The notes under the pieces are model-generated. The model worked only from the letters and a program-made list of their open reading frames with translations, did not search any database and was not told the DNA's origin. 64,000 nt of DNA from Yersinia mollaretii ATCC 43969 (lineage in GTDB: Bacteria > Pseudomonadota > Gammaproteobacteria > Enterobacterales > Enterobacteriaceae): positions 310,001-374,000 of the forward strand of contig NZ_CP054043.1 in assembly GCF_013282725.1 (NCBI RefSeq), in the 5' to 3' direction. Made by a program: the position numbers and the translations under genes. This document shows, one piece after another, positions 1 to 64,000 of this stretch (positions are counted from its first letter, which is position 1; every line of letters starts with the position of its first letter).

Positions 1-663
1 AAGGTCACGAGAAGTATTATAATGTCTGCTATATATATGGAATGTCCCTACATACCAGGATAAGGTTCCCACCTGATAACCTAATGTTGTCGCGACAATT
101 TCGTGAAGTACGCTCCACTCAAAGAAGTTAATACCACTAAACCCCCAAATAGCATCATTTGCTCGAACCGTAACATGCAAATATAATATATTATCTCTCT
201 GTATAAATTGCAGCCAATTATTGCATGGTACATCTTTTGTATCTGAATAATCACTCATGGGATCAAATAAAGACATCACTGCGCGTTTAGTATTAGGATC
301 TTCTTGCAATCGGCTGATGACACAAGAAACCTGATCAGTTTTCCCCATCCAATTTCTTAGACGCGGCCCATAAGCGGCACGCCATGTCTTGTTATCATCA
401 GAAAACTCTATTGATCTCGGTAGGTAATGCTGTAGAAACTCAAGGTCTCCCCTACCGGCAAGTACCCAGATAGTTTCTGCAAGTTGGGCAAATACATTAT
501 TTTTACGCTCAGGAATGACAAGAAAACGCTCCCTGGGATTTGCAATTTTCGTCAGTGTTGATAATACTTCTTTTTGTGTCTGGCCTCTTGCAACCATTTC
601 TGTACCAACGCTGTCAATATTCCTAAGAACATCGAGCAATGCATGAGTAATATTCCGATTCAT
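1..663 (-). CDS. Thymidylate synthase-family protein (CMP/dCMP hydroxymethylase-like), 3' end outside window
   Basis: The minus-strand frame is open from an ATG at 663 to the left edge (221 codons read, C-terminus missing). The translation has the thymidylate synthase fold signature: a Pro-Cys nucleophile pair at residues 146-147, followed by NNWLQF, then the phosphate and base contact segment RANDAIWGFSGIN, and a C-terminal part reading GTFHIYSRHY that matches the family's HIYxxH block. Members of this family transfer a one-carbon unit from methylene-tetrahydrofolate to C5 of dUMP, dCMP or CMP. The base-contact segment does not look like canonical ThyA, so a hydroxymethylase of the MilA type is plausible, but this is inference. 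The ATG overlaps the TGA of the upstream gene (ATGA), so the two are translationally coupled. AT-rich relative to the rest of the window. A phage-type thymidylate synthase is the main alternative. Confidence 0.75.
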   Translation of the reverse strand, partial: MNRNITHALLDVLRNIDSVGTEMVARGQTQKEVLSTLTKIANPRERFLVIPERKNNVFAQLAETIWVLAGRGDLEFLQHYLPRSIEFSDDNKTWRAAYGPRLRNWMGKTDQVSCVISRLQEDPNTKRAVMSLFDPMSDYSDTKDVPCNNWLQFIQRDNILYLHVTVRANDAIWGFSGINFFEWSVLHEIVATTLGYQVGTLSWYVGTFHIYSRHYNTSRDL

Positions 664-1145
664 TTTAATTTTTCCAGTCCATTTTTATTTAACGCTTTTT
701 CAATAATATCTGTAAATTCAGTAATATTTTTATAGTGATATATTTCAACCCCAGGGCTTCCTGCAATCATTGCGGATACTAATTTATCGCTATCACGATG
801 CAATACAATCACCGGAATCCGCCACAGAATAGCTGTAGCTATTTCATATCCGACACCTAAGCTTGGTATTGTCACCTCAGCTACAACCACATCGGAATGA
901 CGTAACCATTTAAGATCTCGATCATGTATCAGCCGATCAGAAAGAGATGACTGTCCTTTAATTGAAAGTTAATAATCACCAACATGTTCTGTAATCACTT
1001 TCCCATACTTTTTAATCTCATTAATTAAGCTGGCATAAATAACAACATCCTCACGACCCGCTCTAATTGAACCAGCAAAATAAATGATGGGCTGTGATGC
1101 TACATCATTTAATGTATGGGTAACTGACGATTCTTCTTTGTTCAT
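660..1145 (-). pseudogene. DNPH1/Rcl/MilB-type nucleoside-monophosphate N-glycosidase, interrupted by one in-frame stop
   Basis: Read from ATG 1145 (preceded by an AAGGA-rich ribosome site), the frame encodes 161 residues with a single TAA at 971-969 (codon 59); both sides stay in the same frame. The N-terminal part has YFAGSIRAGRED and ITEHV; the C-terminal part has DRLIHDRDLKWL, then VVVAEVTIPSLGVGYE with the glutamate expected to act as nucleophile. These blocks match the nucleoside 2-deoxyribosyltransferase superfamily, closest to mammalian DNPH1/Rcl and to bacterial CMP or hydroxymethyl-CMP hydrolases. The reaction would release a base from a nucleoside monophosphate. The stop lies between the two conserved halves, and a TTA leucine codon would restore the frame, so it is a recent loss, a sequencing error or a programmed event. 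A 76-residue ORF from an internal ATG at 890 would lack the nucleotide-binding loop. Confidence 0.72.
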
Positions 1146-1643
1146 TTCCTATCCTTATATTTAGTTGTAACAGTTATCTTTAACTCTAATAGTTTGTAAG
1201 CTCCCCTACTTTGAAAAAATAAGGACCACAAAAATGACCATATTGAAATTCCATTCAGAAATAAAGTGACACCTACCCCGTAAACCGTAAGTTAGCGCTT
1301 AATAATATAATTTAAAGATTCTGTTAATGGCAACTGGCCAGCATAAGTAGATTGAACACACCAATAACTAATATAACTGTACAGATTTACGTGTTCACCT
1401 TAGACATACTGATGCATTAAAATAATACGATAAAAATTCTCATTAAAAAAAAGAAATATACTACATTACATTTTTAAATTACTTTTAAAACAAATAAAAT
1501 CATCAGGGTTTAAAATAAAAAAACCTATGAAATAGAAAAAAATCCATGCAATAAAGAAATGTAACTCATCTATCTTCCCGCCAGAAGCTCCCACAAGGGG
1601 AGCTATAAAGAGTTATGTGGCTGAGATGACCTTGACTCGCTGC
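1146..1643. other. AT-rich intergenic region
   Basis: About 500 bases without a credible gene, between the start of the glycosidase-like gene and the 3' end of the hydrolase. It must hold the promoter of the left-edge operon. A short hairpin sits at 1586-1604. The rest is long A/T runs; nothing else was recognised. Confidence 0.5.
1586..1604 (-). terminator. Short hairpin downstream of the hydrolase gene
   Basis: The stem AGCTCCC/GGGGAGCT with a four-base loop lies about 40 bases beyond the stop of the minus-strand hydrolase. No T-run follows in the minus direction, so function as an intrinsic terminator is uncertain. Confidence 0.35.
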
Positions 1644-2867
1644 TTATTTTCTATCCCCATCAAACACCATCTTCCATTGCGGCACTGCACTAGCAAAGGT
1701 ACCGCGGTGGCTGGTTTGGCCGGTAGAAATCGCCTGCACCTGCGGATTGCCATTACCCATCGCCTGTTGATAGGTCATCGGCAATTTCCCCAGTCCGACG
1801 CTGATGGCTTCATCCGCTTCGCCATAATAGTTTTTCACTGAGGTTTTAATCACCCAGCGGTAAGCCTGAGTATCGGCTATCAATCGGCCATAGGCTGACG
1901 CCGCAAAAAATTGCGGATCAAAATATTCCGCCCGCACCAGCTTATGTAAATCGGTGGGAATATCGGCTGCATTGAACGGTTTTTTCTCATAGGCATTGCG
2001 CGCTACTTCATAATAATCGTCATTGATGACCGAACGCGCCAAACCGGGCACACCGTAATAATGTTCGAAAGAGAATGCGGACAGGATAAATAACGTCGGC
2101 ACCCAGTCGGCATCATTCTTGCGTGGGAAATTGAGGAACCCGCTTAATGTCATGAAAATATCGGTCGGCGCACTGGCGGTTACTGCGGCCAACACAGGCT
2201 CTTTAATCTGTTCCAGCTTTTCCAGAAAAGCCATGGTGACAAAACCACCCTGTGACCAGCCGGCAAGGAATAGTTTTGGCGTGCTAATCTGCATCTGCTT
2301 TAGCACTGCCCTACTGGCCTGCAACATATCATAACTGGCCTGCTGATGACTGCCCTTCACCATATAGCCTTCCGGTTCGCTGGACTCCCCCATGCCAAAA
2401 TAATCTGCGCCAATGACCACATATCCCTGCCCGGCAAACTGGGCAATCATCAATGCAGTTTCAGGGGACTGCTCCGGGAACGAAGGAACTTGCTGCTTTC
2501 CGTACACCGTGCCGTGTTGGTATGAAACCATTGGCAGCGTGGTGGCTTTGATATCAGGGATCGCCAGCAGCCCACTCGCAACCGTAGGCTTATTACCACG
2601 CTCCGGTATCACCGATGGATAAGTGACACGATAGAGCTGCACCCCATTAGTTGCTGGCGAGTATTTTACTGTTACACCAGAAAATTCGGGGGTTTCCTGC
2701 TGGAGAATTTTATTGAGCCGCGCCTGATCCCAATGACCAATCAACTCAAACCTCACCTCTGATGGCACTTCAACCACCTGAGTACTCTCTGCGAGAGCAG
2801 GGCTTATAGGGAGAAATAGAAAAGATGAGAATAAGAGAATGGCCACTATTTTACGAAGATATGACAT
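1644..2867 (-). CDS. Secreted alpha/beta hydrolase (secretory lipase/prolyl oligopeptidase-like)
   Basis: A 407-residue protein with a clear signal peptide (residues about 1-26, hydrophobic core ending in SPALA before ESTQ), so it is exported. The alpha/beta hydrolase fold is shown by an oxyanion-type segment SYQHGTVYG near residue 115, the nucleophile elbow GWSQGG near residue 203, a late acid candidate in GEADEA and a late histidine in QTSHRG. The central part (GYVVIGADYFGMGES) is typical of the secretory lipase/esterase group. The likely role is hydrolysis of esters or lipids in the periplasm or outside the cell; the substrate cannot be told from sequence. It appears monocistronic, with no partner gene. 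The start was chosen because the signal peptide begins there. Confidence 0.75.
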   Translation of the reverse strand: MSYLRKIVAILLFSSFLFLPISPALAESTQVVEVPSEVRFELIGHWDQARLNKILQQETPEFSGVTVKYSPATNGVQLYRVTYPSVIPERGNKPTVASGLLAIPDIKATTLPMVSYQHGTVYGKQQVPSFPEQSPETALMIAQFAGQGYVVIGADYFGMGESSEPEGYMVKGSHQQASYDMLQASRAVLKQMQISTPKLFLAGWSQGGFVTMAFLEKLEQIKEPVLAAVTASAPTDIFMTLSGFLNFPRKNDADWVPTLFILSAFSFEHYYGVPGLARSVINDDYYEVARNAYEKKPFNAADIPTDLHKLVRAEYFDPQFFAASAYGRLIADTQAYRWVIKTSVKNYYGEADEAISVGLGKLPMTYQQAMGNGNPQVQAISTGQTSHRGTFASAVPQWKMVFDGDRK

Positions 2868-3447
2868 GATTTTTCCTTTTTATTTTGGCTAAGAATGAGC
2901 CTCTCCAAAAATAGCAGATCCAGACTGATTTTCCTTATGTCACTGGCCCTAAAAACCAAACCAGAGTATTACCTATAGTCAGGTTAGTCACCGACTAACT
3001 CTCCATCAATACTGCAATCAAAGGGGATTGTCTGTAGGATAAAACCATTTGTTATGTAGTTCTGTTATTTAATTTCCGAAAAAGAAATACAAACGCGGAT
3101 ACAAACCAAGATATAACTATGTTTATCAATACATAAAGAAGATATGCCAATATTAAAAAAACGAGCATTAAAAACTAAAGCATAGGTATAAACCATACCT
3201 AAGTATAGCTTTAAATTATTTAAAAAAGATTTATCGTTGCCGAAGAGTAAAGATTGAAAATAAGCATTATAATTTAATATACAAAATAGAGATCATTATT
3301 AATGCGTTATCAAGATAATAGTGTTAATGAGAAATTCAATTCAAGTTAAAAAATCTTATTTATACTTAAAAGAGCACTAAAAATTTAACTTTTATGTCTT
3401 CTGAATAATCAATAACAACTGAAATCTTACAATTAAGGATGAAATTT
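2868..3447. other. AT-rich intergenic region between divergent genes
   Basis: About 580 bases separating the minus-strand hydrolase from the plus-strand unknown gene. It should carry both promoters. A/T content rises sharply from about 3050 onward. No repeat, RNA gene or additional ORF with a ribosome site was seen. Confidence 0.5.
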
Positions 3448-4254
3448 ATGTCTGAATTTATAAGCTCTCTAAACTTACATTCAACCGCAATTAAATCAAT
3501 GCCAGAAATTTTGTTTGAAGAATCAATATCAACCCAAAAAACTATTGTCTGGGAAAAAAATGCCTCAGGCATGGATAAAGATTTTTATGTTAGTCTTTCG
3601 GAATTTTACGGTGTAATGTTTTGCAAGCCGAGAGTGAAGAGAAGTGAACTATTCAATCATAATGCATTAACAAATATTATCCCAGACTTTCTTCTGCCCA
3701 AGTTACAAAACATAACACCGATAAATAATGGTAATTTTACTGAAAAAAAACCTGAAAAAAATCTCACAAAAAACAATAATAAAGCTTTGGACTATTATTA
3801 CCGTAAGGTAAATGAAAATAACAAAAGTAAAATGAGAGAGTATGAACCTGCATATAAAACAGAGGTAATTAAGTTCATTGCCAAAATTAAACCTATTATG
3901 CAAAGCAGTACTTTAGATCCAAAAATCTTACCCATAATAAAAGAAGTCACAGATAAACAAGCACTCTATGACAAAATTAAAGATATACAAAAGTATCTGG
4001 ATCATATCTGCATGTATGTTGGCGAATTAACTTTTGTCATTGAGGAAAAAACACATAACATTAAGTTAATTGATCTTGCTGCTGGTTCGGGTGGAGAATC
4101 AGCAAAAAAAAATCAGCCCGCGATTTCATCTGGTCTAATGAACATTCAGGAACATATTCAGTCAAAATACTTAAACAACAAAAACAATGTTGATTCAGAG
4201 TACTCACGCCTCCCCAAAAACAATACCATTATTTATGGCTCTAATGACAAATAA
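3448..4254 (+). CDS. Unassigned AT-rich protein, possible acquired effector-like protein
   Basis: An open frame of 268 residues from ATG 3448. AAGGA at 3435-3439 is eight bases upstream of this ATG and overlaps the in-frame ATG at 3439, so 3448 is the better start. The protein has no signal peptide and no membrane segment, is rich in Lys and Asn, and has a long charged middle (residues about 90-200). Near residues 195-215 it reads ELTFVIEEKTHNIKLIDLA, loosely like the end of a kinase-type catalytic lobe, but the usual HxD motif is absent, so no family is assigned. Codon use and base composition are much more AT-rich than the neighbours, suggesting horizontal acquisition. It stands alone, between two secreted enzymes. 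Alternatives include a cytoplasmic toxin or a type III-type effector; neither can be shown here. Confidence 0.6.
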   Translation: MSEFISSLNLHSTAIKSMPEILFEESISTQKTIVWEKNASGMDKDFYVSLSEFYGVMFCKPRVKRSELFNHNALTNIIPDFLLPKLQNITPINNGNFTEKKPEKNLTKNNNKALDYYYRKVNENNKSKMREYEPAYKTEVIKFIAKIKPIMQSSTLDPKILPIIKEVTDKQALYDKIKDIQKYLDHICMYVGELTFVIEEKTHNIKLIDLAAGSGGESAKKNQPAISSGLMNIQEHIQSKYLNNKNNVDSEYSRLPKNNTIIYGSNDK

Positions 4255-4498
4255 ATATAATCTAAAAATTCAGGAGAAATAAAACCATTAACAAATAGAA
4301 CATTATAAAACATCACAACTTATGGTGTGGCAACTATTTTTGAATAGTATTTTCAACCTGCTAATATTAAATAGGCAACCCAAAAACGCATATTTTGATG
4401 TAGAAACGGAAATTACCAATATTCACTTGCAATGACCATCGTATAAATAACTACGTAAAATTATTCATTTTTACTTTCAAATTCAATGGAGTTGATTC

Positions 4499-6490
4499 AT
4501 GTCTTCAAGAATATTGTATACTGCCCGAATGGCTGCACTCGCTGCCACTTTATCGTTCTGTATCACCCCTTCGTCATTCGCGTATGGCCAACTTTATGTA
4601 TTTGGCGATAGTCTGAGCGATACCGGTAATAATGGAAAATTCACCTACGATAGCAGTACCCACCTTCTGTATGACGAAGTGTTAGCACAACATATAGGCG
4701 CCAACCTGATCCCATCCAATATCGGCGGCTTCAATTATGCTACTAGTGGTGCCGTAGCTACTCCGGCACTGAATGCCACTAACAACACTCAAGATCAAGT
4801 GCAAAATTATCTGAACCAAGTCAATGGTAAAGCAGATAGCAACGGCCTGTATATCCACTGGATCGGCGGTAATGATCTCGCTGCAGCTGCAACATTAAAC
4901 CCAGCCGCGTCACAAACAGTGGCTTATACCAGTGCTGCGGCTGCCGCTATGCAGGTACATTCATTGCTAAACGCGGGTGCTGGCACGGTGATAGTGCCGA
5001 CGGTCCCCAATATCGGTTCTACGCCAATGTTAATGGAGTTAGTTATCCAGCAAGGATTGACCTCTGTGCAAAATGCCGCAGTGCAAGCGGCCTATGCCAC
5101 GCTAAATTCCCTTGCCACTCCAGACAATACCAGCCATCAGCAGGCTATTCATCAGGCACTTACCGCTGCTGCTGGGCAAGCAAGCATTATCCCACCAGTC
5201 CAGCAAGCGATCGCAGCTCAGCTTATCGACGCCTACGACAAATTAAGCACACAGGCCGAGCAACTTACCAACTTTTTCAATAGCAGCGAAGATCACCTGT
5301 TAGCACAAAGTGGTGGCAATATTGTAAGAGTTGATGTGAACAAATTATTTGCCGAAGTTATCGCCAACCCACGCCAATTTGGTTTTACCAATACGGTAGG
5401 GATGCCCTGCCCACCGGGTGTATCGTCAGCAGTTTGTAGCGCTACGCAAACCGGTTTTGATCACAGCCAATCGTATCTGTTTGCCGATAATTTTCACCCA
5501 AGTCCACAAGCCCATTTGCTGGTTGCCGATTATATGCAGGCAGTACTTGATGGGCCAACACAAGCTGTCGCCCTGACCCAAGCTACGGCAGCAATAGCCC
5601 GAGACAGCCGCGCCACGCTTGATAGCCGCTTCCAACAATTACGCATCGGCAAAAATCCGCAGAATACCCTAGGAATCTTTGGCGGTTATGCTGGGCAGCA
5701 TTACGACTATTCAGCCAATTTGACAGCTGGAAATGGCAATGCCACCACACATAATCTGAGTGTGGGTGTTGACTATCAACTGACTAGTCGCTGGCTTATT
5801 GGAGCGCTGATATCGGGTTCGAATGACAATCAACAACCTTCCACCCGCTATGATTACAAAGCACGAGGTCTCTTGTTCTCAGCATTTACCGCCTTGAATA
5901 TAGTTGACCACGGCTGGATAAATGCTGATTTACACTACGCAACTATGAATTACGATGACATCCAACGCAGTATGCAACTAGGGCCAATGACCCGTACTGA
6001 GAACGGTAATACCGATGGTAAACAATGGGGAGCAAGACTGACCGTAGGTTATGACATTCCGATCACTCCCTATCTGACAACCGGGCCGATAACACAATTC
6101 TCTCTCGACTACAGTAATGTGTCGGGTTACAGCGAGCAAGGTAGCAGCAGCACTGCAATGCATTTCAACGATCAAACCTACCATTCACAGATTGGTGCAC
6201 TCGGCTGGCGATTGGATGGACAATTTAGCCAATTCGCCCCTTACGCCGAAGTGCTCTATCAGCACCAATTTGGTGATGATGTCTACCGAGCAGGTGGCGG
6301 GTTGAAATCTACTCAAACCCAATTTGTGCGTAACACCGCCAAACAGGATAACAACTGGCTGGATATTACTCTCGGAGCCAGCCTACCATTGACCGACCGA
6401 TTAACTGCATTTGCCTCCATCTCTCAAACCGGTAATCTGAGCAGTGGCGAACAGCTTCGATATAACATCGGTGTCAGTGCCCTTTTCTAG
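4499..6490 (+). CDS. GDSL esterase autotransporter (EstA/ApeE type)
   Basis: A 663-residue outer-membrane esterase. The signal peptide covers residues about 1-28 (ending SSFA), followed directly by the lipase block YVFGDSLSDTGN with the catalytic serine. Block III is IGGNDL near residue 123 and block V is DNFHPSPQAH near residue 332, giving the Asp and His. From about residue 395 the protein becomes a beta-barrel of alternating strands (type V secretion translocator), ending in the terminal phenylalanine typical of outer-membrane barrels. Length and layout match ApeE/EstA autotransporters, which display an esterase that cleaves acyl esters on the cell surface. A GGAG ribosome site lies about ten bases before the ATG. 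It is monocistronic and followed by a terminator. Confidence 0.9.
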   Translation: MSSRILYTARMAALAATLSFCITPSSFAYGQLYVFGDSLSDTGNNGKFTYDSSTHLLYDEVLAQHIGANLIPSNIGGFNYATSGAVATPALNATNNTQDQVQNYLNQVNGKADSNGLYIHWIGGNDLAAAATLNPAASQTVAYTSAAAAAMQVHSLLNAGAGTVIVPTVPNIGSTPMLMELVIQQGLTSVQNAAVQAAYATLNSLATPDNTSHQQAIHQALTAAAGQASIIPPVQQAIAAQLIDAYDKLSTQAEQLTNFFNSSEDHLLAQSGGNIVRVDVNKLFAEVIANPRQFGFTNTVGMPCPPGVSSAVCSATQTGFDHSQSYLFADNFHPSPQAHLLVADYMQAVLDGPTQAVALTQATAAIARDSRATLDSRFQQLRIGKNPQNTLGIFGGYAGQHYDYSANLTAGNGNATTHNLSVGVDYQLTSRWLIGALISGSNDNQQPSTRYDYKARGLLFSAFTALNIVDHGWINADLHYATMNYDDIQRSMQLGPMTRTENGNTDGKQWGARLTVGYDIPITPYLTTGPITQFSLDYSNVSGYSEQGSSSTAMHFNDQTYHSQIGALGWRLDGQFSQFAPYAEVLYQHQFGDDVYRAGGGLKSTQTQFVRNTAKQDNNWLDITLGASLPLTDRLTAFASISQTGNLSSGEQLRYNIGVSALF

Positions 6491-6502
6491 TACAAAAGCG
6501 GT

Positions 6503-6534
6503 AAATCTGACCAGGCAACTGGTTAGATTTTCTT
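6503..6534 (+). terminator. Intrinsic terminator of the esterase autotransporter gene
   Basis: The 12-base stem AAATCTGACCAG/CTGGTTAGATTT, with one G-T pair and a four-base loop, is followed by TTCTT, 12 bases after the stop codon. Confidence 0.7.
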
Positions 6535-7012
6535 AAACTAATAATGAGAAATAAAACGATACCAGTAGGCTAAGGTATATTTAGCTGGAAAGGTCGCAAC
6601 CGCCCCTAATTTTTAGGCATCGCAATACTGTAGGTAATTTCCACTTAACTTATAATCCAAATCCATTAATTGAAAATAAAAACCCCTAAAACCTTAAAGT
6701 TCACTTTAATATAAGACATGATAAATATTTCATAATATTTATATTTGTAATTATTTTTATTATTTATTGGATTAATAAGTGGAAAAAATAAGTTAATCGT
6801 ATCGAATTGATGCCCTAACCTATGCATCAGCACTGTCTTTCCTCTGTAGAACTGCCTTTTTTTTGGGGTAACACCATAAAAAGGTCAACGATTGTGCTTA
6901 TGAAAAATATACGTTAAATATTAGTTAACCTTTTGTAGCCTCCTCAGTGAAGCTATAAATCGGTGATACCTGTGTACCAGAAAATCCGAATTTAAATAAC
7001 AAGGAATATACA
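6535..7012. other. Intergenic region upstream of the TerB-like gene
   Basis: About 480 AT-rich bases. The last 100 should hold the promoter of the gene at 7013 (AAGGA at 7000-7004). No other gene, repeat or RNA was recognised. Confidence 0.45.
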
Positions 7013-7501
7013 ATGAAAAAATTTGACCGTGATGCCACCCTCGCTAGCTGGTTTTTCTATCAAACCTACGGCGTTGATAAAAAAATAAACACGCAACAAA
7101 AATTACATTACCTGCGTCTTCTGCTTGCTTGTGCTAAAGCTGATGGCGAGATCTCTCCTGGGGAAATGGATTATTTTATCGGTGCAGCATTTGCTCGTGG
7201 TTGCACTGAAGAAATGGTTATGACATTAATTGAAAATGAAGCCACTATCGATCTCTCTACGGAAGTGGTTGACTTTATTAAACTAAATCCGAATGCAAAA
7301 AAATCGGACGTTCTTGCATTGCTGTACAGTGCAATGCAAGTCTGCGCGGCAGATGGTACATATAGCACTGAGGAAGTTAACGCCGTCAGAAAAGTTAGTT
7401 CTCTACTCGGTATTTCTAAAGAAGAATTACAGAAAGTTGAAGATTTCTTTGCAAAAGATCTGTCTTTAAAACAAGAAGCACGAACACTGTTCGTCGGTTG
7501 A
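7013..7501 (+). CDS. TerB-like (tellurite resistance TerB family) protein
   Basis: A 162-residue cytoplasmic, all-helical protein. Two similar halves each carry an acidic loop: residues 43-50 read AKADGEIS, with EMDYF following, and residues 111-120 read CAADGTYSTEEV. This duplicated ADGxxxxxE pattern is the hallmark of the TerB fold, which can bind metal ions through acidic side chains. The family includes stress and tellurite-response proteins and unrelated adaptors, so the precise role is unknown. AAGGA eight bases before the ATG supports the start. No ter operon partners (terC, terD, terZ) are near. The gene is flanked by a strong hairpin downstream, so it is probably transcribed alone. 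Confidence 0.7.
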   Translation: MKKFDRDATLASWFFYQTYGVDKKINTQQKLHYLRLLLACAKADGEISPGEMDYFIGAAFARGCTEEMVMTLIENEATIDLSTEVVDFIKLNPNAKKSDVLALLYSAMQVCAADGTYSTEEVNAVRKVSSLLGISKEELQKVEDFFAKDLSLKQEARTLFVG

Positions 7502-7535
7502 TAAGCTGTAAACCACCTAGATGTAGAAAATAAAA

Positions 7536-7568
7536 CTGTGCCAGCCATATATTATAAAGCTGGCACAG
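7536..7568. terminator. Strong hairpin after the TerB-like gene
   Basis: A perfect ten-base stem CTGTGCCAGC/GCTGGCACAG with a 13-base AT-rich loop, 34 bases after the stop. There is no T-run on the plus strand. Confidence 0.55.
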
Positions 7569-7630
7569 ACTAATGCGCGAAAATAAAACCTTCCGTTTTG
7601 TTTAATGGATTACTAATACAAAAATACACA

Positions 7631-9040
7631 ATGAAAAAAAACCTAAGAATTGCCGTAATTGGCTCAAGCTTTAGTGGTTCACTTTTCACCAGACAACTTG
7701 AACGCTATTTAAAAAATCCAGAAGTCATTATTTTTGAGAAAAATGCTCATTCCAGTGCATTTCCACATTGGACTCAACCAGAAAAAGGGGCAGCCATATT
7801 CATTAATCCAAATGGTATGTCAACCATCAAACACTACGATAACGCGCTTTATCACCAACTACGGGAAATAGCAACTCCGCGCATTTCGATAGAGATTGAT
7901 TCTATAAACATTAATCATGAAAATCTTTGTGAAATTAAAGATATTATAGATAACGGATTGGCTGATGACTATGGCGCAACAGTCAGGTGGGATAGCGCCA
8001 ATAAATTATTACGCAGCCTCTTAGATGAGTCTAGAATTGTCTATGGCATGCAGTTGGCGTCTTACAAATATAACCCTACCACACATAAAATATCACTTTT
8101 CTTTCATGAAAATAGCACCTACGCCGATGAAGATTTTGGTGAGTTTGACCTATTAGTTGCTGCAGATGGCTGTTATTCGACGGTAAGAGACACCGAGGGG
8201 CAGTTTAATTTAAAAGATTCAGACACTACAACCTATCATAATATTTCTAATTTCCGTTTATTAGTACCGAATACATCTGTACCTATCGTTGAAGATTTAA
8301 AACTAATCTACAATATCCCGGACAAAACAGAGTATCCCCATTACCAAGATTTGCCCCCATTTAATTCATTATGCCGTGTTGGTTTATCTCATTGTCAAGC
8401 TAATGAAAAAAATCCAGCAGGATCAACTTACCTGTTCGGAAATTTTGCTCTCGGTAATAACACTGAAATATCACCAGTAATGAAAAATTCTGATTTTTTA
8501 AAAGCACTCTTCATGCCAGCAGGGGGGTCATCAAATTTGACCAAACAAGGTAAATGGCTCATGAGTGTATTGGAAAATGAATATGCGAAAATACACTGGT
8601 CAAGATTTCAATCAACTCCCATTAAATTTACCCCAACAGCACGTGCGAATACGGAAGCTTTGCCTATTCTTTATCTTGGTGACGCCGCCCATGCCTTTCC
8701 ACCATCCCTAGGACAAGGTGCGACAACCGCGATTGAAGATGCTTACTATTCATCCGAAATATTCATTGATAGCATCATTGAACATCAATATTTCGTAAAT
8801 ACAAGTAGTTATCCATTTATCATTACATTGCTGGAAAAAATAAATGCTCAGAGAAAGTCAAGAATCGAGATGATAAAAAATGCCAGTATTTCTGCGGGTA
8901 ACCATTTAATTTCAGAGAACATGTATGAAGAACTTCAACATGAGGCTGAATTATGGGCCAAGAGCAGTCAGTGGCGAAATATAATTCGCAGTATATGGAA
9001 AGGGTATCCACGCCCAAAGGATGAGTCTTTTTGGCGATAG
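7631..9040 (+). CDS. FAD-dependent monooxygenase (PHBH-like aromatic hydroxylase family)
   Basis: A 469-residue flavoprotein. The N-terminal dinucleotide-binding loop IAVIGSSFSG (residues 6-15) is a variant of GxGxxG, and the second FAD motif GDAAHAFPPSLGQG near residue 350 is the typical GD motif of class A flavin monooxygenases. A DLLVAADGCYSTVR segment near residue 172 is the third conserved (DG) motif. The enzyme would use NAD(P)H and oxygen to hydroxylate a small organic substrate or modify a natural product; the substrate is unknown. A TTG start at 7598 is possible, but ATG 7631 places the FAD loop at the usual distance and is preferred. It is an orphan: no tailoring or synthase genes are adjacent. 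AT-rich composition suggests transfer. Confidence 0.75.
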   Translation: MKKNLRIAVIGSSFSGSLFTRQLERYLKNPEVIIFEKNAHSSAFPHWTQPEKGAAIFINPNGMSTIKHYDNALYHQLREIATPRISIEIDSININHENLCEIKDIIDNGLADDYGATVRWDSANKLLRSLLDESRIVYGMQLASYKYNPTTHKISLFFHENSTYADEDFGEFDLLVAADGCYSTVRDTEGQFNLKDSDTTTYHNISNFRLLVPNTSVPIVEDLKLIYNIPDKTEYPHYQDLPPFNSLCRVGLSHCQANEKNPAGSTYLFGNFALGNNTEISPVMKNSDFLKALFMPAGGSSNLTKQGKWLMSVLENEYAKIHWSRFQSTPIKFTPTARANTEALPILYLGDAAHAFPPSLGQGATTAIEDAYYSSEIFIDSIIEHQYFVNTSSYPFIITLLEKINAQRKSRIEMIKNASISAGNHLISENMYEELQHEAELWAKSSQWRNIIRSIWKGYPRPKDESFWR

Positions 9041-9780
9041 GGAAAACTTATTACATGCACTATCACTGCAGCAGTTAAAAGTGAAGATGACTACCAAGCC
9101 GCACTTGTTGCCTCTAATGACCGAGCAACTTTGGTCATCAGCGATCCATTAATGGCAAGAATCAGTGCCCAAAGTTGCTATTGTAAGCACACCTGTTTTA
9201 GTTCCACGTACTTTTAGAGATCTTCCGACATACTGAATATGTTCCCGGAGGATATCGCCATGCATAAAATCCGATTCACTGAGCACCAGATCATCGCCGT
9301 TCTGAAGTCTATCGAAGCCGGACGTACTGTCAAAGATGTCTGCTGCGAGGCCGCTGTCCACTCCTCTTTATTCCATATACGCCAACTCCACAATAGCCGT
9401 ATCAATGCAAACACTAAGCCATGGTATAAATGAAATAATGTGTGTATTTGGAATTTCCCGTATTAATAATACTCCCCACAATCCCGATAAATAGCGTCAA
9501 TATTGCTCGATCCTCTCTTATTGCAACAGGGTCCGATATCCTGCATATTTTGTGTTCATTTATGCGGTCTATGTTGTCACTCTGCAATTCATCCGCTCTC
9601 CCTCTCTGCCCAATGCAGTTTCATTAGGCTTAATAGGATAATATACTGTTTTATATGATAATTTTATCAAAAAATAACAATATGAATTCCTATAAATTCA
9701 AGAGGTAAATACTATTTATCTGTTTTTTTTATATTTGCTACCGCAAATATAGTTAACTTAAAAACTATCAAAGGAAAATT
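9041..9780. other. Decayed intergenic region with IS remnant
   Basis: This 740-base gap holds a truncated IS3-type orfA start (9259-9360, listed separately) and, at about 9070-9170, a short coding-like stretch (translation includes AALVASNDRATLVISDP) that stops or shifts frame and could not be assigned. The end (about 9640-9780) is very AT-rich and should hold the chemoreceptor promoter. It looks like a scar left by insertion and deletion. Confidence 0.5.
9259..9360 (+). pseudogene. IS3-family transposase OrfA remnant
   Basis: The frame beginning with ATG at 9259 reads MHKIRFTEHQIIAVLKSIEA, then GRTVKDVC. This is the helix-turn-helix N-terminus of IS3-family OrfA proteins (consensus RFTEEQI, EAGxTVxDVCR). 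After about 33 residues the similarity ends (EAAVHSS), where an intact protein would continue with the YYNWK block. No OrfB catalytic region (DDE) and no inverted repeats were found. Only a fragment of an ancient insertion remains. Confidence 0.7.
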
Positions 9781-11373
9781 ATGAATTTGGCGGATATAAA
9801 ACTCTCGCATCGATTTATGGCGTTGCTTGCCATTATGGTGCTTGGATTTGCAGCTTATGGAGCTTGGTCGTTTAAAGTACTGAATAACCTCAAAGTAAAT
9901 GGCCCGGTCTATCAAAACATCATTCAAGATAAAAATCTGATTGCAGACATACTTCCTCCCCCTCAATATATTATTGAGTCCTATCTTATCTCGCTTCAAC
10001 TAGCCTCCGCGTCTGCTGATGAACGTAATGAATTGATTTCTAACCTTAAATACAAGAAAAAAGAGTTCGAAAATCACCGCGAATTTTGGACCCATTCAAA
10101 CCTTTCTAACGAGTTGAAAGAGCAGCTACTGGCAGCGACGGGCAAGCCAGCCCAAGAATTCTATCAAATCGCTTTTGATCAATTCATTCCTGCTTTAGAG
10201 AGTGGTGATAATCTAGCCGCCGCAGTTGCTCTTGAAGCGATGAAAAAACACTATGGTGTGCATCGTCATGCCATCGACAAACTTGTCGAACAGGCCGCTA
10301 AGCTCACTGAAACTGACGAAGCAGATGCAAAAACCAAAATTCAAACTGCGATGTGGAGCATGTCGGCTATTCTCATTGCTGCGACAGTACTGGTCGGGTT
10401 ATTCCTATTGGCAATCTCGCGTAGTTTGATCAAACAATTGGGGGGCGAACCCGGCTATGCCGTTGACATCGCAGGGAAAATTTCTGCTGGTGACTTATCG
10501 GTGTCAGTGGACACCAAGCCAAACGATCAGACAAGCCTACTGGTTGCGATGAAAATCATGCGAGATAGCCTCGCCAAGATCGTTAATGAAGTTCGTACCG
10601 GTACAGAGACGATGGTCACATCCTCTTGCCAGATAGCCAGTGGCAATCAGGATTTATCCTCTCGCACTGAACAGCAAGCCAGTTCGCTAGAAGAAACTGC
10701 ATCGTCGATGGAAGAGTTTACCAGTACCGTCAAGCAAAATGCTGATAATGCGCGTCAAGCTAATATTTTGGCGACGGCGGCTTCTGAAGTGGCAATCAAA
10801 GGCGGTTCAATGGTTTCGCAGGTCGTCGATACGATGGGTTCTATCCACTCTTCCTCTAAGAAGATCGTCGATATTATTGGTGTTATTGACAGCATTGCAT
10901 TTCAGACCAATATCTTGGCATTGAACGCAGCGGTAGAAGCGGCTCGTGCAGGAGAGCAAGGTCGCGGGTTTGCGGTGGTCGCATCTGAAGTGCGCAACCT
11001 TGCGCAACGCTCGGCCAGTGCCGCTAAAGAGATCAAAACGTTGATTGGCGATTCGGTCGACCAAGTCAATATCGGCACCGGGTTGGTTGATCAAACTGGC
11101 ATCACCATGAATGAGATAGTTGAAAGTATCAAGCAAGTCTCTGACATCATGGAGGAAATCAACGAGGCAAACCAAGAGCAGACTTCGGGTATTCAGCAAA
11201 TCAATCAGGCGATCATCCAAATGGATAATGTCACCCAGCAGAATGCAGCGCTGGTTGAAGAGTCGGCTGCGGCGGCACAATCCTTACAAGATCAGGCTGA
11301 AAATCTGTCGCAAGTTATTAATATATTTAACCTTAATGCTGCATATACTGCAACTGCCACCCCTACGCCATAA
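9781..11373 (+). CDS. Methyl-accepting chemotaxis protein
   Basis: A 530-residue inner-membrane chemoreceptor. Membrane segment 1 is at residues about 10-30, a periplasmic helical sensor of about 160 residues follows, membrane segment 2 is at residues about 192-215, then a HAMP linker ([20 protein letters not shown]) and the cytoplasmic signalling hairpin. The hairpin tip [20 protein letters not shown] near residues 372-391 is the invariant CheA/CheW contact. Glutamine/glutamate-rich methylation helices flank it ([30 protein letters not shown]). The C-terminus ends TATATPTP and lacks the NWxxF CheR/CheB tether, so methylation would depend on other receptors. The ligand is unknown. Monocistronic, with a terminator; the ribosome site AAAGGAAAA precedes the ATG. 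Confidence 0.92.
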
Positions 11374-11402
11374 AAGCTCGAGTAATAACACATCTGTAGC
11401 AT

Positions 11403-11432
11403 AAGCGAGGTGGTAACAGCCACTTCGCTTTT
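11403..11432 (+). terminator. Intrinsic terminator of the chemoreceptor gene
   Basis: AAGCGAGGTGG pairs with CCACTTCGCTT (one G-T pair), with a loop of six bases and four T at the end, about 30 bases after the stop codon. Confidence 0.75.
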
Positions 11433-11505
11433 CCCAATAAAAAGAAGTCGCTTCTAATATTTCGATATAAACTATTTATGTTTATATTTTTAAATTGGGG
11501 CCGTG

Positions 11506-11676
11506 ATGTCGAAGGTAACTAAAATATTGTTAGTGGAGGATGACCACCGTTTAGCTACGTTAATCGCTGAATTTTTAGCCAAGCAGCTATTTCAAGTCAA
11601 AGTGATTAGTCGTGGCGATACCACCACTGAAGATGTTGCACAAGCCCACGAACAATGGATGAATGATACGCAATGA
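11506..11676 (+). pseudogene. N-terminal fragment of an OmpR-family response regulator (RstA-like)
   Basis: The 56-codon frame begins MSKVTKILLVEDDHRLATLI and continues AEFLAKQLFQVKVISRGD, matching the first beta-strand, the acidic pair (VEDD) and helix 1 of a receiver domain, closest in pattern to RstA. It then runs into TTTEDVAQAHEQWMNDTQ and a stop, before the phosphoacceptor aspartate. The rest of the receiver and the DNA-binding domain are absent downstream, and no sensor kinase is nearby. A full-length regulator would be about 235-240 residues. It is either a degraded gene or a tiny receiver-derived protein; decay is more likely. Confidence 0.6.
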
Positions 11677-11699
11677 GGGAATAGGAGTGGTCTCACTTT

Positions 11700-11792
11700 A
11701 TGAAAGATCATCAGCCCCATAGTGATCAGGGGGTTTACAAATTCATCTGTCGGCACTGTAATCTGGTTATCTTTAACTGGGATTTTTCCTGA
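11700..11792 (+). CDS. Possible 30-residue protein with a CxxC pair
   Basis: ATG 11700 opens a 30-codon frame containing CRHC at residues 17-20. AGGAG lies about 12 bases upstream, longer than ideal spacing. A perfect 11-base hairpin follows the stop at 11801, which would suit a small transcription unit. The protein would be soluble and might bind zinc, or it may simply be a chance frame in the decayed region. No homolog is recognised. Confidence 0.25.
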   Translation: MKDHQPHSDQGVYKFICRHCNLVIFNWDFS

Positions 11793-11800
11793 GTTATGAA

Positions 11801-11825
11801 ATACGCCAGAGACTCTCTGGCGTAT
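11801..11825. terminator. Perfect triloop hairpin
   Basis: ATACGCCAGAG and CTCTGGCGTAT form a perfect 11-base stem with a three-base loop (ACT). It is close after the small CxxC frame and is followed by AAAGTT rather than a T-run. Confidence 0.5.
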
Positions 11826-12006
11826 AAAGTTGGCGAAAAAGTTGTTATTAATTCTAACTGGGCACCTCTACATGTTAACTCAACTTCGCTAACATACTAT
11901 TATTTTACACGTTAGCTATTTGTGAATTACAACCGAGACTCGTTTTGATAAAAGGTATTATCATTAAGCATGGGTGACACTATCCGGCTATCCCTACCCT
12001 GCTGGC

Positions 12007-12471
12007 TCAACCTTTGGTACACATCATGAAGGTCTCAATCGGTGAAGAGATAATGTAATCATTGTTGTTTACTTTGCTCACCTTCATTTTCATATCGTCA
12101 CTTTTTAGCCCATTAAAGAGCAGAAGCATGTCTGGGCTGCGTTTACTCATATGGATAGCGTAATAATTGCCATCTTTGCGGTAGGTAAAATCAATAATGC
12201 CATCTATGGATTTTACCTGTGTTTTTGGACATGAATGTGTGCCTGAAGCTAGCAAATACCCCTTCCCATTGTTGTGGATGGATAAAAATATATCCACTAC
12301 ACTATTTTTGTTACAGTCGTTGGCAATCAGCTTAGCGTGCATCCGCGCCCGACATTCAAACTCGCTTTGCAGCGGTAGATTCTTCCAGCCAAGGTACGCT
12401 AAAAAAACCACCATCATGACCAGTAATAAGGCCAGAGATAACTTAGTGCTCATTTTCATCTTTGTTTTCAT
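12007..12471 (-). CDS. FidL-like single-pass inner-membrane protein, partner of the adjacent ToxR-like regulator
   Basis: A 154-residue protein from ATG 12471 with a short cytoplasmic Lys-rich start, a membrane helix at residues about 9-27 and a periplasmic domain of about 125 residues. The periplasmic part has three cysteines (residues about 37, 48 and 78) and a late one near the C-terminus (MMCTKG). The gene overlaps the end of the upstream ToxR/MarT-like regulator by 29 bases. This arrangement matches marT-fidL of Salmonella SPI-3 and resembles toxR-toxS and psaE-psaF, where the small protein stabilises or senses for the regulator. A longer start at 12513 lies further inside the regulator gene and is less likely. 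The exact signal is unknown. Confidence 0.6.
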   Translation of the reverse strand: MKTKMKMSTKLSLALLLVMMVVFLAYLGWKNLPLQSEFECRARMHAKLIANDCNKNSVVDIFLSIHNNGKGYLLASGTHSCPKTQVKSIDGIIDFTYRKDGNYYAIHMSKRSPDMLLLFNGLKSDDMKMKVSKVNNNDYIISSPIETFMMCTKG

Positions 12472-13273
12472 GTTTAGATAAATAGTAATTTTCGCAAGGC
12501 ACGTGAATGTCATATGGGCAGTAACTGAGCATATCCGTCATAATGACATGTCCCGATGAATCCTTTTTTTTATCTGCAAAATAGTAAACATTGGCCGGGC
12601 TATCACACTTCAAGTTTCCAGTATTGATAATCATCTTAATGGTGCTAATCGTGTTGCTGCTGTCCAACCGGCGAGTCGTATCATCCATCAGATAAATTCG
12701 GCATTGATCGATGTTAAAAAGCAGGGTTCTGAGTGATTGTAATCTGAAGTAATTATAAATACTCGGTGAGAAAAGCAGGGTCAAAACAGCAAAGAATAGA
12801 ATCAACACTGCTACTCGCCCTTTAAAAAAACCAGAGAGTGACGTTTTATGGTGATCCGATATTGCCGAAGCGAGAGGTGGATCCACCTCATGGCGTTGAG
12901 TCAGTTCCACGCTTTTTGGGTCTGTTCTTGTCAGATGATTATCTTCGCCCATCTCTGTAATATCGGCTTCAAATAAAAAGCCGTGTTTGGGGATGGTTAC
13001 AATCAAATTAGTATAGCCACACTGTGCTAGCGCTTTTCTTAGCATGGAAACATAGTTGTTCAAGTTATTACTTGAGGCCGTCAACCCTCTTTTTTCCCAT
13101 AGCTCACTTAAAATGGTATCCCGACTCAGTGGAGCACCATTATTTTTTATCAGCAGCAACAGCAACTCACTGGTCACGCGAGTGAGGGTAATCATATCTA
13201 TGTTGTTATCAGGGCAGAATAAAGTACCGTCTGAAGAGTTATATTTAACATTACCATTAATGATGTACTCCAT
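12443..13273 (-). CDS. ToxR/CadC/MarT-like membrane-anchored transcription regulator
   Basis: A 276-residue one-component regulator. Residues about 1-105 form an OmpR/PhoB-type winged helix (TRVTSELLLLLIKNNG, then LSRDTILSELWEKRG, NNLNNYVSMLRKAL and the wing IPKHGFLFEADI). A single membrane helix lies at residues about 151-170, followed by a periplasmic domain of about 105 residues with four cysteines (QCR, KCD, YCPYD, PCEN). DNA binding while membrane-tethered lets it answer periplasmic signals such as pH or redox state. The cysteines and the nearby DsbA-like gene fit a disulfide-sensitive sensor, as inference. It pairs with the FidL-like gene downstream. No obvious target adhesin operon touches it, unlike marT-misL or psaE-psaABC, so the target is unknown. 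Confidence 0.75.
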   Translation of the reverse strand: MEYIINGNVKYNSSDGTLFCPDNNIDMITLTRVTSELLLLLIKNNGAPLSRDTILSELWEKRGLTASSNNLNNYVSMLRKALAQCGYTNLIVTIPKHGFLFEADITEMGEDNHLTRTDPKSVELTQRHEVDPPLASAISDHHKTSLSGFFKGRVAVLILFFAVLTLLFSPSIYNYFRLQSLRTLLFNIDQCRIYLMDDTTRRLDSSNTISTIKMIINTGNLKCDSPANVYYFADKKKDSSGHVIMTDMLSYCPYDIHVPCENYYLSKHENKDENEH

Positions 13274-13898
13274 CGTCTTTCCCCTGAATTAACCCTGTCG
13301 CTTTATATTTTTTCTTATCAAAAGAATCCTAAGCACTCATCCTCACTCTGGCTCCACTGCAGAGCTACCCTCTAACAAAATCTCTCCCTTAACTTTACCC
13401 ACACTATAATTGTGTATTTTAATTGTCCCTTAAGTGTATACCACGAGAGAGCGCCATTCAATTTAACAGAGTTTAAATCTAACAAAAAGCATATGATAAG
13501 AATAAAAATCTATCGTCATGGGCAATCTAATTATATACATCCTATTTTTATTCCTTGATGCTAAGATAGACTCCATCAAAAAACACGGGATGAACCACAT
13601 CAAATAAAATCAGATGGAGAGAACCTCATACTGATAAAAATAATACTCCCTCCCGATAGAGAAACTATTTCGCCTATGGCTCCTTTTTCATACCTGAGGA
13701 TAATATAAAATGAAATATCATTTAAATACCAAATCACAGTTTGAACAAGCATCCCCTATACTGAAAAAAAACACACTCACACTCTCTATTAAGCACAAAA
13801 TTAAATAACCCATCACAAGTTAAGTCTGGAATGAGAATATTAATTCCAAACGACCCGAAATTTTACTGATTTTATTTATCCAAAAAAACGGCTGGATT
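13274..13898. other. AT-rich divergent intergenic region
   Basis: These 625 bases separate the divergent ToxR-like and LuxR-like regulators and should hold both promoters. A possible small gene (13710-13808) is listed separately. No clear hairpin or known binding site was seen. The A/T richness would suit H-NS silencing, which is inference. Confidence 0.45.
13710..13808 (+). CDS. Possible 32-residue small protein
   Basis: ATG 13710 is preceded by GAGGA at 13696-13700 with about nine bases between. The frame of 32 codons is Lys-rich with no membrane helix, and ends 90 bases before the LuxR-type gene. It could be an upstream leader or a chance frame. No homolog is recognised. Confidence 0.3.
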   Translation: MKYHLNTKSQFEQASPILKKNTLTLSIKHKIK

Positions 13899-14516
13899 AT
13901 GACTCGTAAATTAAGAATATCGATTGTTGACCAAAATAATTTTTTTGTCGAAGGGCTAAAAGACGCGATAAAAAAACACTGCCTTGCTAAAGGTATGTCT
14001 GTAGCATTTATGTCTCAGCAATTATCACACCAAGCCGCAAACCTGATATTTTGGGCACCCAGTGACCCAACGAATTTGGTGCCTGTGGGGTTGCAGAGCG
14101 AAGGCAATAATAAATCACAATTGATCATGGTACTGTCACAGCAGGAAATAAATTCAGTCAAACATCAAACACCATGGGTATTCTATCGCAATCAGAGTCT
14201 GGAGACTTTATTAGCCCTCGTTGATCAGGCGCTAATGGCTTCAGTCATTAAGGGCAACAAAAAAGAGCCTGAGAAACAACGTGATATTAGCCACTTAGAT
14301 ATTCTCACTCGTCGACAGAAGCAGATTATTAATTATGTTTCAGAAGGCATCTGCCCAAGTAAGATTGCCGATAACTTACAAATTCATGAAAAAACTGTCA
14401 GTAGCCATAAAAGATCGGCAATGAAAAGATTACAGCTTAATAAGACAACCGATTTATACTATTGGATACTCTCCCACTCTATGCCATCGATGTTAGAAAA
14501 TCGCACACCAACATAA
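13899..14516 (+). CDS. LuxR-family transcription regulator with a degenerate receiver
   Basis: A 205-residue protein. The C-terminal domain (residues about 130-195) is a GerE/LuxR helix-turn-helix: LTRRQKQIINYVSEG, then SKIADNLQIHEKTVSSHK. The N-terminal 110 residues resemble an RcsB/FimZ-type receiver by length and by the opening ISIVDQNNFFVEGL, but the strand-3 position, where the phosphoacceptor Asp should sit, reads LIFWAPSDP, so normal phosphorylation is doubtful. No sensor kinase is adjacent. It probably acts as a constitutive, partner-controlled or ligand-controlled DNA-binding protein. The DsbA-like gene follows after 48 bases on the same strand and is likely co-transcribed. A possible role in controlling surface structures is inferred from family members and context only. 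Confidence 0.75.
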   Translation: MTRKLRISIVDQNNFFVEGLKDAIKKHCLAKGMSVAFMSQQLSHQAANLIFWAPSDPTNLVPVGLQSEGNNKSQLIMVLSQQEINSVKHQTPWVFYRNQSLETLLALVDQALMASVIKGNKKEPEKQRDISHLDILTRRQKQIINYVSEGICPSKIADNLQIHEKTVSSHKRSAMKRLQLNKTTDLYYWILSHSMPSMLENRTPT

Positions 14517-14564
14517 GCAGCTGCATGACCCATTGACAATATCACCGTGACGGAAGCCTCTCTA

Positions 14565-15242
14565 ATGAGTATTTATAAAACGCTAATGCAAGGATTGCTC
14601 TTAACCTTTGTGTTACCCGCATCAATACAGGCCAACGTGGTAACCTCCACAGAAACCGAATTACAGGCAAAACGTCAATCTATTCCACAAGAGGGAAAAG
14701 AGTATATTACGTTAATACATCCTGTTGCCTCACAGCCCAAAGTGGTTGAATTTTTTTCCTTTTATTGCAGCTCTTGCTACCAATTTGTTGAGAATTATCC
14801 GGTCGCCGACGCCATTAATCGTATTTTACCCAAGGGTGAAACCGTCACCAAATATCATGTCAGCATGATGGGGCCACTGGGAAATGAACTGACAGAGGCT
14901 TGGGCTATTGCCATGGTCATGGATAAAACCCATGACGTGGAAAAACCGCTGTTCGAGGCCGTGCACAATCAAAAATTAAAAAACGTTGCCGACATCCAGG
15001 AAGTCTTTGCTAAAGCCGGTATGGATGCCGCGACCTATCAACAAGCACAACAAAGCTTGCTGGTTAAAGGGGCGATTGCACGACAAAAGGCCGCTATTGC
15101 CTCCTTTGGCGTCAAAGGAACCCCCACTTTTTACGTCAACGGAAAGTATCAAATACACAATGCCGGTATCGCGATCACAACTCCTCAAGCCTATGCGAAT
15201 AACTTTGCCGAGGTAGTGCACGCCTTATTAGAGCAACAATAG
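14565..15242 (+). CDS. DsbA-like periplasmic thiol-disulfide oxidoreductase with CSSC active site
   Basis: A 225-residue exported protein from ATG 14565 (GGAAG seven bases upstream; a GTG at 14547 is also in frame). The signal peptide ends near SIQANV. The thioredoxin-fold active site is FFSFYCSSCYQF near residue 64, in the right position after VVEF, and the cis-proline loop GVKGTPTFYVNG is near residue 187. DsbA normally has CPHC and SrgA/DsbL variants have CPxC; here the two middle residues are Ser-Ser, which would change redox potential. It probably forms or shuffles disulfides in periplasmic substrates. The neighbour LuxR-type regulator and the Cys-rich ToxR-like sensor suggest a dedicated client, but no fimbrial or secretion genes are adjacent. 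No DsbB-like partner is seen. Confidence 0.82.
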   Translation: MSIYKTLMQGLLLTFVLPASIQANVVTSTETELQAKRQSIPQEGKEYITLIHPVASQPKVVEFFSFYCSSCYQFVENYPVADAINRILPKGETVTKYHVSMMGPLGNELTEAWAIAMVMDKTHDVEKPLFEAVHNQKLKNVADIQEVFAKAGMDAATYQQAQQSLLVKGAIARQKAAIASFGVKGTPTFYVNGKYQIHNAGIAITTPQAYANNFAEVVHALLEQQ

Positions 15243-15361
15243 GAGACCACAGGCGGCGGGGGTAATAAGCTGGCGTATAACATTTTATTCTTATGGTTCG
15301 CTGTTTTTTATCCCGCTCTTATGGCAATATACGTTCCATATATGTTTCATATAGGCATTTT

Positions 15362-15613
15362 ATGGGTATCGTAAAAATCTCCGATCTGATGCATGAAAAT
15401 CTGCGCATCGCCAGCAATGCCATGAGCCGCTCAATAAACTCGCAAGCAGAACACTGGCTTAAAATGGGTATGCTGGCTGAACTTTATCCCCAATTAACTC
15501 ATCATGAGCTTGCCCGAGCATTAGTTCAGGCAGAACTCCAAGGGGGAGCTGACATCACCAGAATGATTCAAAATGAAGCTCTTCTGAATAAAAAAGAAGA
15601 GGAAGCACAATGA
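15362..15613 (+). CDS. ParD-like antitoxin-family protein coupled to map
   Basis: An 83-residue protein from ATG 15362 (MGIVKISDLMHENLRIASNA). The N-terminus looks like a ribbon-helix-helix (VKISDLMHENLRIAS), followed by an SINSQAEHWLKMGMLAEL segment characteristic of the ParD_like family. The longer frame from 15293 adds an unlikely Arg/Tyr-rich extension. The stop overlaps the start of the methionine aminopeptidase gene (ATGA), so the two are translationally coupled. A classical ParE toxin is not present. The family is found next to type I methionine aminopeptidases in other proteobacteria, so the pair may be a regulator-enzyme unit instead of a toxin-antitoxin pair. DNA binding is inferred. 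Confidence 0.7.
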   Translation: MGIVKISDLMHENLRIASNAMSRSINSQAEHWLKMGMLAELYPQLTHHELARALVQAELQGGADITRMIQNEALLNKKEEEAQ

Positions 15614-16395
15614 CCGCAGTCAAAATCCACTCACCCGCTGAGATTGAAATGGCCCGCGCCGCAGGTCACGCCGCCGCTAAGGTATTAGAAATCATCACCC
15701 CCTATGTACTCGCGGGGGTGACGACAGATGAAATTGATCGGTTGTGCCACGACTACATTATTAACGAACTGAAGGTCATTCCGGCAAATATTGGCTATCA
15801 CGGTTATGCCCATACCGTTTGCACCTCAGTCAATCATGTGGTCTGCCACGGCATTCCATCAGATAAAAAACTCAAAAATGGCGACATTGTTAATATTGAC
15901 GTGGCCATTATTAAGGATGGTTGGTATGGCGATACCAGCAGAATGTATTTTGTCGGTGAGCCATCCGTCAGAGCTAAGCGTCTGGTCGATATCACCTATC
16001 TCTCCATGGTTGAGGGCATTAAGGTGGTGCGTCCGGGGGCGACACTGGGCGATATTGGTGCAGCCATTCAGCATGTCGCTGAAGGCGCAGGCTTTTCTGT
16101 GGTGAGGGAGTATTGTGGTCACGGCGTGGGTCAGGAGTATCACACCGCACCACAAGTGCTGCACTATGGGATCGCGGGAACAGGCATGATCCTCAAACCG
16201 GGTATGATTTTTACTATTGAGCCGATGATTAATGCCGGAAAAGCCGCGACCAGTGTCTTGGGTGATGGCTGGACCGTGGTCACCAAAGACCGCTCCCTTT
16301 CGGCACAATGGGAGCACACCATTGCCGTGACCGAATCAGGATATGACCTGTTGACGCCGTGGCCTGAAGGGACTGGCGAGTACATCGCAATATAG
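15610..16395 (+). CDS. map: Type I methionine aminopeptidase (probable second copy)
   Basis: A 261-residue cytosolic metalloprotease that removes the initiator methionine. The pita-bread fold ligands are all visible: Asp in NIDVAI (about 97), Asp in GWYGDTSRM (about 108), His in GHGVGQEYH (about 171), Glu in FTIEPM (about 204) and Glu in WEHTIAV (about 235); the substrate histidine in HGYAHTV is present near residue 60. It lacks an N-terminal extension, as for the E. coli enzyme. The housekeeping map gene lies next to rpsB in enterobacteria, and none of that context is here, so this is likely an additional paralog, coupled to a ParD-like gene. It may process a particular set of proteins or act as a stress paralog (inference). 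Confidence 0.9.
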   Translation: MTAVKIHSPAEIEMARAAGHAAAKVLEIITPYVLAGVTTDEIDRLCHDYIINELKVIPANIGYHGYAHTVCTSVNHVVCHGIPSDKKLKNGDIVNIDVAIIKDGWYGDTSRMYFVGEPSVRAKRLVDITYLSMVEGIKVVRPGATLGDIGAAIQHVAEGAGFSVVREYCGHGVGQEYHTAPQVLHYGIAGTGMILKPGMIFTIEPMINAGKAATSVLGDGWTVVTKDRSLSAQWEHTIAVTESGYDLLTPWPEGTGEYIAI

Positions 16396-16459
16396 TTCGT
16401 GAAAATATAGTACGTCGCAATATAGCGCCACAAATCGAGCAAAAAGGCTTGAGTACGAA

Positions 16460-16491
16460 ATACCACTTGCCAGAGAGTTGGCAAGTGGTAT
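16460..16491. terminator. Bidirectional terminator between map and the ABC importer operon
   Basis: A perfect 13-base stem ATACCACTTGCCA/TGGCAAGTGGTAT with a six-base loop lies midway between two convergent genes. Just before it, the last 15 bases of map (around TCGCAATATAG) recur once at 16411-16425, a small local duplication. Confidence 0.7.
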
Positions 16492-16532
16492 CTAGGTGCG
16501 GTAAATCCTTCACTCACTGAGCTATTAGGTAC

Positions 16533-17291
16533 TCAGCGGTAATAGACCGCAATATGCTGGTCTTGCACTTTTTCTATGCTGACTTTGATATCGAAAATCT
16601 CCTCCAGAATATCAGGTTTCATTATCTCTTCCGGTGCACCCCGATATATCACCTCACCGTTTTTCATGGCGATCATATGGTCGGAATAAGCTGAAGCGAA
16701 ATTGATATCATGGATAACCAGTATGATGGTTTTTTGCAGCTCATCAGCAGCACGCCGCAACTGTTTCATCATCGCCACGCAATGTTTCATATCTAAATTA
16801 TTTAATGGCTCATCCAGCAGGATATATTTCGTATCCTGACAAAGCACCATAGCCACATAGGCCCGTTGCCGTTGCCCACCCGAAAGCTCGTCAAGATAAC
16901 GATCTTTAAGCGGCATCAGATTGAGGAATGTCATGGCTGCAGCAATATGCTGGCGATCACTCTCGTTGAGCCGCCCTTTCGAATAGGGGTAGCGCCCAAA
17001 CCCGACTAAATCCGACACGGTCAGGCGGCTGGTGAAATGATTCTCTTGGCGCAAAACGGAAAGGATGGTCGCGAGCTTATCCCCAGAGGTTTTCGCCACA
17101 TCCAACCCATTAAACCGCACGCTCCCCAGATCTGGCGTCAGCAAACGGCTCATGATCGACAATAAAGTAGACTTACCAGCCCCATTGGGTCCAATGATGG
17201 AGGTAATCCCACCCGAAGGAATACTCTCATTGATATTATTGAGAACCGATGTGTCCTGATATTTTTTATTTATGTCATTAATTTCAATCAC
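16533..17291 (-). CDS. Iron-siderophore ABC transporter ATP-binding protein
   Basis: A 252-residue ATPase of the FepC/FecE class. Walker A GPNGAGKST is at residues about 36-44, the signature LSGGQRQRAYVAMV near residue 133, Walker B YILLDEP near residue 155, and the switch histidine in VIHDINFA near residue 190. It powers import of ferric siderophore through the inner membrane. It is the last gene of the four-gene importer operon; its ATG overlaps the stop of the upstream permease (ATGA). It sits inside the membrane-attached complex with the two FecCD permeases. The pattern is closest to the catecholate-type VctC/CeuD/FatE group, but the ligand cannot be fixed from sequence. Confidence 0.9.
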   Translation of the reverse strand: MIEINDINKKYQDTSVLNNINESIPSGGITSIIGPNGAGKSTLLSIMSRLLTPDLGSVRFNGLDVAKTSGDKLATILSVLRQENHFTSRLTVSDLVGFGRYPYSKGRLNESDRQHIAAAMTFLNLMPLKDRYLDELSGGQRQRAYVAMVLCQDTKYILLDEPLNNLDMKHCVAMMKQLRRAADELQKTIILVIHDINFASAYSDHMIAMKNGEVIYRGAPEEIMKPDILEEIFDIKVSIEKVQDQHIAVYYR

Positions 17292-18298
17292 ACGGGAGCC
17301 TTTTTTATTAAAAGATAAATAAATAGCGCGCCACCAATAAACTCAATCACCACCGATAGCGTTCCCGACATATTCAGCAGGCGTTCGAGGATCAATTGGC
17401 CGCCGACCAGTGTAATGGTTCCCAACAGGAAAACGCCCGGTAGCAAATATTGATGCCGGAATGACCCCACAATCGGATAAGCCAGATTCGCGATCAGCAA
17501 GCCCAAAAAGGTCAGCGGCCCGACCAGTGCCGTTGAGATAGCCACTAATAGCGAGACCAGCAGGAGAATCGCGGTTATTTTTTTCTGGTAAGCAACGCCC
17601 AGATTAATCGCGGTATTTCTGCCGAGCGCGATAATATCGAGGCAATAGCGCATACGCCAAACGAGAATACCCACGATCACAATTATTCCAGTGGAGAGGG
17701 CGATAATTTCCGGGGCAGCGCGGGTAAAAGTAGCAAACACCCTCCCCTGCAAGATGGCAAACTCCCCCGGTGAGAGCAGGCGCTGCATCAGGCTGGATAA
17801 ACTGCGGAATAAGGTGCCGCACACCAATCCCACCAGCAGCACTTTATGCAGATTGATCCCCACTCCGCTCAGCAACCAGCGGTAAAGAAATACCGAGAAC
17901 AGCAGCAGCAATGCTGATTCGCAGAGAAACTTACCGGTGACGCCCAACACTCTGAAACCATTGGCATCAATAAAGAATATCAACATTGTCTGAATGAGGA
18001 TAAATAGCGCCTCAAGCCCCATGACAGACGGCGTTAATATTCGGTTATTGGTCACTGTTTGGAATAAGACGGTGGCGATACCTGCGGCAAAGGCGACCAG
18101 CAGCATGGTGGCTAAAATAAGGCCACGATGTACCAGAATATACTGAATATTGCCCTTCAGATTAATCGTCATAAAAATGATGATAGCGACCAGGGCAAGG
18201 ATGCTCAGTAACACTAACCTTTTTGCCGGAGTGCTTAGCGTGCTGTTATTTGCCTGAAGCCGGCTCTCTTTTGAAGCATACTCACTAGCCTGCATGGC
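17288..18298 (-). CDS. Iron-siderophore ABC transporter permease (FecCD family), second subunit
   Basis: A 336-residue polytopic inner-membrane protein with about nine to ten hydrophobic helices. The conserved loop VGPLTFLGLLIANLAYP near residue 264 is the FecCD contact to the ATPase, and the late segment GGQLILER is also typical. Start chosen at the internal ATG 18298, which reduces overlap with the first permease to 14 bases; an ATG at 18313 is possible. It pairs with the permease encoded directly upstream to form a heterodimeric channel. The operon order (binding protein, permease, permease, ATPase) is that of the CeuBCDE/VctPDGC type importers. Confidence 0.88.
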   Translation of the reverse strand, partial: AMQASEYASKESRLQANNSTLSTPAKRLVLLSILALVAIIIFMTINLKGNIQYILVHRGLILATMLLVAFAAGIATVLFQTVTNNRILTPSVMGLEALFILIQTMLIFFIDANGFRVLGVTGKFLCESALLLLFSVFLYRWLLSGVGINLHKVLLVGLVCGTLFRSLSSLMQRLLSPGEFAILQGRVFATFTRAAPEIIALSTGIIVIVGILVWRMRYCLDIIALGRNTAINLGVAYQKKITAILLLVSLLVAISTALVGPLTFLGLLIANLAYPIVGSFRHQYLLPGVFLLGTITLVGGQLILERLLNMSGTLSVVIEFIGGALFIYLLIKKAPV

Positions 18299-19244
18299 GT
18301 TTCGTCCTAACAATTAATAACAGGAAAACCAGTGCGCCAATGGCCCCTAAAATAACGCTGGCAGGTATTTCAAATGGGTAGCTAATTAAGCGACCGATAA
18401 TATCGCACAGCACCACCAGCCCGCCCCCACACAGCGCCACCCAAGGGATGGTTCGGCGTAGATTGTCCCCCATCGCCATGCTGACAATATTGGGAACAAT
18501 CAAGCCGAGGAAAGGAAGCACGCCAATCACCACCACTACCACGCCACTGGTGATAGCAATAATGGACATCCCAATCATCATAACGCGTTGATAATTCAAA
18601 CCAACATTGACCGAGAAGTCCCGCCCCATTCCTGCAACAGTAAAACGGTCGGCGATCAGGCAGGAGATCAGCGTCAGCGCGCCCACAATCCACAGCAGCT
18701 CATAGCGGCCCTGCAACACACCCGAGAAATCACCGGACTCCCAGCTGCCTAGCGATTGCAGGAGATCGAACTCCATCGCCAGAAAAGTGGTGACCGCGCT
18801 AAATACCGCGCCCAGCATAATGCCAGTCAGCGGCACCATCAGAGCCGATTTCATTCTCATTCTCGCCAGTAGCATCATAAACAGCGCAGTGCCGCCCATC
18901 GCAAATAGCGTGGCGACCAACATCTTGACGATCACGGGGGCTGATGGGCTGAAGACCATGACCAACAATAAGCCAAGGCTGGCCGACTGGGTGGTGCCCG
19001 CAATGGATGGCTCAACAAAACGGTTTTGCGTCAGCATCTGCATAATCAGGCCAGCCACACTCATCGCACTCCCGGCCAGAACCAAAGCCAATGTACGCGG
19101 CACTCGGCTGAGCAGAAAGATGTCGCGCATATCGGGATCTGACCAGACATCCGTGAAGGTGACATGCCCGGCACCAATGAACAGACTGCACATCATCAGG
19201 CCCAGTAAGATAACTAGGCCGACGATAAAGCTAAGATTTTTCAT
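18285..19244 (-). CDS. Iron-siderophore ABC transporter permease (FecCD family), first subunit
   Basis: A 319-residue polytopic inner-membrane protein with about nine helices. It has the FecCD landmarks: GSAMSVAGLIMQMLTQNRF near residue 60, GTTQSASLGLL following, and the ATPase-contact loop VIGVLPFLGLIVPN near residue 240. It follows the binding-protein gene by nine bases and overlaps the second permease gene. It forms the translocation pore with its partner. Confidence 0.9.
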   Translation of the reverse strand: MKNLSFIVGLVILLGLMMCSLFIGAGHVTFTDVWSDPDMRDIFLLSRVPRTLALVLAGSAMSVAGLIMQMLTQNRFVEPSIAGTTQSASLGLLLVMVFSPSAPVIVKMLVATLFAMGGTALFMMLLARMRMKSALMVPLTGIMLGAVFSAVTTFLAMEFDLLQSLGSWESGDFSGVLQGRYELLWIVGALTLISCLIADRFTVAGMGRDFSVNVGLNYQRVMMIGMSIIAITSGVVVVVIGVLPFLGLIVPNIVSMAMGDNLRRTIPWVALCGGGLVVLCDIIGRLISYPFEIPASVILGAIGALVFLLLIVRTKRHAG

Positions 19245-19253
19245 CAGTGGTGA

Positions 19254-20207
19254 TTACTGCGCTGCGGCTTGTTTATCCAGTACGGCACTGATTTTATCCA
19301 TCAGTTGCTTATAGCTCTGCACACCGCCTGCAATATAGAGCGAGGCAGAATCAAGATAAACAATCTGGTTTTTTTGCCATGCTTTGGTTTTATGAATCAG
19401 CGGGTTATCGAGCACTTGCTGTGCCGATTGCCCTTCAGTCCGGCCAATCGCGTTGTCGCGATCCAGCACAAACAGCCACTCCGGGTTGGCATTCAAAATG
19501 AATTCTGAGGTCACCACATTGCCATGACGGCCTGACTCGGTGAAGGTCGCCGCAGGTTTGAAGCCTAGCTCATCAAAGACAAAGCCAAAACGGGAGCCGG
19601 GGGTGTAGGCAGACATTTTTCCGCCACTGACCATCATCACCATAGCAGAACCCGCGTTAGCCGATTTTTGCTTGATCTCATTGATCTGTTGGGTAAATTT
19701 ACCTAGCAGCGCTTTCGCATCGTCCTCTTTACCAAAGATGGAGGCCAGTTGCTCCGTACGCTGAGTCAGGCTCTGAGTAAAGTGCTGGGTATCGATATCC
19801 AGTGAGATGGTTGGCGCGATGGCACTCAGTTTGTCATAAGCATCTTGAGCACGGCCACCGGCAATGATCAGGTCAGGTTTTGCCTGACTCAGTGCTTCAT
19901 AGTCAGGTTCAAACAGTGTGCCTGCGTTCAGATACTCGGAACCACTGTACTTGGATAAAAATGCGGGAAGATGCACGCTGGTCTGCGGGACACCCGCCAC
20001 TTTAATGCCCAGAGCATCGGCTGTATCCAACACGGAAGGGTTCAATATGATCACTTTTTGCGGGTTGATCGGAACCTGAGTAGTCCCCTGAGCATGTTCA
20101 ATACTGATTTTTGCTGATGCTTCTGGAGTGGTTGCAGAGTCATCACAACCGGTCATCGCCACAGTGGCTGCCAGTAATGACGAACATAAAGCCAGACGTA
20201 ATCGCAT
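19254..20207 (-). CDS. Siderophore-binding periplasmic lipoprotein of the ABC importer
   Basis: A 317-residue class III binding protein. ATG 20207 is preceded by AGGAGAG (ideal spacing), so it is chosen over the ATG-like start at 20267. The signal peptide ends in the lipobox VAMTGC (Cys about 21), giving an inner-membrane-anchored lipoprotein. The two-lobe fold is indicated by QKVIILNPSVLDTADALGI and KPDLIIAGGRAQ in lobe one, a long helix, and GRHGNVVTSEFI with NPEWLFVLDR in lobe two. This is the CeuE/FatB-like COG4607 group, which binds ferric catecholate-type siderophores. It is the first gene of the operon; a Fur-like site lies at 20253-20271. No siderophore synthesis or TonB receptor gene is in the window, so it may use foreign siderophores. 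Confidence 0.9.
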   Translation of the reverse strand: MRLRLALCSSLLAATVAMTGCDDSATTPEASAKISIEHAQGTTQVPINPQKVIILNPSVLDTADALGIKVAGVPQTSVHLPAFLSKYSGSEYLNAGTLFEPDYEALSQAKPDLIIAGGRAQDAYDKLSAIAPTISLDIDTQHFTQSLTQRTEQLASIFGKEDDAKALLGKFTQQINEIKQKSANAGSAMVMMVSGGKMSAYTPGSRFGFVFDELGFKPAATFTESGRHGNVVTSEFILNANPEWLFVLDRDNAIGRTEGQSAQQVLDNPLIHKTKAWQKNQIVYLDSASLYIAGGVQSYKQLMDKISAVLDKQAAAQ

Positions 20208-20252
20208 TTTCTCTCCTGAAAAGTGGGAATGTAGATATCCTTGAGTGCTAAC

Positions 20253-20271
20253 ACAAATGATTTGCATTACT
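20253..20271 (-). promoter_or_regulatory. Putative Fur box upstream of the siderophore importer
   Basis: The minus strand reads AGTAATGCAAATCATTTGT, about 12 of 19 matches to the Fur consensus, with a dyad AATG/CATT around the centre. It is 46-64 bases upstream of the lipoprotein ATG. Iron repression is inferred from this site and from the gene function. Confidence 0.45.
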
Positions 20272-20419
20272 AATCTCGGGAATAATACCTATCTCTTCCA
20301 GTGATGAACAGGTTAAAAAAACACTTTAATCTGACGCTTACACCTATCTCGTGCAAATCTCACACAGTTACATGACAGTTTTGTGAACAATCTCTAAAGA
20401 TTTAATAATTAGATTGATC

Positions 20420-20437
20420 TATCTACGCGGGTAGATA
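20420..20437. promoter_or_regulatory. Palindromic operator candidate with central CG (LacI-family type)
   Basis: TATCTACGCGGGTAGATA is an 18-base dyad with seven-base perfect arms and CG at the exact centre. LacI/PurR-family operators are even-length palindromes with a central CG. It lies upstream of the transporter-LacI-nucleoside hydrolase genes, so the adjacent LacI-type regulator is the obvious candidate ligand (inference). Confidence 0.5.
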
Positions 20438-20461
20438 CACTAAAAAGGAAGGTAAAGATTA

Positions 20462-20539
20462 ATGTCTGCTTATGTTTCATTATTCAGCCTCTTTTATAGC
20501 CTAAATAATTCGAGTTGCAGGAAGGCGGCAACTGAATGA
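20462..20539 (+). CDS. Possible 25-residue leader ORF truncated by ERIC
   Basis: AAGGAAGGT is placed eight bases before ATG 20462, an excellent ribosome site, just after the palindromic operator. The frame encodes MSAYVSLFSLFYSLNNSSCR and five more residues; its second half lies inside the ERIC element. It might be the start of an older gene or leader displaced by ERIC insertion, or a chance frame. Confidence 0.3.
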   Translation: MSAYVSLFSLFYSLNNSSCRKAATE

Positions 20540-20693
20540 CAAATCGGTCGTAGACCGTTTTGAACAGCATTTATGCTAGCCCGCAGGGTGAGTCTCAAAG
20601 AGACTCATTAATCCCAAAGAGCTTACCTGAGTCAGTGACTGGGGTGAACGAAGGCAGCCAACGCACATGCAACTTGAAGTATGACGGGTATAG
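20496..20693. repeat. ERIC element (long variant, about 198 bp)
   Basis: The right part reads TCAGTGACTGGGGTGAACGA, matching the ERIC core, and then GCAACTTGAAGTATGACGGG. The left end TATAGCC...GAGTTGCA and the right end TGCAACTTGAAG...GGGTATA form imperfect terminal inverted repeats. It is longer than the usual 127 bp, with extra sequence (about 20560-20620) in the middle, a known type of ERIC variant. It separates the operator from the transporter gene and would be transcribed as a hairpin 5' leader. Confidence 0.85.
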
Positions 20694-20784
20694 TCAGCTT
20701 ATCTCAGTGGCCGAGTGCAGGATGAATAACCCAACAGACATTAATACGTGAACATGATGCTTCAACACCAGGGGAACCTTTTTA

Positions 20785-22188
20785 ATGACTTCACTCAATA
20801 GCTCGACGGCAGACAATGCTCCATCAGAGAGCATGGCTGCGGAAGAGCGTCTGGCTACGCCCGAAGGTCGCAAAGATTTTTGGCGCGCAACCTTTTCATG
20901 CTGGCTCGGCACCGCCATGGAGTATGCAGACTTCGCACTCTATGGTTTAGCTGCTGGCATAATATTTGGTGACGTCTTCTTCCCTGAAGCAACACCGGCG
21001 ATTGCCTTGTTATCCAGCTTTGCGACCTACTCTGTCGGCTTCATTGCTCGCCCCATTGGCGCACTGTTGTTCGGCAGATTAGGTGACCGCAAGGGCCGGA
21101 AGGTGGTGATGATTACCACCATTACCTTGATGGGGGCCTCCACCACCCTGATTGGTTTAATCCCAAGTTATGCCTCAATTGGTTTATGGGCACCTGCCAC
21201 GCTAGCCTTTTTGCGCTTTATGCAAGGGCTGGGGGCGGGTGCTGAACTCTCTGGCGGTGCGGTGATGTTGGGGGAGTATGCCCCGGCCAAAAGGCGCGGT
21301 TTGGTCTCCTCCATTATTGCCTTAGGCTCGAACAGCGGCACACTGCTGGCAGCACTGGTTTGGTTGTTGGTGTTGCAGATGGACAAACAGAGCCTGCTTG
21401 ATTGGGGCTGGCGTATTCCGTTCCTCTCCAGCATCTTAATCGCCGGTGCCGCGCTGTTTATTCGCCGTCATATGCGTGAAACCCCTGTCTTTGAGCGCCA
21501 AAAATTGGTGCTGGAACAGCAGCGCCAACAAGCGCTGGAGCTGGGTCGTGAGCATGTCGCTGAAGTGGATAACCGCAGCTTCTGGCAGCGCAGCAAATCA
21601 TTCTGGATCATGGTGGGCTTGCGTATCGGCGAGAACGGCCCCTCCTATCTGGCTCAGGGCTTTATGATTGGCTATGTCGCCAAAATTTTGATGGTGGATA
21701 AGTCAGTGCCGACCACGGCCGTGTTTATCGCCTCCTGTCTCGGCTTCCTGATCATTCCACTGGCGGGTTATCTGTCGGATCGTTTTGGTCGCCGCATCAC
21801 CTATCGTTGGTTCTGCCTGCTGTTGATTATCTACGCCTTCCCGGCATTTATGCTGCTAGACACCCGCGAGCCGATTATCGTGATGGGGACTATCATTGTA
21901 GGTATGGGTTTGGCATCACTGGGGATCTTCGGCGTACAAGCAGCATGGGGTGTTGAGTTGTTTGGCGTGACGAATCGCTACACCAAAATGGCCGTGGCCA
22001 AAGAGGTCGGCTCAATTCTGTCCGGCGGCACAGCGCCACTGATGGCGGCAGCCATGTTGACCTTCACCGGGCACTGGTGGCCAATCGCCCTCTACTTCGC
22101 CTTCATGGCAGGGATTGGCTTCGTCACCACCTTCTTTGCCCCTGAGACACGCGGACGTGACCTTAATTTGCCAGAAGATGCGATTTAA
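20785..22188 (+). CDS. MFS transporter, metabolite:proton symporter (MHS) family
   Basis: A 467-residue inner-membrane transporter with 12 predicted helices. The MHS landmarks are the first helix region GTAMEYADFALYG (residue about 45), the loop 2-3 motif GRLGDRKGRKVVM (residue about 93), and the helix 5 region near RGLVSSIIALGSNSG. The family includes ProP, ShiA and KgtP; substrates are organic acids, betaines or sugars/nucleosides. AGGGGA precedes the ATG by eight bases. It is followed by a LacI-type regulator and a nucleoside hydrolase, which suggests it imports a nucleoside or nucleoside-like compound (inference). A long hairpin separates it from the regulator gene. Confidence 0.85.
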   Translation: MTSLNSSTADNAPSESMAAEERLATPEGRKDFWRATFSCWLGTAMEYADFALYGLAAGIIFGDVFFPEATPAIALLSSFATYSVGFIARPIGALLFGRLGDRKGRKVVMITTITLMGASTTLIGLIPSYASIGLWAPATLAFLRFMQGLGAGAELSGGAVMLGEYAPAKRRGLVSSIIALGSNSGTLLAALVWLLVLQMDKQSLLDWGWRIPFLSSILIAGAALFIRRHMRETPVFERQKLVLEQQRQQALELGREHVAEVDNRSFWQRSKSFWIMVGLRIGENGPSYLAQGFMIGYVAKILMVDKSVPTTAVFIASCLGFLIIPLAGYLSDRFGRRITYRWFCLLLIIYAFPAFMLLDTREPIIVMGTIIVGMGLASLGIFGVQAAWGVELFGVTNRYTKMAVAKEVGSILSGGTAPLMAAAMLTFTGHWWPIALYFAFMAGIGFVTTFFAPETRGRDLNLPEDAI

Positions 22189-22245
22189 TCCCGAAAACGG
22201 TATTCGCAATATTCTGTGAAGAAAATGAAGAAAGTGCCTGTTATT

Positions 22246-22280
22246 CCCAGTAAAGTGCCTATATTGCCACTTTTACTGGG
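22246..22280 (+). terminator. Hairpin between transporter and regulator genes
   Basis: CCCAGTAAAGTG and CACTTTTACTGGG form a 12-base stem with one bulged T and a loop of about ten bases. There is no strong T-run, so it may partly attenuate transcription or protect the mRNA end. Confidence 0.5.
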
Positions 22281-22344
22281 GATTTCCCCGTGGATAACCC
22301 CTTCAGGGATGTTTGGCCGCTATTTTCAGATTAAGTAGGTAACT

Positions 22345-23364
22345 TTGGTCAACCGTATTACACGTTCTGATGTGGCCCGCGAAGCTGGCACCTCGGTGGC
22401 AGTCGTGAGCTATGTCATCAACAATGGGCCACGTCCGGTTGCAGAAGCCACCAAACAGCGGGTGCTGGCTGCCATCGAAAAAACCGGCTATCGGCCTAAT
22501 GGGATCGCCAGAGCATTAGCCTCCGGCACCACGAAAACCTATGGTCTGGTGGTGCCCAACATCTCAAACCCATTTATCTCCTCAATGGCCCATGCCCTAC
22601 AACGCGAAGCCTTTACCAACGGGCAAGTGTTGTTACTGGGTGACGCTGGTGACTCTCGTCAGCGCGAGCTAGAACTGATTAACAATCTGCTGCATCGTCA
22701 GGTGGATGGCCTGCTCTACACCAGTGTTGATCGCCACCCTTATATCGAGCTAATTCAGTCTACGGGTACGCCCTTTGTGATGCTCGACAGAGTTGATCCG
22801 GCGCAGCAAGTCTGTGCTATTCGCGTGGATGAGCGGGCGGCAGCATTTCAGGCGACCCAGCATCTGATTGAGCATGGTCATCGTGACATCGCCATTATTT
22901 GCGGTCCGCTGGATATGCTCAATACTCAAGATAGGGTGAGTGGTTGGCGCGATGCCCTGCTACAAGCAGGATTAGTCGTGCGCGATGAGTGGATTTTCTC
23001 GACTTCTTATACCCGCCCAGGGGGTTATCAGGCGGCACAGCAGATGCTAAAAGGGCCGTTGCCGCAAGCGCTGTTTGCCACCAATGAATTACAAGCCTTT
23101 GGCTGCCTACGGGCGATGGCCGAACAGCATCTGACGGCCCCCAAGGATCTGGCGCTGATCTGCTTTAATGGCACCATCGAATCGGAATTTAATGTGCCGT
23201 CATTGACCACCGTACGCCAGCCCGTGGATGAGATGGCAAAAACCGCCATCGAGATGCTGAAAAACTGGACCGGCGCGCCCGCGATTCGCGAATTCAATTT
23301 TTCGCTGCAACTCGGAGAGTCCTGCGGCTGCACCAGACGTCAAAAAGATTCGTTTCCAACATAA
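22345..23364 (+). CDS. LacI-family transcription regulator
   Basis: A 339-residue repressor. The N-terminal helix-turn-helix and hinge read ITRSDVAREAGTSVAVVSYV and RVLAAIEKTGYRPNGIARAL, the classical LacI layout, followed by a periplasmic-binding-protein-like effector domain (VVPNISNPFISSMA at residue about 70; GHRDIAIICGPLDM near 175; TTVRQPVDEMAKTAIEML near 292). The C-terminus ESCGCTRR is typical. The apparent start is TTG (22345) with an upstream TAGGT. It probably senses a nucleoside or base and controls the transporter and hydrolase beside it. The palindrome at 20420-20437 is a candidate operator. Confidence 0.88.
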   Translation: MVNRITRSDVAREAGTSVAVVSYVINNGPRPVAEATKQRVLAAIEKTGYRPNGIARALASGTTKTYGLVVPNISNPFISSMAHALQREAFTNGQVLLLGDAGDSRQRELELINNLLHRQVDGLLYTSVDRHPYIELIQSTGTPFVMLDRVDPAQQVCAIRVDERAAAFQATQHLIEHGHRDIAIICGPLDMLNTQDRVSGWRDALLQAGLVVRDEWIFSTSYTRPGGYQAAQQMLKGPLPQALFATNELQAFGCLRAMAEQHLTAPKDLALICFNGTIESEFNVPSLTTVRQPVDEMAKTAIEMLKNWTGAPAIREFNFSLQLGESCGCTRRQKDSFPT

Positions 23365-23380
23365 AAAAGATAAAAATAAT

Positions 23381-24364
23381 ATGCGTTTAATTATTGATTG
23401 TGACCCAGGAAATGGCGTGCCCGGCGCCAATGTCGATGATGGTTTAGCTCTGGCACTTGCCATCGCGGCTCCGGAAATTACCTTAGAATTGATCACCATC
23501 GTGGCGGGTAATACCCCAAGCGAGGTGGGGTTCTCTGTTGCCCATGATTTAGTCAACCGTCTGGGCTTGAATATCCCCATTATTCGAGGAGCCTCACAGG
23601 CGCTGGTTGAACCGGCAGCTCCTTGGCGCGACAAACTGGATAATGGCGCAGCTAAAAATGGCTTAACGGCACTTTGGCAACAAACAGCGCGCCCGCCGCT
23701 GGTGGCATTGAATGCCCCATTGGCGGCCCATGCGATGGGTGAATTGATCTGCAATAATCCCGGCGAGATAACCTTGGTGGCGATCGGCCCGCTGACCAAC
23801 ATCGCCCACGCCATGCAGCTCTATCCGCAATTGGCCTCATCGGTGGCGGAAATTGCTATCATGGGCGGCGTTTTTAATGTCGATGGCTACCTGAAAGACA
23901 CCAATTTTGGCCTCGATCCTGAAGCGGCCCATGTGGTGCTAACCAGTGGGGCCAATATCACGCTCGCGCCGTTGGATGTCACCACCCAGACCCAACTGCT
24001 GCATCAGGATTTGGATAAAATCGCGCAAATTGATTCGCCGCTCAGCCGCTATCTGGTGGAGACGATCCGCCCTTGGATCAGCTACTCCATGCAAACGCGC
24101 CAACTGCCGGGGTGTTGGGTGCATGATGCTTTGGTGGTCGCTTGGTTGCTGGATAAAAGCATCGTAACCACCAGCCGTGACTACCTTGATGTGGCGCTCG
24201 AAGGGGCGCTGACCCGTGGTATGACTTTGCGCTTCAGCCCCGAGACTTTGCGTTTGGATGTCGGTATCCCTGCGCCACAGGGCAAACCGGTCACCCTGCT
24301 GCAAACGGTTGATAATAAAAAGCTCTTGGATACCTTATATCACCGCCTAAGTCACTATCGTTAG
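23381..24364 (+). CDS. Nucleoside hydrolase (IU-NH family)
   Basis: A 327-residue hydrolase that splits the N-glycosidic bond of nucleosides into base and ribose. The calcium-binding N-terminal motif is IDCDPGNGVPGANVDDGLAL, with both aspartate pairs present but six residues (GVPGAN) inserted relative to the short DCDPGHDD form of RihA/RihB. Later motifs are VAIGPLTNIA near residue 129, IMGGVF near 158 and an NFGLDPEAAH segment near 175; the catalytic histidine region WVHDALVV is near residue 245. It starts 16 bases after the regulator and forms a unit with it. Which nucleoside is used cannot be read from the sequence. Confidence 0.88.
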   Translation: MRLIIDCDPGNGVPGANVDDGLALALAIAAPEITLELITIVAGNTPSEVGFSVAHDLVNRLGLNIPIIRGASQALVEPAAPWRDKLDNGAAKNGLTALWQQTARPPLVALNAPLAAHAMGELICNNPGEITLVAIGPLTNIAHAMQLYPQLASSVAEIAIMGGVFNVDGYLKDTNFGLDPEAAHVVLTSGANITLAPLDVTTQTQLLHQDLDKIAQIDSPLSRYLVETIRPWISYSMQTRQLPGCWVHDALVVAWLLDKSIVTTSRDYLDVALEGALTRGMTLRFSPETLRLDVGIPAPQGKPVTLLQTVDNKKLLDTLYHRLSHYR

Positions 24365-24506
24365 TCTGGTTGAACACCGGTTAGCCCGATATCAGCTATC
24401 ATATCTATCCATCGTGGGGCTTTTCGACTGTCGGGCGGCCCCAACTTAAATAGGATCTGACTTAAATCAGTGTAAGACTACGGCCTTACCCTCACTGAGA
24501 TTAACT

Positions 24507-26126
24507 ATGCTGACACTGCTTCACCTGCTCTCTTCTGTCGCCCTACTGGTTTGGGGAACACACATCGTCCGCACGGGTATCATGCGGGTTTATGGCGCGG
24601 ATTTGCGCCGAATTCTCAGTGCCAGTATCCAGAAAAAACCGACCGCGTTTATTGCCGGGATTGGCGTGACCGCACTGGTGCAGAGCAGCAATGCTACCGC
24701 GCTGCTGGTGATCTCGTTTGTCTCGCAGGGGCTAATTTCACTGTCGCCCGCACTAGTGATTATGCTGGGTGCCGATGTCGGGACTGCACTGATGGCGCGG
24801 GTGCTGACCTTTGATCTCTCTTGGCTATCGCCCTTACTGATTTTGAGCGGGGTGATTATCTTCCTCGGGCAGCGCAAAACCCGCATTGGTCAGATGGGGC
24901 GCGTGGGAATTGGCCTTGGGCTGATTATTCTGGCGCTGCAACTGATTGTTACCTCTGCTGGGCCGATCACCCAAGCCACCGCCGTGCAGGCCATCTTCTC
25001 CTCCCTGACTGGCGACACCATTTTGGCGCTATTGATTGGCGCACTGTTCGCCATGGTCAGTTACTCCAGTCTGGCCGCCGTGCTGTTAACCGCCACCTTG
25101 GCCGCCACGGGCTTGGTGCCACTGAATATCGCCCTGTGCATTGTGATTGGCTCGAATCTGGGGAGCGGTTTACTGGCCCTGATCAGCAGTCGCGGGCAGA
25201 ACGCCATCTCCCGACAAGTGGTGCTGGGGAGCTTATTATTTAAACTGATCGGCTGTATTTTGGTCCTGCCATGGGTCAATACCTTAGCGCAATGGTTGCT
25301 CAGCCGTGACCTCCCTGCCGCCGAAGTGGTCATCTACTTCCACGTATTCTATAACTTGATTCGCTGTTTACTGATGCTGCCATTGGTGGAAGTGATGGCG
25401 CGCATCTGTAGCCGGTTAGTCAGCGATGATCCCAATAGCGCCCAGCCCTCGGCCCCGCGCTATCTGGATATTACCGCTATCGACACGCCATCATTGGCCT
25501 TGGCTAACGCCGTGCGGGAAACCCTGCGCATGGGCGATGTGCTGGAGCAGATGCTCTTCCGCTTTAAAGAGGTGCTCGAAGGCAACAAGCAGCAAAAACA
25601 TGAAGTGGGTTTACTGGAAGATGAAGTGGACATGCTGTACAGCGCGATAAAATTGTATTTGGCGCAAATTCAGCAAGATGAGTTGGGTGAGATTGATTCA
25701 CGCCGCTGGGCGGAGATCATCGACACCACCGTCAATCTCCAACAAGCGGGCGATATTATTGGCCGCATGACCGCCGATGTCGCCGCCAAATCGCTCAATG
25801 CCCAGAAGCCCTTCTCGGCCGAAGGTTTTGAGGAGCTAATGACCCTGCATACTCGGCTGGTGGCGAATCTGGATTTGGGCATGTCGGTGTTTTTATCGCG
25901 CGATATCAATAACGCCAAGCGCCTGCGTCGTGCCAAACACCGTTTCCGTTTGATCAACCGCCGCTACTCTCACTCCCACGTCGAGCGCCTGCATCAACAT
26001 AATGTCCAGAGCATTGAAACCAGCAGTCTGCATATGGGGCTGTTAGGGGATATGAAGCGCTTAAACTCGCTGTTCTGCTCGACCGCCTACCATGTGCTGG
26101 AAGTGCAGGAAGAGTCTCTGGATTAA
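24507..26126 (+). CDS. Na/Pi cotransporter-family protein with PhoU-like domain (YjbB-like)
   Basis: A 539-residue inner-membrane protein. The N-terminal half (residues about 1-300) has eight to nine helices with two inverted Na/Pi repeats carrying the QSSNAT motif (VQSSNATALLVISF near residue 58) and the related VSYSSLAAVLLTA near residue 184. The C-terminal half is a soluble all-helical PhoU-like domain (VLEQMLFRFKEVLEG; LGEIDSRRWAEIIDTTVNLQQAGDIIG). E. coli YjbB is a phosphate exporter of this kind. It begins 140 bases after the nucleoside hydrolase on the same strand, so it could be part of the set, for example exporting phosphate, but independent expression is as likely. Confidence 0.85.
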   Translation: MLTLLHLLSSVALLVWGTHIVRTGIMRVYGADLRRILSASIQKKPTAFIAGIGVTALVQSSNATALLVISFVSQGLISLSPALVIMLGADVGTALMARVLTFDLSWLSPLLILSGVIIFLGQRKTRIGQMGRVGIGLGLIILALQLIVTSAGPITQATAVQAIFSSLTGDTILALLIGALFAMVSYSSLAAVLLTATLAATGLVPLNIALCIVIGSNLGSGLLALISSRGQNAISRQVVLGSLLFKLIGCILVLPWVNTLAQWLLSRDLPAAEVVIYFHVFYNLIRCLLMLPLVEVMARICSRLVSDDPNSAQPSAPRYLDITAIDTPSLALANAVRETLRMGDVLEQMLFRFKEVLEGNKQQKHEVGLLEDEVDMLYSAIKLYLAQIQQDELGEIDSRRWAEIIDTTVNLQQAGDIIGRMTADVAAKSLNAQKPFSAEGFEELMTLHTRLVANLDLGMSVFLSRDINNAKRLRRAKHRFRLINRRYSHSHVERLHQHNVQSIETSSLHMGLLGDMKRLNSLFCSTAYHVLEVQEESLD

Positions 26127-26142
26127 GCGAATTCAGCCCATA

Positions 26143-26173
26143 AAAAACGGCACATACCTAATAATATGTGCCG
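26143..26173 (-). terminator. Terminator downstream of the giant autotransporter
   Basis: The stem CGGCACATA/TATGTGCCG with an eight-base loop is flanked on the plus-strand left by TAAAAAA, which gives TTTTTT after the hairpin on the minus strand. It is oriented to stop minus-strand transcription, and also follows the Na/Pi gene. Confidence 0.65.
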
Positions 26174-26197
26174 GAGATTATTGATTACGTGCCAGCG

Positions 26198-26302
26198 GCG
26201 GAGAGAACAGTCAGATCGTAAAGACGCCGTCAATCCGTCCCTGGAGGCTCGAGCCGCGCCATCCCTGGCGCGGACGCTTTACTCTTCTGACTGTCCTCAC
26301 CG
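26198..26302. repeat. Yersinia-type palindromic intergenic repeat
   Basis: A long imperfect inverted repeat: CAGTCAGA...GTAAAG on the left mirrors CTTTAC...TCTGACTG on the right, with an inner stem GCCGCGCCA/TGGCGCGG. The centre (ATCCCTGGCGCG) resembles dispersed repeats often seen between Yersinia genes (from memory). It would fold into one long RNA hairpin between two terminators. Confidence 0.6.
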
Positions 26303-26334
26303 TTTCAGATCGAGTCATTGGGGTTTGCTATCAA

Positions 26335-26368
26335 TCAGCGGCACAGACCTAGAGATAGGTGCCGCTGA
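26335..26368. terminator. Hairpin immediately downstream of the autotransporter stop
   Basis: TCAGCGGCAC and GTGCCGCTGA form a perfect ten-base stem around a 14-base loop (itself containing AGACCT/AGGT), 24 bases beyond the autotransporter stop. There is no T-run, so it may act with the second hairpin at 26143-26173. Confidence 0.55.
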
Positions 26369-26391
26369 TGATTCATCACCACTCATTTCAG

Positions 26392-29300
26392 TTAGAAATT
26401 ATATTTCACCCCTAACGTGATGCTGCTGTCGCTGTAGCCATTATTGCCCACTTGCTGGCCCACATTACCCCACAGACTCAACTTCGTATTGACCTGACCT
26501 TCGACCCCCACCTTCAGTTCAGCCACATTGGCGGCCCCGGCTTGTTTCACCGTCATGCCATCCAGTGTGGTGCCGAAATCTTTGGTGTTATGAATCCAAT
26601 TGGCTTCAACATACGGCTTAAATGCCGGCACCTTGGCTTTTTCGGCGGTCGGGATTGGGCTGATAAAGGCCTTCACCCCCAGACGCATTTGGATATTGTT
26701 ATTACCCTCGCCAGTCACTACCGTCCCATTGGTTTCAGTATGAGAATCGGCTTTCACCCCCATCCACACCACTTGGGCTTTAGGCTGAATAAAGTAATTT
26801 TGGTTAGCGCTCTGGCCCACTTTGAAGGCATAGCCGCCCTCAACTGACGCGGTGAATCCTTTCGAGTCATACTTCTCGGTTTCTAAGCCTTCGCCACTGA
26901 CCTGATTATTAAACCAGCTATATTGCAACCAAGAGTCAACATAAGCCCCCGTCTGTTCCTGCCCTTGCTCAAACCATGTGCCATACATGCCAACACTGTA
27001 GCCATCTACTGAGCCAGTGGAGCGATATCCCGTCCCTTGTGCCACCGTAGAGCTGCTGCTGTTGCCATAACCGGCCATCACCCCGACGCGCCACAGATCC
27101 TGATTATTGCGGCTCCATTGCGCCACATCACCGCCCAACTGCATCACATAACGGTTATCCTGCGTTTTCAGCTCACCGCTGTCATCACGGGAGCGATTAT
27201 GGCTGCCCTGATTACGTAACCACAAACTGGTGCTTTTCACTTCACCGGTAAAGACATCGGTATAGAGTGTTTCACCGGAGCGATCCGCCAGACTGCTGAC
27301 AAACAGGGTGTTCGCTGCTGCCAAATTCGCGGTGTAGCTGGCCGGTTCAGGGCGACGCTCATCCGCTTGCGTCCGCAGATACCAGTCGCCATCCGCAGGT
27401 GAGCTGACACCGCCTTGATACAGGAAGTACTCATACGCGCCCGCCACCGCACGGCCATTCAGGGTAAACTGCCCCGCAGAGTCACCACCGACATCAATGA
27501 TTTTGATGCCCTCAGCAGTCCGCGCCCCATTACCGCCAATATTGTTCACCGTGACGAAACTCTGCCCAGCGGTATTGCCGGTAATCAGCAGCCGATCCGT
27601 GATGGAGGAGTCGCCCGCCAAAACAGTGTTGAAGACCACAGTGCCATTGTCGCCAGTATAATTACCGTCAATAGTGAAGGTTCCGAACGCGCCGCCCGTT
27701 AATGCATTTGGCATAATCAGGTTGCCACGGTTCTCCACATTCCCGGTCACTTGGCCGTACCCGCCGAGTGACCCCGTGCTGGTAATCAGCACATCACTCA
27801 CCAGATTGACGGCATTCGACGCCAGTGTCGCCACCAGTGAACGGGCCAAAGGTGACTCATTCACCGTCAGGGTGGATATTGCGGGTGAACTGCCCAGTTG
27901 CAGTAACCCATTTTCAATCGTCGTCAAGCTGGCACTGACAGTACCACTGTCAATCTTCACCGTGCCGCTGCCGCGTTTAACCAAAGTACCGCTACCGCTG
28001 ATACTGTTGGTGAAATCCCAGAGTGACGCCGTATCCAAGATCAACTCGCCGCTGTTGGCGACACTGCTGCTCCCCAGATTGGCGGCACTATTGGCGGTCA
28101 ACACCGTCCCAGCATCCGTGGTGAAGAGGCCCGAATAACCGCTATTGTCCGCCGCCAGTTGGACATTGGCACTGTTGGTGAGCTGAACATTGCCGCTACC
28201 CGCCAGCGCGTTCAGCAACGCCCCACTGCTACTGTCCAGATTCAGCAAGCCGTTATTGTTAATCGCCCCCGAACCTAGCCCTTGGACCTGATACAGATGG
28301 GCCGTCGCGCCACTGGCAATATCCGTGCTGCCCGTAAACCCACTATTACTTTCAGTGATACTCAGTAGGCCGCTCGTCAGATCCAGCTCACCACTGCCCG
28401 TCAATGCGCCATCAACCTGCCCGCCATTGGTGACGGTGAGCTTGCCACTATTGAAGTCCAGTGTGCTGCCGATTTCGGTCAATAACTGGCCCACCGTCTG
28501 CTGAGTCCCGTTGAGATCAACACGGGTCGCAGTGCTCATCGCCAACTGGGAGGTTTGCCCCAGTGCCGAATCCGCCTCCAGACGGACATTGCCTGAACGT
28601 ACCCAGGTCGCGCCAGTATAGCTGTTGGTTGAGTTCGATAATGAGGCGATGCTGCCGTCATTGGCGGAGACAAACGCCAAGTCGCCGCTGCCCGTCACCT
28701 GAGCAGAGAGGTCATTCGACTGCAAGCCATTGTTCGCCAAGGTAGCGGTCAATATCAGCGCGTCATTACCGGTAGCCTGTAGCTCCACCGCATTCAGCCC
28801 ATAATTGACGTATAACCCATCAAAAGCGGTCCCCGTCGTCAGGCCATAATTAAACGAGCCAAGTGCGGCAGGTGAGAGTGCGCCGGGGTTAGAGATAGAC
28901 TGATAAACAGTCGCGCTCAATGGGTCGCCTAACTCATCGGATAAGGTCAGCTCATGCCCGGTGCCAGTGGCGGCACCCGTCGCCAAGGTCACGATAATCT
29001 CCCCTTCATCCAGTTGCATTACCGACAAACCGCCCAGATCTGGCGTGACATTCGCCGGTAAATTCACCCGAACATTGCCGCCCCCGGTGGTATCGATGCT
29101 ATTCGCCGCGAGAGTCCCCAACGAGCTGATGACGCCGGAGTTATCCACCAGATTATTCAACAGCAGCGTACCGCCATTAAGCGCCAGCCCCCCGATATTC
29201 TGTACGCCGTCAGCCACCGACGCGAGACTGCCGCTGGATAATTTCAGCGTCGAATTCGTCAAGGCCGATGTATTCAAGCCACCAATATTGAAGGTGCTAT

Positions 29301-32300
29301 TTTGCAGATTCACGGTGCCGCTAAAGGCACCGCCGACGGAAGAGCCGAAATCAAATGCGGTACTGGCATCATTTTTCGCCACATTCAGGGTGCCGCTGCC
29401 CGTCAGCGCATGGTCAAACAGCGCGATATCATCCAGATTCAAAGTGGCATTGGTGATATCTACCGTGACATCACTGCCCACGCCATTGGTGCTGGTCAAA
29501 GTCGCGTTGCTGCTGTCGGTGACCTGCAACACGCCACTGCCCGTGACGGTATTGGCAAAGGTGCCGTTAAAGCCGCTCAGCGCCAGAATATCCTGCGCCC
29601 CCGCCAGTGCAATCGTGGCCGCCGCCCCCAGATTATTGGTTGAGGCCACGGTCAGCTTGCTGCTATCCGCCAGCGCATACTGGCCGGAGAAGCCGCTGTT
29701 ATCGCCCGTGAGTGACACATTCGCGCCATTGTTGATATCCACGGTGGAATTCGCCACGCCACTCAGCACATTGGCGATGGTGCCACTGAGTCCATTGAGC
29801 ACCAGATGTGAAGTGGCAGTATCCAGATTCACGGTTGCTGTCGAAGCCCCGAGATTGCTGGCCTGCGTCACCGTCAGTGCACCCGCCGCACCAATATGGT
29901 GAGCGCCGCTAAAGCTGTTGGTGCCCGTCAGGGTCACGGCGGCAGAAGTGTTGATATCCCCGCTGCCGCTCAGCACATTACTGAATGCTGAGTTCGCCCC
30001 CGCCAGATTCAAATCACCCAGCACATTAATCGCGCTGCTGCCCAGTGTCCCCGCCCCGCTCAAGGTGGCAGAGGCCCCCGAAGCAATCAGCGTTTGGCCG
30101 CTTAAGCCGCTGTTTGCGCCCGTGATTGCCAGATCGCCGCCATTGATATTCAGGTTACCCGCGCCAGTTAACCCGCCAGTTGCGGTGGAGGTGCCGCCTG
30201 CATTCAAGGTCAGTGTACCGCCAGCCAGATTCAGGATATTACTGTTGGTCATCGCCCCGGTGCTGGTTAATGCCCCACCACTGCCCAAAGTGACTGTCCC
30301 GGCATTGGTCAGTGCGCCCACGGTTTGGCTATGGCCATTGATATTGGCCGTAGCACCGCTGGCGACATCCAATAATGAGGTCGCACCGAAAGCCCCATCA
30401 GCCCCGAGAATCAGCTCTCCGGCATTGACGGTGGTCGCGCCTTGGTAACTGTTATTGCCGTTTGCCAAAGTCAGCGCCCCATTAGTGGCATCCACCTGCA
30501 AGCCACCCACGCCAGAGACCAGCGCATTCAGCACTTTATTCGAGGTGGTGCTGCTGTCGGTTGCCAGCAACAGAGCATCGGTACTATCAGTTAACAGTTC
30601 CAGTGCGCTCAGGCTGTAGTTGACATACAAACCATTGCCGCCGCTGCCGTTGCTGCTGGTCAGGCCGTAGTTATGAGTTGCGTTGGCGACCGCCGTCCCG
30701 CCCTGCAAGATGGAGGAGATCACCCCTTGCGAGCCGGAGGTGACGGAGGTGCCGTTGATCATCAGATCCAGATCGTTGGCATTGCCGCTCACACTGCTGG
30801 CGTTGATGAGCTCCAGCATAATGTCGCCGCGATCCTGATCGAGAATCGACAGATTCGGTGCTGTCACCGGGTTCTGGTTGGTCCAACTGTCCGTGCCAGT
30901 CACACTGATGGTGCCGCTGTTGAGCGCCAGATCATCGACTGTCAGCACACCGCTGGCCTCTGATTGTGGGGCTGCGCCATCAAAGATCAGGGTGCCGCCA
31001 CTCAGATCCACATTATGCAGGGTGCGGTCATCAGTGCCGACGGTGGTGACGTTATTCGCCGACAACTTCAGGGTGGCACTTGCCAGCGCGGCGCTATTAT
31101 CCGCACTTAACGCAAAGGTCGAGTTGCTCAGATTTACAATGCCGCTAAAGGCACCGCCGACCGAAGAGCCGAAATCAAATGCGGTGCTGGCATCATTTTT
31201 CGCCACATTCAGGGTGCCGCTACCCGTCAGCGCATGGTCAAACAGCGCGATATCAGCCAGATTCAAAGTGGCATTGGTAATATCCACCGTGACATCACTG
31301 CCCACGCCATTGGTGCTGGTCAGGGTGACATCACTGCTGTCGGTGACCTGCAACACGCCACTGCCCGTGACGGTATTGGCAAAGGTGCCACTAAAGCCGC
31401 TCAGCGCCAGAATATCCTGCGCCCCCGCCAGTGCAATCGTGGCCGCCGCCCCCAGATTATTGGTTGAGGCCACGGTCAGCTTGCTGCTATCCGCCAGCGC
31501 ATACTGGCCGGAGAAGCCGCTGTTATCGCCCGTGAGTGACACATTCGCGCCATTGTTGATATCCACGGTGGAATTCGCCACGCCACTCAGGGCATTGGCG
31601 ATAGCACCACTGAGTCCACTCAGCACCAGAGCTGAGCTGGCATCATTCAGATTGACGGTTGCGGTCGAGGCCCCGAGATTGCTGGCTTGCGTGATGGTCA
31701 GTGCACCATCAGTACCAATGTTGTGCGCGCCGCTAAAGCTGTTGGTGCCGGTCAGTGTCACGGCGGCAGTAGTGTTGATATCCCCGCTGCCGCTCAGCAC
31801 ATTGCTGAATGCCGAGTTCGCCCCCGCCAGATTCAAATCACCCAGCACATTAATCGCGCTGCTGCCCAGTGTCCCCGCCCCGCTCAAGGTGGCAGAAGCC
31901 CCCGAAGCAATCAGCGTTTGGCCGCTTAAGCCGCTGTTTGCGCCCGTGATTTCCAGAGCGCCGCCATTGATATTCAGGCTACCCGACCCAGTTAACCCGC
32001 CAGTCGCGGTGGAGGTGCCGCCCGCATTCAGGGTTAGTGTACCGCCAGCCAGATTCAGAATATTGCTGTTAGTCATCGCCCCGGTGCTGGTTAATGACCC
32101 GCCACTGCCCAAAGTGACTGTTCCGGCATTGGTCAGTGCGCCCACGGTTTGGCTGTGGCCGTTGAGATTGGTTTGAGTCGTCGCTGCGGTGGTTAATGCC
32201 GAGGTCGCCCCTAGCGCATTATTGCTGCCCAGATTCAGAGTGCCGCCATTCACTGAGGTGCTGCCAGTGTAATCGTTGGTGGCATTGCTCAAGGTGAGTT

Positions 32301-35300
32301 CGCTGTTATCCGCGCCGATAATCAGATTGCCTACCCCTGTCAGTTGCGCCAGCAGGGTGCTATCCGGATTCAGTGCACCATCTGACGTTAGGGTTAAGCT
32401 TTGACCTAACAGCAGCTCTAACTGAGTCAGCATGGTGGTCAGATTTAAGCCGCCGCCAACCCCCGAAAGCGCATAGTTATACAGTGCCAGCGCAACGGTA
32501 TTGCCTCCCTGAACAATGTCCTTACTGGCTCCACTCCCCAGACTATCGCCATTGATATCCAGCAATGTCAGTTGTGCCAACTGCTCGGCTGTTAGGGTAT
32601 TACTGCTGTCAATAAGCTGGACGGTAACACCACTGTTCTGATCCAGTAAGTTACCGCCCGTGGTGAGGGTGGGATCAACGCGAATCGAGCTGTTGCTAGT
32701 CACCCCAAATGTGCCCGTGGTGATTAAGCTACCCGTACCAAATGCCGCCGTGCCGCCATTAAGGATGAAATTACCGACCGTCTGATTACTGCTATCGACG
32801 AGCACTGCCGTCCCCGCAGAGGCGATAAGTGAGGCGTTGCTCAGTGCACCGCTGTTCATACTATTCAGCGTGAAGATACTGTTTTTCATATCCACAGTAC
32901 CGGCGAATGCCGTGCCAGTAGTGCTGGCAAAGTTAAAGGTGTTGGTCGCAGCATCAATGTTCAGTAGGCCGCTGCCCGTCAGGGCATTGGCAAACAGTGC
33001 AATCGCATCCAGATTCAAGGTGGCATTAGTGATATCCACCGTGACATCACTGCCCACGCCATTGGTGTTGGTCAGGGTGACATCACTGCTGTCGGTGACC
33101 TGCAACACGCCATCACCTGTGACGGTATTGGCAAAGGTGCCGCTAAAGCCGCTCAGCGCCAAAATATCCTGCGCCCCCGCCAGTGCAATCGTGGCCGCCG
33201 CCCCCAGATTCGTGGTGGAGGCCACGGTCAGCTTGCTGCTATCTGCCAGCGCATACTGGCCGGAGAAGCTGCTGTTATCGCCCGTGAGTGACACATTCGC
33301 GCCATTGTTGATATCGACGGTGGAATTCGCCACGCCACTCAGGGCATTGGCGATAGCACCACTGAGTCCATTGAGCACCAGATGTGAGGTGGCACTATCC
33401 AGATTCACGGTTGCTGTCGAAGCCCCGAGGTTACTGGCCTGCGTGATGGTCAGTGCACCATCAGTACCAATGTTGTGCGCGCCGCTAAAGCTGTTGGTGC
33501 CAGTCAGTGTCACGGCGGCAGTAGTGTTGATATCCCCACTGCCGCTCAGCACATTGCTGAATGCCGAGTTCGCCCCCGCCAGATTCAAATCACCCAGCAC
33601 ATTAATCGCGCTGCTGCCCAGTGTCCCCGCCCCGCTCAAGGTGGCAGAAGCCCCCGAAGCAATCAGCGTTTGACCACTTAAGCCGCTGTTTGCAGCCGTG
33701 ACTTCCAGATCGCCGCCATTAATATTCAGGTTACCCGCGCCAGTTAACCCGCCAGTTGCCGTGGAGGTACCGCCATTAGTCAGGGTCAGCGTGCCGCCGC
33801 CCAGATTGACAATACCAGCATTGGTCAGTGCGCCCACAGTCTGGCTGTGGCCGTTGAGATGAGTTTCGGTCGCTGCCAAGGTGTTTAACGCCGAAGTCGC
33901 CCCCAGCGCATTATCACTGCCCAGATTCAGAGTGCCGCCATTCACTGAGGTGCTGCCAGTATAATCGCTGGTGGCATTGCTCAGGGTCATGGCGCTGTTA
34001 TCCGCGCCGATAATCAGATTGCCTGCACCCATCAGTTGCGCCAGCAAGGTGTTATCGCTATTCGCCGCGCCAGCGGAGGTGAGGGTTAAACTTTGACCCG
34101 AGATCAAGGCTAACTGGGTCAATATTGAGGTCAGGCTCAAACCACTGCCCGCGCCAGAGAGGGCGAAATCATAGATTGCCTGCGCAACCGTATTGCCCCC
34201 TTGCACCACATCAACCTCAGTATCAGCACCGAGGCTTTCCCCCATGATTTTCAGTAATGTCAGTTGCGCCAACTGGGCATCTGACAAAGTATTCGTGCTG
34301 TCAATGAGCTTGGCTGAACTGCCGTCGTCCTGATCGAGTAAATTGCCCCCGGTGGTGATGGCGGTATCCACCCTGATGTCGCTGGCGCTGGTGACCGCTA
34401 ATGTGCCAACAGTCAGTAAACTGCCATCTTCAAAGCCGACACCGCCTCCGTTGAGGATCAAATGACCGACGGCTGAGCTGCTATCAACAACCCCCACCCC
34501 GCTTCCCGCAGAAGCCACCAGAGAAGCATTGCGTAATACATCGGCATTATTGCCATACAGGGTAAAGAAACTGTTTTTCAAATCCACAGTACCGGCGAAT
34601 GCCGTTCCGGTATCAACACCAAAATTGAAAACATTATTGGCGGTATCAATATTTAATAATCCCGTTCCCATCAGAGAATTATTAAATGTAGTCATGCCAT
34701 TCAGATTCAGAGTGCCATCAAGTGCAAGGTTGCTCGTTCCCAACTGATCACTATTACTTGCCGTTAAGGTGCCATTTTGATTGATCTGCCAATCACCGGC
34801 AAAAGCACTTGCCTGACTCAAGATGACATTGGCCCCATCCTCAACAGTGGCCAAACCATCCCCCGCCGCGACATGGCCTAATGACGCATTCAGAGTGCCA
34901 TTGAATGTGCTGCCAAACAGTAAATCACTGGAACTATCAATATTAATCGTCCCACTACCCACATTATCTTTGGAGGAGAGTCCTATCTGGCTACTAGTCA
35001 GATTAATATTGGCAAAACCCTGTAGTGAATCCGTCGCCCTCAAAGCGTCATAAGAATTATTGAAATTAAGGGTATTGTTCCCTGAGCCAGCATTGAGAGA
35101 ACCTAAATAAGTACTGCCCGCCGTCATGCCATTGATAGTAAAATTATCATCGCCCGCACCGGTATTAATGGTTGAAACTTGAGCACCATTCTCAATCGTG
35201 ACGTTATTACTCCCGTCCCCTAGATTAATCGTGCCATTACTCTCCGAGCCACTCCCCAGCACCAAGGAGTCATTACCAGAACCCGTGGTTAATGTTCCAT

Positions 35301-37446
35301 TTAATATCGAATTATTATTGATGATATTCGCAGCGGCTCCAGCAAAGGTGACCGCACCATTAATGGTGCCGTTGTTGGTCAATGTCTTCGCTGTTGTACC
35401 AGTAAAACTGATCGCCGTCGCACCTGTCGCGTTGATCAGGCTGTTGGTACCTATGGTGGTTGTGGTCGGAGTGCCATCAGCCACTTGCAACCCGATGCCC
35501 GCACTATTGGTCACATTGATGTCCAAATAGGCATTACTGAGATCGACCCCACCAACAGAAGTGACGCCGATGCCCGCACCTGTCACATTAATAATGTTAT
35601 TGCCATTGACACTGTTGGCAAACGTCAGACCCGCCAAGCTATTGAGGGCCGTGCCCGCTACCGTGTTGAAAGTGACATGGTTTAACAGCAGATTGACGCC
35701 CACATTTTTGGTGAAAGCCGCCCCAGTGCCATTGAGATTCAGAATCACATCAGCCAATGTATGATTGCCACTGGTCCCCGCAAAGGTTAATCCGCTTGCA
35801 GCACCCGTGGTGGCGATCGTCCCGCCCACCAAGTCCAACACCGCATTAGACAAAACGTTAATACCGGTTCCGCCAGAGGCATTAATCGTGCCGCCAGTAT
35901 TATTAACACTGATGGTTTTCGCTGGCGTCGAGGAGACCGAGATACCCGCCGATGTGCTGTTAATAGTGCCCGCATTGGTGATATTTACCGTCCCAGCACC
36001 AGAACTGGCGACACTGATCCCGGTCGCTTTTCTGATTGTCCCCTGCGCCTCATTGCGCACGACCACATCGCCTGTTGAGCCACTGACATTAATCCCTGTA
36101 CCTGCGGTGGTATCTAGCGAGCCATCAGAGATAGTTGCCGCTGAACGGATGTAAATTCCCCCCGTCCCTGTGGTTTTGCTGGCATTAATCCCATCATTGG
36201 CCGCTCCAGCGGCAACAACCAGATTTGAACCTGCGGCCAAGTTATATACCACATCGTTATTCGAGGCCGGGCCATTGTAAATATAGGAAGTTGAAGTGGT
36301 ACTGGAGGCATTGCTGATAACATCGCCCGCCAAATTATTCATGTTAATCACAGCGCCAGCGCCAAATAAGCCGGTAGCCGTATCATATGAACCTATCTGT
36401 ACGCCATAGTTAGCAAGCCCCAACGGATTCTGTCCATCGATGGTCAGGCTTAATTTGGCACCATCATCAATCATAAAGTTATACGAGGCCACATCCACGC
36501 CAACAATACCAAGACCATTCGTCAACCGCGTACCGATAATATTAACATCGGCACCACTGGCAAAATGGAGCACGCTATTCGCTGCTGTATCATTACTCCA
36601 GAATACCGCCGGATAATTAGGGTTGTAGATCCCCGTTAAGTTGAAAGTGCCAGTAAAGGAAATATTGCTCGCTAATACCGCTTGTCGATAAGTCCCGAAA
36701 TTCAAGGTGATAGGTTGGGTAATATTGCCAAATATCACTTTACCAATACTATTGGGTGTGGCCGCAGCGCTATCAAATCCCATCGCAACCAATTTGCCAT
36801 TGGGCACTGAGTTGATGTTATCCAACGTCACGTCTAATCGAGTCGTGGGGTCTTGTACATACACTAGTCGGGAAACGATGCCGCTGGTGATCGCCAGTGT
36901 TGAGCTAATATCATTAAAGTTGGTGAGCAAGAATGTGGCATTCTGCTGACTCCAAGCCGCATTGTTGGTGGTTCCCGCCAACATGTTAAAAGCAAAATTC
37001 GCAAACTTTAAGTCATATCCGCCCCCATCAATCACCAGATTCTGCCGAGCATTGGTGGCTTGGTTGACGGTGATCCCCCCGGCATAAACGGTTGAAAGAT
37101 CGATGTTTGCGGTTAATAGAATCGTGGTTGCGGTACTTCCCGCTCCTGCACCACTTAATGCAGTGGCTAAACCTGCTGCGGTTGATACCGTCACACAGCT
37201 CCCCGCCATCGCAGCACAATCAGCAACACTGATCGCAAAAGCGGGTTGAACACCGAATACTCCCATCAAAGCGGCCGCTAAAAGGCTGATTCTGACAGGG
37301 AGCAATGAACTGGAGAGATCAGAGGAAGATTGAGAGTGGGAAATCCGGCGGGTTGTTTTTGATTTTAGTTTTCCTTTGGCAAATTCACCGACTGCAACCC
37401 ATATATTTAACGACACATTCCAAATAACTTTAAAAATTTCATTCAT
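26392..37446 (-). CDS. Giant repeat-rich autotransporter adhesin (YapH-like, about 3684 residues)
   Basis: ATG 37446 (AAGGA six bases upstream) starts an extended signal peptide region (MNEIFKVIWN...WVAVGEFAKGK) and a hydrophobic core ending AFA at residue 71. The passenger is a Gly/Ser/Thr/Asn-rich beta-helix with hundreds of short GGTL, GSG and LSG turns. Near-identical blocks of about 1 kb recur at 29316-30345, 31141-32170 and 32960-33860; two copies belong to larger units of about 1.75 kb. An autotransporter beta-barrel occupies the last roughly 280 residues, ending GVKYNF. The role is surface display for adhesion or aggregation (type V secretion). Size and layout resemble Y. pestis YapH. 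An AT-rich leader region of 750 bases lies upstream. No frameshift was found. Confidence 0.93.
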   Translation of the reverse strand: MNEIFKVIWNVSLNIWVAVGEFAKGKLKSKTTRRISHSQSSSDLSSSLLPVRISLLAAALMGVFGVQPAFAISVADCAAMAGSCVTVSTAAGLATALSGAGAGSTATTILLTANIDLSTVYAGGITVNQATNARQNLVIDGGGYDLKFANFAFNMLAGTTNNAAWSQQNATFLLTNFNDISSTLAITSGIVSRLVYVQDPTTRLDVTLDNINSVPNGKLVAMGFDSAAATPNSIGKVIFGNITQPITLNFGTYRQAVLASNISFTGTFNLTGIYNPNYPAVFWSNDTAANSVLHFASGADVNIIGTRLTNGLGIVGVDVASYNFMIDDGAKLSLTIDGQNPLGLANYGVQIGSYDTATGLFGAGAVINMNNLAGDVISNASSTTSTSYIYNGPASNNDVVYNLAAGSNLVVAAGAANDGINASKTTGTGGIYIRSAATISDGSLDTTAGTGINVSGSTGDVVVRNEAQGTIRKATGISVASSGAGTVNITNAGTINSTSAGISVSSTPAKTISVNNTGGTINASGGTGINVLSNAVLDLVGGTIATTGAASGLTFAGTSGNHTLADVILNLNGTGAAFTKNVGVNLLLNHVTFNTVAGTALNSLAGLTFANSVNGNNIINVTGAGIGVTSVGGVDLSNAYLDINVTNSAGIGLQVADGTPTTTTIGTNSLINATGATAISFTGTTAKTLTNNGTINGAVTFAGAAANIINNNSILNGTLTTGSGNDSLVLGSGSESNGTINLGDGSNNVTIENGAQVSTINTGAGDDNFTINGMTAGSTYLGSLNAGSGNNTLNFNNSYDALRATDSLQGFANINLTSSQIGLSSKDNVGSGTINIDSSSDLLFGSTFNGTLNASLGHVAAGDGLATVEDGANVILSQASAFAGDWQINQNGTLTASNSDQLGTSNLALDGTLNLNGMTTFNNSLMGTGLLNIDTANNVFNFGVDTGTAFAGTVDLKNSFFTLYGNNADVLRNASLVASAGSGVGVVDSSSAVGHLILNGGGVGFEDGSLLTVGTLAVTSASDIRVDTAITTGGNLLDQDDGSSAKLIDSTNTLSDAQLAQLTLLKIMGESLGADTEVDVVQGGNTVAQAIYDFALSGAGSGLSLTSILTQLALISGQSLTLTSAGAANSDNTLLAQLMGAGNLIIGADNSAMTLSNATSDYTGSTSVNGGTLNLGSDNALGATSALNTLAATETHLNGHSQTVGALTNAGIVNLGGGTLTLTNGGTSTATGGLTGAGNLNINGGDLEVTAANSGLSGQTLIASGASATLSGAGTLGSSAINVLGDLNLAGANSAFSNVLSGSGDINTTAAVTLTGTNSFSGAHNIGTDGALTITQASNLGASTATVNLDSATSHLVLNGLSGAIANALSGVANSTVDINNGANVSLTGDNSSFSGQYALADSSKLTVASTTNLGAAATIALAGAQDILALSGFSGTFANTVTGDGVLQVTDSSDVTLTNTNGVGSDVTVDITNATLNLDAIALFANALTGSGLLNIDAATNTFNFASTTGTAFAGTVDMKNSIFTLNSMNSGALSNASLIASAGTAVLVDSSNQTVGNFILNGGTAAFGTGSLITTGTFGVTSNSSIRVDPTLTTGGNLLDQNSGVTVQLIDSSNTLTAEQLAQLTLLDINGDSLGSGASKDIVQGGNTVALALYNYALSGVGGGLNLTTMLTQLELLLGQSLTLTSDGALNPDSTLLAQLTGVGNLIIGADNSELTLSNATNDYTGSTSVNGGTLNLGSNNALGATSALTTAATTQTNLNGHSQTVGALTNAGTVTLGSGGSLTSTGAMTNSNILNLAGGTLTLNAGGTSTATGGLTGSGSLNINGGALEITGANSGLSGQTLIASGASATLSGAGTLGSSAINVLGDLNLAGANSAFSNVLSGSGDINTTAAVTLTGTNSFSGAHNIGTDGALTITQASNLGASTATVNLNDASSALVLSGLSGAIANALSGVANSTVDINNGANVSLTGDNSGFSGQYALADSSKLTVASTNNLGAAATIALAGAQDILALSGFSGTFANTVTGSGVLQVTDSSDVTLTSTNGVGSDVTVDITNATLNLADIALFDHALTGSGTLNVAKNDASTAFDFGSSVGGAFSGIVNLSNSTFALSADNSAALASATLKLSANNVTTVGTDDRTLHNVDLSGGTLIFDGAAPQSEASGVLTVDDLALNSGTISVTGTDSWTNQNPVTAPNLSILDQDRGDIMLELINASSVSGNANDLDLMINGTSVTSGSQGVISSILQGGTAVANATHNYGLTSSNGSGGNGLYVNYSLSALELLTDSTDALLLATDSSTTSNKVLNALVSGVGGLQVDATNGALTLANGNNSYQGATTVNAGELILGADGAFGATSLLDVASGATANINGHSQTVGALTNAGTVTLGSGGALTSTGAMTNSNILNLAGGTLTLNAGGTSTATGGLTGAGNLNINGGDLAITGANSGLSGQTLIASGASATLSGAGTLGSSAINVLGDLNLAGANSAFSNVLSGSGDINTSAAVTLTGTNSFSGAHHIGAAGALTVTQASNLGASTATVNLDTATSHLVLNGLSGTIANVLSGVANSTVDINNGANVSLTGDNSGFSGQYALADSSKLTVASTNNLGAAATIALAGAQDILALSGFNGTFANTVTGSGVLQVTDSSNATLTSTNGVGSDVTVDITNATLNLDDIALFDHALTGSGTLNVAKNDASTAFDFGSSVGGAFSGTVNLQNSTFNIGGLNTSALTNSTLKLSSGSLASVADGVQNIGGLALNGGTLLLNNLVDNSGVISSLGTLAANSIDTTGGGNVRVNLPANVTPDLGGLSVMQLDEGEIIVTLATGAATGTGHELTLSDELGDPLSATVYQSISNPGALSPAALGSFNYGLTTGTAFDGLYVNYGLNAVELQATGNDALILTATLANNGLQSNDLSAQVTGSGDLAFVSANDGSIASLSNSTNSYTGATWVRSGNVRLEADSALGQTSQLAMSTATRVDLNGTQQTVGQLLTEIGSTLDFNSGKLTVTNGGQVDGALTGSGELDLTSGLLSITESNSGFTGSTDIASGATAHLYQVQGLGSGAINNNGLLNLDSSSGALLNALAGSGNVQLTNSANVQLAADNSGYSGLFTTDAGTVLTANSAANLGSSSVANSGELILDTASLWDFTNSISGSGTLVKRGSGTVKIDSGTVSASLTTIENGLLQLGSSPAISTLTVNESPLARSLVATLASNAVNLVSDVLITSTGSLGGYGQVTGNVENRGNLIMPNALTGGAFGTFTIDGNYTGDNGTVVFNTVLAGDSSITDRLLITGNTAGQSFVTVNNIGGNGARTAEGIKIIDVGGDSAGQFTLNGRAVAGAYEYFLYQGGVSSPADGDWYLRTQADERRPEPASYTANLAAANTLFVSSLADRSGETLYTDVFTGEVKSTSLWLRNQGSHNRSRDDSGELKTQDNRYVMQLGGDVAQWSRNNQDLWRVGVMAGYGNSSSSTVAQGTGYRSTGSVDGYSVGMYGTWFEQGQEQTGAYVDSWLQYSWFNNQVSGEGLETEKYDSKGFTASVEGGYAFKVGQSANQNYFIQPKAQVVWMGVKADSHTETNGTVVTGEGNNNIQMRLGVKAFISPIPTAEKAKVPAFKPYVEANWIHNTKDFGTTLDGMTVKQAGAANVAELKVGVEGQVNTKLSLWGNVGQQVGNNGYSDSSITLGVKYNF
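29316..30345 (-). repeat. Autotransporter internal repeat, copy A
   Basis: About 1.03 kb inside the passenger (residues about 2368-2711), nearly identical to copy B. The encoded block runs from a GALTNAGTV start to an FDFGSSVGGAFSG end and includes VANSTVDINNGANVSLTGDN and SGQTLIASGASATLSGAGTL. Confidence 0.85.
31141..32170 (-). repeat. Autotransporter internal repeat, copy B
   Basis: The same block as copy A, displaced by about 1826 bases (residues about 1760-2102). With its right flank to about 32880 it belongs to a larger unit also seen at copy C. Confidence 0.85.
32960..33860 (-). repeat. Autotransporter internal repeat, copy C
   Basis: The same block, shorter by an internal deletion (it lacks the TSTGAMTNSNILNLAGG stretch) and with a different end. 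Its right flank to about 34650 parallels the flank of copy B (QGGNTVA..., NLIIGADNS...), so B and C are tandem units of about 1.75 kb with more divergence. Confidence 0.8.
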
Positions 37447-38196
37447 ATAGATCCTTAACAAATAATTTTTGTCAAAAAATAGTGGGAAAACCGCATGCTT
37501 TTATCCCTACAACAAAAATAAATTTGTCATATAAGGATTTAATAAATAAGCGATTCTCTTAACTCAACAAGGGCGTAATAAGCAAGCGACAAGCCGCTCA
37601 GATAATAAAATCATGTTTTATTATCTGATTTTTATGAAATAGGAAGACAAAAGTCACCCGCCGCAAATTTTAATAACACGGAACTATTTATACGGTTAAT
37701 TAGATATTAGGACAATATCCAGCCAGTGAGGAAATATTTTGTCATAAGTCAATTAATAGACGTTTAACTCTAGATAAAAGAACAAAAACAGAATTAAACT
37801 CCAACTTAAGTTAGATCGTAAACTTTAAAACCAAATACGTGTAATTTTATAGTTATAAGTTTTTATTATCGTTTTTATAAAAAAAGAATATTCGCAAAAT
37901 AAGTAGGAATTTTCGTACCAAACGTTCAATTTCATTCCTACAAAACATTCAGAAAATAACTCAATCAGACAAATTAATTGAAAAATTAAGAGTAGAGATT
38001 AGCACAAATAAAAAAGAATGGTTTATATATCCATACGTTGTAAATAATAGAATTAAGCGGGGGGTGATAACTCGAAGAAATAACATCAGTTATATTTATT
38101 AAATAATCATCACTGGGTAGAGTGCCCCGGTGGCATACCAAACTTGATGGCACTCGGAGCAGTATTAAATTTTGTGATCATCAATTGTGATGAGAT
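37447..38196. other. AT-rich leader and intergenic region upstream of the autotransporter
   Basis: This 750-base gap between cueP and the autotransporter is strongly AT-rich and should hold the adhesin promoter and silencing sites. A hairpin GAGTGCC/GGCACTC at 38120-38155 lies just beyond cueP. No ORF with a ribosome site, RNA gene or repeat was recognised. Confidence 0.5.
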
Positions 38197-38769
38197 CTAC
38201 TTTTTCAACTGTAATGTGGTCATACAGGTTTGACTCTCAGTATGGGTGGCAAAAGGTGATACCGCCTTAAGCCCCTGATAGCTCACTTCAATGGTCCCTT
38301 CGGTATTACGCGGTAGCCACACACCAATAAAGCCATTTTGATAGCTGGTGAGCTTATCTTGTAGGATCACTTTTCCCGCATTATCGGTAATCTTCACATC
38401 AAATGCTGTCTCCGCCATTTCACCACGGCAACCCGATAAACTGTGATTAAAGCAAGGGTGAGTTTGATTCACGAAAGGCGCAAATGAGAGATAAAATTTA
38501 TCACCCAGCGGGAAAGTGAATTGCTGTTGCCCATCCGATAATTTGAGTTCTGTGCCGGTTATTGATGCCGAATAGGGCAAAGGCCGTGCTTGTTTCGACT
38601 GATCAATCGCCTCAACCATCTGCTCAGGGGTTTTCCCCGCTAACCCCTGTTGAGCCAGAAATTCATTTTGTGTGGTAGAGGTAGATTGCGCTAAAGCAAA
38701 ATGACTGAAGGTGACAGCGGCTAAAGCCACAATGGCGAGTCGGGCTGCGGAAGCGAAGGTCTTATTCAT
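38197..38769 (-). CDS. cueP: Periplasmic copper-binding protein CueP
   Basis: A 190-residue exported protein from ATG 38769 (AAGGA eight bases upstream; a longer start at 38814 is unlikely because the signal peptide begins at MNKTF). The signal peptide ends near FALAQ. The conserved CueP cysteines are visible in HPCFNHSLSGCRGEM and QTCMTTLQL, and the GEMAETAFDVKITD and NGFIGVWLPRNTEG blocks are characteristic. CueP buffers copper in the periplasm and delivers it to superoxide dismutase in Salmonella, where CueR controls it. A MerR-type promoter with 19-base spacing lies at 38818-38848, fitting the same control here. Confidence 0.88.
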   Translation of the reverse strand: MNKTFASAARLAIVALAAVTFSHFALAQSTSTTQNEFLAQQGLAGKTPEQMVEAIDQSKQARPLPYSASITGTELKLSDGQQQFTFPLGDKFYLSFAPFVNQTHPCFNHSLSGCRGEMAETAFDVKITDNAGKVILQDKLTSYQNGFIGVWLPRNTEGTIEVSYQGLKAVSPFATHTESQTCMTTLQLKK

Positions 38770-38817
38770 TGTGAGGGTCCTTTCGATAAAAGTCATAACA
38801 TCAATATAAGTCACAAC

Positions 38818-38848
38818 AATCTAAGCCCTCCCCTTGGGGGAGGGTCAA
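38818..38848 (-). promoter_or_regulatory. CueR/MerR-family promoter of cueP
   Basis: On the minus strand TTGACC (-35) and TAGATT (-10) are separated by 19 bases, the abnormally long spacing of MerR-activated promoters. The spacer is a near-perfect dyad, CCCTCCCC-caa-GGGGAGGG. It lies about 49 bases (the -10) before the cueP ATG. Confidence 0.75.
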
Positions 38849-38941
38849 AGATAGATTTGAATAGAAAGGTAAGTGATTGTATAGAAATGGTTTTTATTGA
38901 TTTAAATCAAATTTACACTGTGATGTTCCGCACAGTGCTGA

Positions 38942-40444
38942 TTAATTAATATCGGGATGTTGAGCAATCAGATTTTTGCGCTTCTTCTCCAGTTCCGCTA
39001 TTTGCTGATCAATATCGTCAATATTCTGTTCGATATTGTCATGGTGCTCCTGCAATATCTCTTTCGCTTCTGCCCGATCTGATGCGGCTGGCGTCGCCCC
39101 TTTCAGCGGCATATTCGCCGTCTCCTTCATAAATATTCCCGTCACCAGACCAATAACCGCCACCACCATCAGATAATATGCAGGCATATAGAGATTTTGG
39201 GTGGTTTCAACCAACCATGCTGCTGCCGTGGGGGTCAGGCCAGCCACCAGCACTGAGACATTAAAAGCGATCGCCAAAGCGCTGTAACGAATATGCGTTG
39301 GGAACATGGCCGGTAATGTTGAGGCCATCACGCCGGTAAAGCAGTTAAGTAGAATCGCGATAATCAGCAAACCACAAAATATCAAACCGATAATGCCGCT
39401 ATTAATCAAAATAAAGCTGGGGATCGCGAGAATAAACAGCCCAATGCTGCCGATAATAATAAAAGGTTTACGACCATATTTATCACTCATTAACCCCATC
39501 ACCGGCTGGATAAATAGCATCCCAAGCATAATGGCGATAATGATCAAGACGCCATGATCTTCAGAGTAGTGCAGGCTATGGGAGAGATAGCTCGGCATGT
39601 AGGTCAATAACATGTAATACGTAACATTGGTTGCCATCACAATGCCGACACAGATGGTCAGATTCTTCCATTGCTTGGTGAGAATCTCGCGGAAAGAGAC
39701 TTTCGGTGGTTCGGCAATGCTGTTGCGCGAGTCGCTATCAATCTTCTCCACATGCTGTTGGAAGGTCGGCGTCTCTTCAAGTGCGTGGCGCAGATAGATG
39801 CCAATCAGCCCTAAGGGTGCGGCGATGAAGAAGGGTATCCGCCATCCCCACTCGAGAAACTGGGCCTCCCCCACAATGCTGGAGATCAGCAACACCACCC
39901 CAGCCCCTAAGACGAAACCAGCAATCGAGCCAAAATCGAGCCAACTGCCGAGGAAACCGCGTTTTCTGTCTGGCGAATACTCCGCAACAAAAATCGCCGC
40001 TCCAGTATATTCGCCCCCGACAGAGAACCCCTGCGCCAGTTTTGCCAATAACAGCAGTATCGGTGCCCAGATGCCGATCGAAGCATAGGAGGGAATCAAA
40101 CCAATACAGAAGGTGCTGACCGACATAATAATGATGGTGACGGACAGCACTTTTTGCCGCCCATATTTATCGCCCAAGGCACCAAAAAATAGGCCACCAA
40201 GGGGGCGGACCAAGAAAGGCACCGAAAAAGTGGCCAGCGCGGCGATCATCTGGATACCGGGGTCAGCGCCGGGGAAAAAGACCTGACCGAGTGCGAAGGC
40301 GACGAAACCATACACCCCAAAGTCAAACCACTCCATGGCGTTACCCAACGCCGCAGCCGTGATCGCTTTCTTCAATTTGGTGTCATCAATGATGGTAATA
40401 TCATTGATCTGCATAGGTTTAATGCTCTTTTTTCTGAGTCCCAT
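38942..40444 (-). CDS. proP: Osmosensing proline/glycine betaine:proton symporter ProP
   Basis: A 500-residue MFS transporter very close to E. coli ProP. The N-terminus reads INDITIIDDTKLKKAITAAA and the first helix region GNAMEWFDFGVYGF. Twelve helices follow, with landmarks GDKYGRQKVL (loop 2-3), GGEYTGAAIFVAEYSPDRKRG and YYMLLTYMPSYLSHSLHYSEDHGV. The C-terminal tail (residues about 455-500) is a Glu/Lys-rich heptad coiled coil (DNIEQNIDDIDQQIAELEKK), the osmosensory tail that tunes activation. It imports compatible solutes under hyperosmotic stress. It is transcribed toward cueP with an independent promoter. No oddity was noticed. Confidence 0.95.
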   Translation of the reverse strand: MGLRKKSIKPMQINDITIIDDTKLKKAITAAALGNAMEWFDFGVYGFVAFALGQVFFPGADPGIQMIAALATFSVPFLVRPLGGLFFGALGDKYGRQKVLSVTIIIMSVSTFCIGLIPSYASIGIWAPILLLLAKLAQGFSVGGEYTGAAIFVAEYSPDRKRGFLGSWLDFGSIAGFVLGAGVVLLISSIVGEAQFLEWGWRIPFFIAAPLGLIGIYLRHALEETPTFQQHVEKIDSDSRNSIAEPPKVSFREILTKQWKNLTICVGIVMATNVTYYMLLTYMPSYLSHSLHYSEDHGVLIIIAIMLGMLFIQPVMGLMSDKYGRKPFIIIGSIGLFILAIPSFILINSGIIGLIFCGLLIIAILLNCFTGVMASTLPAMFPTHIRYSALAIAFNVSVLVAGLTPTAAAWLVETTQNLYMPAYYLMVVAVIGLVTGIFMKETANMPLKGATPAASDRAEAKEILQEHHDNIEQNIDDIDQQIAELEKKRKNLIAQHPDIN

Positions 40445-40718
40445 TTTTCTTCCTTATTTACCCTGTAGTGCCACGATGTAAAGCCAACCCCACTCATGAG
40501 GGGAAATACCCGTTAGGGTTAAAAACTTTATAGGAGGTTTATAAGAATAGTTGTAAAAGAGGGAGATGTGTAGGATAAATCGCCCCTAAATCATAAGAAT
40601 GGCTAATTGAACAAAATCCAATTAGCCACGGATAAGGCGGAAATTAGGGGGTTGAGGTAGAGGTTTACCCGTGATTTCAGTAAAATTTATTGTCGATCAT
40701 CCTGATTGCTGCCACCCC

Positions 40719-41507
40719 TCAGAGCAGAGGGCTAACACGCCCCTGCAAGGCGGGATTATCACTCTCATCTTTGAGCTGCACACCGGATAGACGCCGCTGA
40801 AAAGCCTGCTCTAACAGCCATGCTAACTTAAAGGCCGCCTGCGGATAATCCAATCCCTCGGGGCGGATATTAGAGATACAGTTGCGCTCGGATTCCAGCC
40901 GCCGCGTGTTCGGCCCCCACGTCATGTAGATTCCCAGACTGTCCGGTGATGAGAGTCCCGGCCTTTCACCAATCAACATCACCACAGCTTTGGCTTGCAG
41001 ACATTCACCCGCATCATCCCCCAATGCCACCCGCGATTGATGCGCCAAGACAATCGGCGCCAGCGACAAACCGAGGGTGTGCACATAGGGCAACAGCGCC
41101 ACAATCAGCGGGACCGCTTGCCGATGCACCGCCTTCGATGACAATCCGTCGCCAATGACCAACAACAGATCTGCCTGCTTTTCAGGCCAGCTCGACAACT
41201 GATCATGACTTTGCGACGAGAGTTTTCGCCCCAGATCCGGGCGGCGCAGATAGGTTGAACGATCCGGCGCGGCACTGTTGACGGTAATGGTCCGCAATCC
41301 CAATGCCGCCAACGGGCGGGCAAGATCTTCGCTGATAAAAGGCTGATGCACTGCATCACGGGCCTGCGCATGGGCCAGCCCAAATTTGAGCAATTCAGTG
41401 GTCGGCAGACTGGCACCCGTGCGCCCCAGCGCAATTCGCGCCGCCGTAAACTGCCGCAGCGCTTCCCACGGGTTGTGATGGATCAGGTCTAGCTCGCGGC
41501 GACTCAT
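40719..41507 (-). CDS. eutC: Ethanolamine ammonia-lyase small subunit
   Basis: A 262-residue subunit of the B12-dependent lyase that converts ethanolamine to acetaldehyde and ammonia. ATG 41507 overlaps the eutB stop by one base (TGATGA), so translation is coupled; the longer frame to 41609 lies inside eutB and is rejected. Recognisable blocks are RIALGRTGASLPTTELLKF, the DHAxARDAVHQPF region (AHAQARDAVHQPF) and KQADLLLVIGDGLSSKAV. With EutB it forms the holoenzyme that binds adenosylcobalamin. Confidence 0.93.
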   Translation of the reverse strand: MSRRELDLIHHNPWEALRQFTAARIALGRTGASLPTTELLKFGLAHAQARDAVHQPFISEDLARPLAALGLRTITVNSAAPDRSTYLRRPDLGRKLSSQSHDQLSSWPEKQADLLLVIGDGLSSKAVHRQAVPLIVALLPYVHTLGLSLAPIVLAHQSRVALGDDAGECLQAKAVVMLIGERPGLSSPDSLGIYMTWGPNTRRLESERNCISNIRPEGLDYPQAAFKLAWLLEQAFQRRLSGVQLKDESDNPALQGRVSPLL

Positions 41508-42895
41508 CAGAATACCTCCATATAGGGGAGCTGTTTCAGTAATGGATGGCTCATCGCCGCATCCCGTAGCTGCCCCTGCCCATCCATAATGTGCATTTTC
41601 TCCAGCCACCGACCAAACTCAGGCGCATGTTTCAAGCCGAGCAGTTGGCGGATATAGAGCGCATCATGAAAAGAGGTGCTTTGATAATTAAGCATGATGT
41701 CATCAGCACCCGGAATTCCCATCATGAATGTCAGCCCCGCCGTCCCCAGCAGAGTCAGCAAGGTGTCCATATCATCCTGATCCGCCTCCGCGTGATTGGT
41801 GTAGCAGACATCACAACCCAGCGGCACGCCCAGCAATTTGCCGCAAAAATGGTCCTCCAATCCGGCGCGAATAATCTGCTTGCCGTCGTAGAGATACTCC
41901 GGCCCAATAAACCCCACCACGGTATTGGTGAGCAGCGGCGAAAAGTGGCGAGCAATAGCATAAGCGCGGGCTTCGCAGGTTTGTTGGTCAACACCAAAAT
42001 GAGCATTGCCGGAGAGGCAACTGCCCTGTCCGGTCTCGAAATACATCACATTGTCGCCTACAGTGCCGCGCTTGAGACTCAATGCGGCCTGCTGTGCTTC
42101 TGCCAACAAAGCGAGGTTGATGCCAAATCCGGCATTCGCCGCCTCACTGCCCGCAATGGACTGAAACACCAAATCCACTGGCGCACCGCGCTCAATCAGC
42201 TTAATGGTGTTGGTGACATGGGTGAGCACACAGGATTGCGTGGGGATCTCAAAGCGGCTGATCACATCGTCCAGCATATAGTTCAGTTTCTCCAGCAGTG
42301 GCAGGCTGTCACTGGCCGGATTGATGCCAATCACCGCATCGCCACTGCCATACAGCAAGCCATCAAGCATACTGGCGGCGATGCCCGGTAAACTGTCCGT
42401 CGGGTGGTTGGGCTGTAGCCGCACACTCAAGTGGCCGGGAAGACCAATGGTGTTACGAAATTGGGTGATGACACGGCACTTCTTTGCCACCAGAATCAAA
42501 TCCTGATTGCGCATGATTTTACTCACCGCCGCCGCCATTTCTGGGGTGATGCCCGCACTGACCTGCGCCAGTGTTGCACTGTCGGTGTGTTCACTGAGCA
42601 GCCAGTCACGAAAATCCCCCACGGTGAGATGCGCGATCGGAGCAAAAGCGGGTCTGTCATGGTGATCAATAATCAGCCGCGTCACCTCATCCTGCTCATA
42701 GGGAATCAGCATCTGCTGTAAGAAAGTTTTTAGCGGTAGATCGGCCAGTGCCATGCGGGCCGCCATGCGCTCTTCTGCTGTTTCTGCTGCGACACCCGCC
42801 AGATAATCCCCCGAACGCGCAGGCGAGGCTTTCGCCATCAACTCCCGCAGGTCGCCAAAGTGATAGTTGCGATGACTCAACGTGGTCTGATACAT
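41507..42895 (-). CDS. eutB: Ethanolamine ammonia-lyase large subunit
   Basis: A 462-residue catalytic subunit. Conserved blocks include VAKKCRVITQFRNTIGLPGHLSVRLQPNHP (split: KCRVITQFRNTIGLPG, then RLQPNHPTDS), DAVIGINPASDS, ETGQGSCLSGNAHFGVDQQTCEAR (split: ETGQGS, then ANAHFG-like GNAHFGVDQQ) and GPEYLYDGKQIIRAGLEDHF. Length matches the E. coli enzyme (453). It sits directly downstream of the permease gene (70 bases) and upstream of eutC. Unlike Salmonella's long eut operon, no reactivase (eutA), microcompartment or aldehyde dehydrogenase genes are present in the window, so this is the short nitrogen-scavenging version. Its regulator is not here. Confidence 0.93.
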   Translation of the reverse strand: MYQTTLSHRNYHFGDLRELMAKASPARSGDYLAGVAAETAEERMAARMALADLPLKTFLQQMLIPYEQDEVTRLIIDHHDRPAFAPIAHLTVGDFRDWLLSEHTDSATLAQVSAGITPEMAAAVSKIMRNQDLILVAKKCRVITQFRNTIGLPGHLSVRLQPNHPTDSLPGIAASMLDGLLYGSGDAVIGINPASDSLPLLEKLNYMLDDVISRFEIPTQSCVLTHVTNTIKLIERGAPVDLVFQSIAGSEAANAGFGINLALLAEAQQAALSLKRGTVGDNVMYFETGQGSCLSGNAHFGVDQQTCEARAYAIARHFSPLLTNTVVGFIGPEYLYDGKQIIRAGLEDHFCGKLLGVPLGCDVCYTNHAEADQDDMDTLLTLLGTAGLTFMMGIPGADDIMLNYQSTSFHDALYIRQLLGLKHAPEFGRWLEKMHIMDGQGQLRDAAMSHPLLKQLPYMEVF

Positions 42896-42965
42896 AACGC
42901 GTCCCTTAACTCAGCAGGCAGCCGCAGCCGCCTGAATAATGATGACCTCTACACCACGAGTAAAC

Positions 42966-44351
42966 TCACTCGGCACCACTCAACTGCGGATCGAATGCCG
43001 CCGCCGCGCGCGAACGGTGGGTTAAGCGGAAATAAATATAACCAATGAACATCATTCCGGCGAAAATCAGCGCCAACAGGGGGTTGTAATAGATCATTGC
43101 GACCAGACACACCACCGCCAAGGCCAGCGCCAGTGCCGGAGCAAATGGGTAGAGCGGCGCAGAGAAAGGGCGCACCAGACGCGGCTCGGTTTGTCTCAGC
43201 TTAAAGAGTGACAGCATGGAGATGATGTACATCACGATGGCACCAAATACCGACATGGTGACAATATTTGCCGTCAGTGGCATACCGCCAATCACGATAA
43301 ATGAGTCAGAGAAAATCGCCGTAATCCCCACTACGCCGCCAGCCAGAATCGCCAGATGCGGGGTGCGGAAACGCCGATTCACTTTTGCCAACGGCTTAGG
43401 CAGATACCCGGCGCGAGCCAGAGCAAAGATCTGGCGCGAATAGCCCATAATGATGCCGTGGAAGGAGGCAATCAGACCAAACAGCCCAAGCCACACCAGC
43501 ATGTGCAACCAGCCACTGTCACTGCCGACAATGATTTTCATGGCTTGCGGCAAGGGGTCATTGATATTGGAGAGTTTCGTCCAGTCGCCGACCCCGCCAG
43601 CAAAGACCATCACGCCGAGCGCCAGCACCACTAATGTCAGAATGCCGCCGATAAAAGCGCGCGGGATGGTGCGTTGCGGATCTTTGGCCTCTTCCGCCGC
43701 CATTGACGCGCCCTCAATCGCCAGAAAGAACCAGATAGCAAAGGGTATCGCGGCGAAAATCCCCGATAATGCGCCGATATTGAAGGTATCCGACCCCGAC
43801 CAGCCGCCTCGGACAAAGTTGCTGATCTCAAAGCCCGGTGCCACCACGCCCATAAAGACCAGCAGCTCAAAGATAGCCAGTATCGTGACTAATAACTCAA
43901 AGGTGGCGGCAATGCTGACACCCAGAATATTCAGCGACATAAATATCAGGTAAGCACCCACCGCCACCCATTTAGGATCAATGGCGGGGAATTGAACATT
44001 GATATAAGCCCCAATCGCCATCGCAATGGCCGGAGGGGCAAAGACGAATTCAATTAAGGTCGCGAGGCCGGCAATAAAACCGCCAGTGGGGCCAAAAGCG
44101 CGGTGCGCATAAGCAAAAGGGCCGCCCGCATGAGGAATCGAGGTGGTTAATTCGGTGAAGCTAAAAATAAATGCCGTGTACATCGCCGCCACGCCAAGTG
44201 CAGTAAACAGGAAGCCCAATGTCCCCGCCTGTGCCCAGCCGTAGCTCCAACCAAAATACTCGCCGGAGATCACCAACCCAACGGCAATCCCCCATAATTG
44301 AAAACTGCCCAAGGTGCGTTTTAATTCCGGTGCTTGTTTCGCCTGTGACAT
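42966..44351 (-). CDS. eat: Ethanolamine permease (APC family)
   Basis: A 461-residue polytopic permease with 12 helices. The N-terminal block GSFQLWGIAVGLVISGEYFG and the following YGWAQAG are hallmarks of the Eat family (ethanolamine permeases of the amino acid-polyamine-organocation superfamily). Other landmarks are ELTTSIPHAGGPFAYAHRAF and FLAIEGASMAAEEAKDPQRT. It imports ethanolamine and is the first gene of the eat-eutB-eutC set (the gap to eutB is 70 bases). Location: inner membrane. Confidence 0.9.
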   Translation of the reverse strand: MSQAKQAPELKRTLGSFQLWGIAVGLVISGEYFGWSYGWAQAGTLGFLFTALGVAAMYTAFIFSFTELTTSIPHAGGPFAYAHRAFGPTGGFIAGLATLIEFVFAPPAIAMAIGAYINVQFPAIDPKWVAVGAYLIFMSLNILGVSIAATFELLVTILAIFELLVFMGVVAPGFEISNFVRGGWSGSDTFNIGALSGIFAAIPFAIWFFLAIEGASMAAEEAKDPQRTIPRAFIGGILTLVVLALGVMVFAGGVGDWTKLSNINDPLPQAMKIIVGSDSGWLHMLVWLGLFGLIASFHGIIMGYSRQIFALARAGYLPKPLAKVNRRFRTPHLAILAGGVVGITAIFSDSFIVIGGMPLTANIVTMSVFGAIVMYIISMLSLFKLRQTEPRLVRPFSAPLYPFAPALALALAVVCLVAMIYYNPLLALIFAGMMFIGYIYFRLTHRSRAAAAFDPQLSGAE

Positions 44352-44563
44352 ACCTTATCCCCATCAAAGCCATTAAACGGTAATCGTGCGGTCTAGGGAT
44401 AAAGCAAAGTTTGTACCAAATAGGGGACGCCCGCGAATGGGCAGATATACCCTCACTTTTTATAATGGGAATGGGGCAATAATGGAGGGGCGAGGCACTG
44501 ATTGTGCGCATTTCTCGCACTTTTTAGCAGCAGATGCACAAAGATGCAGCAGGGTCAGACGGC

Positions 44564-44600
44564 CCTGATACATAGCGCTTTTCCGGCACTATGTATCAGG
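44564..44600. terminator. Perfect 12-base hairpin downstream of the RND pump gene
   Basis: CCTGATACATAG and CTATGTATCAGG are separated by 13 bases. It lies just beyond the stop of the minus-strand pump gene. No T-run follows, but the stem is perfect. Confidence 0.5.
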
Positions 44601-44614
44601 TCGTTGGTAGAGTT

Positions 44615-47600
44615 TTAGTGTTGTGGGCCTTCATCCGACGGCGACTTGCGAGATTTAGTCCACTCCCGTAGCCGCTGAACATGCAGGTAGAGCGCCGGAA
44701 TAAACAGAATCCCCACCGCCGTCGCCATCAACATGCCGCCAAACACGGTGATACCGATAATCTGGCGGCTCATCGCCCCGGCACCGCTGGCGAAAACCAG
44801 TGGCATCACGCCAAGAATAAATGAAATTGCCGTCATCATCACCGCACGGAAGCGCTGTTTGGCCCCATCCCGCGCGGCCTCGGCAATCGTGGCCCCCTCT
44901 TCGCGCCGCGCTTTGGAGAACTCGACAATTAAGATGGCATTCTTGGCCGCCAGCCCAATCAGCAGCACCAAGCCGATTTGCGCATAGACATCGTTGGCAA
45001 AGCCCATCGCTGATAGCCCTGCCACCGCCCCGCCCACCGCAAATACCACCGATAGAATCACCACTAGCGGAATGCTCCAGCTCTCATACTGGGCAACCAA
45101 AAACAGATACGCGAACACCAGCGCCGCCAGATAGATAAACACCACCTGCCCGCCCGTTTGCTGCTCCTGCCATGACATCCCACTCCAGCTATAGCTGTAG
45201 CCTTGCGGTAAATTCTGCGCCAATAGCGCCTCCATCGCCGTCATGGCCTGACCCGAACTGGCCCCGTCAGCCGCCGAACCACTCACCGCAACCGAAGGGA
45301 ACTGGTTGAAATGGCTGATAAAGGGGGCACCGACGGAGGGCGTTAGGGTGACTAGATTCGCCAGACTGACCAACGCCCCGTTGTCACTGCGCACATTCAG
45401 GCTATTGATCTGCGCCGTGCGCTGGCGAAAATCCATATCATTTTGTAATTGCACGCGGAACATGCGGTTATTCAGGGTGAAATCACCGGCATTCATCCCG
45501 CCGAGTGAGGTTTGCAGCGTCTGGAAGATGCGGCTGACCGGCACCTGTAGCAGTGCGGCGCGGTCACGATCAATGCTCAAATTGGTTTCGGGTACTGAGG
45601 CGCTGAAGGTGGTAAATACCCGGCTCAGTTTCGGATCTTGATTGGCGGCAAAAATAATCCCTTGGCTCACCTGAGCCAACTCCTGCGGTGATTGACCCAA
45701 GAGCGCCTGAATGCGCAGATCAAAACCAGACGCACTGCCCAGCCCCGCAATCGCCGGGGGGTTGACCGCCATAATCATCGCCGACGGAATCGCCGCTAGA
45801 TTGGCTTGAATGCTGGCGAGCACCCGATCAATATGTGGCCGCTGCCCCCAAGGTTTGAGCATCACAATGGCAAATCCGGCATTGGGAGCATTGTTGCCGC
45901 TGAGCAAACTGAAACCGGTGATTTTGATCACATCCTCGACGGCGTCATTGGCGGTCACTTGCTGGTACATCTGATCCATGACCGTCTGCGTCCGATTCAG
46001 GGAAGCCCCATCCGGCAGTTGTAAGCTGACAAAGAAGTAGCCCTGATCCTCCTCCGGCAGGAACGAGGTCGGCAAGCGGGTGTAGCCCCACCAGGTAGCG
46101 AATCCCACCAGCAACAGCGCGGCAATACTGAATACTGCGCGACTACTGATACGGCCCGTCAATGAGACATAGCCATCACGGGCGCGATCCAAGCCACGGT
46201 TGATGCCGCCAAAGACCCCCGTGGTCGCCAGTGTTCGCCGCTTCAACAGTACCGCACACAGTGCCGGGCTGAGGGTTAACGCATTGATACTGGACAAAAT
46301 CACCGCCGCCGAGAGGGTCACGGCAAACTGGCGATACAGCTCACCAATGATGCCCGGCAAAATGGCTATCGGCACGAATACCGCCATCAGCACCAGTGTG
46401 GTGGCAATAATCGGCCCAGCTATCTGGCCCATCGCCTGTTTGGTAGCTTCCGCAGGGGTCAGATTCGGATCATTCGACAATAAACGCTCGACGTTCTCCA
46501 CCACCACAATGGCATCATCCACCACGATGGTCAGGGCCAGAATGATGGCGAACAAGCTCAGGGTATTGGCTGAGTAACCAAAGACATAGAGCACGGCAAA
46601 GGTGCCGAGCAGAGAAACAGGAATGGTGAGCGCGACAATAAAGGTCGCCCGCAGACTTTGCAAAAACAGATAGACCACCGCCAGCACCACAATCAGGGTC
46701 AGGGTCAGTGACAGCGCGATCTCATGCAGGGTCGCGGTAACGGGCAGAGTGGAGTCATAGTTGATTTCATAGGTCAGGTCAGGCGGGAATGAGGCCGACA
46801 GCCGCGCCATCTCATCCCGCACTCCATTCGCCACATTGAGGGCATTGGCACCGGGTACCGGATAGACCACTAAAAAGGCGGATTCCGTCTGATTTTGTGC
46901 CGCGCTAACCTGATAGTTCTGCGCCCCCAACGCCACCCTCGCAACATCACCCAAACGAATCATACCGCCCTGAGGATTGCTGCGAATAATCACATTGGCG
47001 AACTGCTGCGGGTCAGTCAGCCGCCCCTGCCCGCTGATAGTCAGAGTCTGCTGTTGATCGGGCATCGACGGGGATGAACCAATCTGCCCCGCCGCCGCCT
47101 GCACATTCTGTTGTTGTAGTGCTGCGACAATATCTTGCACGCTGACATTCAGCGATTCCATGCGTTGCGGGTTCAACCAGACGCGCATACTGTAATCGCG
47201 CGCGCCAAACACCTGTACATCACCGACACCATTAATACGCGCAATCGCATCACGCAACTGAATGCTGGTGTAGTTGCTGACAAACAGGGCGTCATGGGTC
47301 TGTTTCGGCGAAAAGACACTGACTCCCAGCAGCAGGTTAGAGGCCCGCTTGCGCACCGAAATGCCGTTTTCATTCACTTCCGCCGGCAGTTGGGCGCTCA
47401 CCTGAGAGATGCGGTTTTGCACCTCAACCGCCGCCATATCGGGGTCGGTGCCACTGGCAAAGGTGATACTGAGCTGATAGCTGCCATTATTGGCGCTGGT
47501 CGACTCCATATAGAGCATATTGCTGACGCCATTGACCTGAGCCTCAAGTGGCGAGGCGACGGCTTGCGCCACATCACGGGCGCTAGCCCCCGGATAGACG

Positions 47601-47740
47601 GCACTGACTGAGACCACTGGCGGCGTGATGTCGGGGTATTGCTCCACCGGAATCACATGCAGTGACACCCAACCGACAATGGTGATCACCAGTGCGATAA
47701 CAATGGCAAACTTAGGGCGACGGATAAAGAAATGCAGCAT
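44615..47740 (-). CDS. RND multidrug efflux pump (HAE1 family, AcrB/MexF/OqxB-like)
   Basis: A 1041-residue inner-membrane transporter with the HAE1 layout: membrane helix 1 (residues about 10-28), a large periplasmic domain, helices 2-6, a second periplasmic domain and helices 8-12. Characteristic segments are [20 protein letters not shown] near residue 33, [20 protein letters not shown] near residue 404 (the proton-relay aspartates) and the second-half helix [15 protein letters not shown] near residue 928. It exports drugs or toxic compounds across the envelope using the proton gradient, with the adaptor encoded 12 bases upstream. No outer-membrane channel gene and no local regulator are adjacent, so it likely uses TolC. 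Confidence 0.92.
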
Positions 47741-47752
47741 CTGGCCTTCCCC

Positions 47753-48943
47753 TTAATTCGCGGTCAGCGGCGTAGCCACTGTGGCATTAACCGTCATACC
47801 GGGGCGCACATGTTGCAGCCCCGCCACAATCACCCGCTCGCCCACTTTCAGACCCGTCTTCACGGCATATTGTTGTTCAAACTGCTCGCCGAGGGTCACG
47901 GGCCGCACCTCAACCTGATCCTTCTCCGTCACCACCAACACAAAATGGCCCTGCTTATTCTGCTGTAATGCAGCAATGGGGATCGCCATCACCGATTTGG
48001 CGGTTTCTGCCGCCAGCGACACATTCACCACCCCACCGGGCAGCAGCAGATGCCGTGGATTGGCAAAGCGGGTGCGGATGGTCACGGTGCCGGTCTGCTT
48101 ATCGATTTGGTTATCGACGGATTCAAACACGCCACTCTCTGGGTACTGCTTACCATTCGCCAGTTGAATGCGGGGAGTGAAATGACCAAACGCCAGTGCG
48201 GTGTTGTCAGCGGGCGTTCCTGCCGCAGAGAGCTGATAGGTCGCGGTGATGTAGTCTCGTTCATTGACGGCGATCGCCACGCGAATCGGGTCAAGCTGGA
48301 CAATACTGACCAAGGTGCCGCTGGCGGGGTTAATCAGGCTGCCGACATTAAAGCGACTGTGACCAATTTGGCCGCTGATCGGGGCGGTGATTTGGGTGAA
48401 ACTGAGCTGTAACTGCTGAATCTGTAAGTTGGCCTGCGCCTGTGCCACGGCGGCGCGGCTGATATCCCGCTGCGCCTGCGCTTCATCGACCTCCGCCTGA
48501 CTGACCGAGCGATTATTCCCTAACCGCTGCAAACGGGTAAGATTCACTTGTGCATGATTGGCGCTGGCGGTCGCGCTATCAAGCTGCGCCTGCGCCTGCG
48601 TGACGGACGCCTGATGCAGCGCGGGATCAATCTCATACAGCAGATCCCCCTGCTTAACCATCTGCCCCTCGGTAAAGAGTCGGCGGGCAATAAAACCTTC
48701 GGTGCGCGTCGTCACATCCACCGCTTGAATGGCTTCCACGCGTCCCAGATATTGCAGCGCTGTGTCTGGCGTGGCCGAAGTCACCAGTGCCACAGTCACC
48801 GCAGGCAGCGGCGCGTCGGCGGCCGTCGCGCCAAAGCTCAAAAATAGCGCCATGATCGCGGGGGTCACCGCGCGTTGCCGAGTAAGCCGGATTTGCTGCA
48901 CGTCAGCCATTATCCTGTGACAAATCAATTTCAGTGTGGGCAT
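47753..48943 (-). CDS. RND efflux periplasmic adaptor (membrane fusion protein)
   Basis: A 396-residue periplasmic protein. A hydrophobic segment (residues about 29-42, FLSFGATAADAP) is the export signal; no lipobox is present. It shows the lipoyl/beta-barrel blocks LQYLGRVEAIQAVDVTTRTEG and GQMVKQGDLLYEIDPA, a coiled-coil hairpin (YEIDPALHQASVTQAQAQLD onward), and the barrel segment LSFTQITAPISGQIGHSRFNVGSL. It connects the RND pump to an outer-membrane channel. The first 11 residues before MADVQQ may be an upstream extension: ATG 48910 is an alternative start. First gene of a two-gene operon divergent from the GGDEF-EAL gene. Confidence 0.9.
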   Translation of the reverse strand: MPTLKLICHRIMADVQQIRLTRQRAVTPAIMALFLSFGATAADAPLPAVTVALVTSATPDTALQYLGRVEAIQAVDVTTRTEGFIARRLFTEGQMVKQGDLLYEIDPALHQASVTQAQAQLDSATASANHAQVNLTRLQRLGNNRSVSQAEVDEAQAQRDISRAAVAQAQANLQIQQLQLSFTQITAPISGQIGHSRFNVGSLINPASGTLVSIVQLDPIRVAIAVNERDYITATYQLSAAGTPADNTALAFGHFTPRIQLANGKQYPESGVFESVDNQIDKQTGTVTIRTRFANPRHLLLPGGVVNVSLAAETAKSVMAIPIAALQQNKQGHFVLVVTEKDQVEVRPVTLGEQFEQQYAVKTGLKVGERVIVAGLQHVRPGMTVNATVATPLTAN

Positions 48944-49339
48944 GGTGGTCTATTCCTTACTCTCGGCAGGATAACGGGGTTCGGTGCGGCTGCAATAATG
49001 CGTCGTGGGATTAATCATATTCTGATGTGACTTTAGCGTCTTACGACAAAAATTCCTATCACGGCCTGATGAATATTCCGCCATTTCGCGCCGCCCGCGA
49101 AATAAATACATCACACATCCAAATTATCGGAGGCGTAGGGCTATAGGCTTTTTCTGAATTGTGCTCTTTTTGCTGAAAAAAACAGCATACGGACATCAAA
49201 TTATTCTAAGCTCAAATTATAAGTGCACGGAATTATGCTAGCTTGTATTGCCTCAGAGTCATCGCTTCCTGCTGATTAAACAAATATTTATATCAACTAA
49301 AGATCAGCCCGAACTTCGTCAGTGCTAAGGGAATTCACC
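48944..49339. other. Divergent promoter region
   Basis: About 400 bases between the efflux operon and the cyclic-di-GMP gene. It should contain both promoters. A short hairpin TTGCTG/CAGCA lies near 49168-49187. No regulator gene or operator for an efflux repressor was identified. Confidence 0.4.
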
Positions 49340-51901
49340 ATGACCGACTCCAAGAAGCCGGAAACACGGGCAAAAGGGGATAATGTTTTCTTCGCGAAAC
49401 AGACTTTACAGGCCATGGCCTTGTTAGTCGGGGCGACCATTATTATTGCTGCCATCGGCATTATTTACATCGCCTCGCAATTAAATGAGCAAGCGCAATC
49501 CCAAAGCCGATTTCTGGTCGAGAAAGCCTGGCAAATGCGTCAGGACGCGATAAAAGTTCGCATAAAAGATAATGCATTTTGGGGTGATGCTTATGAGCAT
49601 CTGCATGTCAAAGTGGACCCTGATTGGGCTTATGTCAGCCAAAATCTGGGGCCATCTCTCTATAACGATTTTCGTTATGAGGGCGTCTTTGTGGTGGATG
49701 GGCAGGGAAAGACCCGCTACTCCGTCATCAAAGGGCGTCTGGCAAATACCGCCCTACCGGATTGGCTTGATGCCGATATTACACCGCTCATTGATGCCGC
49801 CCGTCAGCGGGCTGAAGAGCAATTTATTGCCACAGAAACCATTGAAGTGGCAGGGCAACCCGCTCTGGTGGCCGTCGCCGCATTAACCACAGGCAATGAT
49901 CCGCGTATTAAATCCATCCCCGGCGCGCCTTCCGTTTTGGTTTTTATCGACCTGCTGACACAAGCCGAGCTGAATGCGTTAGGTGAAGATTACGGCATCC
50001 ATCAACTGCGCATTCCACGCAGCAAAGAGGATGCCGCCGCCAGCCCGTCAGTGCGGTTATCCTCCAATGATAACAGCATGTTAGCGTTGCATTGGAATCA
50101 AAATATGCCGGGGGCGCAGTTGCTCAATATCTTGCTCCCGCTGCTGGCGCTGGTGGCGCTGATCCTTGGGCTGTCCGGCTGGTTGGTTCTCCGACGCGCC
50201 ATGTCCGAGGCGCAGATTGCCGATGAAAACAGAACCGCCTTGATCGCCAGTGAAGAGCGTTTTCGTCATGTCGCCGAAGCCGCCACCGACTGGTTATGGG
50301 AGACCGATGCCAATCTGCGCATCACCTATTTGTCGCAGCGATTCTTAACCATTACCGGATTAAGTGTGGAGCATTGGCTGGGGCGTAATCTGGATTCGCT
50401 GCTTAATTGCGACATTATGCCGCTGCGCGCTTGGCTGCAACACACCCATCTCACCGAGTCGCGTAATGAGCTGCAATGCACCTATTTTTCTGCGCAAGGT
50501 GAGAAGCGCATCTGCCGGATCTATGCCAAACCCATCATCAAGAATGATGAAACGATAGGATTCCGTGGCACCGCCTCAGATATCACCCGAGAAATAGAAG
50601 CGCAGGAACGTATTCAGCATCTCTCGCTGCATGACGCGCTGACGGGGTTGCCTAACCGCCTGCGAATGAAGGAGTTTCTGGAGAGTAAGCTGCGAAATCT
50701 GGCTGCGGCACCGCATCCGCTGGTGATTCTCAATGTTGACTTAGATAAATTTAAGCCAGTTAATGACACCTTCGGCCATGTGGCGGGCGATATGGTGTTG
50801 CATCAAGTCTCTGAGCGGCTCAGAAGCTGCTTGCGCGATCAAGATTTGGTCGCTCGCCAAGGGGGCGATGAGTTCATTCTGATTATTACCGGCCTTTCAT
50901 CAATCAAAGAGATCGAGCAGCTCTGCGCCCGCGTGATAGCCCGCATCGAAAGCCCCTACGTCATCAATGGTCAGGATATTTATATTGGGGCCAGCATCGG
51001 CATTGCGCTAGCACCACAGGACTCCATGCAAGCCGAGGAGCTATTGCGGTTTGCCGATATTGCCATGTACGAAGCCAAAAACAGTGGCCGCAACCGCTGG
51101 AGTTTCTACTCCAGTGAGATGAATGATCGCCTGATGCAGCGCAGCGAACTGGAGCGTTTTTTACGTCAGGCCGTCAAACACAACGAATTCAGCCTCTATT
51201 ACCAACCGCGTTACCGCATCGAAGGCACCCAACTGACTGGAGCCGAAGCTTTGGTGCGCTGGAATCACCCGGTGCTAGGGCTGCTGATGCCGGATCAATT
51301 TATCGCGCTGGCGGAAGAGACCGGGCTTATCACCTCCATCAGCGACTGGACCATGTTGCAGGCGTGTCAGGATGCCTCCACATGGCACTCATCACTGATT
51401 GTTTCGGTCAATATTTCTGCCATTGAATTCAGAAGCCAGCGCCTGATCGAGCGGGTGCGACAAGTGCTGCTGCTGACCGGACTCCCCAGCCATCGGCTGG
51501 AGCTGGAGATCACCGAGCGCATTATGATTGAAGATGCCGACGGGGCATTTAAGACCATGACCGCCCTTAAAGCCCTTGGCGTGCGCCTATCAATGGATGA
51601 TTTTGGCACCGGTTACTCATCACTTAATTATCTGCGCCGCTTCCCGTTTGATGGGCTGAAAATTGATAAAAGCTTTATTGATGAGCTGGCGGAATCCCAC
51701 GAGGGGCAGTCGATTGTCGAGGGCATCATTAATCTGGGCCATGCGCTCTCGATGACGGTGACGGCAGAAGGGGTCGAAACCGAGACACAATTGGGCTACT
51801 TGCAGACGCTGATGTGCGATGAAGTACAGGGTTATTTATTGGGCAAGCCAATGAAACTTTATGATTTATCCGTGCTTATTCGTAATGCGCACTACGACTA
51901 G
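49340..51901 (+). CDS. CHASE4-PAS-GGDEF-EAL cyclic-di-GMP enzyme
   Basis: An 853-residue inner-membrane protein from ATG 49340 (AAGGG about nine bases upstream). Membrane segments at residues about 23-46 and 258-283 bracket a periplasmic sensor with CHASE4-like sequence (WQMRQDAIKVRIKDNAFWGD). A PAS domain (RFRHVAEAATDWLWETD) follows, then a GGDEF domain with an intact RQGGDEF site near residue 507 and an RDQD inhibitory I-site five residues before it, then an EAL domain (GAEALVRWNHP near 632, ITERIM, DDFGTGYSSL, KIDKSFI, AEGVET). Both diguanylate cyclase and phosphodiesterase signatures look complete. It would tune motility versus attachment in response to a periplasmic signal. The I-site suggests product inhibition. 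Confidence 0.92.
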   Translation: MTDSKKPETRAKGDNVFFAKQTLQAMALLVGATIIIAAIGIIYIASQLNEQAQSQSRFLVEKAWQMRQDAIKVRIKDNAFWGDAYEHLHVKVDPDWAYVSQNLGPSLYNDFRYEGVFVVDGQGKTRYSVIKGRLANTALPDWLDADITPLIDAARQRAEEQFIATETIEVAGQPALVAVAALTTGNDPRIKSIPGAPSVLVFIDLLTQAELNALGEDYGIHQLRIPRSKEDAAASPSVRLSSNDNSMLALHWNQNMPGAQLLNILLPLLALVALILGLSGWLVLRRAMSEAQIADENRTALIASEERFRHVAEAATDWLWETDANLRITYLSQRFLTITGLSVEHWLGRNLDSLLNCDIMPLRAWLQHTHLTESRNELQCTYFSAQGEKRICRIYAKPIIKNDETIGFRGTASDITREIEAQERIQHLSLHDALTGLPNRLRMKEFLESKLRNLAAAPHPLVILNVDLDKFKPVNDTFGHVAGDMVLHQVSERLRSCLRDQDLVARQGGDEFILIITGLSSIKEIEQLCARVIARIESPYVINGQDIYIGASIGIALAPQDSMQAEELLRFADIAMYEAKNSGRNRWSFYSSEMNDRLMQRSELERFLRQAVKHNEFSLYYQPRYRIEGTQLTGAEALVRWNHPVLGLLMPDQFIALAEETGLITSISDWTMLQACQDASTWHSSLIVSVNISAIEFRSQRLIERVRQVLLLTGLPSHRLELEITERIMIEDADGAFKTMTALKALGVRLSMDDFGTGYSSLNYLRRFPFDGLKIDKSFIDELAESHEGQSIVEGIINLGHALSMTVTAEGVETETQLGYLQTLMCDEVQGYLLGKPMKLYDLSVLIRNAHYD

Positions 51902-51907
51902 CCGCCG

Positions 51908-51942
51908 TTCAGCCTCGGAGCCAATGGCCTGTCGAGGCTGAA
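51908..51942. terminator. Bidirectional terminator between the GGDEF-EAL and lipoprotein genes
   Basis: TTCAGCCTCG and CGAGGCTGAA form a perfect ten-base stem with a 15-base loop, placed between convergent genes. Confidence 0.65.
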
Positions 51943-51956
51943 AGGTCGCGCTATTG

Positions 51957-52640
51957 TTAAGGAGTGGGTTGGCTTTTGGCTTTGAAATTAATAATGTCGT
52001 AAACCAAGGTATCCACCGTGCTCTTCACCTCTTCCGCTGTTATCGGCGCGCCACTGTTGCTGACTTCTTTGCCGTAGGCTTTACGCACCACCACAATCAC
52101 CGGCTTCCCGGTATTGGAGTCGATCACCTGCACTTCGAGATAGAGGGCCGTATTTTGCGCGCGATTCCCACTGGCAGCCATAGTGCCAGCAATCACCGCA
52201 CCTATCGGGATCATCTCATACACTTCCAGATCTTTATCTTCGGCAGAGACGGCAGTAATGGCCGCGCGCACAATCAAGGTATTGCGTCTCTTCGGTGAAT
52301 TCACTAAAGGTAATTGATGGCTGACCGCCTCTTTCAATCTCTTATTCGCGTAAGCCAATATTTGATCCAAGGTTTTTTGGCTCACCCTCGACGTTGGCGT
52401 CGGGGCAGGGAAATAGATCATCGGCGTATAATAAGCGCCAGTATATTTAGCCGCATTAAAATCAGGTGAAATCCAGCGCAAGACTTTCTGACCACTGGCG
52501 GATTCCGTTTCTTGTAACTTGCTGTAATCGCCAAGAAAACCGGAGAATTGTGCGCTGGTTGTCACTTTTGAGGCGCAGCCTGCCATGAATATCCCAACGA
52601 CGAGCAGCGCCGCTATCTTATAACTCTTCTGAATGGCCAT
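51957..52640 (-). CDS. DUF3313-type lipoprotein
   Basis: A 227-residue lipoprotein. The signal peptide and lipobox FMAGC put Cys at residue about 22. The rest matches the pattern of DUF3313-family outer-membrane or periplasmic lipoproteins (GFLGDYSKLQE; LRWISPDFNAAKYTGAYYTPMIYFP; AGTMAASGNRAQNTALYLEVQVIDSNTGKPV). The molecular role of this family is unknown. ATG 52640 is preceded by GGAAAA. Convergent to the GGDEF-EAL gene. Retention or outer-membrane sorting cannot be told; residues after Cys are ASK, which does not favour inner-membrane retention. Confidence 0.75.
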   Translation of the reverse strand: MAIQKSYKIAALLVVGIFMAGCASKVTTSAQFSGFLGDYSKLQETESASGQKVLRWISPDFNAAKYTGAYYTPMIYFPAPTPTSRVSQKTLDQILAYANKRLKEAVSHQLPLVNSPKRRNTLIVRAAITAVSAEDKDLEVYEMIPIGAVIAGTMAASGNRAQNTALYLEVQVIDSNTGKPVIVVVRKAYGKEVSNSGAPITAEEVKSTVDTLVYDIINFKAKSQPTP

Positions 52641-52797
52641 TGTATTTTCCTATCCATTTATTAGGTGACTAATTTCTGTGTCATTAAGAAACCGGGAGGT
52701 AGAAAAAGACCGGAAAAGCAAATAATGAGAATGCTCACCATTTAAAGAGTAAACCATGACAAAACATTTGCTGAATATAAAATGAGCAAGGAAGGAT

Positions 52798-55107
<2,310 letters not shown>

Positions 55108-55148
55108 AAAAGCTCCTTAACATTGTTGCTAGCACTCTGCTTTGTCGC

Positions 55149-55226
55149 TCGGAGATTGCGGGGCGACTGCACCGATGGGCACTCCGACGGCTCACGCCGT
55201 TACGACCCATCCGGCACATTTCCCCG
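55149..55226. repeat. 78-nt palindromic repeat, copy 1 (hypE-hypF gap)
   Basis: Runs from TCGGAG through GGGGCGACTGCACCGATGGG to CACATTTCCCCG. The arms GGGG...CGATGGG and CCCAT...CCCC mirror each other, and the inner GACGGC/GCCGTT adds a central hairpin. Nearly identical to 56334-56412, in the same orientation. Confidence 0.8.
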
Positions 55227-55270
55227 ATTATCAACTTGTTAATCGTCTGCAGCTTCAAGGACGCAGGGGA

Positions 55271-56287
55271 TCAGCAGATGCGGGGTAAGGGTTCATCAAG
55301 CGGCAGATCCAAACGCCGCGAGACCCCAAAAGCACCACATAATCGCACTTGCTGGCGTTCGGTCACTTGCCCGATCACCGCGGCATCTTGCCCCAGCGGA
55401 TGGCGATGCAGTGCGGCCAATACCGCCTCTTGCGCCTCGGGGGCGACCACCAGCACCAACTTGCCTTCATTGGCAAAGTTGAGCGCGTCTAGCCCCAGCA
55501 GTTCGCAAATCCCGCGCACCGCCGGTTTGAGCGGCAGACTCGCTTCGTTGATCTCCATGCCGCAACCACTGGCCGCCGCAAATTCATGCAGAATCGCGGT
55601 GACCCCGCCACGTGTCGCATCACGTAGCGCCTTCACTCCCGCAATAGCCCGTAGCGGTGCAATCAGCGGGGCCAGTAACGCACAGTCACTGATCAGTTCC
55701 GCCTCCAGCCCCAAGCCCTCGCGCAGATTGAGGATGGTCGCGCCATGATCGCCCAAGGTGCCGCTGACCACAATCCGATCACCGGCACGGATCATCGCGG
55801 TTCCCCACTGAATGTCGGCGGGGATCACGCCAATACCGGTGGTGTTGATAAAGATCTTATCTGCCGCCCCGCGCTGGACCACTTTGGTATCGCCGGTGAC
55901 GATCTGAATGCCCGCCTGCTGTGCGGTGGTGGCCATTGACTGCACAATGCGCTCTAAGTCCGCCATTGGCAGCCCCTCCTCCAGAATAAAGCCACAGGAG
56001 AGGTAGCGCGGGGTCGCGCCACTGACTGCCACATCATTGGCAGTACCGCACACCGCCAGTTTGCCGATGTCGCCACCGGGGAAGAAGATGGGATCAATCA
56101 CATAGCTGTCAGTCGAAACGGCCAGCCGATCTCCCTGTGTGACCAGATCTGCCAGTGCGATGCGCGCCTGATCTTCCCGCTCATTCAGCGCCGGATTAGA
56201 GAATGCCGCCAGAAACAACGACTCGATCAAGCTCTGCATCGCCCGCCCACCACTGCCGTGGGCCAAGGTGATCTCTTTTTTATTCAT
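55271..56287 (-). CDS. hypE: Hydrogenase maturation protein HypE
   Basis: A 338-residue ATP-dependent enzyme that dehydrates the thiocarboxamide delivered by HypF into thiocyanate. The N-terminus ITLAHGSGGRAMQSLIESLF is the ATP/PurM-like motif, and the C-terminus ends PLPRIC, with the cysteine that carries the cyano group. Other landmarks are GDRLAVSTDSYVIDPIFFPGGD and GTANDVAVSGATP. It sits between hypD and hypF; both gaps carry the palindromic repeat. It forms a complex with HypF in the cytosol. Confidence 0.95.
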   Translation of the reverse strand: MNKKEITLAHGSGGRAMQSLIESLFLAAFSNPALNEREDQARIALADLVTQGDRLAVSTDSYVIDPIFFPGGDIGKLAVCGTANDVAVSGATPRYLSCGFILEEGLPMADLERIVQSMATTAQQAGIQIVTGDTKVVQRGAADKIFINTTGIGVIPADIQWGTAMIRAGDRIVVSGTLGDHGATILNLREGLGLEAELISDCALLAPLIAPLRAIAGVKALRDATRGGVTAILHEFAAASGCGMEINEASLPLKPAVRGICELLGLDALNFANEGKLVLVVAPEAQEAVLAALHRHPLGQDAAVIGQVTERQQVRLCGAFGVSRRLDLPLDEPLPRIC

Positions 56288-56333
56288 TTAGTTGTGGCCT
56301 GATTTATTGATTTTGATAACCAATATTTATAGT

Positions 56334-56412
56334 TCGGAGTCTGGCGGGGCGACTGCACCGATGGGCGCTCCGGCGACTTACGTCGCTACGACCCATTCGG
56401 CACATTTCCCCG
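56334..56412. repeat. 78-nt palindromic repeat, copy 2 (hypD-hypE gap)
   Basis: Same layout as copy 1: TCGGAG at the left, GCGACTGCACCGATGGG, and CACATTTCCCCG at the right. Compensatory changes occur in the central stem (GGCGAC/GTCGCT versus GACGGC/GCCGTT), which supports a folded RNA or DNA structure. Confidence 0.8.
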
Positions 56413-56445
56413 CCAATCAGCCTTGTCATTACTCTGATATAAAAA

Positions 56446-57552
56446 CTATCGGTACAAATAATAGGCTGAACAGGCTCCCTCGGAAGAAACCATCAGCGCC
56501 CCAAATGCATTTTCTGGCGTGCATTCGCCACCAAACAGCGGGCATTGATCGGGCTTGCAGCGCCCGGTCAGCACATCGCCGCAACGGGATCGTGGATCAT
56601 CGGCCACTCGCTGCTGTTGCGGGTTGAAGCGCAACTCGGCATCAAACGCCTGATAAGCCGGGCTGAGCTGGACACCGGAGTCGGCTATTTCACCCAAGCC
56701 GCGCCATTCGCTGCTGGCTTTGGCGGTAAACACCTCGGCCAGCGCCTGTTGCGCCAGTAAGTTGCCACTGTCTGGGACAATGCGCCGATACTGGTTTTCG
56801 ACCACGCAGCGCCCGCTGACCATTTGCTCCAGCAGCATTACCAGCCCTTGCAGGATATCCAGCGGTTCGAAGCCAGTGACCACCAGCGGTTTATTGAATT
56901 GATCGCAAATAAAATCGTAGGGCGAAGTGCCGATCACCATGCTGACATGGCCGGGGGCCAGAAAACCGTCGATGCGCACATCCGGCTGTTGTAGCAGACT
57001 ACGCAGTGTCGGAATAATGGTGATGTGCTGGCAGAACAGGCTGAAGTTGGTTAGCCCCAGCCGCTTAGCCTGTTGCAGGGTTAAAGCACTGGCGGGCATA
57101 GTGGTTTCGAAGCCGAGGCCGAAAAACACCACCTCGCGCGTGGGGTTGCGCTGTGCCAGTGTCAGGGCATCCAGTGGCGAGTAGACCACGCGAATATCCG
57201 CGCCGCGCCGTTTGGCATCCAGCATCGAGCCATTGCGCCCCGGTACCCGCATGGCGTCGCCGTAGGTGCAGAAAATCACCTCGGGATGGGCGGCAATTTC
57301 GAGACAACTGTCGATACGCCCCATCGGCAACACACAGACCGGGCAACCCGGCCCGTGGACAAACTCCAGCCCGTCCGGCAGCAGTTGATCGAGGCCAAAC
57401 TTAAAGATGGCGTGGGTATGACCGCCGCACACCTCCATGATCTGCAACGGCAAACGCGATTGATCCGGCAATTGCGGCAGTAAGTGTTCGATCCGGCTCA
57501 GTAAGGCGCTCACTAAGGCGGGATCGCGGAACTCATCAACGTAGCGCATCAC
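56446..57552 (-). CDS. hypD: Hydrogenase maturation protein HypD
   Basis: A 368-residue Fe-S protein that serves with HypC/HybG as the scaffold for assembling Fe(CN)2CO. The conserved cysteine motifs are all present: [10 protein letters not shown] near residue 44, [11 protein letters not shown] near 68, and a C-terminal cluster [18 protein letters not shown] near residues 325-342. Also seen: [19 protein letters not shown]. The start is in doubt between two adjacent Met codons (57552 and 57549); it overlaps hybG by 17 bases. The gap to hypE is 158 bases and carries a repeat. Confidence 0.95.
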
Positions 57553-57820
57553 CCGCCCCGCTTGTCATCTCGTCCAGATCCAGCCCGACCGCCTGCATAT
57601 GGGCCAGCGCGGCCAGTGTTTGCTGGGCCTCCTCTTCATCGAGCAAGCTCATGGCGAAGCCGACATGCACCAACACCCACTGGCCCAGCAGGGCCGCAGG
57701 GGAGTCGTCGCACACCAGCGCGATATTGATTTCACGTTTTACGCCGCTCACTTCCACCCAAGCTAGCTGGTGGATATCTTCACCCACGGCGACAATTTTA
57801 CCGGGGACGCCTAAGCACAT
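57536..57820 (-). CDS. hybG: Hydrogenase-2 maturation chaperone HybG (HypC family)
   Basis: A 94-residue chaperone. The N-terminus [10 protein letters not shown] is obligatory because the Cys2 thiol binds the iron complex; hence ATG 57820 is the start, not the longer frame. [15 protein letters not shown] and [13 protein letters not shown] match HybG more than HypC. It delivers the Fe group from HypD to the large subunit HybC. It overlaps the end of hypB by ten bases and hypD by 17. Confidence 0.93.
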
Positions 57821-58911
57821 CGCTGTGTCTCCAACCACTCCAGCCACAAATCCATCCCCTCGCCGCTACTGGCGGACAGGGCAATTACCTGAATCTCTGG
57901 GTTCACCTGACGGGCATAGGCGATGCACTGATCAATATCGAAATCCAGATAGGGCAGCAGATCGATTTTATTGATAATCATCAGGGTCGATGCGGCAAAC
58001 ATATGGGGGTATTTCAGCGGCTTATCTTCGCCCTCGGTCACCGAGAGTACCGCTACTTTATGACGCTCGCCCAGATCAAAGCTGGCGGGGCAGACCAAAT
58101 TGCCGACGTTTTCAATAAAGAGCAGGCTGTCGTTGTTCAGGCCCAAGCGGTGCGCAGCATCATGCACCATCTGTGCATCCAGATGGCAGCCTTTGCCCGT
58201 GTTGACCTGAATCGCTGGCACCCCAGTGGCCCGAATGCGCTCGGCATCATGGGTGGTTTGCTGATCGCCCTCAATCACCGCGCACGGCACCTGCCCAGCC
58301 AGCCGTTGCAAGGTGGTGGTCAACAGGGTGGTTTTACCGGAGCCGGGGCTGGAAACCAGATTCAGCGCCAGAATATGTTGCTCGACAAAATGCGCGCGGT
58401 TATGGCTGGCTAGCTGATTGTTTTTGCTCAACACATCTTGCTCGATTTGCAGCAAACGGCGCTGGCCCATTCCCGGCGCATGGCTACCAGCCTCGCCCTG
58501 CCCGTAGTGCAGCCCTTGCTGGTCAGCATGTAGCTGCGGGGTAAAAGCTTCAGTGGCGGGCGCATCCGTGTCATCGGGTTCGGTGATCGTCAGCGGCTCA
58601 GACGCGAGGTTTTGATCAAGAGATTTACCATGATAGTGATGATGAACATCCCCCTGATGGTAGTAATAGTGGTGATGAACAATCACTGGCTGCGTACCTT
58701 TGGCGACATAGTTGTGTTTATGTTTATGCTGAATCTTTGCCGCGTGGGTTTCGCTGTCGTGAGGATGATGATGGTGACCCTCATCGTGGTGGTCGTGATG
58801 ATCGCCATGATGGTCGTGGTGATGCTCGTCATCATGATGATGATCGTGGTGGTGACTGTCGTCGCCCTCAATTTTTCGCTCACCGCTGGCGCAACCACAA
58901 GTCGTACACAT
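57811..58911 (-). CDS. hypB: Hydrogenase nickel incorporation GTPase HypB, with long histidine-rich arm
   Basis: A 366-residue GTPase. The first residues [11 protein letters not shown] form the high-affinity nickel site (CxxCGC). Residues about 16-53 and 65-95 are exceptionally His-rich (many HHDH, HHH blocks), giving a metal-storage arm. The GTPase core has Walker [10 protein letters not shown] near residue 190, the metal-binding C and H of [16 protein letters not shown] near residue 242, and SKIDLL-type NKIDLLPY near 318. It inserts nickel into the hydrogenase large subunit together with HybF/HypA. The arm is much longer than in E. coli HypB (family knowledge), and suggests nickel or zinc buffering. 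It follows hybF after 20 bases. Confidence 0.95.
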
Positions 58912-58931
58912 AGGAACTCACTCCTTCAGAA

Positions 58932-59273
58932 TTATTCCACTTCTATCTGTTTTACCTGCAAATGGCTGCCACTCTCCACTTGCAGAGCATGGCTGCCGCA
59001 ATGCGGGCACCCGGCATCGTGCCGTTCAATCTCTACGCTGGCGCTGCACGTCCAGCACCACGCCTGCGCGGGCAAGTAGCTGAGATGCAATTGGCAATCG
59101 GCGGCCAGTGTCTGGCGGCTGGCGGCATCAAAACTGAATCGCAAGGCGCTCTCTTCGATGCAAGAGAGTGCGCCTATCTCCAGCCATACCGCCGTGATCC
59201 GTTTGGCACCGTGGCGCTGCGCCTGCTGTTCAATCAGCTCTAACGTGCTGAGGCATAAGCTGATTTCATGCAT
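58932..59273 (-). CDS. hybF: Hydrogenase nickel chaperone HybF (HypA family)
   Basis: A 113-residue zinc/nickel metallochaperone. MHEISLC provides His2 for nickel; the zinc site is CWTCSASVEIERHDAGCPHC (two CxxC pairs). VTAVWLEIGALSCIEESALRFSF-type sequence (here ITAVWLEIGALS) is that of HybF instead of HypA of E. coli. It loads nickel onto HypB. It overlaps the end of hybE by eight bases. Confidence 0.93.
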   Translation of the reverse strand: MHEISLCLSTLELIEQQAQRHGAKRITAVWLEIGALSCIEESALRFSFDAASRQTLAADCQLHLSYLPAQAWCWTCSASVEIERHDAGCPHCGSHALQVESGSHLQVKQIEVE

Positions 59274-59763
59274 GTTGATTCTTTATTTGGCTAACTTTGT
59301 TAAACAACGCCCGTCGCCGTGGATTGGCGGGGCCGTCAACATCCACCACCGGCAGTGAGAGCGCCATACGTGCACTCTGTTCCGCCAGTTGTAGCGCCCG
59401 TTCGGCACTGAGGGCGGTATTCAGCGGCGACATCAGCGAGCGGCTCAAGTATTGGCCGCAGCCCGCCACTTCACTGACGGTAAAACCGACGGTGCCACAA
59501 GGCAGTTCTAGCATCAGGCGCTCACCTACCGCACGGCGCGGCCAGCTTTGCTGTGGCCCCGGTAACACCACTAAACTCAGCATCCACGGGGTCAATAACA
59601 CGCCAATCCACTGCTGCTCAAATAGCTGGAATCCACAGGCCCGCATTGGGATGGGGTCACGGTAAAACGGCAAGCCGCGCATCTCATCATCGGCTATTTG
59701 GCCGAAGACTTGCTCCAACAGTGCCGCGGGATTTTGTTCATGGCCGATAACGAGATCAGACAT
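59266..59763 (-). CDS. hybE: Hydrogenase-2 assembly chaperone HybE
   Basis: A 165-residue cytosolic chaperone. RDIMRGLPFYRDPIPMRACG-like content (here MRGLPFYRDPIPMRACGFQL), then GVLLTPWMLSLVVLPGP and LPCGTVGFTVSEVAGCGQYL, match HybE. It guards the Tat-dependent small subunit HybO and helps couple it to HybC. It overlaps hybD (eight bases) and hybF (eight bases). Confidence 0.92.
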   Translation of the reverse strand: MSDLVIGHEQNPAALLEQVFGQIADDEMRGLPFYRDPIPMRACGFQLFEQQWIGVLLTPWMLSLVVLPGPQQSWPRRAVGERLMLELPCGTVGFTVSEVAGCGQYLSRSLMSPLNTALSAERALQLAEQSARMALSLPVVDVDGPANPRRRALFNKVSQIKNQHA

Positions 59764-60250
59764 GGCGCACCTCCCGTGGGTTGAGGGTGATGCCGCTGGC
59801 CCGCAGCGCCGCCAAAATTTGCTCCAGCGCTGGCTCCATCGCTTGCGTCACGGTGGGAGTCAGGCCGATCCCCGGCGCTAATGACTCTGGCACCACACCC
59901 ACCAGTGTCAGTTGGCGCGGGAACTCATCCGTCAGTTGCAGCGCCATCAACACATCACAGAGGCCCAATTGATGGGGCGACACTTTGCGGCTAAACATGG
60001 CGGGGATCTCTTTATCGCGCAGCACCGCGACACTGCCCGGTGACTGGCCGGTTAACACCGCATCCGCCACAATCAGATGGTCGCGATTTGCCATCGCCTC
60101 CATCAGTTCCAGCCCCGCCGTGCCGCCATCCAGAACTTCGACGCCCGCAGGGATGTCAAAGCGCTGCTCCAGTGCTTCCACCAGACGCACCCCCACCGCT
60201 TCATCACTCAGTAATAAATTGCCTATACCTAATACCAAAATCCCCATCAC
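59756..60250 (-). CDS. hybD: Hydrogenase-2 maturation endopeptidase HybD
   Basis: A 164-residue protease that removes the C-terminal extension of HybC after nickel insertion. Nickel-binding residues appear in order: Glu in LLLSDEAVGV (residue about 16), Asp in EVLDGGTAGLEL (about 62) and His in SPHQLGL (about 93). GIGNLL at the start is the family signature. The ATG overlaps the hybC stop (ATGA). Confidence 0.94.
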   Translation of the reverse strand: MMGILVLGIGNLLLSDEAVGVRLVEALEQRFDIPAGVEVLDGGTAGLELMEAMANRDHLIVADAVLTGQSPGSVAVLRDKEIPAMFSRKVSPHQLGLCDVLMALQLTDEFPRQLTLVGVVPESLAPGIGLTPTVTQAMEPALEQILAALRASGITLNPREVRHV

Positions 60251-61941
60251 AGCACCTTGACTTTGGTCACTTCGTTGCCCGTTGTATCAACAATATGTAC
60301 GGCACAAGACATGCACGGGTCGAATGAGTGAATAGTTCGCACCACCTCCAGTGGTTTGGCAGGATCCGCAATCGGCGTACCTACCAGCGCTTGCTCGTAT
60401 GGCCCCGGTTCATCGTTATAGTTACGTGGCCCGGCATTCCAAGTCGATGGCACCACCGCCTGATAATTGGCGATTTTGCCCTCTTTGATCACCACCCAGT
60501 GCGACAACATGCCGCGCGGGGCCTCTTCAAATCCCACGCCGCGTATTTCGCCCGTCAAGGGGATATCCGGCTTGATAAAGGTCTCCACATCGCCAGTGCC
60601 GATATTGGTGACCAGCGCCGTCCATTGCTGTGCCAGCGTTTCATGCAGCACGCAACAGTGCACCGCGCGGCCAATAATGCGGCCCAGTGTCGAAGGCAAC
60701 TGCTCGGCCGTGATCCCCTGCCCGCTGAGTTTTTGATAAGCCGCGCCGATATCGCTGAAGTGCTGTTGAGTCGGCTCATGGCCTGCCGCGATGCCACACA
60801 TCAGCCACGCCAGCGGCCCCACTTCCACGGTTTTGCCGTAAAATGTCGGCGCTTTTACCCACGAATATTTGCCATCCTCCTGCCAGCCAGTGTAGTTAGG
60901 GTTGGTTTTCCCCTCCCACGGCGCGAGCGGTTCGTCGTCCTGATACCAAGCGTGTTTGCCACTTTCGGCAATGCCTTGAATCAAATAGGGATCATTGTGA
61001 TTGGCGATCGGACGGAACTTGCCATTATCCAGATAGCCGCCCGGCAGCAGGAAGGTTTCGCCTTTGCGGTCAGTGGGCAGCTCCGGCACGCTCAGGTAGT
61101 AATCAGCCCCCTTGCCCAGATGGAGCCAGCCCGGATAGTGAGCGGCGATCACCGCCGTATCGACTTTGTAGACTTGCTCAATAAAGCTGCCCAGCCGATC
61201 GATAAAGGATTTCACCAGCATCAGGCGCTCCAGATTGAGCACACTCGGCATATCCAGATTGATGGGGTTAGCCACCCCGCCTACCGCAAGATTCTGAATG
61301 TGCGGGGTTTTACCGCCCAACACCGCCACGATACGGTTAGCATCGCGCTGACACTCCAGTGCTTGCAGGTAGTGCGCCACGGCAATCAAATTCACCTCTG
61401 GCGGCAAGGCCATCGCCGGATGGCCCCAGTAGCCGTTGGCAAAAATACCCAACTGCCCGCTGGCAACCAGATCCTTGATTTTCTGCTGCACGCGGGTGAA
61501 CTCTTCGGCGCTGTTCAACGGCCAACTAGACAACCCGCTCAACAGGGCGGCGGCCTTTTGTGGCGAGGCTTGCAGCGCGGAGGTGATATCCACCCAATCC
61601 AGCGCCGACAACTGATAGAAATGCACAATGTGGTCGTGGATGCTGTGTGCCGCCAGAATCAAGTTGCGGATATGCTGCGCGTTGACGGGCACTTCCATCC
61701 CCAGCGCGTTCTCCACAGCGCGCACTGAGGCGATGGCATGAATGGTGGTACAGACGCCACAAATGCGCTGCACAATCATCCACGCATCGCGCGGATCGTT
61801 ACCTTGTAAAATCTCTTCCATGCCACGCCACATGGTGCCGGAGGACCACGCTTTGATAACTTTGCCATCCTCAATTTCGCAGTCGATCCGCAGGTGCCCC
61901 TCAATTCGGGTGACGGGATCAATGGTGATGCGTTGGCTCAT
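60247..61941 (-). CDS. hybC: Hydrogenase-2 large catalytic subunit HybC
   Basis: A 564-residue [NiFe] subunit. The nickel-binding motifs are RICGVCTTIHA near residue 60 and DPCMSCAVHIVD near the C-terminus. Cleavage by HybD is expected after the His of CAVH, removing about 15 residues (IVDTTGNEVTKVKVL). Other landmarks are VTRIEGHLRID near residue 8 and GAGPRNY-type WNAGPRNYNDEPG. It pairs with HybO (outside the window), moves with it through Tat and faces the periplasm. Overlaps hybB by 23 bases. Confidence 0.96.
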   Translation of the reverse strand: MSQRITIDPVTRIEGHLRIDCEIEDGKVIKAWSSGTMWRGMEEILQGNDPRDAWMIVQRICGVCTTIHAIASVRAVENALGMEVPVNAQHIRNLILAAHSIHDHIVHFYQLSALDWVDITSALQASPQKAAALLSGLSSWPLNSAEEFTRVQQKIKDLVASGQLGIFANGYWGHPAMALPPEVNLIAVAHYLQALECQRDANRIVAVLGGKTPHIQNLAVGGVANPINLDMPSVLNLERLMLVKSFIDRLGSFIEQVYKVDTAVIAAHYPGWLHLGKGADYYLSVPELPTDRKGETFLLPGGYLDNGKFRPIANHNDPYLIQGIAESGKHAWYQDDEPLAPWEGKTNPNYTGWQEDGKYSWVKAPTFYGKTVEVGPLAWLMCGIAAGHEPTQQHFSDIGAAYQKLSGQGITAEQLPSTLGRIIGRAVHCCVLHETLAQQWTALVTNIGTGDVETFIKPDIPLTGEIRGVGFEEAPRGMLSHWVVIKEGKIANYQAVVPSTWNAGPRNYNDEPGPYEQALVGTPIADPAKPLEVVRTIHSFDPCMSCAVHIVDTTGNEVTKVKVL

Positions 61942-63118
61942 GCTTTACCTCTGTCTGATTATTCTTATGTAACTGTCCGTGAGCGGGAAGCACCGGCAAC
62001 AGCCGAATCAATAAAATGTAGGCGCAGACCTCAATAGCGACGAAGCCGATTGAGATCAGGATTTCACTGGTGGTGGGGAAGTAGTTGTAGCCCCCGCCAG
62101 GGTTGAAGGCCAGTAGCGAGTAGTTGAGCCGCCAGAGTGCCGCGCCGCCAATCATGCAGAGCGCGCCGATAAAGAGTAAGCGACTGTCCTCTCTGGCCCG
62201 CCGAATGCGGAACATCAGCAGCGGCAGTGTCATCAGTACGATTTCGGCCCAGAAGGCGATGGCGTAGCGATCAAAATGCCACAGATAGTCGGTCTTATGG
62301 CGCACGATAACTTCACCGAGGCGCAGCAGCACAAACAGCAGCAGGAACAGATCAATAATGGTGGTTAAGCGGGTGAAGAGCGGCGCTTCATTGGCCCCTC
62401 GCCCTCGCAATCCCGCCTGCACTAAAGAGCCTTCGAAAATGACAATCGAGAAGCCCAGAATGGCAGCGGTCAGCAGGGAGAAGAGCGGCAGCATTTCATA
62501 GCTTTGCCACAGCGGATGGATCTTGGCCCCCGCCGCAATCATCAGTGACCCCATGGAGGATTGATGCATCGTGGGCAGCAACGCACCGAGAGCGATGACA
62601 AAGAACATCACTTTGTTCAGCCGCTTGAGTGACACTTTCCAGCCGAGGCGTTCGAACAGGGCGGGTGCAAACTCCAGCGCCATTACACCGATGTAAATCG
62701 TCATACAGACGGCGGTTTCGAACAGCACCGAGTTGACATTGAAATAGCCGGGGATGAAGAAGTACGGCAGATTCCAGTAGCGGCCCACATCAATGGTGAT
62801 CGACAAGCCGCCGAGCGCGTAGCCAAACAGGCTGGCGAGCAGTGCTGGGCGCACCAGCGGGTGATATTCACCACGGTTAAACACGTAAACCGCCCACGCC
62901 AGCGCCCAGCCGCCACAGGCTAAGCCAGTGCCGACCAGCAGGTCGAAGGCGATCCAGATGCCCCACGGGAAACCGCCATTTAAATCACTGACAGACCCCA
63001 GCCCGAGCACCAAACGCTTGACTATCAGCAGCGCGCAGAGCACCACAAAGGGCGCTAACAGCATGACTGGCCAACTGACCAACCGCCCACCCAGTGGGCT
63101 GGATTTATGCATCGTCAT
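61919..63118 (-). CDS. hybB: Hydrogenase-2 integral membrane subunit HybB
   Basis: A 399-residue NrfD/HybB-type inner-membrane protein with about ten helices. ATG 63118 ([11 protein letters not shown]) is chosen; the longer frame to 63181 would lie deep in hyb[21 protein letters not shown] and [20 protein letters not shown] match E. coli HybB closely. It transfers electrons between HybA and the quinone pool and couples hydrogen oxidation to menaquinone reduction. It overlaps the end of hybA by 14 bases. The C-terminus has a short His-rich tail (EPTHHH). Confidence 0.94.
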
Positions 63119-64000
63119 CGCGATCTTCCTTTTTGTTTTGCGTCTCTGGCGGATCTTGATGATCGTCATCCTTGCGCTCATCGCGGGTATTGCGATGCAC
63201 CAGTGCCGTCACACCCGCCAGTACTGCCAGTGGCAGGATCATGCCTTTGTAGAGCGTGTGCTGGACATGCTCAGAGCGCGCGCCGGTCGCCAAGTCAGCC
63301 AGTGGCGGCAAATCGAGTTTCTCGGCCGGAATCCCCGCCAGCACCAAGACCTGCGTGCCGCCGCCCTCTTTCTCACCATAAACATGCTGCTCATAGTGGG
63401 CGACGGGGTGCTCGTAAGTGTCGTTGGCGCTGAGTGTCTGACGTGGGAAGCGGTAGTTTTCGCCCGGTTTCAGAGTCAGCCGCCGTTGTGCCTCAGAGAG
63501 CAACTCCTCACGGGTGCCGAAAATCACCGCGCCCGTTGGGCAGACTTCAACACAGCCGGGTAGCCCGCCTTTATCCAGCCGCTCCACCCCTTTCTGATTG
63601 CACAACTCGCATTTGTGGATCTTGCCAAAGGGGTTGTCGTAATCATATTTCGGCACATTGAACGGGCAACCGACCATGCAATAGCGGCAGCCGGTGCAGA
63701 CATTGGGGTCATAGTGGACGATGCCGGTTTTGGCATCTTTGCGCAGCGCGCTCACCGGACAAACAGAAACGCAGTTGGGGTCCACGCAGTGCATACACTG
63801 CTTTTTGATATAGGCGTAGCCGTCTTCTAGCTGATCTTTATGAATCCCCGCACCGCTGGTCCACACCTGAATAATATTGTTGGTGTAGGGGCTGAGTTTG
63901 TCGTTGTTTGACCAGAGCGCTTCGCCGCCCGCATAGGTTTCGCCATGTTCGGCAAATTCGCTATGGTTGATCTGCTGGCATTTGCTCACACAGGCCTGAC
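63105..64000 (-). CDS. hybA: Hydrogenase-2 ferredoxin-type subunit HybA, 5' end outside window
   Basis: The frame is open to the right edge; the first codons in the window read CQACVSKC, inside the first Fe-S cluster, so the Tat signal peptide (about 30-45 residues) lies outside. Visible clusters are [26 protein letters not shown] and CELCNQKG...CVEVCP, four 4Fe-4S-type sets in total with the first. The sequence [19 protein letters not shown] and the C-terminal membrane anchor [20 protein letters not shown] are characteristic. It passes electrons from HybO to HybB in the periplasmic side of the membrane. The hydrophilic tail ends in Asp. Confidence 0.95.

What the first reader, a model, noticed from the sequence alone, without database searches (positions are those of the whole stretch)
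1..1145. Coupled TS-family and DNPH1/MilB-type genes: possible nucleoside antimetabolite or base-modification pathway
A thymidylate synthase/CMP hydroxymethylase-like gene and a nucleotide N-glycosidase-like gene overlap as ATGA. This enzyme pair is known from mildiomycin (MilA/MilB) and from the thiamine antivitamin bacimethrin, where CMP is hydroxymethylated and the base is then released. Seeing the pair in a Yersinia-like chromosome next to AT-rich accessory DNA suggests an acquired small-molecule or nucleotide-modifying system whose remaining genes lie to the left of the window.
Basis: partly seen in the sequence, partly recalled or inferred. Interest (0 to 1): 0.8.

Follow-up and report, generated by a model that had tools for sequence, protein, structure and literature searches.

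The report
Predicted UMP hydroxymethylase with broken hydrolase
A bacterial gene pair looks like the start of an unrecognised pathway that turns a building block of RNA into the free base 5-hydroxymethyluracil, probably for a secreted small molecule, but in this strain the second gene is interrupted and the later genes were not found.

The parts
1..663 (-). 5' part (221 of 357 codons) of the TS-family gene, predicted UMP 5-hydroxymethylase; the gene continues 410 bases beyond the left edge of the window (G000:C1:309590-310663). Diagnostic residues inside the window: Lys126, Cys147, Ala168, Asn179.
660..1145 (-). DNPH1-like (PF05014) nucleotide N-hydrolase frame, interrupted by an in-frame TAA
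   Evidence: piece after the stop, PF05014 E 2.6e-6, just under the family cut-off; whole stretch, over the cut-off, 1 TAA
969..971 (-). the in-frame TAA that breaks the hydrolase frame after residue 58
660..663 (-). ATGA overlap: stop of the hydrolase frame and start of the TS gene

Best explanation
The TS-family gene encodes a nucleotide 5-hydroxymethylase of MilA-like fold. It most likely takes UMP and methylene-tetrahydrofolate to 5-hydroxymethyl-UMP. Its DNPH1-type partner would cleave the N-glycosidic bond and free 5-hydroxymethyluracil plus the sugar 5-phosphate. Where the cassette is whole (Pantoea, Tenebrionibacter, an Enterobacterales MAG; the same kinds of enzyme in Apilactobacillus) ATP-grasp ligases would couple a derivative to an amino acid and an MFS pump would export it. 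The window holds a horizontally acquired remnant: an intact hydroxymethylase gene, an interrupted hydrolase, no ligase found. Shown: gene structure, fold match, co-varying active-site residues, repeated pairing. Inferred: substrate, product, ligation, export, role. My estimates: uracil-nucleotide hydroxymethylase 0.75; UMP rather than dUMP 0.6; small-molecule pathway 0.65. The confidence below is for the whole statement.
Against: The hydrolases have Tyr where MilB has Phe17, and MilB F17Y switches CMP to dCMP (PMC4081090 passages): this speaks for deoxyribose, against the TS code. MilA itself prefers CMP only 5-fold. No enzyme of this clade has been assayed to my knowledge. The rows are related, about three changes of state on the trees, so the code is not tested 135 times. 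Hydroxymethyl against methyl transfer rests on homology. In this strain the hydrolase is interrupted, and Y. massiliensis has no PF05014 match.
Confidence: 0.5

Rival explanations
1. The pair works on deoxyribonucleotides: TS makes 5-hydroxymethyl-dUMP from dUMP and the DNPH1-type hydrolase releases 5-hydroxymethyluracil from it. The Lys/Ala pair then relaxes rather than switches the sugar preference.
For: Tyr13-type active site in 120 of 121 hydrolase rows (one gap); MilB F17Y result; human DNPH1 acts on 5-hydroxymethyl-dUMP; Arg/Ser relatives and SPO1 dUMP hydroxymethylase are the nearest kin.
Against: The two sugar positions switch together in every row that lies beside a DNPH1-type hydrolase here, as in MilA, where reverting both residues removes CMP use.
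Confidence: 0.3
2. A MilA/MilB-like cytosine pathway: CMP to hydroxymethyl-CMP to 5-hydroxymethylcytosine.
For: MilA is the nearest solved fold and sequence; gene pair of the same two superfamilies; Lys/Ala pair as in MilA.
Against: Asn, not Asp, at the base position in all 97 Lys/Ala database hits and in the query; hydrolase lacks the MilB motif F-L-(G/A)-(G/A)-P-F-(R/K) except for its Arg; no MilB entry among 12 solved matches.
Confidence: 0.08
3. In Yersinia the TS acts alone or with the neighbouring decarboxylase and aminotransferase in another pathway, the hydrolase being dispensable.
For: TS kept with dN/dS about 0.09 between the two Yersinia species while the hydrolase is interrupted in one and not found in the other. 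The decarboxylase and aminotransferase follow TS in both.
Against: Most of the divergence may predate the losses, and an intact hydrolase homologue exists (P0141). GC 0.38 against 0.56 and 0.53. Listed decarboxylase hits share no contig length with TS hits (0 of 120).
Confidence: 0.1

Closest known systems
MilA, CMP 5-hydroxymethylase of mildiomycin biosynthesis (PDB 5jnh, 5b6d)
   Different: 26% identity; Asn instead of Asp at the base position; a tree with both in one clade is weakly rejected (AU p 0.043); other neighbours.
SPO1-type dUMP hydroxymethylase (SPO1 gene 29)
   Same: Asn at the base position and the same motif spacing W-G-x-x-G-x-N.
   Different: Arg/Ser at the sugar positions; phage gene for DNA, no hydrolase partner known to me.
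DNPH1/Rcl, 5-hydroxymethyl-dUMP N-hydrolase
   Same: Active-site and uracil-contact residues.
   Different: Animal enzyme in nucleotide clean-up, not coupled to a TS gene; deoxyribonucleotide substrate.
MilB/BcmB, hydroxymethyl-CMP N-glycosidase
   Same: PF05014 family, gene partner of a TS-family hydroxymethylase, Arg at the MilB Arg23 position.
   Different: Tyr, Ser and Ile where the MilB motif has Phe17, Pro and Phe22.
PolB, UMP methylase of polyoxin biosynthesis (PMC5003785)
   Same: C5 modification of UMP for a nucleoside antibiotic.
   Different: Flavin-dependent ThyX fold, methylates UMP and dUMP; here a MilA-like fold, predicted to hydroxymethylate.

Membership tests
MilA-type CMP hydroxymethylase | Lys133 and Ala176 (ribose preference) | tested here: met
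   Lys126 and Ala168; residues named in PMC5175136
MilA-type CMP hydroxymethylase | Asp186 (cytosine) | tested here: not met
   Asn179, HMMER alignment, rule
MilA-type CMP hydroxymethylase | TS fold plus helical C-terminal domain | tested here: met
   predicted model; SPO1 and M6 proteins are also long, so this feature may not be special to MilA
MilA-type CMP hydroxymethylase | converts CMP to hydroxymethyl-CMP | not testable with these tools
   needs an assay
SPO1-type dUMP hydroxymethylase | Asn at the base position | tested here: met
SPO1-type dUMP hydroxymethylase | Arg and Ser at the two sugar positions | tested here: not met
   Lys and Ala
canonical thymidylate synthase (ThyA) | NCBIfam ThyA equivalog cut-off and Cys after Arg-Ser (RSCD) | tested here: not met
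   7 models matched, none reaches its cut-off; RAND, column 169; a separate thyA is in the genome
DNPH1 (5-hydroxymethyl-dUMP N-hydrolase) | Tyr, Asp, Glu and Ser active-site set | tested here: met
   relatives; window pieces hold Tyr and Arg before the stop and the Asp, Glu, Ser stretches after it, but not in one open frame
MilB-type hydroxymethyl-CMP glycosidase | motif F-L-(G/A)-(G/A)-P-F-(R/K) | tested here: not met
   Y-F-A-G-S-I-R; motif
mildiomycin or bacimethrin cluster | downstream genes of those pathways next door | tested here: inconclusive
   full gene lists of those clusters were not at hand; neighbours are a decarboxylase, an aminotransferase and an island
five-gene cassette described here (hydrolase, TS, MFS, two ATP-grasps) | ATP-grasp ligases in the same genome | tested here: not met
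   no match to the first Pantoea ATP-grasp in G000 or G533 at E 1e-5 (no positive control; second ligase and MFS not searched)

The most novel reading that the evidence does not exclude
A previously unrecognised family of MilA-fold UMP 5-hydroxymethylases that reached the Lys/Ala ribose code on its own branch while keeping the uracil Asn. It is paired in Enterobacterales, Actinobacteria, Bacillota and Rhizobium with a DNPH1-type hydrolase, and in Pantoea, Tenebrionibacter and Apilactobacillus with ATP-grasps and an exporter: a new class of 5-hydroxymethyluracil-derived small molecules, one of them on a honeybee-symbiont plasmid so far noted for a putative polyketide.
Probability: 0.4. Interest if true: 0.78.

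Novelty: new variant of a known kind. Interest (0 to 1): 0.58.

Why it matters
If right, it adds a UMP hydroxymethylase to a superfamily in which, by the MilA paper, MilA and BcmA were the ribonucleotide-preferring members. It offers a natural test of the two-residue sugar code (104 against 31 rows, no mixtures), and it points to a compact, portable gene cassette for an unknown 5-hydroxymethyluracil product in plant-, insect- and bee-associated bacteria. It would also say what some bacterial DNPH1 relatives are for.

Tried and rejected
Canonical ThyA: rejected. Ordinary phage gene: 2052 of 50,697 phage records match, all under 60% identity, and the 25 rows shown are 30-32% identical; 40 IMG/VR relatives at 35-47% all carry Arg/Ser. 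Defence system: no PADLOC match for the TS, the Pantoea hydrolase or the two Pantoea ATP-grasps. Left-hand genes as part of the pathway: downgraded. MilA and the Lys/Ala/Asn rows as one clade: AU p 0.043, a weak rejection with long branches; the Lys/Ala/Asn rows alone as one clade are not rejected, p 0.193. The trees used only core TS columns without the three diagnostic ones; one search used 77 of 135 rows, one search used 67 (20 of the 40 viral rows).

Limits. The contig-length linkage uses only the best 120 of 923 and 120 of 3710 hits and favours hydrolases near the Pantoea one, so 0 of 23 for the Ser rows is weak. In the adjacency count L005 and L006 are near copies (TS 99% identical), and G798 was left out because its locus has only about 1.5 kb of flank; some viral flanks are shorter than 8 kb. 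The ATP-grasp search had no positive control. Literature: searched only the open library; one search found nothing, one search found the Apilactobacillus paper.

Full report
WHAT IS THERE. The window is G000:C1:310001-374000 of a one-contig 4.60 Mb genome. The genus is Yersinia: same-genus genome G533 has a 514,238-base contig, the length of the Y. massiliensis contig NZ_HE997645. The TS-family gene starts at window 663 on the minus strand and leaves the window at base 1; the whole gene is 357 aa. The PF05014 frame lies at 1145..660 and the two overlap as ATGA, but the frame holds an in-frame TAA after residue 58, and it is the only PF05014 match in the genome. An intact 161-aa close homologue is in the protein database (P0141). 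The canonical thyA is elsewhere, at 126289-127077. The pair is AT-rich: GC 0.38 and 0.36 against 0.51 for the window.

THE CODE ACROSS THE FAMILY. The alignment has 135 rows: the query, 9 other locus rows, the genome's ThyA, SPO1, M6, T4, MilA residues 24-228, and the 120 listed database hits. The two sugar positions are Lys/Ala in 104 and Arg/Ser in 31, with no mixture; the base position is Asn in 133, Asp in MilA, and Tyr in T4, where the Asp sits one column away. The rows are related, so these are not 135 events: trees need about three changes. In one search, 42 Lys/Ala rows form one clade (SH-aLRT 98), three more (P0101, P0112, P0118) fall apart from it, and MilA lies elsewhere. Of 40 relatives on viral contigs (35-47% identity) 40 are Arg/Ser, 38 with Asn and 2 with Asp, and none has a DNPH1-like match within the fetched flanks. 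One clade for MilA plus the Lys/Ala/Asn rows is weakly rejected (AU p 0.043, long branches); one clade for the Lys/Ala/Asn rows alone is not (p 0.193). Independent origin of the code is therefore suggested, not shown.

THE PARTNER. The Pantoea hydrolase matches Rcl/DNPH1 best (E 9.5e-34); all 12 solved sequences at E 0.01 are Rcl/DNPH1. In 121 rows (120 listed hits and the hydrolase part of P0103) the rat-numbered residues Tyr13 (120), Arg19 (120), Ile65 (120), Asp69 (121), Ser87 (120), Glu93 (121), Ser117 (119), Ala118 (120) and Met119 (119) are kept. The rat numbers follow from the human ones minus 11. Human DNPH1 contacts uracil with Ile76, Ser128, Ala129 and Met130, and its substrate is 5-hydroxymethyl-dUMP (PMC10483697: abstract start, passages). 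That supports 5-hydroxymethyluracil as the released base. It also brings the main conflict: MilB F17Y switches CMP to dCMP (PMC4081090, passages), and these hydrolases have Tyr there. At MilB Arg23, which reads the hydroxymethyl group and goes with a MilA partner gene, they have Arg.

LINKAGE. Read directly, the hydrolase is adjacent to TS in 6 of 7 Lys/Ala loci: the window's genome (interrupted), L005, L006, L007, L008 and L012; Y. massiliensis L004 is the exception. L005 and L006 are near copies. It was found in 0 of 43 Arg/Ser loci (40 viral, 3 Rhizobium/Sinorhizobium plasmids); Fisher p 4e-7, which ignores relatedness. G798 (L033), also Arg/Ser and without a hydrolase match, is left out because of its short flanks. 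Indirectly, 42 of 120 listed TS hits share their longest-contig length with a listed hydrolase hit, against a mean of 0.41 and a maximum of 3 for shifted lengths; all 42 are Ala-type (42 of 97, 0 of 23 Ser-type). By source name they include Dickeya, Sodalis, Sphaerisporangium, Williamsia, Paenarthrobacter, Priestia and Rhizobium. P0103 is a natural hydrolase-TS fusion.

THE CASSETTE. Four enterobacterial loci (Pantoea anthophila, Ca. Pantoea gossypiicola, an Enterobacterales MAG, Tenebrionibacter) share a divergent regulator (LysR-type by my reading of the sequence, not searched), hydrolase, TS, MFS transporter and two ATP-grasp proteins, 59-100% identical between loci (Pfam for the L006 proteins). 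The first ATP-grasp is nearest to L-amino-acid ligases (BL00235, BacD). The Apilactobacillus kunkeei plasmid has hydrolase, TS, an MFS protein and three ATP-grasps; two of these are 24-31% identical to the enterobacterial ones, and its MFS did not match theirs at E 1e-8. The paper on that plasmid (PMC9648514, passages) mentions three ATP-grasp genes and a putative polyketide; thymidylate, thyA and DNPH1 do not occur in its main text.

THE YERSINIA CASE. Of 25 Yersinia genomes 4 match some of the 5.3-kb stretch, but only the window's genome and G533 match the genes; the other two match 68-78 bases between TS and the decarboxylase. Neither carrier matches the first Pantoea ATP-grasp (no positive control), and G533 has no PF05014 match. 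TS is 90% identical between the two, dN/dS about 0.09, so it was under selection for much of that divergence. To the left are a PLP-dependent decarboxylase and an aminotransferase of GC 0.56 and 0.53, 87% and 85% identical in Y. massiliensis; listed decarboxylase hits share no contig length with TS or hydrolase hits. I read them as a separate module. Beyond them lies an island with CbtA, RadC, DUF4942, DUF5983 and DUF932 genes.

HOW IT PROBABLY WORKS. UMP plus methylene-THF gives 5-hydroxymethyl-UMP (TS; inferred from fold and residues). The hydrolase gives 5-hydroxymethyluracil and ribose 5-phosphate (inferred from family and linkage). ATP-grasp ligation and export follow in complete cassettes (inferred from gene content). 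In this strain the second step is interrupted and later genes were not found, so the locus is best called a remnant with a maintained first enzyme.

NOVELTY. It works like MilA/MilB. By membership it is not MilA (cytosine residue not met), not MilB (motif not met), not ThyA, and not SPO1-type (sugar residues not met). PolB is called the first UMP methylase by its authors and has another, flavin-dependent fold (PMC5003785, passages). I found no report of a TS-fold UMP hydroxymethylase or of this cassette in searches of the open library; closed papers were not searched.

Noticed in passing
L013, L014, L015 (Sinorhizobium/Rhizobium plasmids): Arg/Ser/Asn TS relatives sit beside NTP pyrophosphohydrolase-family genes, with uracil-DNA glycosylase and metallophosphoesterase (L014, L015) or a second TS, a nucleotide kinase and a dCTP deaminase (L013): possibly a DNA base-modification kit on plasmids. 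No PADLOC match for three L014 proteins.
   Followed up: partly
L038 and L052 (IMG/VR contigs): Two viral relatives have Asp instead of Asn at the base position (Arg/Ser/Asp), as if they had turned to dCMP within a uracil-type family.
   Followed up: no
P0089-P0120, L033 and many viral loci: Many Arg/Ser relatives are 500-600 aa long, with about 200 residues beyond the MilA-like part that were not identified.
   Followed up: no
L004:2086-16661 (Yersinia massiliensis): Around TS lie an amidinotransferase close to human AGAT (14358-15488, E 1e-120), two PEP-synthase-like domain proteins and a set that looks like an amine dehydrogenase operon (2086-7438, by eye).
   Followed up: partly
L002:12887-12995, matching G000:C1:4171606-4171714: About 110 bases between TS and the decarboxylase recur elsewhere in the genome at 94% identity, perhaps a repeat element.
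   Followed up: no
L002:853-9593: Genomic island left of the window with CbtA, DUF4942, RadC, DUF5983, DUF932 and a GTPase gene.
   Followed up: partly
window 1644-6490: Right of the pair: an alpha/beta hydrolase (1644-2867, -), a 271-aa frame without a Pfam match (3439-4254, +) and a GDSL-lipase autotransporter (4499-6490, +).
   Followed up: no
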